A stretch of DNA of 27,563 nt from a virus: positions 1 through 27,563 of IMG/VR virus record IMGVR_UViG_3300028361_000101, one strand, 5' to 3'. Made by a program: the position numbers and the translations under genes. How positions within the stretch are numbered: position 1 is the first letter of the stretch; every line of letters starts with the position of its first letter. The notes beneath the pieces were generated by a model, which saw only the letters and a program-made list of their open reading frames with translations, was not told the DNA's origin and ran no database searches. Positions 1-27,563 of this stretch are shown here, piece by piece.

Positions 1-131
1 GGGTTGTCGTGGCGCAGGCAGGTCTTGTAGCAGTTGAGCAGATATTCATCGCCCAACGTATCAATCCAAATCGGCCCGTCGTGGCTGAACCATTGCCCGC
101 GGCCCACGCGTTCTTGTGGGTCGTCGGTCAT
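1..131 (-). CDS. Partial phage protein, N-terminal 43 residues
   Basis: This is the N-terminal 43 codons of a leftward gene cut by the left edge. It begins MTDDPQERVG and continues with an acidic and aromatic stretch (QWFSHDGPIWIDTLGDEYLL). The ATG overlaps the stop codon of the DUF6378-like gene in an ATGA arrangement, so translation is probably coupled and the gene belongs to the same leftward operon. The start was chosen for that overlap and for the in-frame run to the window edge. The pattern of tryptophan, DG, then a short helix ending in LLN resembles small phage proteins of unknown function. I do not recognise it with confidence. Confidence 0.6.
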   Translation of the reverse strand, partial: MTDDPQERVGRGQWFSHDGPIWIDTLGDEYLLNCYKTCLRHDN

Positions 132-598
132 TCCCGCTCCTCGATCTCGCGGCACTCCCCTGCGATCGCGCCGTAGGTTGCGTTGTCTGTATAATTGTCT
201 GCATGGTAGCCGCCGTAGAACGTGCGGGTCATCTTCACGAGCTGCATCATGTGCGCCACGTCTTCGGCGTCCAGATACAGGTGCGCATACTCACCGTGTT
301 TGGCGCCGATATAGGCCCGCCACATGCAGGCACAGGCCGTCAGGTTGTTATACGGCGGGCCGTAAGTTTTGTCTCGACTGCCTGCCGTCAGCTCGATGCC
401 GCGCTGCAACAGCTTCACGCGCTCGGGCTGGCCGCTTTCCAACACCTCACGTGGTGTTCCGATCCGGTCAATTATGCTCTGGGCATAATCTGTGCTGACA
501 TTGCACATCTCGGCCAGCACCGCGGCACTGGGCAGCGCGCTGTTGTCGATCCACAGCTGCACCAGTCGTTTCCATACCAGTTCTTCATTCGCGTCCAT
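128..598 (-). CDS. DUF6378-like phage protein
   Basis: This encodes about 156 residues. The C-terminal two thirds carry a pattern I associate with the phage family DUF6378: a GSRDKTYGPPYNN segment, then an aromatic helix, a D-AEDVAHMMQLVKMTR helix and a final DNYTDNATYGAIAGE segment. The first 60 residues look like a small helical, possibly helix-turn-helix, domain. Biochemical function is unknown. The ATG at 596-598 was preferred over upstream starts because AAGGAGAGAACGC lies directly before it. It overlaps the end of the VRR-NUC gene by 14 bases, indicating coupled translation. A copy of the 17-bp palindrome (472-488) lies inside the coding sequence, where it encodes a Tyr-Ala-Gln-Ser-Ile run. 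Confidence 0.75.
   Translation of the reverse strand: MDANEELVWKRLVQLWIDNSALPSAAVLAEMCNVSTDYAQSIIDRIGTPREVLESGQPERVKLLQRGIELTAGSRDKTYGPPYNNLTACACMWRAYIGAKHGEYAHLYLDAEDVAHMMQLVKMTRTFYGGYHADNYTDNATYGAIAGECREIEERE
472..488. repeat. 17-bp palindrome copy 1 (intragenic)
   Basis: TTATGCTCTGGGCATAA has perfect 6-bp arms around a 5-bp centre. It lies inside the DUF6378-like gene, about 110 bp downstream of its start codon. Confidence 0.8.
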
Positions 599-890
599 GC
601 GTTCTCTCCTTGAGTATTGCCGCGACATCCGCGGCGTTATCTTCGTTGATGACAAGGGCGGTGCCGCCCGCGCCGGTAATCTGCCGCAGGTTCAACTCCT
701 GCAACTTGGTCGGCTTGTTCTTGCCAGCCTTGCACTCGATACCGAAGAACAAGCCCTTGTAGCAGGCCACGATGTCGGGCACGCCTGAGGCGCCGAAGCC
801 ACCGGTGACGGGGTAGAAATAATAGGCGCCCAGCGATTTAAGCTGGGCGACCACCTTGTCTTTGACTTTTTTCTCAGGCGTTTGTGGCAC
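585..890 (-). CDS. VRR-NUC family nuclease
   Basis: This is a small protein of 101 residues matching the stand-alone phage VRR-NUC fold of the PD-(D/E)XK nuclease superfamily. Visible features are a G-GVPDIVAC motif carrying the catalytic Asp, a strand and ECKAG (Glu-x-Lys) about 15 residues later, then K-TKLQELNLRQI and a final GG-ALVI strand. Family members cut branched or replicating DNA structures; the substrate here is unknown. I chose the GTG at 888-890 because a strong GAGGAGAGG precedes it and the longer ATG form would overlap the upstream gene by 80 bases. It overlaps the upstream and downstream leftward genes by 17 and 14 bases. Confidence 0.85.
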   Translation of the reverse strand: MPQTPEKKVKDKVVAQLKSLGAYYFYPVTGGFGASGVPDIVACYKGLFFGIECKAGKNKPTKLQELNLRQITGAGGTALVINEDNAADVAAILKERTHGRE

Positions 891-1206
891 GCATCCTCTC
901 CTCTGCTGTCTCCACAACCCACCATGTGGTCTCGTCAACACGCCGCCCGACACCGAAAACAGCGCTATCCGTCGGATTCGGCGGCATCATATTGAGGACC
1001 GCTAGGCGGTCCTTGACCCACTCGGGTATCTTCTCGAAGCTGGAGTATACTATTACACGTGGAGTGTCAACAGGACAGTATCCGATGTAACTCATTACTA
1101 CTTTACCCTCAGGCTCCATCTTTATGCGCCAGACATAATCTTCATGCGCGTGGCACACCATGTTGAGCATGTCTGACCACGCGGGATACCGCTTGTCTTC
1201 AGTCAT
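874..1206 (-). CDS. Hypothetical phage protein (110 aa)
   Basis: This is a 110-residue protein with no family I recognise. It contains several Trp and Tyr residues and a central VIVYSSFEKIPEWVKDRLAVL segment that looks like a strand followed by a helix. Its ATG overlaps the stop of the 247-residue gene upstream by 8 bases. No strong Shine-Dalgarno sequence lies at the usual distance, so coupled translation is likely. Its 3' end contains the GAGGAGAGG used by the VRR-NUC gene. An imperfect palindrome copy (1122-1138) lies in its 5' part and encodes Tyr-Val-Trp-Arg-Ile. Coding is supported by tight packing and frame continuity rather than by homology. Confidence 0.65.
   Translation of the reverse strand: MTEDKRYPAWSDMLNMVCHAHEDYVWRIKMEPEGKVVMSYIGYCPVDTPRVIVYSSFEKIPEWVKDRLAVLNMMPPNPTDSAVFGVGRRVDETTWWVVETAEERMRATNA
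1122..1138. repeat. 17-bp palindrome copy 2 (intragenic, imperfect)
   Basis: TTATGCGCCAGACATAA has perfect outer 5-bp arms and a mismatch at the sixth position. It lies inside the 110-residue gene, about 70 bp after its start. Confidence 0.6.
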
Positions 1207-1942
1207 TGGGAACAGAACTCCATGTGTTGTTGGCCTTGTTTGCTGGTAGTGTTGCCTCGGTCACGGTGATGTATGCCTCGTCACCGCTGTTCCGATACAA
1301 CATCTCGCGCGCAGCGTCGGGCGTGCCACCACTACTCATCATGATGTCGTGCCAACGATCGGCGTCGTCCAGCATGTGCATGTAGACAGTCGGGCTATAC
1401 CACTTGCGTCTCCAGCTTGGGGGCAGGTTGTCCCGCATCATGGGGAACATCACGTTATACCAGTCGCGATACTCGGCGTAGCGGGTGCGTGCCAGAACCA
1501 CCCTTGCCGCTTTGCGGTCGACAACCTGACGCACGAACACCCCGTTGGTCTGTACGGTGTCACCATAGACCGTGACGCTGCGCCAGACAGGATATACTGT
1601 GCCGTCACTCCAGCTGCCGATCTGCAGCCGCTGACACTCCTTGCTCATGAAGTGGGTGTCGGGCATGAAGGTACTCGCGAACACAGCCGTGGATCGTGAC
1701 GCCCACCCATGGACCAAATAGCTGTTGTCGGGTCGCCATGTCACCACGTCGGTGTCGTGATACTTGAACAGCACGTTACCGGATGCGTCGATGCGCACTG
1801 TCATATTCCGGCTGGTCTCCTTACCCCTGAGGCGGCGCTCATCACTGCCGCGCTTGGTCTTGCAGCTCTCATAAAAGGCGACCGCCTCGGCGTGGTTGTT
1901 GATGCTGCGCGCAGCGCAGGAATACATGTTAAGTCCGAACAT
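1199..1942 (-). CDS. Hypothetical phage protein (247 aa)
   Basis: This is a 247-residue protein. The segment around residues 46-80 (RNMTVRIDASGNVLFKYHDT, then DVVTW and a DNSYLV strand) resembles a beta-rich motif seen in uncharacterised phage proteins in which a 'charge-HGTDVVT' strand pair recurs. The rest is rich in Arg, Tyr and Trp, with no recognisable catalytic motif. The ATG is well placed behind AAGGAGAATCGGA. The palindrome at 1961-1977 sits 18 bp upstream. It overlaps the next gene by 8 bases. Function unknown. Confidence 0.75.
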   Translation of the reverse strand: MFGLNMYSCAARSINNHAEAVAFYESCKTKRGSDERRLRGKETSRNMTVRIDASGNVLFKYHDTDVVTWRPDNSYLVHGWASRSTAVFASTFMPDTHFMSKECQRLQIGSWSDGTVYPVWRSVTVYGDTVQTNGVFVRQVVDRKAARVVLARTRYAEYRDWYNVMFPMMRDNLPPSWRRKWYSPTVYMHMLDDADRWHDIMMSSGGTPDAAREMLYRNSGDEAYITVTEATLPANKANNTWSSVPND

Positions 1943-1960
1943 TCCGATTCTCCTTGGTTG

Positions 1961-1977
1961 TTATGCGCCGCGCATAA
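1961..1977. repeat. 17-bp palindrome copy 3
   Basis: TTATGCGCCGCGCATAA has perfect 6-bp arms. It lies between the stop of the 202-residue gene and the Shine-Dalgarno of the 247-residue gene. The centre GCCGCG (1967-1972) is complementary to CGCGGC (1981-1986), which gives an alternative 6-bp hairpin with an 8-nt loop in the leftward mRNA. Confidence 0.85.
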
Positions 1978-2586
1978 TTACGCGGCTTCGTCTTGCTCTT
2001 CTTCGATCTCGTTGTCTTCGAGCGCTTCGATCACGGCCTCATCGCTTGTGAGGTATTCGTGCTCCCGCTCAAGAGAGCTGTAGAGCCAGTCTGCCAAGTC
2101 GGTGAACAGGCAGATCAACGTCTGCTCGATGTGGTCGATGATAGCACCGTCGACCTCGTCTGGGTCCCGCTCGTCGTAATGCCCCCACTCGCCGATCTGC
2201 ATGGTGTTGGAGTGCCAGTAGTGACTGCTGTTGCGCGACACCACGGCGTAGACCGGGCCATAGATGCGGGCCAGCAGGCACAGCTCGTCGGCGATGCGGT
2301 GCAGCTCCTCGTCGTTGCAATACTCGCGTATCTTTGCCGGTGCGAGGTCGCCGGTCGGCGTATACCCCGAGCGCGTGTTCAAACTTAACGCTTGCGCCCT
2401 ATAGCGCCCCGTCCACGACGCGCCGTCGCCCTGTGACCAGAAGCCCGAGAAGCACGGCTCGTTCTTGCCCAGCTCGATACCCATGATCTCGCAGATCTGA
2501 TGGAAGTCGTCGTAGACGCTGTCCCACCAGTCGTGGGTGACGTTGAAGTCGCGGTGGGCGTCGATGAATGATTGTGAATATGGCAT
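1978..2586 (-). CDS. Conserved phage protein with FSGFWSQGDGA motif
   Basis: This is an acidic 202-residue protein. The segment CFSGFWSQGDGASWTG near residues 45-60, followed by a KIREYCNDEELHRIADELCLL helix and a HYWHS motif, resembles a widespread but uncharacterised phage family. The last 30 residues are almost entirely acidic (EEEQDEAA end). The ATG at 2584-2586 follows AAGGAGAAAACAC. A palindrome identical to copy 3 lies 15 bp upstream of the start, and copy 3 begins at its stop codon. The enzymatic role is unknown and no catalytic motif is evident. Confidence 0.8.
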   Translation of the reverse strand: MPYSQSFIDAHRDFNVTHDWWDSVYDDFHQICEIMGIELGKNEPCFSGFWSQGDGASWTGRYRAQALSLNTRSGYTPTGDLAPAKIREYCNDEELHRIADELCLLARIYGPVYAVVSRNSSHYWHSNTMQIGEWGHYDERDPDEVDGAIIDHIEQTLICLFTDLADWLYSSLEREHEYLTSDEAVIEALEDNEIEEEQDEAA

Positions 2587-2601
2587 GTGTTTTCTCCTTG
2601 A

Positions 2602-2618
2602 TTATGCGCCGCGCATAA
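2602..2618. repeat. 17-bp palindrome copy 4
   Basis: TTATGCGCCGCGCATAA is identical to copy 3 and lies 15 bp upstream of the 202-residue gene's start. GCGCCG (2606-2611) can alternatively pair with CGGCGC (2624-2629), which precedes it in the leftward mRNA. Confidence 0.85.
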
Positions 2619-2635
2619 TGCCTCGGCGCGTTACG

Positions 2636-3877
2636 TTAGAACTGACCCGACGACACGTGGACAGTTGTGCCGAAGGGTGGGTTGCAGATTTTGTTGTCGA
2701 CGATGACCCACAGCACAGGGCAGGCCCAGTCGCCCCAGCTGCCGCCCAGATAGCCGTCGGTGAACACGACAGCGCATTGTGCGTTGATGCGCTCGGCGCG
2801 CATGTGGTCAGGCACGCACTCGACCATTGTGCCACCGCCACCGGCAGGCTTGGTGCTCTGGATCATGGTGGCGATCTCGACACCCTCGTAACGCTCGTCG
2901 GCGCAGATCTTGGTGTCCCAATACAACAGGCGGACAGCCTCGGGATGAACGGTATCGGCGATGCCCTGCACCTCGGACAGCATGCGCTGTATCTCCCGCG
3001 CACCGATCGAACCCGACATGTCAGGGGCGATGATGATCTCCCCGATCTGCTCGCTGACGCCGGACGGCATATACATGCCCGCGCTGAGATAGCGACGGTT
3101 GGGCCTGCGCCATGTGGAATAGTCGGACCCTGTGCATGTGGTCTGCACAAACTCACGCAACACCTCGCGCCAGTCTTGCTGTGGCTGCAACAGATCGCCG
3201 AAGTCACGATCGCCACCGGTGCCCAGCTTGCCTGCGGCCATGGCGCCCTGCCGCACCGCCTCGTCGATATCACGGGCCAGCGCCTGCTGCTCCTCGGCAG
3301 TCATCTCCTTGGCCTCGTCCCACATGTGGTCGTCGAAGCCCGGGCCCGCGTCACCCGCGCCGTCACCGTCGCCGTCGCCCGCGTCCCCTTGGCCCTTGCC
3401 GCCACCTTGCTCCTGCTCCTGCTGCAAGTCGCGGAACACACGCGCGCTGTCCCATCCGCAATACTTGACGTCGTAGCACCCCATCTCCAGCGGGCCCGTC
3501 ATGGTGGCAAACTTGTCTGACCTGTTGTCGTCAACGAGTTGTGTGTTGATGACGTAATCACAGGCGATGTTGGCCAGCTTGGCGTCGATGTCATACATCC
3601 AGCGCCACGTCGTCAGGTGGCGATAGAGCTTGTGATACACCTCGTGCAGCATGAGGAAGCGAAGCTCGGCGTCGCGCAGCGAGTCGACGAACGACCTGTT
3701 GTAATACTCGTCCTTGCCGTTGGTCGCAGCGGTCTTGATGCGGGGGTGGTCGGCCTCGACAACCGACCGGTTGCCGATAAGCAGGACGCCGGACAGCGCC
3801 ATGTATTTGCGGTTGGCCATGATGTCGATGGCAGCTTTTTGCAGCCGTTGCTCTGCTGTAAGTCTGACGTGTAACAT
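2636..3877 (-). CDS. VWA-like / putative metallopeptidase protein (DUF2201-type)
   Basis: This is a 413-residue protein with the two-part architecture of the DUF2201 group. The N-terminal domain contains HEVYHK, an HExxH zinc-site motif at residues 78-82. The C-terminal von Willebrand A-like domain has a MIDAS motif DMSGS (D286, S288, S290). Between them is a flexible Gly/Asp/Gln-rich linker near residues 155-180. In the family such proteins pair with MoxR/CobS-type AAA+ ATPases, which remodel metal centres or protein complexes; one is encoded upstream in this operon (5299-6399). Whether the HExxH site is active is not known. The start follows AAAGGAACAACAAC, and palindrome copy 5 lies 16 bp upstream. 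Confidence 0.85.
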   Translation of the reverse strand: MLHVRLTAEQRLQKAAIDIMANRKYMALSGVLLIGNRSVVEADHPRIKTAATNGKDEYYNRSFVDSLRDAELRFLMLHEVYHKLYRHLTTWRWMYDIDAKLANIACDYVINTQLVDDNRSDKFATMTGPLEMGCYDVKYCGWDSARVFRDLQQEQEQGGGKGQGDAGDGDGDGAGDAGPGFDDHMWDEAKEMTAEEQQALARDIDEAVRQGAMAAGKLGTGGDRDFGDLLQPQQDWREVLREFVQTTCTGSDYSTWRRPNRRYLSAGMYMPSGVSEQIGEIIIAPDMSGSIGAREIQRMLSEVQGIADTVHPEAVRLLYWDTKICADERYEGVEIATMIQSTKPAGGGGTMVECVPDHMRAERINAQCAVVFTDGYLGGSWGDWACPVLWVIVDNKICNPPFGTTVHVSSGQF

Positions 3878-3893
3878 GTTGTTGTTCCTTTCT

Positions 3894-3910
3894 TTATGTG
3901 TCGCTCATAA
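3894..3910. repeat. 17-bp palindrome copy 5 (contains a stop codon)
   Basis: TTATGTGTCGCTCATAA has perfect 5-bp arms. Its left end is the TAA stop of the upstream 124-residue gene, whose last codons read IMSDT. GTCGC (3900-3904) can alternatively pair with GCGAC (3912-3916). It lies 16 bp before the VWA gene start. Confidence 0.8.
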
Positions 3911-4268
3911 TGCGACTGTTACGTTTCACATGGCGTGCGTATTCGGCCCGCACATCGTCGGGCCAGAGGTCTTGATGCACGTCGATCAGCTTGGCGCGGA
4001 ACACTTCTTCGCCATCGCGCCGGATGACAAGCTCGTTCATGTTCCATTGGCGACGAAACGTGCTGACACCGATAGCGTGGACGCGCGTTCCTATCTTACC
4101 CTTCAACTCCTTGGGTGGCACGCCCAGCAGGTCGGCGATGCGACAGGACCGCTTGAGCTCGCCATAAAGCTTGATCTGCTTGATTAGCAGGTCGCGCATC
4201 TCGTCGATGTTTTCGTAGAACTCGGGTGGCACGGGGGTGCCACCCCCCTTCGGGGGGATATCTTGCAT
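3894..4268 (-). CDS. Hypothetical phage protein (124 aa) in the ATPase/VWA cluster
   Basis: This is a 124-residue protein lying between the VWA-like gene and the 297-residue gene. A central segment (RSCRIADLLGVPPKELKGKI) looks helix-turn-helix-like, and the C-terminal half is basic, so nucleic-acid binding is possible. That is inference from composition only. I chose the ATG at 4266-4268, behind AAGGAGAGAG, over an upstream frame extension that would read through palindrome copy 6. Codons 4-15 contain two adjacent GC-rich hairpins (4225-4257). The stop codon lies inside palindrome copy 5. Function unknown. Confidence 0.75.
   Translation of the reverse strand: MQDIPPKGGGTPVPPEFYENIDEMRDLLIKQIKLYGELKRSCRIADLLGVPPKELKGKIGTRVHAIGVSTFRRQWNMNELVIRRDGEEVFRAKLIDVHQDLWPDDVRAEYARHVKRNSRIMSDT
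4225..4257 (-). promoter_or_regulatory. Overlapping GC-rich hairpins in the first codons
   Basis: Two inverted repeats overlap here. One is GGTGGCAC-GGGG-GTGCCACC (4225-4244), an 8-bp stem. The other is CCCCCC-TTC-GGGGGG (4243-4257), a 6-bp stem. In the leftward mRNA they begin about 9 nt after the start codon of the 124-residue gene, so they may affect translation initiation. No U-tract follows, so it is not a terminator. Confidence 0.5.
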
Positions 4269-4285
4269 GTCTCTCTCCTTTGTTG

Positions 4286-4302
4286 TTATGCCCGAGGCAT
4301 AA
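4286..4302. repeat. 17-bp palindrome copy 6
   Basis: TTATGCCCGAGGCATAA has perfect 6-bp arms and lies 17 bp before the 124-residue gene's start. It shows the clearest alternative pairing: GCCCGAGG (4290-4297) is fully complementary to CCTCGGGC (4306-4313), an 8-bp stem with an 8-nt loop. Confidence 0.9.
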
Positions 4303-4321
4303 TCACCTCGGGCGGTTGGTC

Positions 4322-5215
4322 TTACCACTCCAGCGATGGCAGGGCAGCGATGGCCGCCTCCATGTCGCGCTTGAGGTCGGCGCGGAACCCCTCGTTCTTG
4401 ATGAGGTCTTCACGGCACACGCCGGACAGGGCCGATGTCAGTTTGCGCTGTGCCAGCTGCAAGGCAGGGTCGTTGGTGAAGTTGCAGTGCTCCAGCATGT
4501 CAGCGAGGTGCTGCACGTGCTCGATGGTGCTGTCGTAGATCTTACCCTTCTTGCCGTCGACGTCCACGTCCAGCTGCTTGACGAACCGCTCAAGCTCGGT
4601 GTGCAGGCGCTCCCACAGGTCGCCCATGGCCCGCTCCATCTGCATCTGGTAGAAGGTCTCATACTGTGCACGCAACGCCTCCTGTGCATTGTTCTCGATC
4701 TCGACACGCCAGTCGCCCGCGTCAGGCACGGGGATGTAGGACATGCGGAACGCGAACTTGCTGCGGATGCTGTCGGTTGTGGGATACTCGTCACGGTGAA
4801 ACAGATTGCCCAGCTTGATGTGCATCTGTGCGACCTGCCAGTCGTATGCGTCGAGGAACGTGTCCACGAGCCGGTCGAACTCGGCCTGCATCTGCGTCAT
4901 CTGCTTGTGGTAGTCGAAGTATTTGGCCGTCGGCAGCAGGCGCAGGCCGCTGTCTGACCATGGCACGGTCATGTTGTAGTGAAGCGTGCGTGTGTTGGCC
5001 GCGAACTTCTGGATTGCCACCAGTTCCGCGCATCCGTCCATGAGGTTCTTGTTGAAGTTGCCCGCAGACTTGGACGCATAGTTCTGGCGCAACACGTCGG
5101 CTGTGGCGCTGCGGTCCTTCTTGCGCGCGGTCCATGTGCTGATGCCCAGCTCGACGAGCATAGACGAGGATGAGATTGTCGGTGCCGACACGGTCGGTGT
5201 GTTCATATAATTCAT
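4322..5215 (-). CDS. Conserved phage protein of the MoxR/VWA cluster (DUF3150-like?)
   Basis: This is a 297-residue, largely helical protein encoded between the AAA+ ATPase and the VWA-like gene. It starts with a low-complexity Ser/Thr segment. A conserved-looking region follows: W-ARKKDRSAT, N-NKNLMDG, then the TVPWSDSGLRLLP motif near residues 85-97. Long helices with frequent Gln, Glu and Arg follow. Such proteins accompany MoxR/VWA pairs in phage genomes, and the gene resembles DUF3150, though I am not sure of that name. By position it is probably the third component of the ATPase-VWA complex. The ATG follows GGAGAACAACA. It has no recognisable catalytic motif. Confidence 0.75.
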   Translation of the reverse strand: MNYMNTPTVSAPTISSSSMLVELGISTWTARKKDRSATADVLRQNYASKSAGNFNKNLMDGCAELVAIQKFAANTRTLHYNMTVPWSDSGLRLLPTAKYFDYHKQMTQMQAEFDRLVDTFLDAYDWQVAQMHIKLGNLFHRDEYPTTDSIRSKFAFRMSYIPVPDAGDWRVEIENNAQEALRAQYETFYQMQMERAMGDLWERLHTELERFVKQLDVDVDGKKGKIYDSTIEHVQHLADMLEHCNFTNDPALQLAQRKLTSALSGVCREDLIKNEGFRADLKRDMEAAIAALPSLEW

Positions 5216-5235
5216 TGTTGTTCTCCGTTGTCATA

Positions 5236-5250
5236 GGCCACGTTGTGGCC
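5236..5250. repeat. Additional intergenic palindrome GGCCAC-GTT-GTGGCC
   Basis: This is a perfect 6-bp inverted repeat with a 3-bp centre. It lies between palindrome copy 7 and the Shine-Dalgarno of the 297-residue gene. It does not belong to the TTATG family and is the only such element seen in this operon. Confidence 0.6.
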
Positions 5251-5254
5251 GAGG

Positions 5255-5271
5255 TTATGCCCGAGGCATAA
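5255..5271. repeat. 17-bp palindrome copy 7
   Basis: TTATGCCCGAGGCATAA is identical to copy 6 and lies in the 83-bp gap between the MoxR-like gene and the 297-residue gene. CGAGGC (5262-5267) can alternatively pair with GCCTCG (5274-5279). Confidence 0.85.
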
Positions 5272-5298
5272 TCGCCTCGAGGCTTCGTTAGACCGTCG

Positions 5299-6399
5299 TC
5301 AGACGTCTGCTGCGAAAAGGTGCGAGTTCTTGCGCGCCCATGCGGTGAAGGCAGCGTGGGTCATCATCATGCCCTGCTTGCTGTAGCCCTTGGCGCGCAC
5401 GCCGTTGGCGAACATGCCTGCCGCCTCGGCGGGCAGCCTGTCGAGGTAGGTCATCCACGCGTCGATCCATTCACGCTCGATGATGGACAGCGTGCGATAC
5501 ACGATCATACACACGGCAGCGGCACCGGCTGGTACCTTGGCGTTGAGAGGGTCGCGCTTGATGGACTCGAGGCTCGGCAGATCGTCGGCAAGGCTGACGA
5601 ACGCCATGAGGTCCATGGCCGCCCTGTCCCCCAGCGTGCCGATGAGGCCCGCCGTGATGGTGTGGTCGTCGAGGCCGCCGCGCCGCTTGAGCAGGTTAGA
5701 CGCCTTGTGCAGTGACCGTGGTGTGACGAACGCCGCCCGCTGCGACCGTGGGTGGTAGATATACGGGTTGTCGTCGGGGTTCTGTACGTCCTCGAAGGAC
5801 GCCATGACCTGCGGTGTCTCGCGCACCCAGCCAAGAATGGACGTGTCGAGCTCGTTGTTGATGCCCCAGTCTATCCACGCTGTGCTGGTCGGCTTGGTCA
5901 TACGCACGTTCATGATGCGGTTACGTGCATGTGGTGGCAACAGGTCGCCCACGCCCTCACCCCCGAGGTTGGTGGTGGCGAAGATCAGGCTGTCGCGGTG
6001 TAGCTTGTAGCTGCCGATCTGGCGCTCCTGCATGAGCCGAAGCAGGGCGTTCTTCACGGCGGGGTTGGCCTTGCCATACTCGTCGATCATGAGGATGATG
6101 GGCTTGTCGATGTGCGCACCCAACTCCTCGTTGGTGGCATAGCTAACGAACGGCAGGGATGCACCGTCTGCGTCGGTATCGGCGATGCGAGGCAGTGTGA
6201 TGTCGCCAAGATCTTTTGTGGTGCAGTCGAAGTAGCACGCAGTGTGCTTGGGGAAACGCTCGTCGAGAATGTGTAGGATGCTGCTCTTGCCGCTACCGAT
6301 ATCTCCCGATACCAGCACGGTTGTCTCGTGCGCCACGGTGGCGATCAGTTCGGCACACTGCGTTATGCTCAAGGCATAAAGGTTGGTTGCTTGTGACAT
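5299..6399 (-). CDS. MoxR/CobS-like AAA+ ATPase
   Basis: This is a 366-residue AAA+ ATPase. The Walker A motif is GDIGSGKSS (residues 32-40), Walker B is IILMIDEYG (101-109, D106 and E107), sensor 1 lies in FATTNLG (N144), and a candidate arginine-finger segment is PPHARNR (155-161). The rest is a helical C-terminal lid domain. MoxR and CobS ATPases act with VWA-domain partners to remodel protein complexes or insert metal. A VWA-like gene lies two genes downstream, so a phage ATPase-VWA machine is likely. Its substrate is unknown. The ATG follows AAGGAGAACCAACCA. Palindrome copy 8 lies inside codons 7-13 rather than upstream. Confidence 0.9.
   Translation of the reverse strand: MSQATNLYALSITQCAELIATVAHETTVLVSGDIGSGKSSILHILDERFPKHTACYFDCTTKDLGDITLPRIADTDADGASLPFVSYATNEELGAHIDKPIILMIDEYGKANPAVKNALLRLMQERQIGSYKLHRDSLIFATTNLGGEGVGDLLPPHARNRIMNVRMTKPTSTAWIDWGINNELDTSILGWVRETPQVMASFEDVQNPDDNPYIYHPRSQRAAFVTPRSLHKASNLLKRRGGLDDHTITAGLIGTLGDRAAMDLMAFVSLADDLPSLESIKRDPLNAKVPAGAAAVCMIVYRTLSIIEREWIDAWMTYLDRLPAEAAGMFANGVRAKGYSKQGMMMTHAAFTAWARKNSHLFAADV
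6363..6379. repeat. 17-bp palindrome copy 8 (intragenic)
   Basis: TTATGCTCAAGGCATAA has perfect 6-bp arms and lies inside the MoxR-like gene, 20 bp after its start. It encodes a Tyr-Ala-Leu-Ser-Ile run. Confidence 0.8.
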
Positions 6400-6420
6400 T
6401 GGTTGGTTCTCCTTGGTTGA

Positions 6421-6735
6421 TTACTCTGCTTGCGCGATGGGCGCGCCTTCGATGGTAGCTGTCGCCATGCCGTGAGCGGGGATGATCTCGCACACCCCCA
6501 TGACAAACAGGTCTGGTAATGTTGTTGTGATGCGCGACCCTGCGTGGTCGACGCCAGTGATCGCCACCTCGGTCAGCGAGACGCCGTCGCCAGCGACCTT
6601 CCACCGCCAGAGACGCCGACTGTTCCTAAGGTGGACCGTGGTACCGTCGCCCGCCACCGCCGCAAGATATCCGTAATGTACCCCGCTGTCATTGGCTCTG
6701 ATAATGACAGGTGTCCCAATAAGACCTTCAAACAT
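6421..6735 (-). CDS. DUF6948-like phage protein
   Basis: This is a 104-residue beta-rich protein. The pattern VIIRANDSGVHYGYLA, then TVHLRNSRRLWRWK, then SLTEVAITGVDHAGSRIT matches what I recall of the uncharacterised phage family DUF6948. Function is unknown. The start follows AAAGGAAAAACAA. Immediately upstream is a duplicated 19-bp stretch that also surrounds the start of the Gly-Asn-rich ORF. That duplicate leaves a nine-codon mini-ORF (MNNKGKTNV, 6728-6757), preceded by AGGAG, whose stop overlaps this gene's start. The mini-ORF may be a decayed copy of the neighbouring gene's 5' end or a leader peptide. Confidence 0.75.
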   Translation of the reverse strand: MFEGLIGTPVIIRANDSGVHYGYLAAVAGDGTTVHLRNSRRLWRWKVAGDGVSLTEVAITGVDHAGSRITTTLPDLFVMGVCEIIPAHGMATATIEGAPIAQAE

Positions 6736-6748
6736 TTGTTTTTCCTTT

Positions 6749-6767
6749 GTTGTTCATGTTATGCTTC
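6749..6767. repeat. 19-bp direct repeat, left copy
   Basis: GTTGTTCATGTTATGCTTC also occurs at 7030-7048, and the two copies bracket the Gly-Asn-rich repeat ORF. Both contain the TTATGC half-site of the palindrome family. Confidence 0.8.
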
Positions 6768-6771
6768 TCCT

Positions 6772-7038
6772 TCATCCGTTGCCTTTACCGTTGCCGTCGC
6801 CGTTGCCGTTGCCGTAGCCGCGACCGTTGCCGTAGCCGTTACCTTTACCGTTGTTGTAGCCGTCGCCGTGGCCGTTGCCTTTACCGTTGCCGTAGCCGTC
6901 GCCGTGGCCGTTGCCGTGGCCGTCGCCGTTGCCGTTGCCGTGGCCGTAGCCGTTGCCGTGGCCGTTGCCGCTGCCGTCGCCGTGGCCGTTGCCGTGGCCG
7001 TTGTTGTTGCCGCGACCGCGACCTCTGCCGTTGTTCAT
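6772..7038 (-). CDS. Gly-Asn-rich hexanucleotide-repeat protein (88 aa)
   Basis: This ORF is almost entirely alternating Gly-X, where X is mostly Asn, His, Asp or Tyr, with some Lys and Arg and one Ser. The DNA is a degenerate tandem array of the hexamer GCCGTN (plus strand), so X codons are NAC with all four bases at the first position. The ATG lies one base after the stop codon of the 88-residue gene upstream and has no clear Shine-Dalgarno, so any translation is probably coupled. The open frame is fully maintained and follows the operon direction, but repeats can stay open by chance. It could encode a disordered or phase-separating peptide, or be a non-coding repeat expansion. Confidence 0.5.
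   Translation of the reverse strand: MNNGRGRGRGNNNGHGNGHGDGSGNGHGNGYGHGNGNGDGHGNGHGDGYGNGKGNGHGDGYNNGKGNGYGNGRGYGNGNGDGNGKGNG
6775..7029. repeat. Degenerate GCCGTN hexanucleotide tandem array
   Basis: About 255 bp consist of hexamers GCCGTT, GCCGTC, GCCGTG, GCCGTA, GCCTTT and a few GACCGC-type variants. Longer blocks (encoding GYGNGKGNG or GHGDGY) recur, indicating unequal-crossover or slippage history. Variation is concentrated at the sixth base of the unit. Confidence 0.85.
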
Positions 7039-7048
7039 GTTATGCTTC
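7030..7048. repeat. 19-bp direct repeat, right copy
   Basis: This is identical to 6749-6767. It spans the start codon of the Gly-Asn-rich ORF and part of the palindrome copy 9 sequence. Confidence 0.8.
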
Positions 7049-7056
7049 AGCCATAA
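7040..7056. repeat. 17-bp palindrome copy 9 (contains a stop codon)
   Basis: TTATGCTTCAGCCATAA has 5-bp outer arms and a mismatch at the sixth position. Its left end is the TAA stop of the DUF6926-like gene, whose last codons read IMAEA. Confidence 0.65.
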
Positions 7057-7306
7057 TTGGCACTGCCAGCATCACGTCCACGCAGTTGCAGGCCAGCACG
7101 CCGTATTCGGCAGCGTCGTGGTAACGTGCAAAGTATGGGTCGTCGCTGACCTCTGCGATGTGGTACTCCCCGAACTCCCGTGTCGTGTCGTCAAGCCACC
7201 GCGAGAACGCTCCGGTCTCGGTGTCGTCCATGCCGGATGTGTCGCCGTAAGCCACAGCAGTCAGCCAGTGTGTTGGCAGCGCCAATGTGAGAAGTTCGAA
7301 TTGCAT
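7040..7306 (-). CDS. DUF6926-like small phage protein
   Basis: This is an 88-residue protein. The order of motifs resembles a small uncharacterised phage family I recall as DUF6926: an N-terminal LPTHWLTAVAYGDTSGMDD, a central helix, then DPYFARYHDA and a final hydrophobic strand. The naming is moderate-confidence recall. The ATG follows AAGGAGACAACAC. Palindrome copy 10 lies 28 bp upstream, and copy 9 forms its 3' end. Function unknown. Confidence 0.7.
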   Translation of the reverse strand: MQFELLTLALPTHWLTAVAYGDTSGMDDTETGAFSRWLDDTTREFGEYHIAEVSDDPYFARYHDAAEYGVLACNCVDVMLAVPIMAEA

Positions 7307-7334
7307 GTGTTGTCTCCTTGGTTATGCGTTTTGG

Positions 7335-7351
7335 TTATGCGTTAGGCATAA
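7335..7351. repeat. 17-bp palindrome copy 10 (contains a stop codon)
   Basis: TTATGCGTTAGGCATAA has perfect 6-bp arms. Its left end is the TAA stop of the 119-residue gene (last codons IMPNA). An extra half-site TTATGC lies at 7322-7327. A second palindrome, GGCATAATGCC, overlaps its right arm. Confidence 0.8.
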
Positions 7352-7694
7352 TGCCGTAGTATGCAGCGCGATCGGCGTCGACGTGCAGCACGTCGACATA
7401 GAAGGTGTCATACTTGCCGCGCCGGACACGCAGGACGGCAACGCCGTCGGTCTTGGTCAGGTAGTCCACGGCGTCGTCGGGGTATGCGTAGACGTTGGTG
7501 CCCAAGCGCCGCACCAGCAGGTAGAAGCGCCCTTCTTCTTCGAGGGCGACAGCCTGTGCCGCGTCGTGCAGCAGGTCGGTGAAGTAGGCTTCGTCCGCCA
7601 TGAACGGCAGGGCCTTGCGTGAGATACTGCCGAAGGCAGACCGGAAAGCGTTGTTGGTGTCGCTGCACAGCAGCTTGTTGGTGATCTGTGTCAT
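7335..7694 (-). CDS. Hypothetical phage protein (119 aa), first gene of the leftward operon
   Basis: This is a 119-residue protein with an acidic C-terminal half containing two strand-like segments (GRFYLLVRRLGTNVYAY and GVAVLRVRRGKYDTFYVDVL). I do not recognise the family. The ATG follows AAGGAGACTATC and is the promoter-proximal start of the leftward operon, about 425 bp downstream of the promoter at 8125-8153. Palindrome copy 11 lies 21 bp upstream and copy 10 provides its stop codon. Coding is supported by the strong ribosome binding site, frame length and operon position. Confidence 0.75.
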   Translation of the reverse strand: MTQITNKLLCSDTNNAFRSAFGSISRKALPFMADEAYFTDLLHDAAQAVALEEEGRFYLLVRRLGTNVYAYPDDAVDYLTKTDGVAVLRVRRGKYDTFYVDVLHVDADRAAYYGIMPNA

Positions 7695-7715
7695 GATAGT
7701 CTCCTTGGTTGGTTG

Positions 7716-7732
7716 TTATGCCCGAGGCATAA
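7716..7732. repeat. 17-bp palindrome copy 11
   Basis: TTATGCCCGAGGCATAA is identical to copies 6 and 7 and lies 21 bp upstream of the first gene of the leftward operon. Confidence 0.85.
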
Positions 7733-7880
7733 TGCGTGGGCGTGAATGGTTGGTCCCATGCACCGAGCGAGTTGTCAGCCCGCATGGTGCGTTCTTTTGC
7801 GTGGTTGCACTGCCTGCTAGGGCGCAACCTATTCACAATGTTACCGCGGCTCTGGACGTATCGGGTTATCAGCAAGAGAG

Positions 7881-8027
7881 GATCGTGAAGCCGCTGGCAG
7901 GTGGGAATACTGTCTGCGCTGGTGGGCGCATGTGCAGGTCAATGCACTCCCCCACGTGGTGTGCTCTTATCCGACTAGCATCGGGGCAGCGCGCAGGGGA
8001 ACTCTCGCAGTCTTGGGCTTCACGATC
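7881..8027 (-). other. Structured leader segment closed by a 12-bp inverted repeat
   Basis: GATCGTGAAGCC (7881-7892) and GGCTTCACGATC (8016-8027) are perfect inverted copies about 120 nt apart in the presumed 5' leader of the leftward transcript. An internal hairpin GTGCA-GGTCAA-TGCAC lies inside. This could be a structured regulatory RNA. I do not recognise a known riboswitch or ncRNA class. Confidence 0.35.
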
Positions 8028-8038
8028 ATCGGGACGCA

Positions 8039-8055
8039 TTATGCTTGAGGCATAA
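8039..8055. repeat. 17-bp palindrome copy 12
   Basis: TTATGCTTGAGGCATAA has perfect 6-bp arms and lies about 65 bp downstream of the predicted leftward transcription start. Confidence 0.85.
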
Positions 8056-8124
8056 CAGTCGCTACGTGGGCAGAGAGAGGGCAACAATGTCAAAAAGCGT
8101 GGGCGTGAACCCGATTACTCTACA

Positions 8125-8153
8125 ACTATACGATATAACGTGTTAGATGTCAA
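8125..8153 (-). promoter_or_regulatory. Sigma70-type promoter of the leftward operon
   Basis: Read on the minus strand, a perfect -35 TTGACA (8153-8148) is separated by 17 bp from a -10 TATAGT (8130-8125), which matches five of six consensus bases. Transcription would start near 8118 and run left into the 14-gene operon, with a leader of about 420 nt. Palindrome copies 12 and 13 flank it, which would suit control by a palindrome-binding regulator. Confidence 0.8.
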
Positions 8154-8185
8154 TAGTAGGTTAGAAGTTATTGTTTGAGGTTTGG

Positions 8186-8202
8186 TTATGCTCGACGCAT
8201 AA
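8186..8202. repeat. 17-bp palindrome copy 13
   Basis: TTATGCTCGACGCATAA has perfect 6-bp arms and lies about 33 bp upstream of the -35 element of the leftward promoter. Confidence 0.85.
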
Positions 8203-8270
8203 TATGGGGCTTGGGTTCAATGCTCGAAAAAAGGCCCTGTTTTTACGGCAGATTTTGGACCGGCAAGAAG

Positions 8271-8700
8271 TTCCAAGAAGTTCCAACATCACGGAACATT
8301 ACAGGCCCCTTGAAAACAAAGGATTTTTTCTGAAACAATGTAGTAGTAGTAGTAGTTAAGTTATTGTTTTTTAATAATAATAATAAGGCAGTTGCCAATA
8401 TCTGCTAAGTGCTTGATTTCATGTAATGTTCCAAAATGTCAAGAAATACCCATTTTCAAATGTTATTAGCGATTTATTTTTCCGGTGTGGGTTTGGTGGT
8501 TTATCGGCAGCAGCTGCGATCTGACAGATTTTTCCTGACCCTATAGTTTTTTTCGAGGAACAACTGGAACATTATTAAATATCAACGACTTACGCCGAAA
8601 AAACGGGAACTTCTTGGAAAAAGCTGGAACATTATAATGATTTCAATGAGTTAACTTTTGAAAACTTAGGCGTTACACTTTGGAACATTTGGAACATCTT
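8271..8700. repeat. GGAACATT/GGAACTTCTTGG repeat cluster beside AT-rich DNA
   Basis: GGAACATT-type elements occur at 8293, 8425 (inverted), 8566, 8626, 8682 and, as GGAACATC, at 8691. TTCCAAGAAGTTCC (8271-8284) recurs inverted as GGAACTTCTTGGAA (8606-8619). CTGGAACATTAT repeats 60 bp apart at 8564 and 8624. Blocks resembling TTTCAACGACTTAGCC follow some copies. A (GTA)n run and an (AAT)n run lie at 8340-8390. The layout resembles iterons next to an unwinding element. Confidence 0.6.
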
Positions 8701-8751
8701 TGTGTTTTCAACGACTTAGCCCAAAAATACCAAAAATGACATTCTTGACAG

Positions 8752-8768
8752 TTATGGCTGACACATAA
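8752..8768. repeat. 17-bp palindrome copy 14
   Basis: TTATGGCTGACACATAA has perfect 5-bp outer arms. It forms the first third of the 51-bp direct repeat R1. Confidence 0.7.
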
Positions 8769-8802
8769 CAGGCCGCACGCTGTGGATGGAACTGGTTCGA
8801 AG
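8752..8802. repeat. 51-bp direct repeat R1
   Basis: Palindrome copy 14 is followed by ACAGGCCGCACGCTGTGGAT and a GGAACTGGTTCGAAG tail. The core TGTGGATGG (8781-8789) differs from the reverse DnaA box TGTGGATAA at two positions. Confidence 0.8.
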
Positions 8803-8895
8803 AATTTCTGAAAACGAGCTATACTGATTTTCGAGCATTGATGTCTTGCGCGTATAGCATCGTCAGAAGCGTGAAGTGTTAAGTATTGCGCCAAG

Positions 8896-8912
8896 TTATG
8901 TCTCACACATAA
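8896..8912. repeat. 17-bp palindrome copy 15
   Basis: TTATGTCTCACACATAA has perfect 6-bp arms and is the head of direct repeat R2. Confidence 0.8.
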
Positions 8913-8946
8913 CAGGCCGCACGCTGTGGATGGAACTGGTTCGAAG
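8896..8946. repeat. 51-bp direct repeat R2
   Basis: After the palindrome centre it is identical to R1. The DnaA-like core TGTGGATGG lies at 8925-8933. It is 144 bp from R1. Confidence 0.8.
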
Positions 8947-9055
8947 GGGGTTGACAAAACTGAAAATCTTGGTAAGCTCCTGAGCGTAGCTTTGCAGCAA
9001 GGCAGCATAAGCAAGCGCTTGGAGCTTAGTTTTCCAACGCAGAAAAATCCCAGAA

Positions 9056-9072
9056 TTATGTCTCACACATAA
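9056..9072. repeat. 17-bp palindrome copy 16
   Basis: TTATGTCTCACACATAA is identical to copy 15 and heads direct repeat R3. Confidence 0.8.
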
Positions 9073-9101
9073 CAGGCCGCACGCTGTGGATGGAACTGGT
9101 T
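9056..9101. repeat. Direct repeat R3
   Basis: This copy matches R2 to within the last few bases, with the DnaA-like core at 9085-9093, and starts 160 bp from the start of R2. Confidence 0.8.
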
Positions 9102-9128
9102 TGACAGGTCGGACCGAAAGCGCCGGAC

Positions 9129-9169
9129 GCCGCACGCTGTGGATGATGCGCCGGAACTGGTGCGACAGC
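9129..9169. repeat. Partial direct repeat R4 without palindrome
   Basis: GCCGCACGCTGTGGATGA, then a 9-base insertion, then GGAACTGGTGCGACAG. It keeps the repeat core but lacks the palindrome head. TGTGGATGA (9138-9146) differs from the reverse DnaA box at one position. Confidence 0.65.
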
Positions 9170-9185
9170 GCCAAACGGCAGACAC

Positions 9186-9215
9186 AAAAAAGGGCGCCAC
9201 CCGAAGGTGACGCCC
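9186..9215 (-). terminator. Rho-independent terminator of the 204-residue gene
   Basis: On the minus strand a 10-bp stem (GGGCGTCACC / GGTGGCGCCC with one G-U pair) is capped by a TTCG tetraloop and followed by six Ts. It begins 7 bp after the stop codon of the 9223-9837 gene and should end that transcript before the control region. Confidence 0.9.
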
Positions 9216-9222
9216 GATTGTA

Positions 9223-9837
9223 TTACTTCACCAGATCAAGACAGCGCTGGAAAGCCGCCAGCAATTCCTTGTGATCCGCTTTCAAGGTCGGCGCTTCAAC
9301 ATCGCGATCTTTCGTGACCGCCTTGTGCAGCTTGCCGATTTCTTCGGTCACGCGCATTGCAAGGTCCCGCGCCGCGCCTTGCCCCGCTTTGGCCGCGCCT
9401 TCCGCCGCATCGCCAGCCGCCGCATCGCCAGCCGCCGCATCGCCAGCCGCCGCATCGCCAGCCGCCATGCCGAGCCATTCACCATAGGCCGACCGGAACC
9501 CCGCGACCTTAGAAGAAAGATCACGCGACCACGCCTCTTTCGTCTTGGACGCGGCAACACGCGATCCGGTGAGTCGATCGAGGACCTTGCCCTTGATCTC
9601 AACCTTGCCCGCCGCCGTGTCGAACGTGGCGGCGAACGCCGCGCCCTGCCATTGGGTCAGATAGCCGCACTGGAATTCGGCAAGATCATCGCCGCCCCGA
9701 GAGATAGACGCAACCGTCACACCCACACTGTCCAGCTTCACGAATAACTTGAACCGCGCGCCCTCATTTTTGGCGTCCAGCGATGCAGCATCCCTAGCGA
9801 AAGCAAACACGGGGGAATTCGTTTGTACGTCAGTCAT
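9223..9837 (-). CDS. Hypothetical phage protein with AAGDA tandem repeats
   Basis: This is a 204-residue protein of unknown function, transcribed as a single-gene unit with its own terminator. The N-terminal 90 residues look beta-rich (FKLFVKLDSVGVTVASIS, EFQCGYLTQW). A linker near residues 125-145 consists of four 15-bp repeats encoding Ala-Gly-Asp-Ala-Ala units. The C-terminal 60 residues are helical and charged. The ATG follows AAAGGAACATATC. Its isolation from the main leftward operon, and its place next to the early/late boundary, would suit an early regulator or host-takeover protein. No DNA-binding or catalytic motif is visible to prove that. Confidence 0.75.
   Translation of the reverse strand: MTDVQTNSPVFAFARDAASLDAKNEGARFKLFVKLDSVGVTVASISRGGDDLAEFQCGYLTQWQGAAFAATFDTAAGKVEIKGKVLDRLTGSRVAASKTKEAWSRDLSSKVAGFRSAYGEWLGMAAGDAAAGDAAAGDAAAGDAAEGAAKAGQGAARDLAMRVTEEIGKLHKAVTKDRDVEAPTLKADHKELLAAFQRCLDLVK
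9403..9462. repeat. Four exact 15-bp tandem repeats
   Basis: CGCCGCATCGCCAGC is repeated four times in frame inside the 204-residue gene, encoding an Ala/Gly/Asp linker. Identical units suggest recent slippage and probable copy-number variation. Confidence 0.9.
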
Positions 9838-9949
9838 GATATGTTCCTTTCGAGAACGTTACAATCGGCAGGGCCAATCCCTTTCGATGACTAAGGTATA
9901 ACACGTTTGACGTGGCTTGTCTGGACAGCGCCGCCGTTTCATGCCGCGA

Positions 9950-9966
9950 TTATGTCTAAGGCATAA
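9950..9966. repeat. 17-bp palindrome copy 17
   Basis: TTATGTCTAAGGCATAA has perfect 5-bp arms. It is the rightmost copy seen, 112 bp upstream of the 204-residue gene. Confidence 0.75.
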
Positions 9967-9981
9967 CGAAACGCGGTTTCG
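9967..9981. promoter_or_regulatory. CGAAAC-GCG-GTTTCG palindrome, possible operator
   Basis: This perfect 6-bp inverted repeat directly abuts palindrome copy 17, between the predicted leftward promoter and the 204-residue gene. The position suggests an operator. The binding protein is unknown. Confidence 0.45.
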
Positions 9982-10040
9982 CGCACCCCACCGGACGGGT
10001 ATGCCGCCGGACAGGCAGCATGTGTCGCGCTACTATACAT

Positions 10041-10049
10041 ATTATACCA
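10041..10049 (-). promoter_or_regulatory. Extended -10 promoter, leftward
   Basis: Minus-strand TGGTATAAT contains a perfect TATAAT with the TGn extension. No good -35 is present at 17 bp, as is common with extended -10 promoters. It would transcribe the 204-residue gene with a leader of about 200 nt. Confidence 0.55.
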
Positions 10050-10102
10050 GACCAACGACACCACATTCCTGACTATTTCGGTCGGATAGACCCCCACCCC
10101 CT

Positions 10103-10127
10103 TTAAAAAAAATGCTGCAGTGCAGCA
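10103..10127 (-). terminator. Possible leftward terminator at the early/late boundary
   Basis: On the minus strand TGCTGCACTGCAGCA is followed by eight Ts. The stem is short (five to seven bp depending on loop) and is flanked by two ACCCCCT-type direct repeats. It could stop antisense transcription from the late region. Confidence 0.4.
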
Positions 10128-10160
10128 CCCCACCCCCTCGAATATAGAAAAGGCCCCCCT

Positions 10161-10169
10161 TGCTATATA
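10161..10169 (+). promoter_or_regulatory. Extended -10 sequence before the late genes
   Basis: TGCTATATA gives a TGn extension and four of six -10 bases, 27 bp before the TerS ATG. A second -10-like TATGAT lies at 10179-10184. No convincing -35 was found, so a phage-specific activator may be needed. Confidence 0.35.
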
Positions 10170-10195
10170 TAAGGCCCGTATGATACATTTTTCCC

Positions 10196-10762
10196 ATGGC
10201 ACTGCACCTTGATGTAAATTCCGGCGTTCCTGTGCCCGCCAAAGACGACCTCGCGGGCCAAAAGGACCTCATCCGCAACGCAAAGGCCGCTGCAAACGCT
10301 GCGCGCCTGCTGGCGGAGCACGGTCTGGACCTATCGCCGACCCCCCATGACAAGAAAAACGCCGCGGGCCTCGCTTCGGCCTATGCAAAAGACCCCACGG
10401 GCACGTCATATGCGGCCACTCCGGCCCGGCTCGGGGTCATGCCCCCTGCTGCAGTCCTGCTAACAGCCGAGATTCTAAGCCAATTCGGTCACGAAATCGT
10501 GAAAGACGCCGTTCAGGTGCGTCATTTGGTGATGAACAAGCTTGTGCAGGAGACGGAAAACCCAGATCCACGCATCCGCATCCGTGCCTTGGAGCTGTTG
10601 GGCAAGATCACCGACGTGGGCCTGTTCACCGATCGCAGTGAGGTGACAGTGACACACCAGACCGCAGATGACCTGCGGGCCCGCCTGCGCGAGAAGCTGA
10701 CCACGTTGAAGAACGTGACGCCCCCGGATGATATCATCGACGCTGAGATCAGCGATGCTTGA
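10196..10762 (+). CDS. terS: Terminase small subunit
   Basis: This is a 188-residue protein directly upstream of, and overlapping, the terminase large subunit. The C-terminal half has a VQVRHLVMNKLVQET helix, then NPDPRIRIRALELLGKITDV and a DDLRARLREKL helix, a pattern typical of phage small terminases in which helical segments recognise DNA and oligomerise. Residues 1-80 are less conserved and Ala-rich. Its role is to bind the packaging site and regulate the large-subunit motor. The ATG lacks a recognisable Shine-Dalgarno and lies close to the -10-like sequences, so the message may be nearly leaderless. It is the first gene of the late operon. Confidence 0.75.
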   Translation: MALHLDVNSGVPVPAKDDLAGQKDLIRNAKAAANAARLLAEHGLDLSPTPHDKKNAAGLASAYAKDPTGTSYAATPARLGVMPPAAVLLTAEILSQFGHEIVKDAVQVRHLVMNKLVQETENPDPRIRIRALELLGKITDVGLFTDRSEVTVTHQTADDLRARLREKLTTLKNVTPPDDIIDAEISDA

Positions 10763-13277
10763 CGGCGGCGGCTTCAGCCAAGAAGAGATCGACCTGCTGC
10801 TGGACAACGTGGACCAGCTGAGTGAATCCGAACTTCAGGAGCTCGAGGGTATTGTCAGCGATCTCGCAGAGCGCCAGCGCGTGCAAACGCTGCGCAACGA
10901 CCTGATTAGCTTCTGCCAACACATGCAGGACGATTATAAGGTGGGCGGGCACCACAAACGCCTTGCCAACTTGCTCGAGGACATTGAGGCCCGGCGAAAA
11001 GACCGCATCTGCGTGTCGATCCCGCCCCGCCACGGCAAGTCCCAGCTCGTGTCTATATACTACGCTGCGTGGTACATGGGTCGAAACCCGTCCCACAAGG
11101 TGATGTTGGTGTCGCACACCACGGATCTCGCCGTGGACTTCGGGCGCAAGATTCGAAACCTGATCGCCACGGACAAATACCGCGAAGTTTTTCCCGATGT
11201 GGCGCTGGCCAGCGACAGCAAGAGTGCGGGCCGGTGGAACACAAATCAAGGTGGCGAGTTCTTCGCTGCGGGCGTTGGCTCGGCGCTGGCCGGGCGTGGT
11301 GCGCACCTGCTGCTCGTCGACGATCCGCACGCGTTGCAGATCGACACTCAGATCCCCACCACTGAGGGGTTCAAGGCTATGAAGGATGTTCAGGTCGGGG
11401 ACTATGTGTTCGGGCCGGATGGGGAGCCGACCTGTGTTGTGGCGAAGTCGGACATATGGCACGACCGGGAGCTCTATAGTGTCGTGACGAGCGACGGCGA
11501 GGAGATAGTCTGCGATGCCGCGCATTTGTGGGGCGTGAATAGCGACACCAGCCTGTCCAAGGCAAAGGTCTATAACTTCACAACCGAGTATCTGGCAAAT
11601 TGGCCGAAGGCAAACCGCCCGGTGCTCCCGCGACACCAGCCCGTGCAGTACGCCGCGAAGGCGTTACCGGTTGACCCGTGGGTTCTCGGGGCGTGGCTTG
11701 GTGACGGCACCTCATCTTCGGGTAAAATGACAGCCCACCCCGACGATCAGGACCACATCAAGAGCGAAATACGGAAGGCCGGGTATGATATGTCCGCAAA
11801 CTCGGCCGACGGGTTTACGTTCAACGTGCTCGGGTTGATGAAGCAGCTGCGCGCTCTGGGCGTGCTGAACAACAAGCATATCCCGGAAGCCTATCTCACG
11901 GCTTCAGTGGAGCAGCGCATGGCCCTGCTTCAGGGGTTGGTGGACACCGACGGCTCGGTAAATGCAGCCACGGGCCAGACCGGGTTCTACAACTGCAACC
12001 GGGCGCTTGTGGATGGGGTCAAGGAGATACTGCACTCTCTCGGTGTCAAGGCGACGGTGCGGACGTACCACGACACACGCGGCCGCTACGCCACCGTGCG
12101 GCCGAACCACAGGGTCATGTGGAAGCTGGCAGACAGCGCTAGGATGCCACGTAAGGCCCGGTACTGCCGGACTCCTATGGACAAGCGGTCCCGTAGCATT
12201 GAGGTCGAGAACACCGGCGCCAGAGGATCGGTGCAGTGCCTCACGGTTGAGCGGAGTGACGGGCTATTTCTATGCGGCCGGTCCTATGTCGTGACGCACA
12301 ATTCAGAACAGGACATCCTGAACGGCAACTACAGCGTGTTCGACAAGGCCTATGAGTGGTTCACCTTCGGTGCGCGGACCCGCCTCATGCCGTATGGTGC
12401 CGTTGCCATCGTGCACACGCGCTGGGCGCCGCAGGATTTGATCGGGCGCGTTGTGGCAGACATGGCCAAGAACGAGGGCGCCGACCAGTACGAGGTCTTC
12501 GAGTTCCCTGCGATTCTGACCGTCGAGGACCCGGATACGGGAGACACGGTTGAGCGGGCCTTGTGGCCAGAGTTCTTTGACATCCCTGCGTTGCTGCGCA
12601 CCAAGGCCAGCATGCCCACATATCAGTGGAACGCGCAGTATCAGCAGCAGCCAACGTCCGAGGAAGCCGCCATCGTGAAGCGGGAGTGGTGGCGCCTGTG
12701 GCTGAAGGACCAGCCCCCGCCCTGTGATTATATCATCGCCTCGCTGGACGCCGCGGCCGAGACCCACAACCGGGCAGACTATACATCGCTGACGGTGTGG
12801 GGCGTGTTCATGAACGAGGAGGAGGGGCATCACCAGCTGATGCTGCTCCATGCGATCAAGGAGCGGCTGGAGTTCCCGGAGCTCAAACGCATAGCACTCG
12901 AGGTCTACAAGGAGTGGGAGCCGGACGCGTTCATCGTGGAGAAGAAGTCTGCGGGCGTGGCGCTCTACCAAGAACTGCGGCGCACCGGGCTGCCGGTCCA
13001 AGAGTACACCCCGCACCGTGGCACGGGCGACAAGATGGTGCGTCTCAACTCCGTGGCCGACATTATATCGTCAGGTCTCGTCTGGACGCCGGACCGGCGC
13101 TGGGCCGAGGAGGTCGTCGAAGAAGTGGCTGCGTTCCCGTTCGGGCCAAACGATGACCACGTCGACAGCACGGTGATGGCCTTGCTGCGGTTCCGCCAAG
13201 GGGGCTTCATCGCCTTGCCAACGGACGAGATTGACGAGCCAGAGTATACCCTGCCCATGCGGGAGGGCTATTATTGA
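10755..13277 (+). CDS. terL: Terminase large subunit interrupted by an intein
   Basis: This 840-residue precursor of the packaging ATPase-nuclease comprises 516 host-protein residues and a 324-residue intein. Extein features are a Walker A-like IPPRHGKS near residues 89-96, Walker B HLLLVDD directly before the intein, a TRW motif after it, and RNase H-like nuclease acidic residues in ASLDAA, FIVEKKSAG and DDHVDS. The DDPH|S insertion point is the conserved DDPHS motif of this terminase family. After splicing it would have a normal TerL length. I prefer the ATG at 10755, which overlaps the TerS stop as ATGCTTGA, over an ATG nine codons upstream. It drives ATP-powered packaging and cuts concatemeric DNA. 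Confidence 0.9.
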   Translation: MLDGGGFSQEEIDLLLDNVDQLSESELQELEGIVSDLAERQRVQTLRNDLISFCQHMQDDYKVGGHHKRLANLLEDIEARRKDRICVSIPPRHGKSQLVSIYYAAWYMGRNPSHKVMLVSHTTDLAVDFGRKIRNLIATDKYREVFPDVALASDSKSAGRWNTNQGGEFFAAGVGSALAGRGAHLLLVDDPHALQIDTQIPTTEGFKAMKDVQVGDYVFGPDGEPTCVVAKSDIWHDRELYSVVTSDGEEIVCDAAHLWGVNSDTSLSKAKVYNFTTEYLANWPKANRPVLPRHQPVQYAAKALPVDPWVLGAWLGDGTSSSGKMTAHPDDQDHIKSEIRKAGYDMSANSADGFTFNVLGLMKQLRALGVLNNKHIPEAYLTASVEQRMALLQGLVDTDGSVNAATGQTGFYNCNRALVDGVKEILHSLGVKATVRTYHDTRGRYATVRPNHRVMWKLADSARMPRKARYCRTPMDKRSRSIEVENTGARGSVQCLTVERSDGLFLCGRSYVVTHNSEQDILNGNYSVFDKAYEWFTFGARTRLMPYGAVAIVHTRWAPQDLIGRVVADMAKNEGADQYEVFEFPAILTVEDPDTGDTVERALWPEFFDIPALLRTKASMPTYQWNAQYQQQPTSEEAAIVKREWWRLWLKDQPPPCDYIIASLDAAAETHNRADYTSLTVWGVFMNEEEGHHQLMLLHAIKERLEFPELKRIALEVYKEWEPDAFIVEKKSAGVALYQELRRTGLPVQEYTPHRGTGDKMVRLNSVADIISSGLVWTPDRRWAEEVVEEVAAFPFGPNDDHVDSTVMALLRFRQGGFIALPTDEIDEPEYTLPMREGYY
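11331..12302 (+). mobile_element. Class 3-type intein with LAGLIDADG endonuclease
   Basis: This is a 324-residue in-frame insertion between DDPH and Ser of TerL. It starts with Ala instead of Cys or Ser and ends THN before the +1 Ser. The class 3 signature is present: Trp67 two residues after the block B His65 (AAHLW), Cys303 at block F position 4 (VQCLTV) and Thr322 before the terminal His-Asn. In class 3 inteins the block F Cys, not residue 1, attacks the N-terminal splice junction. The middle has two LAGLIDADG motifs, LGAWLGDG (Asp125) and LVDTDG (Asp207), both with their acidic residue. Splicing and homing functions both look intact. Confidence 0.9.
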
Positions 13278-13288
13278 CACACCCACAC

Positions 13289-13297
13289 TGTTATAGT
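13289..13297 (+). promoter_or_regulatory. Extended -10 sequence upstream of the portal gene
   Basis: TGTTATAGT has the TGn extension and five of six -10 bases in the 55-bp TerL-portal gap. A nearby TTGACA (13274-13279) is only 12 bp from it, too close to be its -35. Possible internal late promoter. Confidence 0.35.
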
Positions 13298-13332
13298 GCC
13301 GCGACAGCACACACTCCGCAGGAGACTCCGAG

Positions 13333-15840
13333 ATGGCCGTGACCAAACCAATGACCCCGTTTGACGTTGAAATTGGGGAAAATCCCGAGCTCGAGACGCT
13401 TGATTTCGATATGCCTGACGACGCCAACATCACCAAGATGGCGACCGAGGACGGCGAGATTATCATCGAGTTTGGTGATGATCTGTCGAATGACGAGGAT
13501 GCGGAGGTCGTGGACCTACCGCACGACACCAACTTCGCCGATATCATGGAAGACGGCGAGCTGCAGTCGTTGGCGGCCGATCTGGTGGCGGACTTTATGT
13601 CGGACCGCACGAGCCGCAAGGAGTGGGCCAGCGCCTATATCAAGGGTCTTGACCTGCTGGGGATGAAGATTGAGGACCGCACGATACCGTGGCAGGGTGC
13701 CTCCGGTGTGTTCCACCCAATGCTGGCCGAGTCTGTGGTGCGCTTCCAAGCGCAGGCCATGAGCGAGATGATGCCCGCCGCCGGGCCGGTAAACACCAAG
13801 ACTGTTGGCAAGATGACCCGCGAGAAGTTCGAGCAGTCCGTGCGGGTCAAGAACGAGCTAAACTATCTCATCACCGAGGAGATGGTCGAGTATCGCGACG
13901 AGATGGAGCAGATGACGTTCCGGCTGCCGCTGGCGGGCTCCGCGTTCAAAAAGGTCTACTATGACCCGCTGCTGGAGCGGCCGGTGTCTGTGTTTGTGCC
14001 GGCAGAAGACTTCGTCATCGCCTACGGCGCGTCAAACCTCGAGTCCTGCCCACGCTACACGCACATCATGAAGAAGGACCCTAACGAGGTCCTCAAACTG
14101 CAGGTGTCCGGGTTCTACCGCGACGTGGACTTGCCCGAGGCTGCGGCCGAAAGCAGTGAGATCCAAGAAAAATACGACGAGCTCGAGGGCAACGAGACAT
14201 CTCTGTCTGACGACGACCGGCACACGCTGCTCGAGATGCACGTCGACATTGACCTGCCAGAGCCGTTCGGGGACGAGGATCGCATCGCGCGGCCATACGT
14301 CGTGACGATCGACCTGACGTCAAAAACCATCTTGGCCATCCGCCGGAATTGGTATGAGGACGACGACAAGAAGCGCAAGCGCATGCACTTCGTGCACTAT
14401 TCATACCTGCCGGGCCTTGGGTTCTACGGCACGGGGCTGATCCACCTCATCGGCGGTCTGGCCAAGTCTGCCACGTCAATCATGCGTCAGCTTGTCGACG
14501 CGGGCACGCTGTCAAACTTACCTGCAGGTCTCAAGACGCGCGGCATGCGCATCAAGGGCGACAACGGGCCGCTGACCCCGGGCGAGTTCCGGGACGTCGA
14601 CGTGCCGGCCGGGACCATCCGCGACAACATCTTCCCGCTACCGTTCAAAGAACCGTCGGGTGTGCTCTATCAGCTACTGGGCAACATCGTCGATGAGGGC
14701 CGCCGCATCGGCTCCGTGGCCGACATCCAAGTGGGTGACATGAGCGCGAACGCGCCTGTGGGCACCACGCTGGCGCTGATGGAGCGGTCGATGAAGGTCA
14801 TGTCGGGGGTCCAAGCCCGCATGCACGCCGCGATGCACAAAGAGCTGCGCATCCTTGCCCGGGTGGTGCACGACTTCATGCCCGACGAGTACGCCTACGA
14901 GGTGGAGGGCAGCTTCAGCCGTCTGGTGGACTTCGACGCCAAAGTGGTTGACGTCATCCCTGTCTCCGATCCAAACGCCTCGACAATGGCGCAGCGCATC
15001 GTGCAGTATCAGGCCGCCCTGCAGCTCGCGCAGCAGTCGCCACAGCTCTACGATATGGGCAAACTCCACCGGCAGATGCTCGAGGTGATGGGCATCCAAG
15101 ACGCCGACCAGATCATCAAGCTGTCGGAAGATATCGCGCCGAAAGACCCGGTCAGCGAGAATATGGCGATTTTGCGGCAAGAGCCCGTCAAAGCGTTCCT
15201 CTACCAAGACCACGAGGCCCACCTCGCAGTGCACATGGCAGCTATGCAGGACCCCAAGCTCCAGCAGCTTGTGGGCCAGTCGCCGTTCGCCGCGGCAATC
15301 GGGGCTGCCATGGCCGCGCATATCACCGAGCACGTGGCGTTCCAGTACCGCAAAGATCTGGAGAAGCAGCTGGGCGTGCCCATGCCGCCAGAAGAAGATC
15401 CGCTGCCCGAGGATGTCGAGGTTCAGCTGTCTCAGGCGACAGCCATGGCCGCGCAGAAACTCTTGCAGGGCAATCAGGCCGAGGCCGCGCAGCAGCAGGC
15501 CGAGCAGGAAGCGCAGAACCCGCTGACGCAGATCCAGATGAAAGAGCTGGAGATCAAGGACCGCGCGCAGACGCTCAAAGAAACGATCGCCCAGCACGAG
15601 ATGGCGCTGGAGAAGGCCAAGCTAGAGCTCGACATGGCCAACAAGACGGCCAACATCGAGGTGCAGCGTGAGCGCATCGCAGCCGAAGACGAGCGTGAGG
15701 GCGCCCGGGTCGGCGTCCGTCTGGCCACGCAGATCGCGTCAAACAACAGTGCCGAGACGCGCGAAGCGATGAAGGCCGGTACCGAACTGTCCAAGGAGGC
15801 TGTCAAAGGTCGCATGGGCCGCAACAGCGGGGGTGAGTGA
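13333..15840 (+). CDS. Portal protein
   Basis: This 835-residue protein is in the expected position after the terminase. The segment RTIPWQGASGVFHPMLAES, followed by FQAQAMSEMMPA and KNELNYLITEEM (residues about 115-185), matches large portal proteins of short-tailed marine phages. It forms the dodecameric ring through which DNA enters the head. The first 60 residues are acidic. The last 130 residues are a Gln/Glu/Ala/Lys-rich coiled coil (AQKLLQGNQAEAAQQQAEQE onward), longer than the core fold needs and possibly involved in capsid nucleation or ejection. The ATG follows AGGAGACTCCGAG. The stop overlaps the next gene by one base. Confidence 0.85.
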   Translation: MAVTKPMTPFDVEIGENPELETLDFDMPDDANITKMATEDGEIIIEFGDDLSNDEDAEVVDLPHDTNFADIMEDGELQSLAADLVADFMSDRTSRKEWASAYIKGLDLLGMKIEDRTIPWQGASGVFHPMLAESVVRFQAQAMSEMMPAAGPVNTKTVGKMTREKFEQSVRVKNELNYLITEEMVEYRDEMEQMTFRLPLAGSAFKKVYYDPLLERPVSVFVPAEDFVIAYGASNLESCPRYTHIMKKDPNEVLKLQVSGFYRDVDLPEAAAESSEIQEKYDELEGNETSLSDDDRHTLLEMHVDIDLPEPFGDEDRIARPYVVTIDLTSKTILAIRRNWYEDDDKKRKRMHFVHYSYLPGLGFYGTGLIHLIGGLAKSATSIMRQLVDAGTLSNLPAGLKTRGMRIKGDNGPLTPGEFRDVDVPAGTIRDNIFPLPFKEPSGVLYQLLGNIVDEGRRIGSVADIQVGDMSANAPVGTTLALMERSMKVMSGVQARMHAAMHKELRILARVVHDFMPDEYAYEVEGSFSRLVDFDAKVVDVIPVSDPNASTMAQRIVQYQAALQLAQQSPQLYDMGKLHRQMLEVMGIQDADQIIKLSEDIAPKDPVSENMAILRQEPVKAFLYQDHEAHLAVHMAAMQDPKLQQLVGQSPFAAAIGAAMAAHITEHVAFQYRKDLEKQLGVPMPPEEDPLPEDVEVQLSQATAMAAQKLLQGNQAEAAQQQAEQEAQNPLTQIQMKELEIKDRAQTLKETIAQHEMALEKAKLELDMANKTANIEVQRERIAAEDEREGARVGVRLATQIASNNSAETREAMKAGTELSKEAVKGRMGRNSGGE

Positions 15841-16028
15841 TGGAAGATAGTGTATTTGGCCTGCTCTACCGCCGCATCCGCGAGAAGAGGGGGCCCTTGG
15901 CAGACTATCTGACGCAGGGGGGTGCCAAGAACTACGAGGACTATGTCAGGGTATCGGCGCAACACGGCGCGTTGGTCGATATCGAAGAAGACATAAAAGA
16001 GCTGGAAAAGCGGTTTATGGACCAGTAA
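15840..16028 (+). CDS. Small hypothetical protein after the portal
   Basis: This 62-residue protein begins MEDSVFGLLYRRIREKRG and ends in an acidic helical stretch (VDIEEDIKELEKRFMDQ) that could form a coiled coil. The ATG overlaps the portal stop in a TGATG arrangement, with a GGGGGTGAG upstream, so translation is coupled to the portal. No family recognised. A role in head assembly is inferred from position only. Confidence 0.65.
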   Translation: MEDSVFGLLYRRIREKRGPLADYLTQGGAKNYEDYVRVSAQHGALVDIEEDIKELEKRFMDQ

Positions 16029-16095
16029 GCTGCTCGACATTCGCGGATGGGCCGCGCACGGCAACGGTGGGCCGAAAACCACTGCAGAGGTGAAC

Positions 16096-16464
16096 ATGTA
16101 CGCTGCAAATAAAGTCGAGGACGAAGACCTCAAAGCTAAACTTCCCGAACCCGTAGGCTACAAGATCTTGATCGCCGTCCCGGAGATCAACGAGAAGACC
16201 GAGGGTGGTCTTTATATGCCCGACAAACTGAAGCAAGCCGAAGAGACCGCGTCGATCATTGGCTTTGTCCTCAAGGTCGGTGTCGAAGCCTACTCAGACC
16301 CGGCAAAATTCCCGGACGGACCGTGGTGCAAAGAGGGCGATTTCATCATCTTTCGCTCGTATTCCGGCACCCGATTCAAGGTGTTGGGCAAAGAGTTCCG
16401 CATCATCAACGATGATACAGTCGAAGCCGTAGTGGAGGACCCTCGCGGGTATAGCAGAGCATGA
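16096..16464 (+). CDS. GroES-like co-chaperonin
   Basis: This 122-residue protein has the Cpn10 beta-barrel pattern. A GYKILIAVPEI strand comes first, then a mobile-loop-like segment EKTEGGLYMPDKLKQ, then TASIIGFVLKVG, GDFIIFRSYSGTRFKV and a final DDTVEAVVEDP. GroES-type proteins cap the host GroEL ring; phage versions such as T4 gp31 allow folding of capsid proteins. Its position between portal and scaffold genes supports a capsid-folding role. The ATG at 16096 was chosen over a GTG two codons upstream because AGAGGTGAAC precedes it. Its stop overlaps the scaffold start as ATGA. Confidence 0.85.
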   Translation: MYAANKVEDEDLKAKLPEPVGYKILIAVPEINEKTEGGLYMPDKLKQAEETASIIGFVLKVGVEAYSDPAKFPDGPWCKEGDFIIFRSYSGTRFKVLGKEFRIINDDTVEAVVEDPRGYSRA

Positions 16465-17384
16465 ACAACGCAGTTGAAAACGAAGACTTCGAGATCGAAG
16501 ACAGCAAGTTTGAGATTGAGATCGAGGACGATACCCCTGCTGAAGACCGCGGCAAACCTCGCCGTCCGGAAGGCGCCGCCCCCGACGTGCCCGAGGACGA
16601 TGAGCTCGAGAGCTACAGCGACGGTGTCAAAAAGCGCATCAGCAAGCTGAAGTACGAGTTCCACGAGGAACGCCGTGCCAAGGAAGAGGCTGTACGCATC
16701 CGCGAAGAGGCGATTCGTTTCGCTGAATCTCAGAAGCGTGAAGTTGACGCCATGCGCAAGCGTCTGAGCGAAGGCCAAGGTGCTGTCGTCACGCAGGCCA
16801 AGGCCCGGGTTGAGACCCAGCTGGACAGCGCCAAAGCTAAGTTCAAGCAGGCCTATGAGGCTGGCGACGCTGACGCGATGCTCGATGCCCAGACAAAGCT
16901 CAATGACCTACAAAACGAGATGTACCGGCTGACGAGCTACAGGCCCGCGCCGGCAGAAGCGTCCAGTCCGGCCCCGCAAGCGGCTACCCCTGCGTCCTCC
17001 CCGCAGGTCCCAAAGCCGCCACAGCGTGCGCTGGACTGGGCACAGAGCAACCCGTGGTTCCAAACCGATGAAGAGATGACGGGATACGCATACGGAGTAC
17101 ATGAAAAGCTCGTAAAGAGCGGAGTTGATCCGAACAGCGAAACGTACTACACTCAAATAGACGCTGCGGTTCGCCGCACGTTTCCTGATAAGTTTGACGA
17201 GCCTGAACCCGAGGTGAAGACGCAGGCACGTACAACTGGCTCAGTGGTTGCCCCGACGGCTCGTTCGTCGAAAACGCCACGCAAGGTCGTCCTCACCCAG
17301 TCTGCGGTGGCTCTCGCCAAGCGCCTTGGACTGACCCCTGAACAATACGCGGCGCAACTTATGAAGGAAAAGACCAATGGTTGA
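16461..17384 (+). CDS. Capsid scaffolding protein
   Basis: This 307-residue acidic protein sits upstream of the capsid genes. The first 55 residues are strongly acidic. Residues 60-150 form a long charged coiled coil (RISKLKYEFHEERRAKEE onward). A Pro/Ala/Ser-rich linker and a C-terminal helical domain follow. The charge pattern, coiled coil and gene order are typical of internal scaffolding proteins, which direct procapsid assembly and are then lost. No protease motif is visible. Its ATG overlaps the co-chaperonin stop by four bases. Confidence 0.75.
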   Translation: MNNAVENEDFEIEDSKFEIEIEDDTPAEDRGKPRRPEGAAPDVPEDDELESYSDGVKKRISKLKYEFHEERRAKEEAVRIREEAIRFAESQKREVDAMRKRLSEGQGAVVTQAKARVETQLDSAKAKFKQAYEAGDADAMLDAQTKLNDLQNEMYRLTSYRPAPAEASSPAPQAATPASSPQVPKPPQRALDWAQSNPWFQTDEEMTGYAYGVHEKLVKSGVDPNSETYYTQIDAAVRRTFPDKFDEPEPEVKTQARTTGSVVAPTARSSKTPRKVVLTQSAVALAKRLGLTPEQYAAQLMKEKTNG

Positions 17385-17823
17385 TCGGACACCACGCACC
17401 CAAGAGACGCGCGAAGTAACGCAACGCAAGTCCACGTGGAAGCGACAATCAGTTATCCCTGCCCCCGAACCTCGCGACGGACTCAAGTTCCGCTGGATTC
17501 GCACATCATCTTTGGGCAACATGGATAACATGAACGTCTCCCGCCGGTTCCGTGAAGGATATGTGCCGGTCAAGGCCGAGGATTTTCCTGAACTGAAAGT
17601 TCTTTCCGATGTGGGCTCACGCTTCAAAGGGAACATCGAGGTTGGTGGTCTGCTTCTATGCAGCATCGCCGCGGACCTCGCAGACGATCGTGTTTACGGA
17701 CAACTAGGTGAGGCGCAAGCCCAAATGGAAGCCGTCGACAGCAATTTCATGCGTGAAAACGATCCGCGCATGCCCGTTCTCCGCCCTGAGCGATCCACTC
17801 GCCAGACCAATTTTGGCAAGTAA
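17377..17823 (+). CDS. Hypothetical head-module protein (148 aa)
   Basis: This 148-residue basic protein lies between scaffold and decoration-like genes. It has an Arg/Thr-rich N-terminus, then a strand-rich centre (KFRWIRTSSLGNMDNMNVSR, EGYVPVKAEDFP) and a helix before an Arg-rich C-terminus. Family unknown to me. The ATG follows AAGGAAAAGACCA and overlaps the scaffold stop by eight bases. It is probably a minor head protein by position. Confidence 0.65.
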   Translation: MVDRTPRTQETREVTQRKSTWKRQSVIPAPEPRDGLKFRWIRTSSLGNMDNMNVSRRFREGYVPVKAEDFPELKVLSDVGSRFKGNIEVGGLLLCSIAADLADDRVYGQLGEAQAQMEAVDSNFMRENDPRMPVLRPERSTRQTNFGK

Positions 17824-17860
17824 TACTTGCTACCCTGAAACCCGTTCTTAGGAGAGAAAC

Positions 17861-18523
17861 ATGGCTACTGTCGCCACTCCCTACGGCCTCCGCGCAGTCC
17901 AAGCGATTGGCGGACGTCCGTTCAGCGGTGGGACCATCCGTGAATATAAGGTGTCAGCCAACAACGCTGCCGCCATTTTCAACGGTGATCTCGTCGTACT
18001 TAGCTCTGCTGGTCAGCCTTCGGCTGTCGGTACCTCGCCCGTTGCTGTAAAAATCCCGGCTACCGCCGCGGACGCGACTGCGGGCATCGTTGGTGTGTGC
18101 GTTGGTGCACGCTACGTAAACTCGGAAGGCCAGCCCACAGAGAACCACTCTCTGCCGGCGAACCTTGTCACCGGTGGCGCCACGGAAGTGTTCGTCAAGG
18201 TGATGGACGACCCAGCTGCACTGTTCCAAGTCAAGGGCAGCGCTGCATTGGGCACGTTCAACTCTGGCACCGCTGGCTCCGGCTGGCCGGGCGCGATCGG
18301 CAAGAACGCCGCTCTGGGCTTCGGCACTGCGGGTAGCACGTCGACTGGCAACTCGGGGGCAAACCTCGTGGTTGGCACCAATGGGGCAAGCCTCGCTGCA
18401 ACGTCCACACTGGCCGTTCGCATCGTCGACATCGTCAAGGGTACTGAGGCGGACGCCTACCCTGAGTTCATCGTCAAGCTTAATGTCGGGGTTCACTCCT
18501 ACGACAATTCGCTTGGTGTATAA
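17861..18523 (+). CDS. Probable capsid decoration or minor head protein
   Basis: This 220-residue protein is rich in Gly, Ala, Val and Thr with many predicted beta strands, directly upstream of the major capsid gene. It starts ATVATPYGLRAVQAIGGRPF, a pattern I have seen in uncharacterised virion proteins of marine phages. Composition and location suggest a decoration or head-associated protein. The ATG follows AGGAGAGAAAC. Confidence 0.6.
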   Translation: MATVATPYGLRAVQAIGGRPFSGGTIREYKVSANNAAAIFNGDLVVLSSAGQPSAVGTSPVAVKIPATAADATAGIVGVCVGARYVNSEGQPTENHSLPANLVTGGATEVFVKVMDDPAALFQVKGSAALGTFNSGTAGSGWPGAIGKNAALGFGTAGSTSTGNSGANLVVGTNGASLAATSTLAVRIVDIVKGTEADAYPEFIVKLNVGVHSYDNSLGV

Positions 18524-18536
18524 GGAGGGTCATTGA

Positions 18537-19445
18537 ATGGCTACCATTTCACGTTCCCAAATGCTCAAAGAGCTGGTCCCCGGCCTGAACGCCTTGTTCG
18601 GGTTGGAGTACGCTAAGTACGAAGACGAGCACGCTGAGATCTACGAGACCGAAAATTCGGAGCGCAGCTTTGAAGAAGAAGTCAAGCTGTCGGGCTTCGG
18701 CGCGGCACCTGTGAAGTCGGAAGGCGGAAGCATTACGTACGACACAGCGCAGGAAGCTTTCACCGCACGCTACAACCACGAAACCGTGGCGATGGGCTTC
18801 TCGATCACCGAGGAAGCGATGGAAGACAACCTGTACGACTCGCTGTCCGCTCGTTACACCAAGGCGCTCGCGCGTGCCATGGCGTACACGAAGCAGGTCA
18901 AGGCAGCCTCGCTGCTGAACACCGGCTTCACCACGTTCACTGCCGGCGACGGTGTGACGCTGTTCAACACAGCGCACCCCACTGTTTCTGGTGCCACCAA
19001 CAACAACCGTCCGCTTGTTGACGCCGACCTGAACGAGACTTCTCTCGAGCAGTCTGTGATCGACATCGCGGCGTGGGTTGACGAACGTGGTCTGTTGATT
19101 GCAGCCCGTCCTCGCAAGCTGATCGTGCCCCCAGCACTGATGTTTGTAGCGACTCGCTTGATGCAGACTGAGCTGCGTCCAGCAACTGCTGACAACGACA
19201 CCAACGCACTGCGCGTCATGGGTTCGATTCCTGAAGGCCACAGCGTCAACCATTATCTGACCGATAATGACGCTTGGTTCATCAAGACAGATGTCCCCAA
19301 CGGCATGAAGCACTTTGCTCGTGTTGCGATGCAGACCGGTATGGAAGGCGACTTCGATAGCGGCAACGTGCGGTACAAGGCGCGTGAGCGTTACTCCTTC
19401 GGGACATCTGACCCGCTTGGCATGTACGCAAGCTCCGGCGCCTAA
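18537..19445 (+). CDS. Major capsid protein
   Basis: This 302-residue protein has features of HK97-fold capsid proteins of the Mu gpT-like group. An N-terminal helix (MLKELVPGLNALFGLEY) is followed by an extended E-loop region (EEEVKLSGFGAAPVKSEGG), a long spine helix (ARYTKALARAMAYTKQVKAA), and a P-domain-like segment containing RPRKLIVPPALMFVATRLM. The strong AAGGAGG before the ATG and an intrinsic terminator 18 bp after the stop fit a highly expressed product. The last residues are Ser-Ser-Gly-Ala. Confidence 0.9.
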   Translation: MATISRSQMLKELVPGLNALFGLEYAKYEDEHAEIYETENSERSFEEEVKLSGFGAAPVKSEGGSITYDTAQEAFTARYNHETVAMGFSITEEAMEDNLYDSLSARYTKALARAMAYTKQVKAASLLNTGFTTFTAGDGVTLFNTAHPTVSGATNNNRPLVDADLNETSLEQSVIDIAAWVDERGLLIAARPRKLIVPPALMFVATRLMQTELRPATADNDTNALRVMGSIPEGHSVNHYLTDNDAWFIKTDVPNGMKHFARVAMQTGMEGDFDSGNVRYKARERYSFGTSDPLGMYASSGA

Positions 19446-19463
19446 GGCGTAAACTCCACAGGG

Positions 19464-19492
19464 AAGGCCCGCTCCGGCGGGCCTTTTCTTTT
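19464..19492 (+). terminator. Rho-independent terminator after the major capsid gene
   Basis: AAGGCCCGC-TCCG-GCGGGCCTT forms a 9-bp GC-rich stem with a 4-nt loop, followed by TTTTCTTTT. It would separate the head operon from the downstream genes. Confidence 0.9.
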
Positions 19493-19520
19493 GGACAGAC
19501 TGTTTTCTCTGTGCTAAGTT
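19492..19520 (+). promoter_or_regulatory. Promoter for downstream structural and lysis genes
   Basis: A -35 TGGACA (five of six matches) is spaced 17 bp from an extended -10 TGCTAAGTT, immediately after the capsid terminator and about 90 bp before the next gene. The -10 hexamer itself is weak. Confidence 0.45.
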
Positions 19521-19613
19521 GCAGGCAGGCAAAACTCAGCCATGCAGACAGGACGCCTACCTGACGCTACACAGACTGCACGGCGAAACCTTGTGTAGAA
19601 GGACCTGAATACA

Positions 19614-19835
19614 ATGGCTTCGACAACTTTTTCTGGCCCAGTGACCGCCACCAATGGCTTTGTGGGCGCAGTTCAGCTGCCAACTTTCACTGTCGCTACG
19701 GCACCATCTGCCGTTACCGCGGGCGCAGGCACCATCATTCTTGTGTCTGACGGTTTGGCTGGTGCGCCGACCATTGCAGTCAGCGACGGGACAAACTTCA
19801 TCTCCGCTGCCGGCACCACCATCGCGGCCTCGTGA
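19614..19835 (+). CDS. Small virion-like protein (73 aa)
   Basis: This 73-residue protein consists almost wholly of Ala, Gly, Thr, Val and Ser with alternating strands (FVGAVQLPTFTVATAPSAVT). This resembles short fibre or decoration proteins in which beta-structure repeats. The ATG follows AAGGACCTGAATACA. It is the first gene after the capsid terminator and promoter. Function inferred only from composition and location. Confidence 0.6.
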   Translation: MASTTFSGPVTATNGFVGAVQLPTFTVATAPSAVTAGAGTIILVSDGLAGAPTIAVSDGTNFISAAGTTIAAS

Positions 19836-19843
19836 GGTGAATT

Positions 19844-20026
19844 ATGAAATTTGTTCCCCCGAGTGATGAAGAGCTGGCGCGTCGCGGGTTGAGCCCGGTC
19901 CGTGCACGCACGAGCGAAGGCGCGTTCCAAGCCGACGATCCTGCGACACCCGACGTCAATGAGGCGTGGACTGCAAAGCCTGCGCCGAAGCCAGTGAAGA
20001 AGCCTAAGGGCAAATCCAAGGAGTAA
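19844..20026 (+). CDS. Small hypothetical protein with Lys/Pro-rich tail
   Basis: This 60-residue protein has an N-terminal PPSDEELARRGLSPVRART segment and a C-terminal Lys/Pro tail (KPVKKPKGKSKE). The start follows GAGGTGAATT. The AAGGAG that serves the next gene lies in its last codons. No family recognised. It is likely a minor virion or assembly protein. Confidence 0.6.
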   Translation: MKFVPPSDEELARRGLSPVRARTSEGAFQADDPATPDVNEAWTAKPAPKPVKKPKGKSKE

Positions 20027-20029
20027 GTC

Positions 20030-20545
20030 ATGATTTCCGATGTAAAATCCGCCCAGATACATCAAAGCGGGTTCATGCTCGCGAACGAGCGTGTTAGGAT
20101 CAAAGGCATCTCTGTCCGGGGCACCGCAACTGCTGGGCAGTTGGATCTGTTTGCCACGAGCACCGCCCCGGTATCTGCAACGTATGGGCAATCAACGACT
20201 ACGATTACGGTAACAAGCGTCGCCCACGGCCTACAAACGGGCGCTCGTGTGGGGGTAGCGTACTCTGTGGACGGCTCCGGTCTGTCCTCAACGTGCGCGA
20301 ATCTTGTGATTACAGTCGTTGATGTCGACACCTTTACAATGCAGTGCATCAACAGTTTTACGGTGACTGCCGGCACCGCGTGCCGATATGTAAGCGGCGA
20401 GAATGAGTGGTTGTTTACGGCTACGATTGCTGCAAGTGATATCTTCCAAAACTATTTTGACGTTCCGGGGGCGGGTATTTTGGCGAGCAATAAACCTTTT
20501 GCCAGCCTCATCAACATATCTTCCGTCAACATTTTTTATGCGTAG
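20030..20545 (+). CDS. Beta-rich virion protein (171 aa)
   Basis: This 171-residue protein contains a central segment with alternating Thr and Val (TTTITVTSVAHGLQTGARVG, then VVDVDTFTMQC), resembling the 'HGL-tG-V ... VD-TF' repeats found in phage tail and fibre proteins. The ATG follows AAGGAGTAAGTC. Four cysteines are present. It is probably a structural component; the precise role is unknown. Confidence 0.65.
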   Translation: MISDVKSAQIHQSGFMLANERVRIKGISVRGTATAGQLDLFATSTAPVSATYGQSTTTITVTSVAHGLQTGARVGVAYSVDGSGLSSTCANLVITVVDVDTFTMQCINSFTVTAGTACRYVSGENEWLFTATIAASDIFQNYFDVPGAGILASNKPFASLINISSVNIFYA

Positions 20546-20557
20546 GGGCACTGAGCG

Positions 20558-20782
20558 ATGGACGTACTTAACACCATCATGCAGTGGATTGTAGCTCCCG
20601 TAGCGGGGGCTGTCTGGCTGCTGCACACCAAGACGCAGACGAACACGACAGATATTGCTGTCATCAAGGCGCAAACGTCTGCGACCAAAGAAGCGTCTGA
20701 CCGCGAGTTTAAAGAGGTCAAGGAGAGTTTCAAGACGGTCCTCGAAAAACTCGACAATATCGAGCAACATTTGAGGAAGTGA
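20558..20782 (+). CDS. Small membrane-anchored coiled-coil protein
   Basis: This 74-residue protein has one N-terminal transmembrane segment (IMQWIVAPVAGAVWLL) followed by a charged helical region with heptad character (KEVKESFKTVLEKLDNIEQHL after an Ala/Thr-rich turn). It heads a run of membrane and lysis genes ending in holin and endolysin, so a lysis accessory or spanin-like role is plausible. It lacks a lipobox. The ribosome binding site is weak. Confidence 0.6.
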   Translation: MDVLNTIMQWIVAPVAGAVWLLHTKTQTNTTDIAVIKAQTSATKEASDREFKEVKESFKTVLEKLDNIEQHLRK

Positions 20783-20783
20783 T

Positions 20784-21269
20784 GTGGACCCTGCTTCCGT
20801 AACCCTCGCGATAGGCGCTGCCAGCAAAGCGTTCTCGATGCTCAAGCGTGGGTTCGAGATCGGTCGCGACATTGAGTCCATGCACGGCGACATCCAGAAG
20901 TGGATGGGTGCGTCTGCTCAAATTGCGACAATCGAAAAGGCTACCAAAAACCCCGGTATGGTCACGCGGCTCCTCACTGGGGCTGGCAACATCGAAGCGA
21001 TGGCTACGCAAGCGGTGCTGGCGCGCAAGCAGATCGAGGCGCAGCGCTACGAGCTGAAGGTTTGGGTGTCGATGACCTACGGCATAGGGACGTGGGAGGA
21101 AATCCTGCGCACTGAGGGCCAGCTACGAAAGCAGCAACAGGCGGCGGCCGAGCAGCAGCAAGCGTTCTTCGCAAAAGTGTTTCTTGGCTCCACACTTTTT
21201 GCTACTGTCGGTATAGGTGGCGGGCTGCTGTACTTCTTCGCCCTATTTTTGAAGGACTTGCAACAATGA
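20784..21269 (+). CDS. Membrane protein of the lysis cassette (161 aa)
   Basis: This 161-residue protein has an amphipathic N-terminal half, a Gln/Ala-rich helix (LRKQQQAAAEQQQAFF) and one C-terminal transmembrane segment (VFLGSTLFATVGIGGGLLYF). It uses a GTG start behind TTGAGGAAGTGAT, one base after the previous stop. Its stop overlaps the holin start by four bases. A holin-partner or spanin-like role is inferred from position and topology. Confidence 0.6.
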   Translation: MDPASVTLAIGAASKAFSMLKRGFEIGRDIESMHGDIQKWMGASAQIATIEKATKNPGMVTRLLTGAGNIEAMATQAVLARKQIEAQRYELKVWVSMTYGIGTWEEILRTEGQLRKQQQAAAEQQQAFFAKVFLGSTLFATVGIGGGLLYFFALFLKDLQQ

Positions 21270-21748
21270 AAAATCTGACAGCAATACTTGGGGCGGTGGC
21301 CCCCACGATCGCAACTGCGATAGGCGGTCCTCTAGGTGGCATGGCGCTCAAGCTGGTGGCTGACAAGCTGGGGCTTCCTGAGTCAACCTTGGAAGCTGTA
21401 GAGGCCGCGGTAACAAACGCCTCGCCTGACCAGCTGGCTGAAATCAAAAAGGTTGAGGCGGACTTCAAGGTCAGCATGAAGCAGCTCGACGTGGATTTGG
21501 TGAAGATCGCCGCCTCAGACCGTGACAGCGCGCGCCGCCGCCATGCCAGCGTTAAAGATATGACGCCCACCGTCCTTGCTGTCGGGACACTGCTTGCGTT
21601 CTTTGGCTACGTTGGGGCGGTGACGTTCATCGACCACGGTGCCGATCTTGGCCTCATCAACGTCGCTGTAGGCTGGCTGGGTGGTAGCGCATCTGCTGTC
21701 ATCTCCTTCTACTTCGGCGCAAGCAACACAACGGAGAAAAACACATGA
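21266..21748 (+). CDS. Holin of the 3TM gene-transfer-release family
   Basis: This 160-residue protein has an N-terminal hydrophobic Gly/Ala segment (ILGAVAPTIATAIGGPLGGM), an amphipathic charged middle ending in RDSARRRHASVKDMTP, and two C-terminal membrane segments (TVLAVGTLLAFFGYVGAV and VGWLGGSASAVISFYFGA). This order matches the holin family first noted in alphaproteobacterial gene transfer agents. It would permeabilise the inner membrane to release or activate the endolysin encoded next. Its start overlaps the upstream stop, and its stop overlaps the endolysin start. Confidence 0.8.
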   Translation: MKNLTAILGAVAPTIATAIGGPLGGMALKLVADKLGLPESTLEAVEAAVTNASPDQLAEIKKVEADFKVSMKQLDVDLVKIAASDRDSARRRHASVKDMTPTVLAVGTLLAFFGYVGAVTFIDHGADLGLINVAVGWLGGSASAVISFYFGASNTTEKNT

Positions 21749-22197
21749 GCTTCAGACTTTCAGACCGCAGCATGAGCAACCTACAGGGCGTAGACGAGCA
21801 GCTCGTAGCAACTGTGAAGCTGGCGATCCTGACCACGAAGATTGATTTCGCCGTAATCTGTGGACTCCGCACAATGGAGGAGCAGCGGGTGCTGGTCGAC
21901 AAAGGCGCGAGCAAGACCATGCGCTCCAAGCATCTAGACGGCAAGGCCGTTGACCTGATGGCCTATATCGGCAGCCGGGGGTCGTGGGAACTGAACCTCT
22001 ATGACGACCTTGCCGACGCCATGAAGGAGGCCGCCATAGAGACGGGTGCTGTCCTGCGCTGGGGCGCCGCGTGGCATATACCAGACATCCGCAAATGGAG
22101 CGGCACAATGGAGCAAGCCATGAACGCGTATGTGGACTTGCGCCGCAGTCAGGGGAAGCGCCCCTTCATTGACGGCCCGCACTTCGAGCTGGCGTAA
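21745..22197 (+). CDS. Endolysin, M15-family peptidase
   Basis: This 150-residue protein has the zinc-peptidase pattern of M15 endolysins: SKHLDGKAVDLMAY with the His and Asp ligands, and a C-terminal DGPHFEL with the third ligand His. FAVICGLRTMEEQ is the conserved strand before the active site. Such enzymes cleave peptidoglycan cross-bridge peptides. It has no signal peptide, so export depends on the holin encoded upstream. The ATG follows GGAGAAAAACAC and overlaps the holin stop. Confidence 0.85.
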   Translation: MSFRLSDRSMSNLQGVDEQLVATVKLAILTTKIDFAVICGLRTMEEQRVLVDKGASKTMRSKHLDGKAVDLMAYIGSRGSWELNLYDDLADAMKEAAIETGAVLRWGAAWHIPDIRKWSGTMEQAMNAYVDLRRSQGKRPFIDGPHFELA

Positions 22198-22213
22198 CCG
22201 AGGAGATACGCTG

Positions 22214-22471
22214 ATGGCAAAGAGCCCCGCATGGACGCGCAAGGAAGGCAAGGACCCGTCTGGCGGCCTCAACGCCAAGGGAAGGGCTTCCGCCAAAAAG
22301 CAAGGCATGAACCTCAAGCCGCCCGCGCCGAAGGCAAAAGCCGGAACCAAGGACGGAAACCGCCGCAAGAGCTTTTGTGCGCGCAGCGCGGGGCAAATGA
22401 AGAAGTTTCCCAACGCAGCAAAAGACCCCGATAGCCGGCTCAGAAAGGCGAGGAAAAAGTGGAATTGCTGA
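22214..22471 (+). CDS. DUF6321-like small basic protein
   Basis: This 85-residue Lys/Arg/Gly-rich protein begins MAKSPAWTRKEGKDPSGGLN and ends SRLRKARKKWNC. The NAKGRASAKKQGMNLKPP and RRKSFCARSAGQMKK segments resemble the phage family DUF6321. Function unknown; the charge suggests nucleic-acid or membrane-lipid contact. I chose the ATG at 22214 behind GAGGAGATACGCTG over the longer frame, which reads back into the endolysin gene. Confidence 0.75.
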   Translation: MAKSPAWTRKEGKDPSGGLNAKGRASAKKQGMNLKPPAPKAKAGTKDGNRRKSFCARSAGQMKKFPNAAKDPDSRLRKARKKWNC

Positions 22472-22472
22472 C

Positions 22473-22742
22473 ATGACCATATCTCGATCGAACATGGCGC
22501 AACAGATTGCCAAACCCCCTGCGAAGCGCGCCAAGACTACCGTTGCGGCCATGGCCAAGGGCGGTGCTGCCAAGTCCAAGGTCAACGAGGCGGGCAACTA
22601 CACCAAGCCCAGCATGCGCAAGTCCCTGTTCAACAGCATCAAGTCTGGTGGCAAGGGCGGTGCCCCGGGCCAATGGTCGGCCCGCAAGGCACAAATGCTT
22701 GCGAAGCAATACAAGGCCAAGGGCGGGGGCTACCGTGATTGA
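22473..22742 (+). CDS. Small basic protein with GQWSARKAQ motif
   Basis: This 89-residue protein has a disordered basic N-terminus and a C-terminal NYTKPSMRKSLFNSIK, then GGAPGQWSARKAQMLAKQYK and a GGGY end. This motif recurs in many phages and some large DNA viruses (possibly DUF5872; name from memory). Function unknown. The ATG lies one base after the previous stop, so translation is coupled. Confidence 0.75.
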   Translation: MTISRSNMAQQIAKPPAKRAKTTVAAMAKGGAAKSKVNEAGNYTKPSMRKSLFNSIKSGGKGGAPGQWSARKAQMLAKQYKAKGGGYRD

Positions 22743-23262
22743 GCAGGACCTGCGGTCATGGTCCCGTGAGGTCCTCGAGGTGCCGAATCAGCACCTGCGC
22801 GGCTTGCCGCCCTGCCCGTACGCCCGCAAGGCGTGGCGGGATAACGCGGTCCTTGTGGTCGAGACTGGTGATATCATGAGCGATGCGCGCAAGCATTGCG
22901 AAGAGTTCCACGCCCAAGGTAAGGAACTGCTGATCGTTGCGACGTTCGATCTACCCGAGGCGGGCGCGCTGCACGCGCTGTCCGAAGAACTCAACACGGC
23001 GTTCCCTCAGCTGCACTGCATGACGTTCCACCCTGACTATGATGCGGACGACGCAGAGCTGGACTTTCTGACGGACAACGAGTGGCAAAGCGAGGTCTCT
23101 GAAGACTACGCAATGCTGTTTGTACAGGATTTGGCGCAGGTCGTCGCCGCTAGTGACAGGTTGCAGACGTTAGGCTATTATGACGTGTATCCCCCAGACG
23201 AGTATGAAGCACTCGTCGTCAACCGCAAACGGAGACTGAACCATGGCAATGAAACCTCGTAA
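22735..23262 (+). CDS. Conserved phage protein (175 aa)
   Basis: This 175-residue acidic protein starts at a GTG inside the end of the upstream gene, with a GGGCGGGGGC before it. A conserved-looking N-terminal motif is DLRSWSREVLEVPN, followed by LRGLPPCPYARKAW. The middle has alternating strands (LLIVATFDLP, LHCMTFHPDY) and acidic stretches. I have seen the PPCPYA motif in uncharacterised phage proteins but cannot name a function. Confidence 0.7.
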   Translation: MIEQDLRSWSREVLEVPNQHLRGLPPCPYARKAWRDNAVLVVETGDIMSDARKHCEEFHAQGKELLIVATFDLPEAGALHALSEELNTAFPQLHCMTFHPDYDADDAELDFLTDNEWQSEVSEDYAMLFVQDLAQVVAASDRLQTLGYYDVYPPDEYEALVVNRKRRLNHGNETS

Positions 23263-23419
23263 GATGATGCGCGGTGGCGCAGCAAAGAAAATGATGCGCG
23301 GCGGCATGACCGAGACGCCCATGCCCATGAAGAAGGGCGGCGCCGCAAAGATGCCGGCAGCTTTGAAAAAAGCGATGGAGAAGAAAAAGATGATGCGCGG
23401 CGGCAAGGCCAAGAAGTGA
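23243..23419 (+). CDS. Tiny Met/Lys/Gly-rich protein with KMMRGG repeats
   Basis: This 58-residue protein has KMMRGG in three copies (beginning, middle, end) and a KKGGAAK segment. It is strongly basic with about one quarter methionine. The ATG follows GGAGACTGAACC and overlaps the end of the upstream gene by 20 bases. Its stop overlaps the next start as GTGA. It belongs to the local series of short KGG-type proteins. Coding is supported by a good ribosome binding site and coupling on both sides. Confidence 0.7.
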   Translation: MAMKPRKMMRGGAAKKMMRGGMTETPMPMKKGGAAKMPAALKKAMEKKKMMRGGKAKK

Positions 23420-23664
23420 AAAAGCCGCAGAAAAGCCTGAAGAAATGGAGCGACGAGAAGTGGGGCACAAAGTCCGGCAAGCCGTCGACCCAAGGCTCGA
23501 AAGCGACAGGAGAGCGTTACCTGCCAAAAAAGGCTCGTGACGCTCTCAGTCCCGCCGAATACGCTGCAACCAGCAAGGCCAAGCGAGAAGGCACTCGCAA
23601 AGGCAAGCAATTTGTGGCACAACCAAAGAAGATCGCAAAGAAAACCGCGAGGTACCGCAAATGA
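23416..23664 (+). CDS. Small basic protein with GERYLPKKA motif
   Basis: This 82-residue, very basic protein starts at a GTG overlapping the previous stop (GTGA). The order KWSDEKWGTKSGKPS, GERYLPKKARDALSP-EYAAT, then GKQFVAQPKKIAKKTARYR resembles a small protein shared by many phages and large DNA viruses. Function unknown; charge suggests DNA or RNA contact. Its stop overlaps the next start as ATGA. Confidence 0.75.
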   Translation: MKKPQKSLKKWSDEKWGTKSGKPSTQGSKATGERYLPKKARDALSPAEYAATSKAKREGTRKGKQFVAQPKKIAKKTARYRK

Positions 23665-23954
23665 AGAAGCCTGTGCAGAAGAAGAACAAGGGCGGCAAGC
23701 TGTTGGCTATGCTTAGCCCTGCAGCAGCTATAGGGCAAAGCCTCAAGTCCGGGCGGGCCGAAGGCCTTCTTGGTATGGGGACGCTCGGAGCGCTCATAAA
23801 CCAAGATAAAAAGCGTGATCGCAAAGCCGATGGCCAAGTTGGACCGAGCGGACCGAGCGCGCCGACCGGCGTCACCGGCATGAAGGCTGGCGGCAAAGTC
23901 ACACGCGGTGACGGAGTCTGCACCAAGGGCCACACAAAAGGCAAGATGGTGTAA
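23661..23954 (+). CDS. Small KGG-type phage protein (97 aa)
   Basis: This 97-residue protein has a basic N-terminus (KKPVQKKNKGGK), an Ala/Gly/Leu-rich central helix pair (LLAMLSPAAAIGQSL, GLLGMGTLGALI) that might contact membranes, and a C-terminal AGGKVTRGDGVCTKGHTKGK tail. The RGDG-C-KGHTKGK tail is common in marine phage proteins of unknown function. Translation is coupled to the neighbour upstream. Confidence 0.7.
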   Translation: MKKPVQKKNKGGKLLAMLSPAAAIGQSLKSGRAEGLLGMGTLGALINQDKKRDRKADGQVGPSGPSAPTGVTGMKAGGKVTRGDGVCTKGHTKGKMV

Positions 23955-23957
23955 CCG

Positions 23958-24629
23958 ATGGCCTCTGTCGTACCTGACATTGCTGAACTCTTTGAAGAGG
24001 CCTACGAGCGCGCAGGCGTCGAGATGCAGTCTGGCTATGACCTGCGCACCGCGCGGCGCAGCCTGAACCTGCTGACGCTGGAGTGGCAGAATCGCGGGTT
24101 AAACCTCTTCACTGTGGCTTCGGGTACGATCTCGCTCGTGGCCGGGCAGGCTACTTACGACGCGCCGACCGACACGATCGACATCATCGAGCACCAGCTG
24201 CGGACCGGCACCGGCACAAGCCAGACGGACACCGCGCTGGAGCGCATCAGCGTCTCCACATACGCTGCGCAGACCAACAAAGCGCTGACCGGGCGGCCAA
24301 ACCAGATCTACATCGACCGAGGTCTTACAACGCGCGTCACGCTATGGCCCGTGCCAGACGGCACCGCCAGCTACGAGCTGTTCTTCTACCGTCTGCGCGG
24401 CATCGACGGTCTTGCGTCGGGCGTTGGCGGCAGTGTGGGTATACCAAGCCGCTTCATCCCGGCGTTGGTGGCAGGATTGGCCTTTGAAATAGCATCAAAG
24501 AAGCCAGAGGCGGCCAGCCGAGCGCTTGTGCTCAAGCAGCTCTACGAAGAGCAGTTCCAACGTGCCGCTGACGAGGACCGAGACAAGTCGTCGACCTTCT
24601 TCGCACCGTTCTTCCCGGGGGGCTTCTGA
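23958..24629 (+). CDS. Head-to-tail adaptor or tail accessory protein
   Basis: This 223-residue protein begins with a helical region (IAELFEEAYERAG then RRSLNLLTLEWQNRGLNLF), followed by a beta-rich domain (TYDAPTDTIDIIEHQLR, IYIDR-LTTRVTLWPVPDG) and a C-terminal helix pair (LVAGLAFEIASKKPEA, LYEEQFQRAADEDR). This resembles P22 gp4-like tail accessory proteins and related adaptors that extend the portal. The assignment is by pattern and location. The stop overlaps the next start by one base. Confidence 0.65.
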   Translation: MASVVPDIAELFEEAYERAGVEMQSGYDLRTARRSLNLLTLEWQNRGLNLFTVASGTISLVAGQATYDAPTDTIDIIEHQLRTGTGTSQTDTALERISVSTYAAQTNKALTGRPNQIYIDRGLTTRVTLWPVPDGTASYELFFYRLRGIDGLASGVGGSVGIPSRFIPALVAGLAFEIASKKPEAASRALVLKQLYEEQFQRAADEDRDKSSTFFAPFFPGGF

Positions 24630-24949
24630 TGGCCCAGTTTGCACGTGGCAGCCGCGCGCTCGGAATCTGCGACCGCACAGGGTTTGTCTACAAGCTCAAG
24701 GATCTGGTCTACGAGACCAAGAATGGCACGCGCACGGGCTTTCGCGTGGGCAAGGACGTCGCCGATGGCGACCATCCTCAGAACTTTATTGGCCGCCTGC
24801 GCATCAACGACCCGCAGTCGTTACGTGAGCCCCGCCCAGACGTGAATCGTCTGGAGTCGGTGGGTCTGTTCGGATGGTACCCAGTGGGGCACCCAGAAAT
24901 CAAACTTACCGGTGCTGTTGGCACCGTCACCGTCGTCATAGGAGACTGA
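24629..24949 (+). CDS. Conserved virion-module protein (106 aa)
   Basis: This 106-residue protein starts ARGSRALGICDRTGFVYKLK. Relatives I recall have CDRCG here, suggesting a zinc knuckle that has lost its second Cys. It continues with DHPQNFIGRLRINDPQSLREP and a C-terminal strand pair. It is probably part of the head-tail connector by position. Translation is coupled to the adaptor gene upstream (TGATG). Confidence 0.65.
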   Translation: MAQFARGSRALGICDRTGFVYKLKDLVYETKNGTRTGFRVGKDVADGDHPQNFIGRLRINDPQSLREPRPDVNRLESVGLFGWYPVGHPEIKLTGAVGTVTVVIGD

Positions 24950-24950
24950 C

Positions 24951-25247
24951 ATGGCCGAAAAGAAACAAACTAAGCGCGCTAACCCTGTGGAGCGGTCCTA
25001 TCGCCCCGTTGCGCGCCCCAACCGCACTATTGATCTGACGCCCAACGCCGAAGAAGGCGATCAGGTGTTTATCGGCAAGAAGAAGCCAAAGAAAATGGCC
25101 GCCGGGGGCAAGCTCAAGATGGTCAAAAAGGGCGGCAAAAAAGTCCCCTCGTTCGCCGCTGACGGCGTCGGCAAGATGGCCAAGGGCGGTATGTGCCGCG
25201 GTATGGGCTCCGCCACTCGCGGTGGCAAGTTCGCAAAGAACGGATAA
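24951..25247 (+). CDS. Small KGG-type phage protein (98 aa)
   Basis: This 98-residue basic protein sits between connector genes. The N-terminal half has a proline/arginine-rich segment (NPVERSYRPVARPNRTIDL). The C-terminal half is a string of KGG and AGG units (KMAAGGKLKMVKKGGKK, KMAKGGMCRGMGS). It follows AGGAGACTGAC. It shares composition with the 22.2-24.0 kb series, suggesting a common role such as DNA condensation or virion filling. That role is inference. Confidence 0.7.
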   Translation: MAEKKQTKRANPVERSYRPVARPNRTIDLTPNAEEGDQVFIGKKKPKKMAAGGKLKMVKKGGKKVPSFAADGVGKMAKGGMCRGMGSATRGGKFAKNG

Positions 25248-25250
25248 GCC

Positions 25251-25898
25251 ATGAACTACGCGGAGCTCGTTCAACTTCTGCAAGACTATTGCGAGAACTC
25301 GGAGACATCCTTCGTTGCAAATATACCCAACTTTGTCCGTCAGGCGGAGCAGAGGGTGTACCGTAGTGTCATGATCCCCGAGCTGCGTAAAGGCGCCAAT
25401 GCCGTGGCGTCTACAGGCAACCCGTACATAGCACGACCGGTTGATTTTCTGTCCGTGTTCTCGTTTGCGGTAATTGACGCCGACGGCGAGTATCATTTCC
25501 TATACGACAAGGACCCCAGCTTCATGCGCGAAGCGTTTCCTAGTGTGACTGCCACCGGACGGCCGCGCTTCTACGCACAGTTTAGCGGGGACACAGCGAC
25601 GGGCGACGGAAATTTCATACTGGCGCCGACGCCGGACGCGGACTACGCGCTCGAGCTGCAGTACTACTTTGACCCGCCGTCGATTGTCGACTCAGGCACG
25701 TCATGGCTTGGAGATAACGCAAAGAACGCGCTACTGTACGGGTCGCTTGTGGAGGCGTACACATACCTCAAAGGAGACGCGGACCTAATGGCGCAATACC
25801 GGCAGCAATACGATTCGGCACTGGGGCAGCTCCTTGGGATCGACGTGCGGGCCAAGCGCGACGACTATCGTGACGGCCAGATGCGGGTGGGTGGATAA
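25251..25898 (+). CDS. SU10-type phage adaptor protein
   Basis: This 215-residue protein begins NYAELVQLLQDYCEN, then NIPNFVRQAEQRVYRSVMIPELR, DFLSVFSF strands and PRFYAQF, ending in a helical LLYGSLVEAYTYLKGDADLM. This is the layout of the adaptor family named after phage SU10, which joins the portal to the tail nozzle in short-tailed phages. It is the best indication of podovirus-like morphology here. It starts three bases after the previous stop. Confidence 0.8.
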   Translation: MNYAELVQLLQDYCENSETSFVANIPNFVRQAEQRVYRSVMIPELRKGANAVASTGNPYIARPVDFLSVFSFAVIDADGEYHFLYDKDPSFMREAFPSVTATGRPRFYAQFSGDTATGDGNFILAPTPDADYALELQYYFDPPSIVDSGTSWLGDNAKNALLYGSLVEAYTYLKGDADLMAQYRQQYDSALGQLLGIDVRAKRDDYRDGQMRVGG

Positions 25899-26182
25899 TG
25901 TTTCAATCGACAAGCAGCGTTGGGTCACCATTCGTGGTTACATCGGACAACGGAGGCCACAGCCCCGAGCAAGTGGCGGAACTGTGCGTCAATCGGCTAA
26001 TTCATGTCTCCAACACTGCGCCCCCAGAGCTGGCGATGCAGGCCCGGGCGTTCCGAGAACAAATGTTGGCAGTTGTAGTGCAGTATGTTAAGATGGCGGT
26101 AGCAGAGGACCGTGCGACGGTCGCAACGAAACTTGAGCGCGCCGGTATGGCCGATCTAGCTCAACAGATAAAGGTGTTATAA
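25898..26182 (+). CDS. Conserved hypothetical virion-module protein (94 aa)
   Basis: This 94-residue, largely helical protein contains HSPEQVAELCVNRLIHVS, PPELAMQARAFREQ and a C-terminal MADLAQQIKVL helix. It resembles a small conserved protein of marine phages located after the adaptor gene. Function unknown. Its ATG overlaps the adaptor stop (TAATG). Confidence 0.7.
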   Translation: MFQSTSSVGSPFVVTSDNGGHSPEQVAELCVNRLIHVSNTAPPELAMQARAFREQMLAVVVQYVKMAVAEDRATVATKLERAGMADLAQQIKVL

Positions 26183-26183
26183 C

Positions 26184-26630
26184 ATGGCATTCACTGGCAA
26201 TTTCATGGCGACGAGCTTTAAGCAAGAGTTGCTCGAGGGCGCTCATGACTTCCGTGTCACCGGTGGTGACACGTTTAAGCTGGCGCTATACACGAACGAC
26301 GCGTCGTTTACTGCGGCGACCACCGCGTTTACTGCGACCGACGAAGTCGGCGATTCTGGGGCCTACGTTTCGGGCGGGGGTGATCTGACCCGGGTCGACC
26401 CTACCACGGGTGGCACAACGGCGTTCACTGACTTTGCAGACATCTCGTTTAGCAATGCGACGATAACGGCACGCGGTGCGATGATCTACAACAGCACCCC
26501 GGCGCACACGTACACCAACCCGGCGGTGGCTATTTTGGACTTCGGGTCGGATAAGACCTCGACGTCAGGCACGTTCACGGTGCAGTTCCCAACCGCAGAC
26601 GCCGCCAACGCTGTTTTGCGGATCGCGTAG
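26184..26630 (+). CDS. Virion structural protein (148 aa)
   Basis: This 148-residue protein is rich in Thr, Ala, Gly and Phe with many short strands (FKLALYTNDASFTAATTAF, GTFTVQFPTADAANAVLRIA). The composition and position suggest a tail-tip or fibre-base protein. It begins one base after the previous stop, with AAGGTG upstream. Family not recognised. Confidence 0.65.
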   Translation: MAFTGNFMATSFKQELLEGAHDFRVTGGDTFKLALYTNDASFTAATTAFTATDEVGDSGAYVSGGGDLTRVDPTTGGTTAFTDFADISFSNATITARGAMIYNSTPAHTYTNPAVAILDFGSDKTSTSGTFTVQFPTADAANAVLRIA

Positions 26631-26681
26631 TCTCCGGGAAATTTAGCAAACCGCGCCGAGATGTACACATAGGAGACACTG

Positions 26682-27053
26682 ATGCCATATCTTGACAACC
26701 GCGTGTACGACAACGGCCTTACCGTTCTCGACACCGAAGCCAACGCCGTCCACATCTGCTCGGCAGAACCCACCACTTATACCGCAGCAACGTCAACGCT
26801 GACTCTGGGTAATGCTACTGGCGTGTCTATCGGGGCGCCTGCTGACCGCGCAGGTGGCGGGCGCGAAGTCGTTGTTGCCGCCACCGCAGACGGCAACGTG
26901 ACGGCGACCGGCACAGCCACACACTACGCGCTCGTTGACACAGTCAACAGCCGCTTGCTTGCTGCATCCGCTTTGACTACGTCGCAGGTCGTTACGAACG
27001 GCAACACCTTCACGCTTGCGTCCTTCACTATCGGCATCCCTGATCCCGTCTGA
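26682..27053 (+). CDS. Virion structural protein (123 aa)
   Basis: This 123-residue beta-rich protein begins PYLDNRVYDNGLTVLDTEAN and has an ATGTATHYALVDT segment. Alternating Thr/Val/Ala strands resemble small phage tail or fibre proteins. The start follows AGGAGACACTG after a 51-bp gap. The exact role is unknown. Confidence 0.65.
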   Translation: MPYLDNRVYDNGLTVLDTEANAVHICSAEPTTYTAATSTLTLGNATGVSIGAPADRAGGGREVVVAATADGNVTATGTATHYALVDTVNSRLLAASALTTSQVVTNGNTFTLASFTIGIPDPV

Positions 27054-27063
27054 GGTCTAGCCC

Positions 27064-27563
27064 ATGACTAAACTCGTCAACCGCGCCAAGATGTCCACAG
27101 CGACCACGGGGACTGGAGCGCTCACGCTCGGCACGCCGCTGGCGGGGTATCAATCCTTCGCCGCCGCTGGCGTTGCCGACGGGGACGTCATTCGCTACGT
27201 CATCGAAGACGGCGCGGGCTGGGAGATCGGCACCGGCACCTACACGGCGACGGGAACGACGCTCACACGCACGCCCAGCGAGTCCAGCGATGGCGGCACG
27301 GCGATTACCTTGACAGGTAACGCGGTGGTGTTTGTGAGCGCCGTGGCTGCTGATTTGGGCGACGCCCTCGGCACCGTTGCGGGTGCTGATCTTGACTTGT
27401 CCACGGGCAACTTCTTCGAGGTAACTGCGGCGGACCAGACGCTGGTGTTTAGCAATCCGCCAGATGTGCATAAATTTACTATCAAGGTTACTGGGGACGG
27501 CGTCGTCACTGGTTTTGATTTGGGCATTGCTTCCTATGACACAGTGAGTTTTAGTGTCGCTGC
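27064..27563 (+). CDS. Tail fibre-like protein, truncated by the window edge
   Basis: This is the first 166 codons of a longer gene that runs off the right end. The start MTKLVNRAKMSTATTGTGAL, followed by GYQSFAAAGVADGD and YVIEDGAGWEIGTGTYTATG, matches N-terminal regions of many phage tail-fibre or virion proteins. The rest is beta-rich. GAGG precedes the ATG. Receptor binding would be expected in the missing C-terminus. Confidence 0.75.
   Translation, partial: MTKLVNRAKMSTATTGTGALTLGTPLAGYQSFAAAGVADGDVIRYVIEDGAGWEIGTGTYTATGTTLTRTPSESSDGGTAITLTGNAVVFVSAVAADLGDALGTVAGADLDLSTGNFFEVTAADQTLVFSNPPDVHKFTIKVTGDGVVTGFDLGIASYDTVSFSVA

Follow-up and report, generated by a model that had tools for sequence, protein, structure and literature searches.

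A putative operator-like DNA palindrome overlapped by a covarying intercistronic mRNA hairpin in uncultured phages

Comparative analysis across a large group of uncultured phages separates two layers that appear to lie over the same bases: a DNA site constrained in sequence and an RNA hairpin constrained in structure. The two were recognised in the window, that is, the whole stretch of 27,563 nucleotides of viral DNA that was analysed, where a palindrome (hairpin A if folded in the leftward mRNA) recurs in many copies and, at some gene junctions, an upstream arm (U) pairs with the palindrome core GC-N5-GC, comprising the centre and two bases of each palindrome arm, to give hairpin B. As the best explanation, held at roughly even probability, we propose an operator-like DNA palindrome with an overlapping intercistronic mRNA hairpin serving in processing, stability or insulation, and no two-state switch.

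Results

Palindrome copies and complementarities in the window

The initial annotation had described five palindrome copies whose centres are complementary to the segment preceding them in the leftward mRNA, and all five complementarities are present, on the minus strand. At the junction from the AAA ATPase to the DUF3150 gene, the palindrome TTATGC-CCGAG-GCATAA (5255-5271) is accompanied by an upstream arm at 5274-5283 (the GCCTCGAGGC region of the mRNA), with a core pairing of CGAGGC (5262-5267) and GCCTCG (5274-5279). The same palindrome at 4286-4302, at the junction from DUF3150 to gene 3894-4268, has its arm at 4306-4313, where CCTCGGGC pairs over 8 bp with GCCCGAGG at 4290-4297. TTATGC-GCCGC-GCATAA at 2602-2618, between the DUF2201/VWA gene and gene 1978-2586, pairs over 6 bp (GCGCCG, 2606-2611, with CGGCGC, 2624-2629) with an arm at 2620-2629 (GCGCCGAGGC in the mRNA). 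The imperfect palindrome TTATGT-GTCGC-TCATAA (3894-3910) provides the stop codon of gene 3894-4268, and the 5-nt complement of its GTCGC (3900-3904), GCGAC at 3912-3916, is within the coding sequence. Finally, a TTATGC-GCCGC-GCATAA copy at 1961-1977, between gene 1978-2586 and gene 1199-1942, pairs through GCCGCG (1967-1972) with CGCGGC (1981-1986), the final two codons (GCC GCG) of gene 1978-2586.

The upstream complement is absent at 12 of the window's 17 palindrome copies. On the minus strand, these are found upstream of gene 7335-7694 (7716-7732), at the end of that gene (7335-7351), at the end of gene 7040-7306 (7040-7056, one mismatch), within the coding sequences of the AAA ATPase (6363-6379) and the DUF6378 gene 128-598 (472-488), and within gene 874-1206 (1122-1138, one mismatch). 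Non-coding DNA holds one copy ahead of the early operon (8039-8055), another at 8186-8202 and three diverged copies (8752, 8896 and 9056) heading 53-nt direct repeats (8752-9072), and a last copy (9950-9966) lies where the leftward and rightward gene blocks diverge.

In the window alone, the five matches total 31 bp against about 17.4-17.9 expected (0/3000 in both controls), and complementarity over all 17 window copies has P ~0.0007 relative to random windows. Single window copies are statistically weak, including the copy at 3894 (P 0.07-0.13 for its upstream complement), except for the copy at 4286 (P 0.0007-0.005). Among relatives, at least 6 perfect bp are found upstream in 29 of 60 Shine-Dalgarno-adjacent copies, compared with 7.5% when centres are swapped and with 5 of 42 other copies, those five also being at gene junctions, while a downstream complement of at least 6 bp occurs in 0/60 of the Shine-Dalgarno-adjacent copies. 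A score of at least 6 was reached by 43 of 90 copies, where within-genome permutation gave a mean of 26.7 and a maximum of 35 in 500.

Covariation of hairpin B across relatives

The upstream arm and the palindrome centre make up 9 pairs in an alignment of 19 homologous gene junctions. Pairing is seen in 96.5% of cells (77.5% when shuffled), 27 cells are double-changed (8.7 in shuffles), and the covariation score of hairpin B is 0.532, compared with 0.190 for shuffled and at most 0.107 for slid pairings. Likewise, in 212 of 218 comparisons between homologous junctions, the upstream arm is a better complement to the centre of its own copy than to that of a relative. For the VWA junction (A1), several rows of the MAFFT alignment are out of register, and the low covariation in that alignment was therefore not used and an alignment-free comparison was taken instead. 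U.G pairs within the stem of hairpin B (columns 24/46 and 28/42) are mRNA-sense. Compensatory covariation is thus found in related phages, and as the two sides of the hairpin change together in evolution, we take hairpin B to be real and selected.

The turnover of sequence is evident at individual junctions: the hairpin of copy 5255 persists, in changed sequence, in L001, L003, L022, L034, L047, L052, L068 and L090, and copy 2602 has the centre CTCGG with U CACCGAGGC in the close relative L105/L006 and the centre GGGGC with U GTGCCCC in L129. In L090/L083, palindrome arm A is broken (CTATGC/GCATAA, GTATGC/GCATAA) and hairpin B is intact with 9-10 bp. The earlier statement that pairing is kept while sequence changes needs to be divided. 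It holds for copies 5255, 4286 and 2602, where the comparison supports covariation of hairpin B, but not for copy 1961, whose centres in relatives read gcgac, gcaac, ccaag and gcccc next to codons that are the same or nearly so. As the upstream arm of copy 1961 is conserved coding sequence and its pairing is lost in relatives, this copy was rejected as a covarying hairpin, and on the comparative evidence its complementarity is a coincidence.

Hairpin B, which is found only at gene junctions, shares with puf-type intercistronic hairpins a stem between co-directional genes conserved by compensatory change. It is not universal, and its function therefore cannot be essential: most GTTAGT-class relatives are without the overlapping hairpin (about 3 of 116 with at least 6 bp), and in the relatives without it a GC hairpin is present separately in some cases and missing in others.

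The palindrome as an operator-like DNA site

Palindrome arms are identical within a genome and differ between relatives (TTATGC, TTATAC, GTTAGT, GTTAGG, TCCGAC and GTAGTG), and with its many copies the palindrome has the pattern of operators or stoperators, being constant per genome and different between phage groups. Roughly half of the copies are away from any Shine-Dalgarno sequence, within genes or non-coding DNA; of the perfect copies, 175 lie close to a Shine-Dalgarno and 193 do not. Sense-strand G.U is rare among single-mismatch copies (6/45), no sense G.U bias was seen among imperfect copies, and half-sites are mixed independently in L014, L048 and L050. The many copies off the Shine-Dalgarno, together with the absence of a G.U bias, make the palindrome look like a DNA site rather than an arm of an RNA switch.

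Searching 20 contigs for a CI-type repressor (HTH_3) gave no match above cut-off, no integrase was found in them either, and a classical lysogeny repressor is thus not in evidence. Pfam searches of candidate early genes returned HTH matches below threshold only; that of L047:18177-18554, for instance, was set aside, being sub-threshold and extending no further than L068. A widespread wHTH-like N-terminal module is a candidate for the cognate repressor, and the product of gene 128-598 is wHTH-like. In a Megablast search, the early region matched no annotated phage, and the terL-sharing isolates HTVC023P, HTVC027P and DSL-LC04 have no multi-copy palindrome within the regions read. That the palindromes change identity between phage groups, yet neither repressor nor integrase was found, points to a putative regulator of the palindrome, which binding assays could identify.

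Folding of the two hairpins

The initial annotation had further proposed that hairpins A and B exclude each other, as in an attenuator or a translational switch. Geometry agrees with the first part, as the two share G/C bases of the palindrome arms and would be mutually exclusive; a pseudoknot holding both stems was considered and rejected, since its zero-length linkers would be unable to span the 9-bp stem. In silico folding of 19 junction copies, however, predicts that hairpin B is more stable than A by about 3-15 kcal/mol (2.6-14.7), P(A) ranging from 1e-2 down to 1e-10 in the tested copies, and the 5' arm of B is also transcribed first. With B so strongly favoured, the hairpins do not make up a balanced pair of states.

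The mRNA-sense tail after hairpin B is ATAACAAC, without a U-run, and a terminator scan in the mRNA sense found no terminator-like site at these junctions. With no U-tract, no terminator and one strongly favoured hairpin, the attenuator reading is not supported. The translational switch fares no better. The Shine-Dalgarno is covered by neither hairpin, and its predicted accessibility went from 0.56 to 0.63, 0.79 to 0.53, 0.64 to 0.82, 0.82 to 0.65 and 0.67 to 0.48 when U was scrambled; breaking the upstream arm gave no consistent change in Shine-Dalgarno or ATG accessibility. Rfam gave nothing at gathering score, known leader and riboswitch families included. The modelling thus does not support an on/off switch.

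Discussion

According to the explanation that we favour, the first layer would be the 17-bp TTATGC-N5-GCATAA, a dispersed double-stranded operator-like site with a 5-bp centre free to vary, which we infer to be bound by a putative phage-specific protein. The second would be the GC-rich hairpin B in the leftward mRNA, at the junctions from stop codon to Shine-Dalgarno that flank the AAA, DUF3150 and DUF2201/VWA genes, with a 5' arm that in most phages starts some 7-20 nt past the stop codon, and a 3' arm provided by the palindrome core. In vivo, hairpin B would presumably form once its 3' arm is transcribed, precluding hairpin A in the mRNA and leaving AUAACAAC..AGGAG single-stranded. By analogy with known intercistronic hairpins, B may act in mRNA processing or stability: it would shield the preceding message at its 3' end and would separate processing or translation of the neighbouring genes, with cleavage falling in the AU-rich stretch past the hairpin.

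We regard it as unlikely that the overlap itself is functional, i.e. that a lineage-specific DNA-binding protein and an mRNA hairpin both depend on the same bases, that the exclusivity of the hairpin is put to use, and that the bases are retuned by compensatory changes at each junction; if true, this would be a compact operator-plus-RNA element at gene junctions. The exclusivity might be used, for example, by a ribosome located at the stop codon upstream or by the protein, were it to read hairpin A in RNA.

Somewhat less probable again is a ribosome-gated element, in which a ribosome at the upstream stop covers the 5' arm, A replaces B, and the following gene is translated differently or its message decays differently. 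The mutual exclusivity would suit this, as would a 5' arm about 7-9 nt past the stop in L001, L022, L034 and L047, reachable by a terminating ribosome, but the distance from the stop rises to about 18 nt for the window's arm at 5274-5283 and to about 60 nt in L052. Moreover, the energetically favoured B is made first, Shine-Dalgarno accessibility shifts in no consistent direction by state, L083/L090 retain B despite losing A, and A stands without B at many junctions.

Three other explanations are, in our judgement, lower still and similarly improbable. A phage protein could bind hairpin A near the Shine-Dalgarno and repress translation, with U as an anti-repressor melting A at selected genes, and the many copies 2-9 nt ahead of a Shine-Dalgarno and the perfectly complementary palindrome arms would agree with such an RNA operator; against it are the equally many perfect copies off the Shine-Dalgarno, including genes and non-coding DNA, the lack of a sense G.U excess in imperfect copies and the independently varying half-sites of L014, L048 and L050. 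Intrinsic transcription termination at hairpin B has similarly little chance, either in the mRNA sense, where the tail lacks a U-run and the operon would be interrupted, or for antisense transcripts, where the scan does report the stems 4289-4314, 1967-1986 and 3900-3916 on the plus strand and tails are moderately T-rich (e.g. GTTGGTCTTA), but with T only scattered and contributed by the spacer TAACAAC at the stop codon. Equally doubtful is a by-product of mutation, in which template switching at inverted repeats lying close together copies the centre into neighbouring DNA and so produces matching changes without selection, for although the centres are GC-rich, the repeats multi-copy and some centres seemingly swapped as blocks (window copy 2602 versus L105), such a by-product should affect all copies and both sides, whereas Shine-Dalgarno copies have no match of at least 6 bp downstream and the upstream matches of other copies sit at gene junctions.

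Nothing specific to such elements was found in the literature, and comparison was made with known systems. The puf intercistronic hairpin is a stem-loop that separates co-transcribed genes and lies close to AU-rich sequence; its structure counts over its sequence, and hairpin B is alike in these respects. Unlike in puf, many short hairpins here recur in one operon, and the 3' arm of each is an operator-like palindrome. For Rhodobacter puf, RNase E and segmental mRNA stability are treated in PMC6238624, which cites Klug et al. 1987. Stoperators of Cluster A mycobacteriophages are many dispersed copies of one motif with group-specific variants, presumably for a sequence-specific phage protein (PMC6550527), and the palindromes here share the dispersed multi-copy motif and its phage-group-specific variants. 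However, a stoperator is a 13-bp site without symmetry, one orientation prevails among the copies, and the phages have a known repressor, whereas the present sites are 17-18 bp dyads with no repressor or integrase found in the 20 contigs.

In trp-type attenuators, two hairpins are unable to coexist, as would be the case for A and B, but here there is no terminator hairpin with a U-run and no leader peptide, the elements are between genes rather than ahead of the first gene, and the energies are strongly one-sided. REP elements are repeated palindromes between genes, able to form mRNA hairpins, and are similar to the present copies to that extent; identity with REP elements, which are found outside genes only, was rejected, as copies also lie within genes at 472, 1122 and 6363. 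In further contrast to REP elements, the copies described here are in a phage and adjoin the Shine-Dalgarno, and their repeated part is a DNA-like palindrome while the covarying hairpin differs from copy to copy.

Covariation of the junction hairpin

In the leftward early operon of the window, the GC-N5-GC core of a 17-bp palindrome, TTATGC-N5-GCATAA (forming hairpin A), can pair in the mRNA with an upstream arm (forming hairpin B). Hairpin B is retained with altered sequence after the AAA ATPase (5299-6399), DUF3150 (4322-5215) and DUF2201/VWA (2636-3877) genes, its arms reading GCCCGAGG/CCTCGGGC in the window and GCGCCGCG/CGCGGCGC, GCCCGACG/CGTCGGGC, GCGGGGCGC/GCGCCCCGC and GCGAGGCGC/GCGCCTCGC in the related phage loci L001, L047, L052 and L034, respectively. 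Across 19 junctions aligned with MAFFT, 96.5% of cells in the 9-pair helix were paired and 27 were double-changed, compared to 8.7 when shuffled, and the covariation score was 0.532 versus 0.190 for the shuffled control, which does not allow for relatedness, and at most 0.107 for the slid control, which preserves it. When own and homologue centres were compared, 212/218 favoured the own centre. At the VWA junction, for example, the upstream arm and centre are GCGCCG and GCGGC in the window, CACCGAGGC and CTCGG in its close relative L105 (96% protein identity), and GTGCCCC and GGGGC in L129. The proposal in the initial annotation that pairing is kept while sequence changes is thus borne out at these three junctions, and covariation of hairpin B is well supported.

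Distribution of the upstream complement

All five complements reported in the window, at the palindrome copies starting at 5255, 4286, 3894, 2602 and 1961, are present and sum to 31 bp, versus about 17.4-17.9 by chance (0/3000); taken singly, only the one at 4286 is strong, and that at 3894 does not exceed chance. Since 12/17 palindrome copies in the window have no such complement, it belongs to particular junctions rather than to the palindrome itself. Using the AAA protein, we gathered 80 related IMG/VR loci. Among TTATGC/TTATAC-type phages, 29/60 Shine-Dalgarno-adjacent copies have 6 bp or more of complement to GC-N5-GC just 5' in the mRNA, versus 7.5% in a swapped-centre control, with no downstream complement at these copies; the remaining five complement-bearing copies also sit at gene junctions. 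Within-genome permutation of centres gave a mean of 26.7 and a maximum of 35 (500 permutations) versus 43/90 observed. The complement is rare in GTTAGT-type phages (at least 6 bp in 3/116), with a few clear cases, among them L010 (GGCGGC-GTTAGT-GCCGCC-ACTAAC).

The claimed covariation fails at 1961, where the last codons of gene 1978-2586 (GAA GCC GCG TAA) make up the upstream segment. The relatives keep the same or nearly the same codons while the centre becomes gcgac, gcaac, ccaag or gcccc, leaving 3-4 bp of pairing, so the complement here is, judging from these homologues, a coincidence. At 3894, the pairing is just 5 bp, within coding sequence, and is mismatched in the informative relative, L001.

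A probable DNA site and an mRNA hairpin on the same bases

There are 10 exact copies of the palindrome in the window (0.01 expected) and about 17 when one or two mismatches are allowed, all in the 1-10 kb region; they lie before Shine-Dalgarno sequences, within genes (472, 1122, 6363) and in the non-coding stretch 8039-9966. Nearly every relative among the 80 loci has its own multi-copy palindrome, with arms TTATGC, TTATAC, GTTAGT (N5 or N6), GTTAGG, TCCGAC or GTAGTG depending on phage group; each genome holds one sequence, replaced wholesale between groups. Perfect copies are similarly frequent away from (193) and near (175) Shine-Dalgarno sequences, single-mismatch copies have no excess of sense G.U pairs (6/45), and L014, L048 and L050 show half-sites that change independently of each other. 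Based on this constancy, the copies off Shine-Dalgarno sequences, the lack of G.U excess and the independent half-sites, the palindrome bears the marks of a protein-read DNA site. Dispersed palindromes with group-specific arms were seen at comparable positions in nearly every one of the relatives L001-L080, a pattern that may represent operator switching on a large scale in phages without a recognised repressor.

Hairpin B is free in sequence, maintained in pairing and located at gene junctions; its U.G pairs fall in the mRNA sense, and in L083/L090 it is whole with arm A broken. As the junction GC hairpin of other groups lies entirely upstream (L002) or entirely downstream (L064, L065, L066, L074) of the palindrome, or is missing at some junctions, hairpin B is, by this comparison, separable from palindrome A. 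A reading in two layers, DNA site and mRNA hairpin on the same bases, is well supported. Additionally, a second hairpin (GGCCACAACGTGGCC; 5230-5250, minus strand) follows the palindrome at the AAA-DUF3150 junction, where GTTAGT-type relatives have comparable separate hairpins.

Within 20 contigs, we found no integrase and no HTH_3 match above cut-off. The protein encoded at 128-598 (minus strand) carries at its N terminus a wHTH-like module (about 45 aa; EELVWK.LL...VA..CdVs..YAq.iIDRIGTP) that has homologues in 16/24 relatives and is joined to varying C-terminal domains (DUF6378 in the window). Several TTATGC-type phages have a palindrome copy within the codons of this module. The protein is only a candidate for binding the palindrome.

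Possible role of the hairpin

Hairpins A and B are indeed mutually exclusive, because B recruits the inner GC from each arm of the palindrome. In 19 junction copies, computed stability favours B by 2.6-14.7 kcal/mol, and its 5' arm is transcribed first; for both reasons, A should be absent from these mRNAs unless the 5' arm of B is masked. Scrambling the upstream arm changed Shine-Dalgarno or start accessibility in no consistent direction, and no U-run was found after hairpin B, the following sequence being ATAACAAC. These one-sided energies, the inconsistent accessibility and the missing U-run argue against the attenuator or translational switch originally proposed. On these grounds we favour, at roughly even odds, a hairpin between cistrons that would shield parts of the message or keep them apart and has bases in common with an operator-like site. 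By analogy with the Rhodobacter puf operon, for which differing stability of mRNA segments and cleavage by RNase E at AU-rich sites are documented (PMC6238624), hairpin B may function in stability or processing.

Genome layout

In this 27.6 kb viral fragment, the leftward early operon is followed by a non-coding repeat-rich region and then by rightward packaging and structural genes, including terL (10728) and portal (13333). Three 53-nt direct repeats (8750-8802, 8894-8946, 9054-9106), each headed by a diverged palindrome, adjoin AT-rich sequence in which GGAACAT motifs recur, an arrangement resembling that of an origin or control region. Tandem repeats of 12 nt at 6772-7038 (minus strand) encode a low-complexity Gly-Asn-rich protein, and similar repeats occur at several junctions in L003, L007, L022, L047 and L082.
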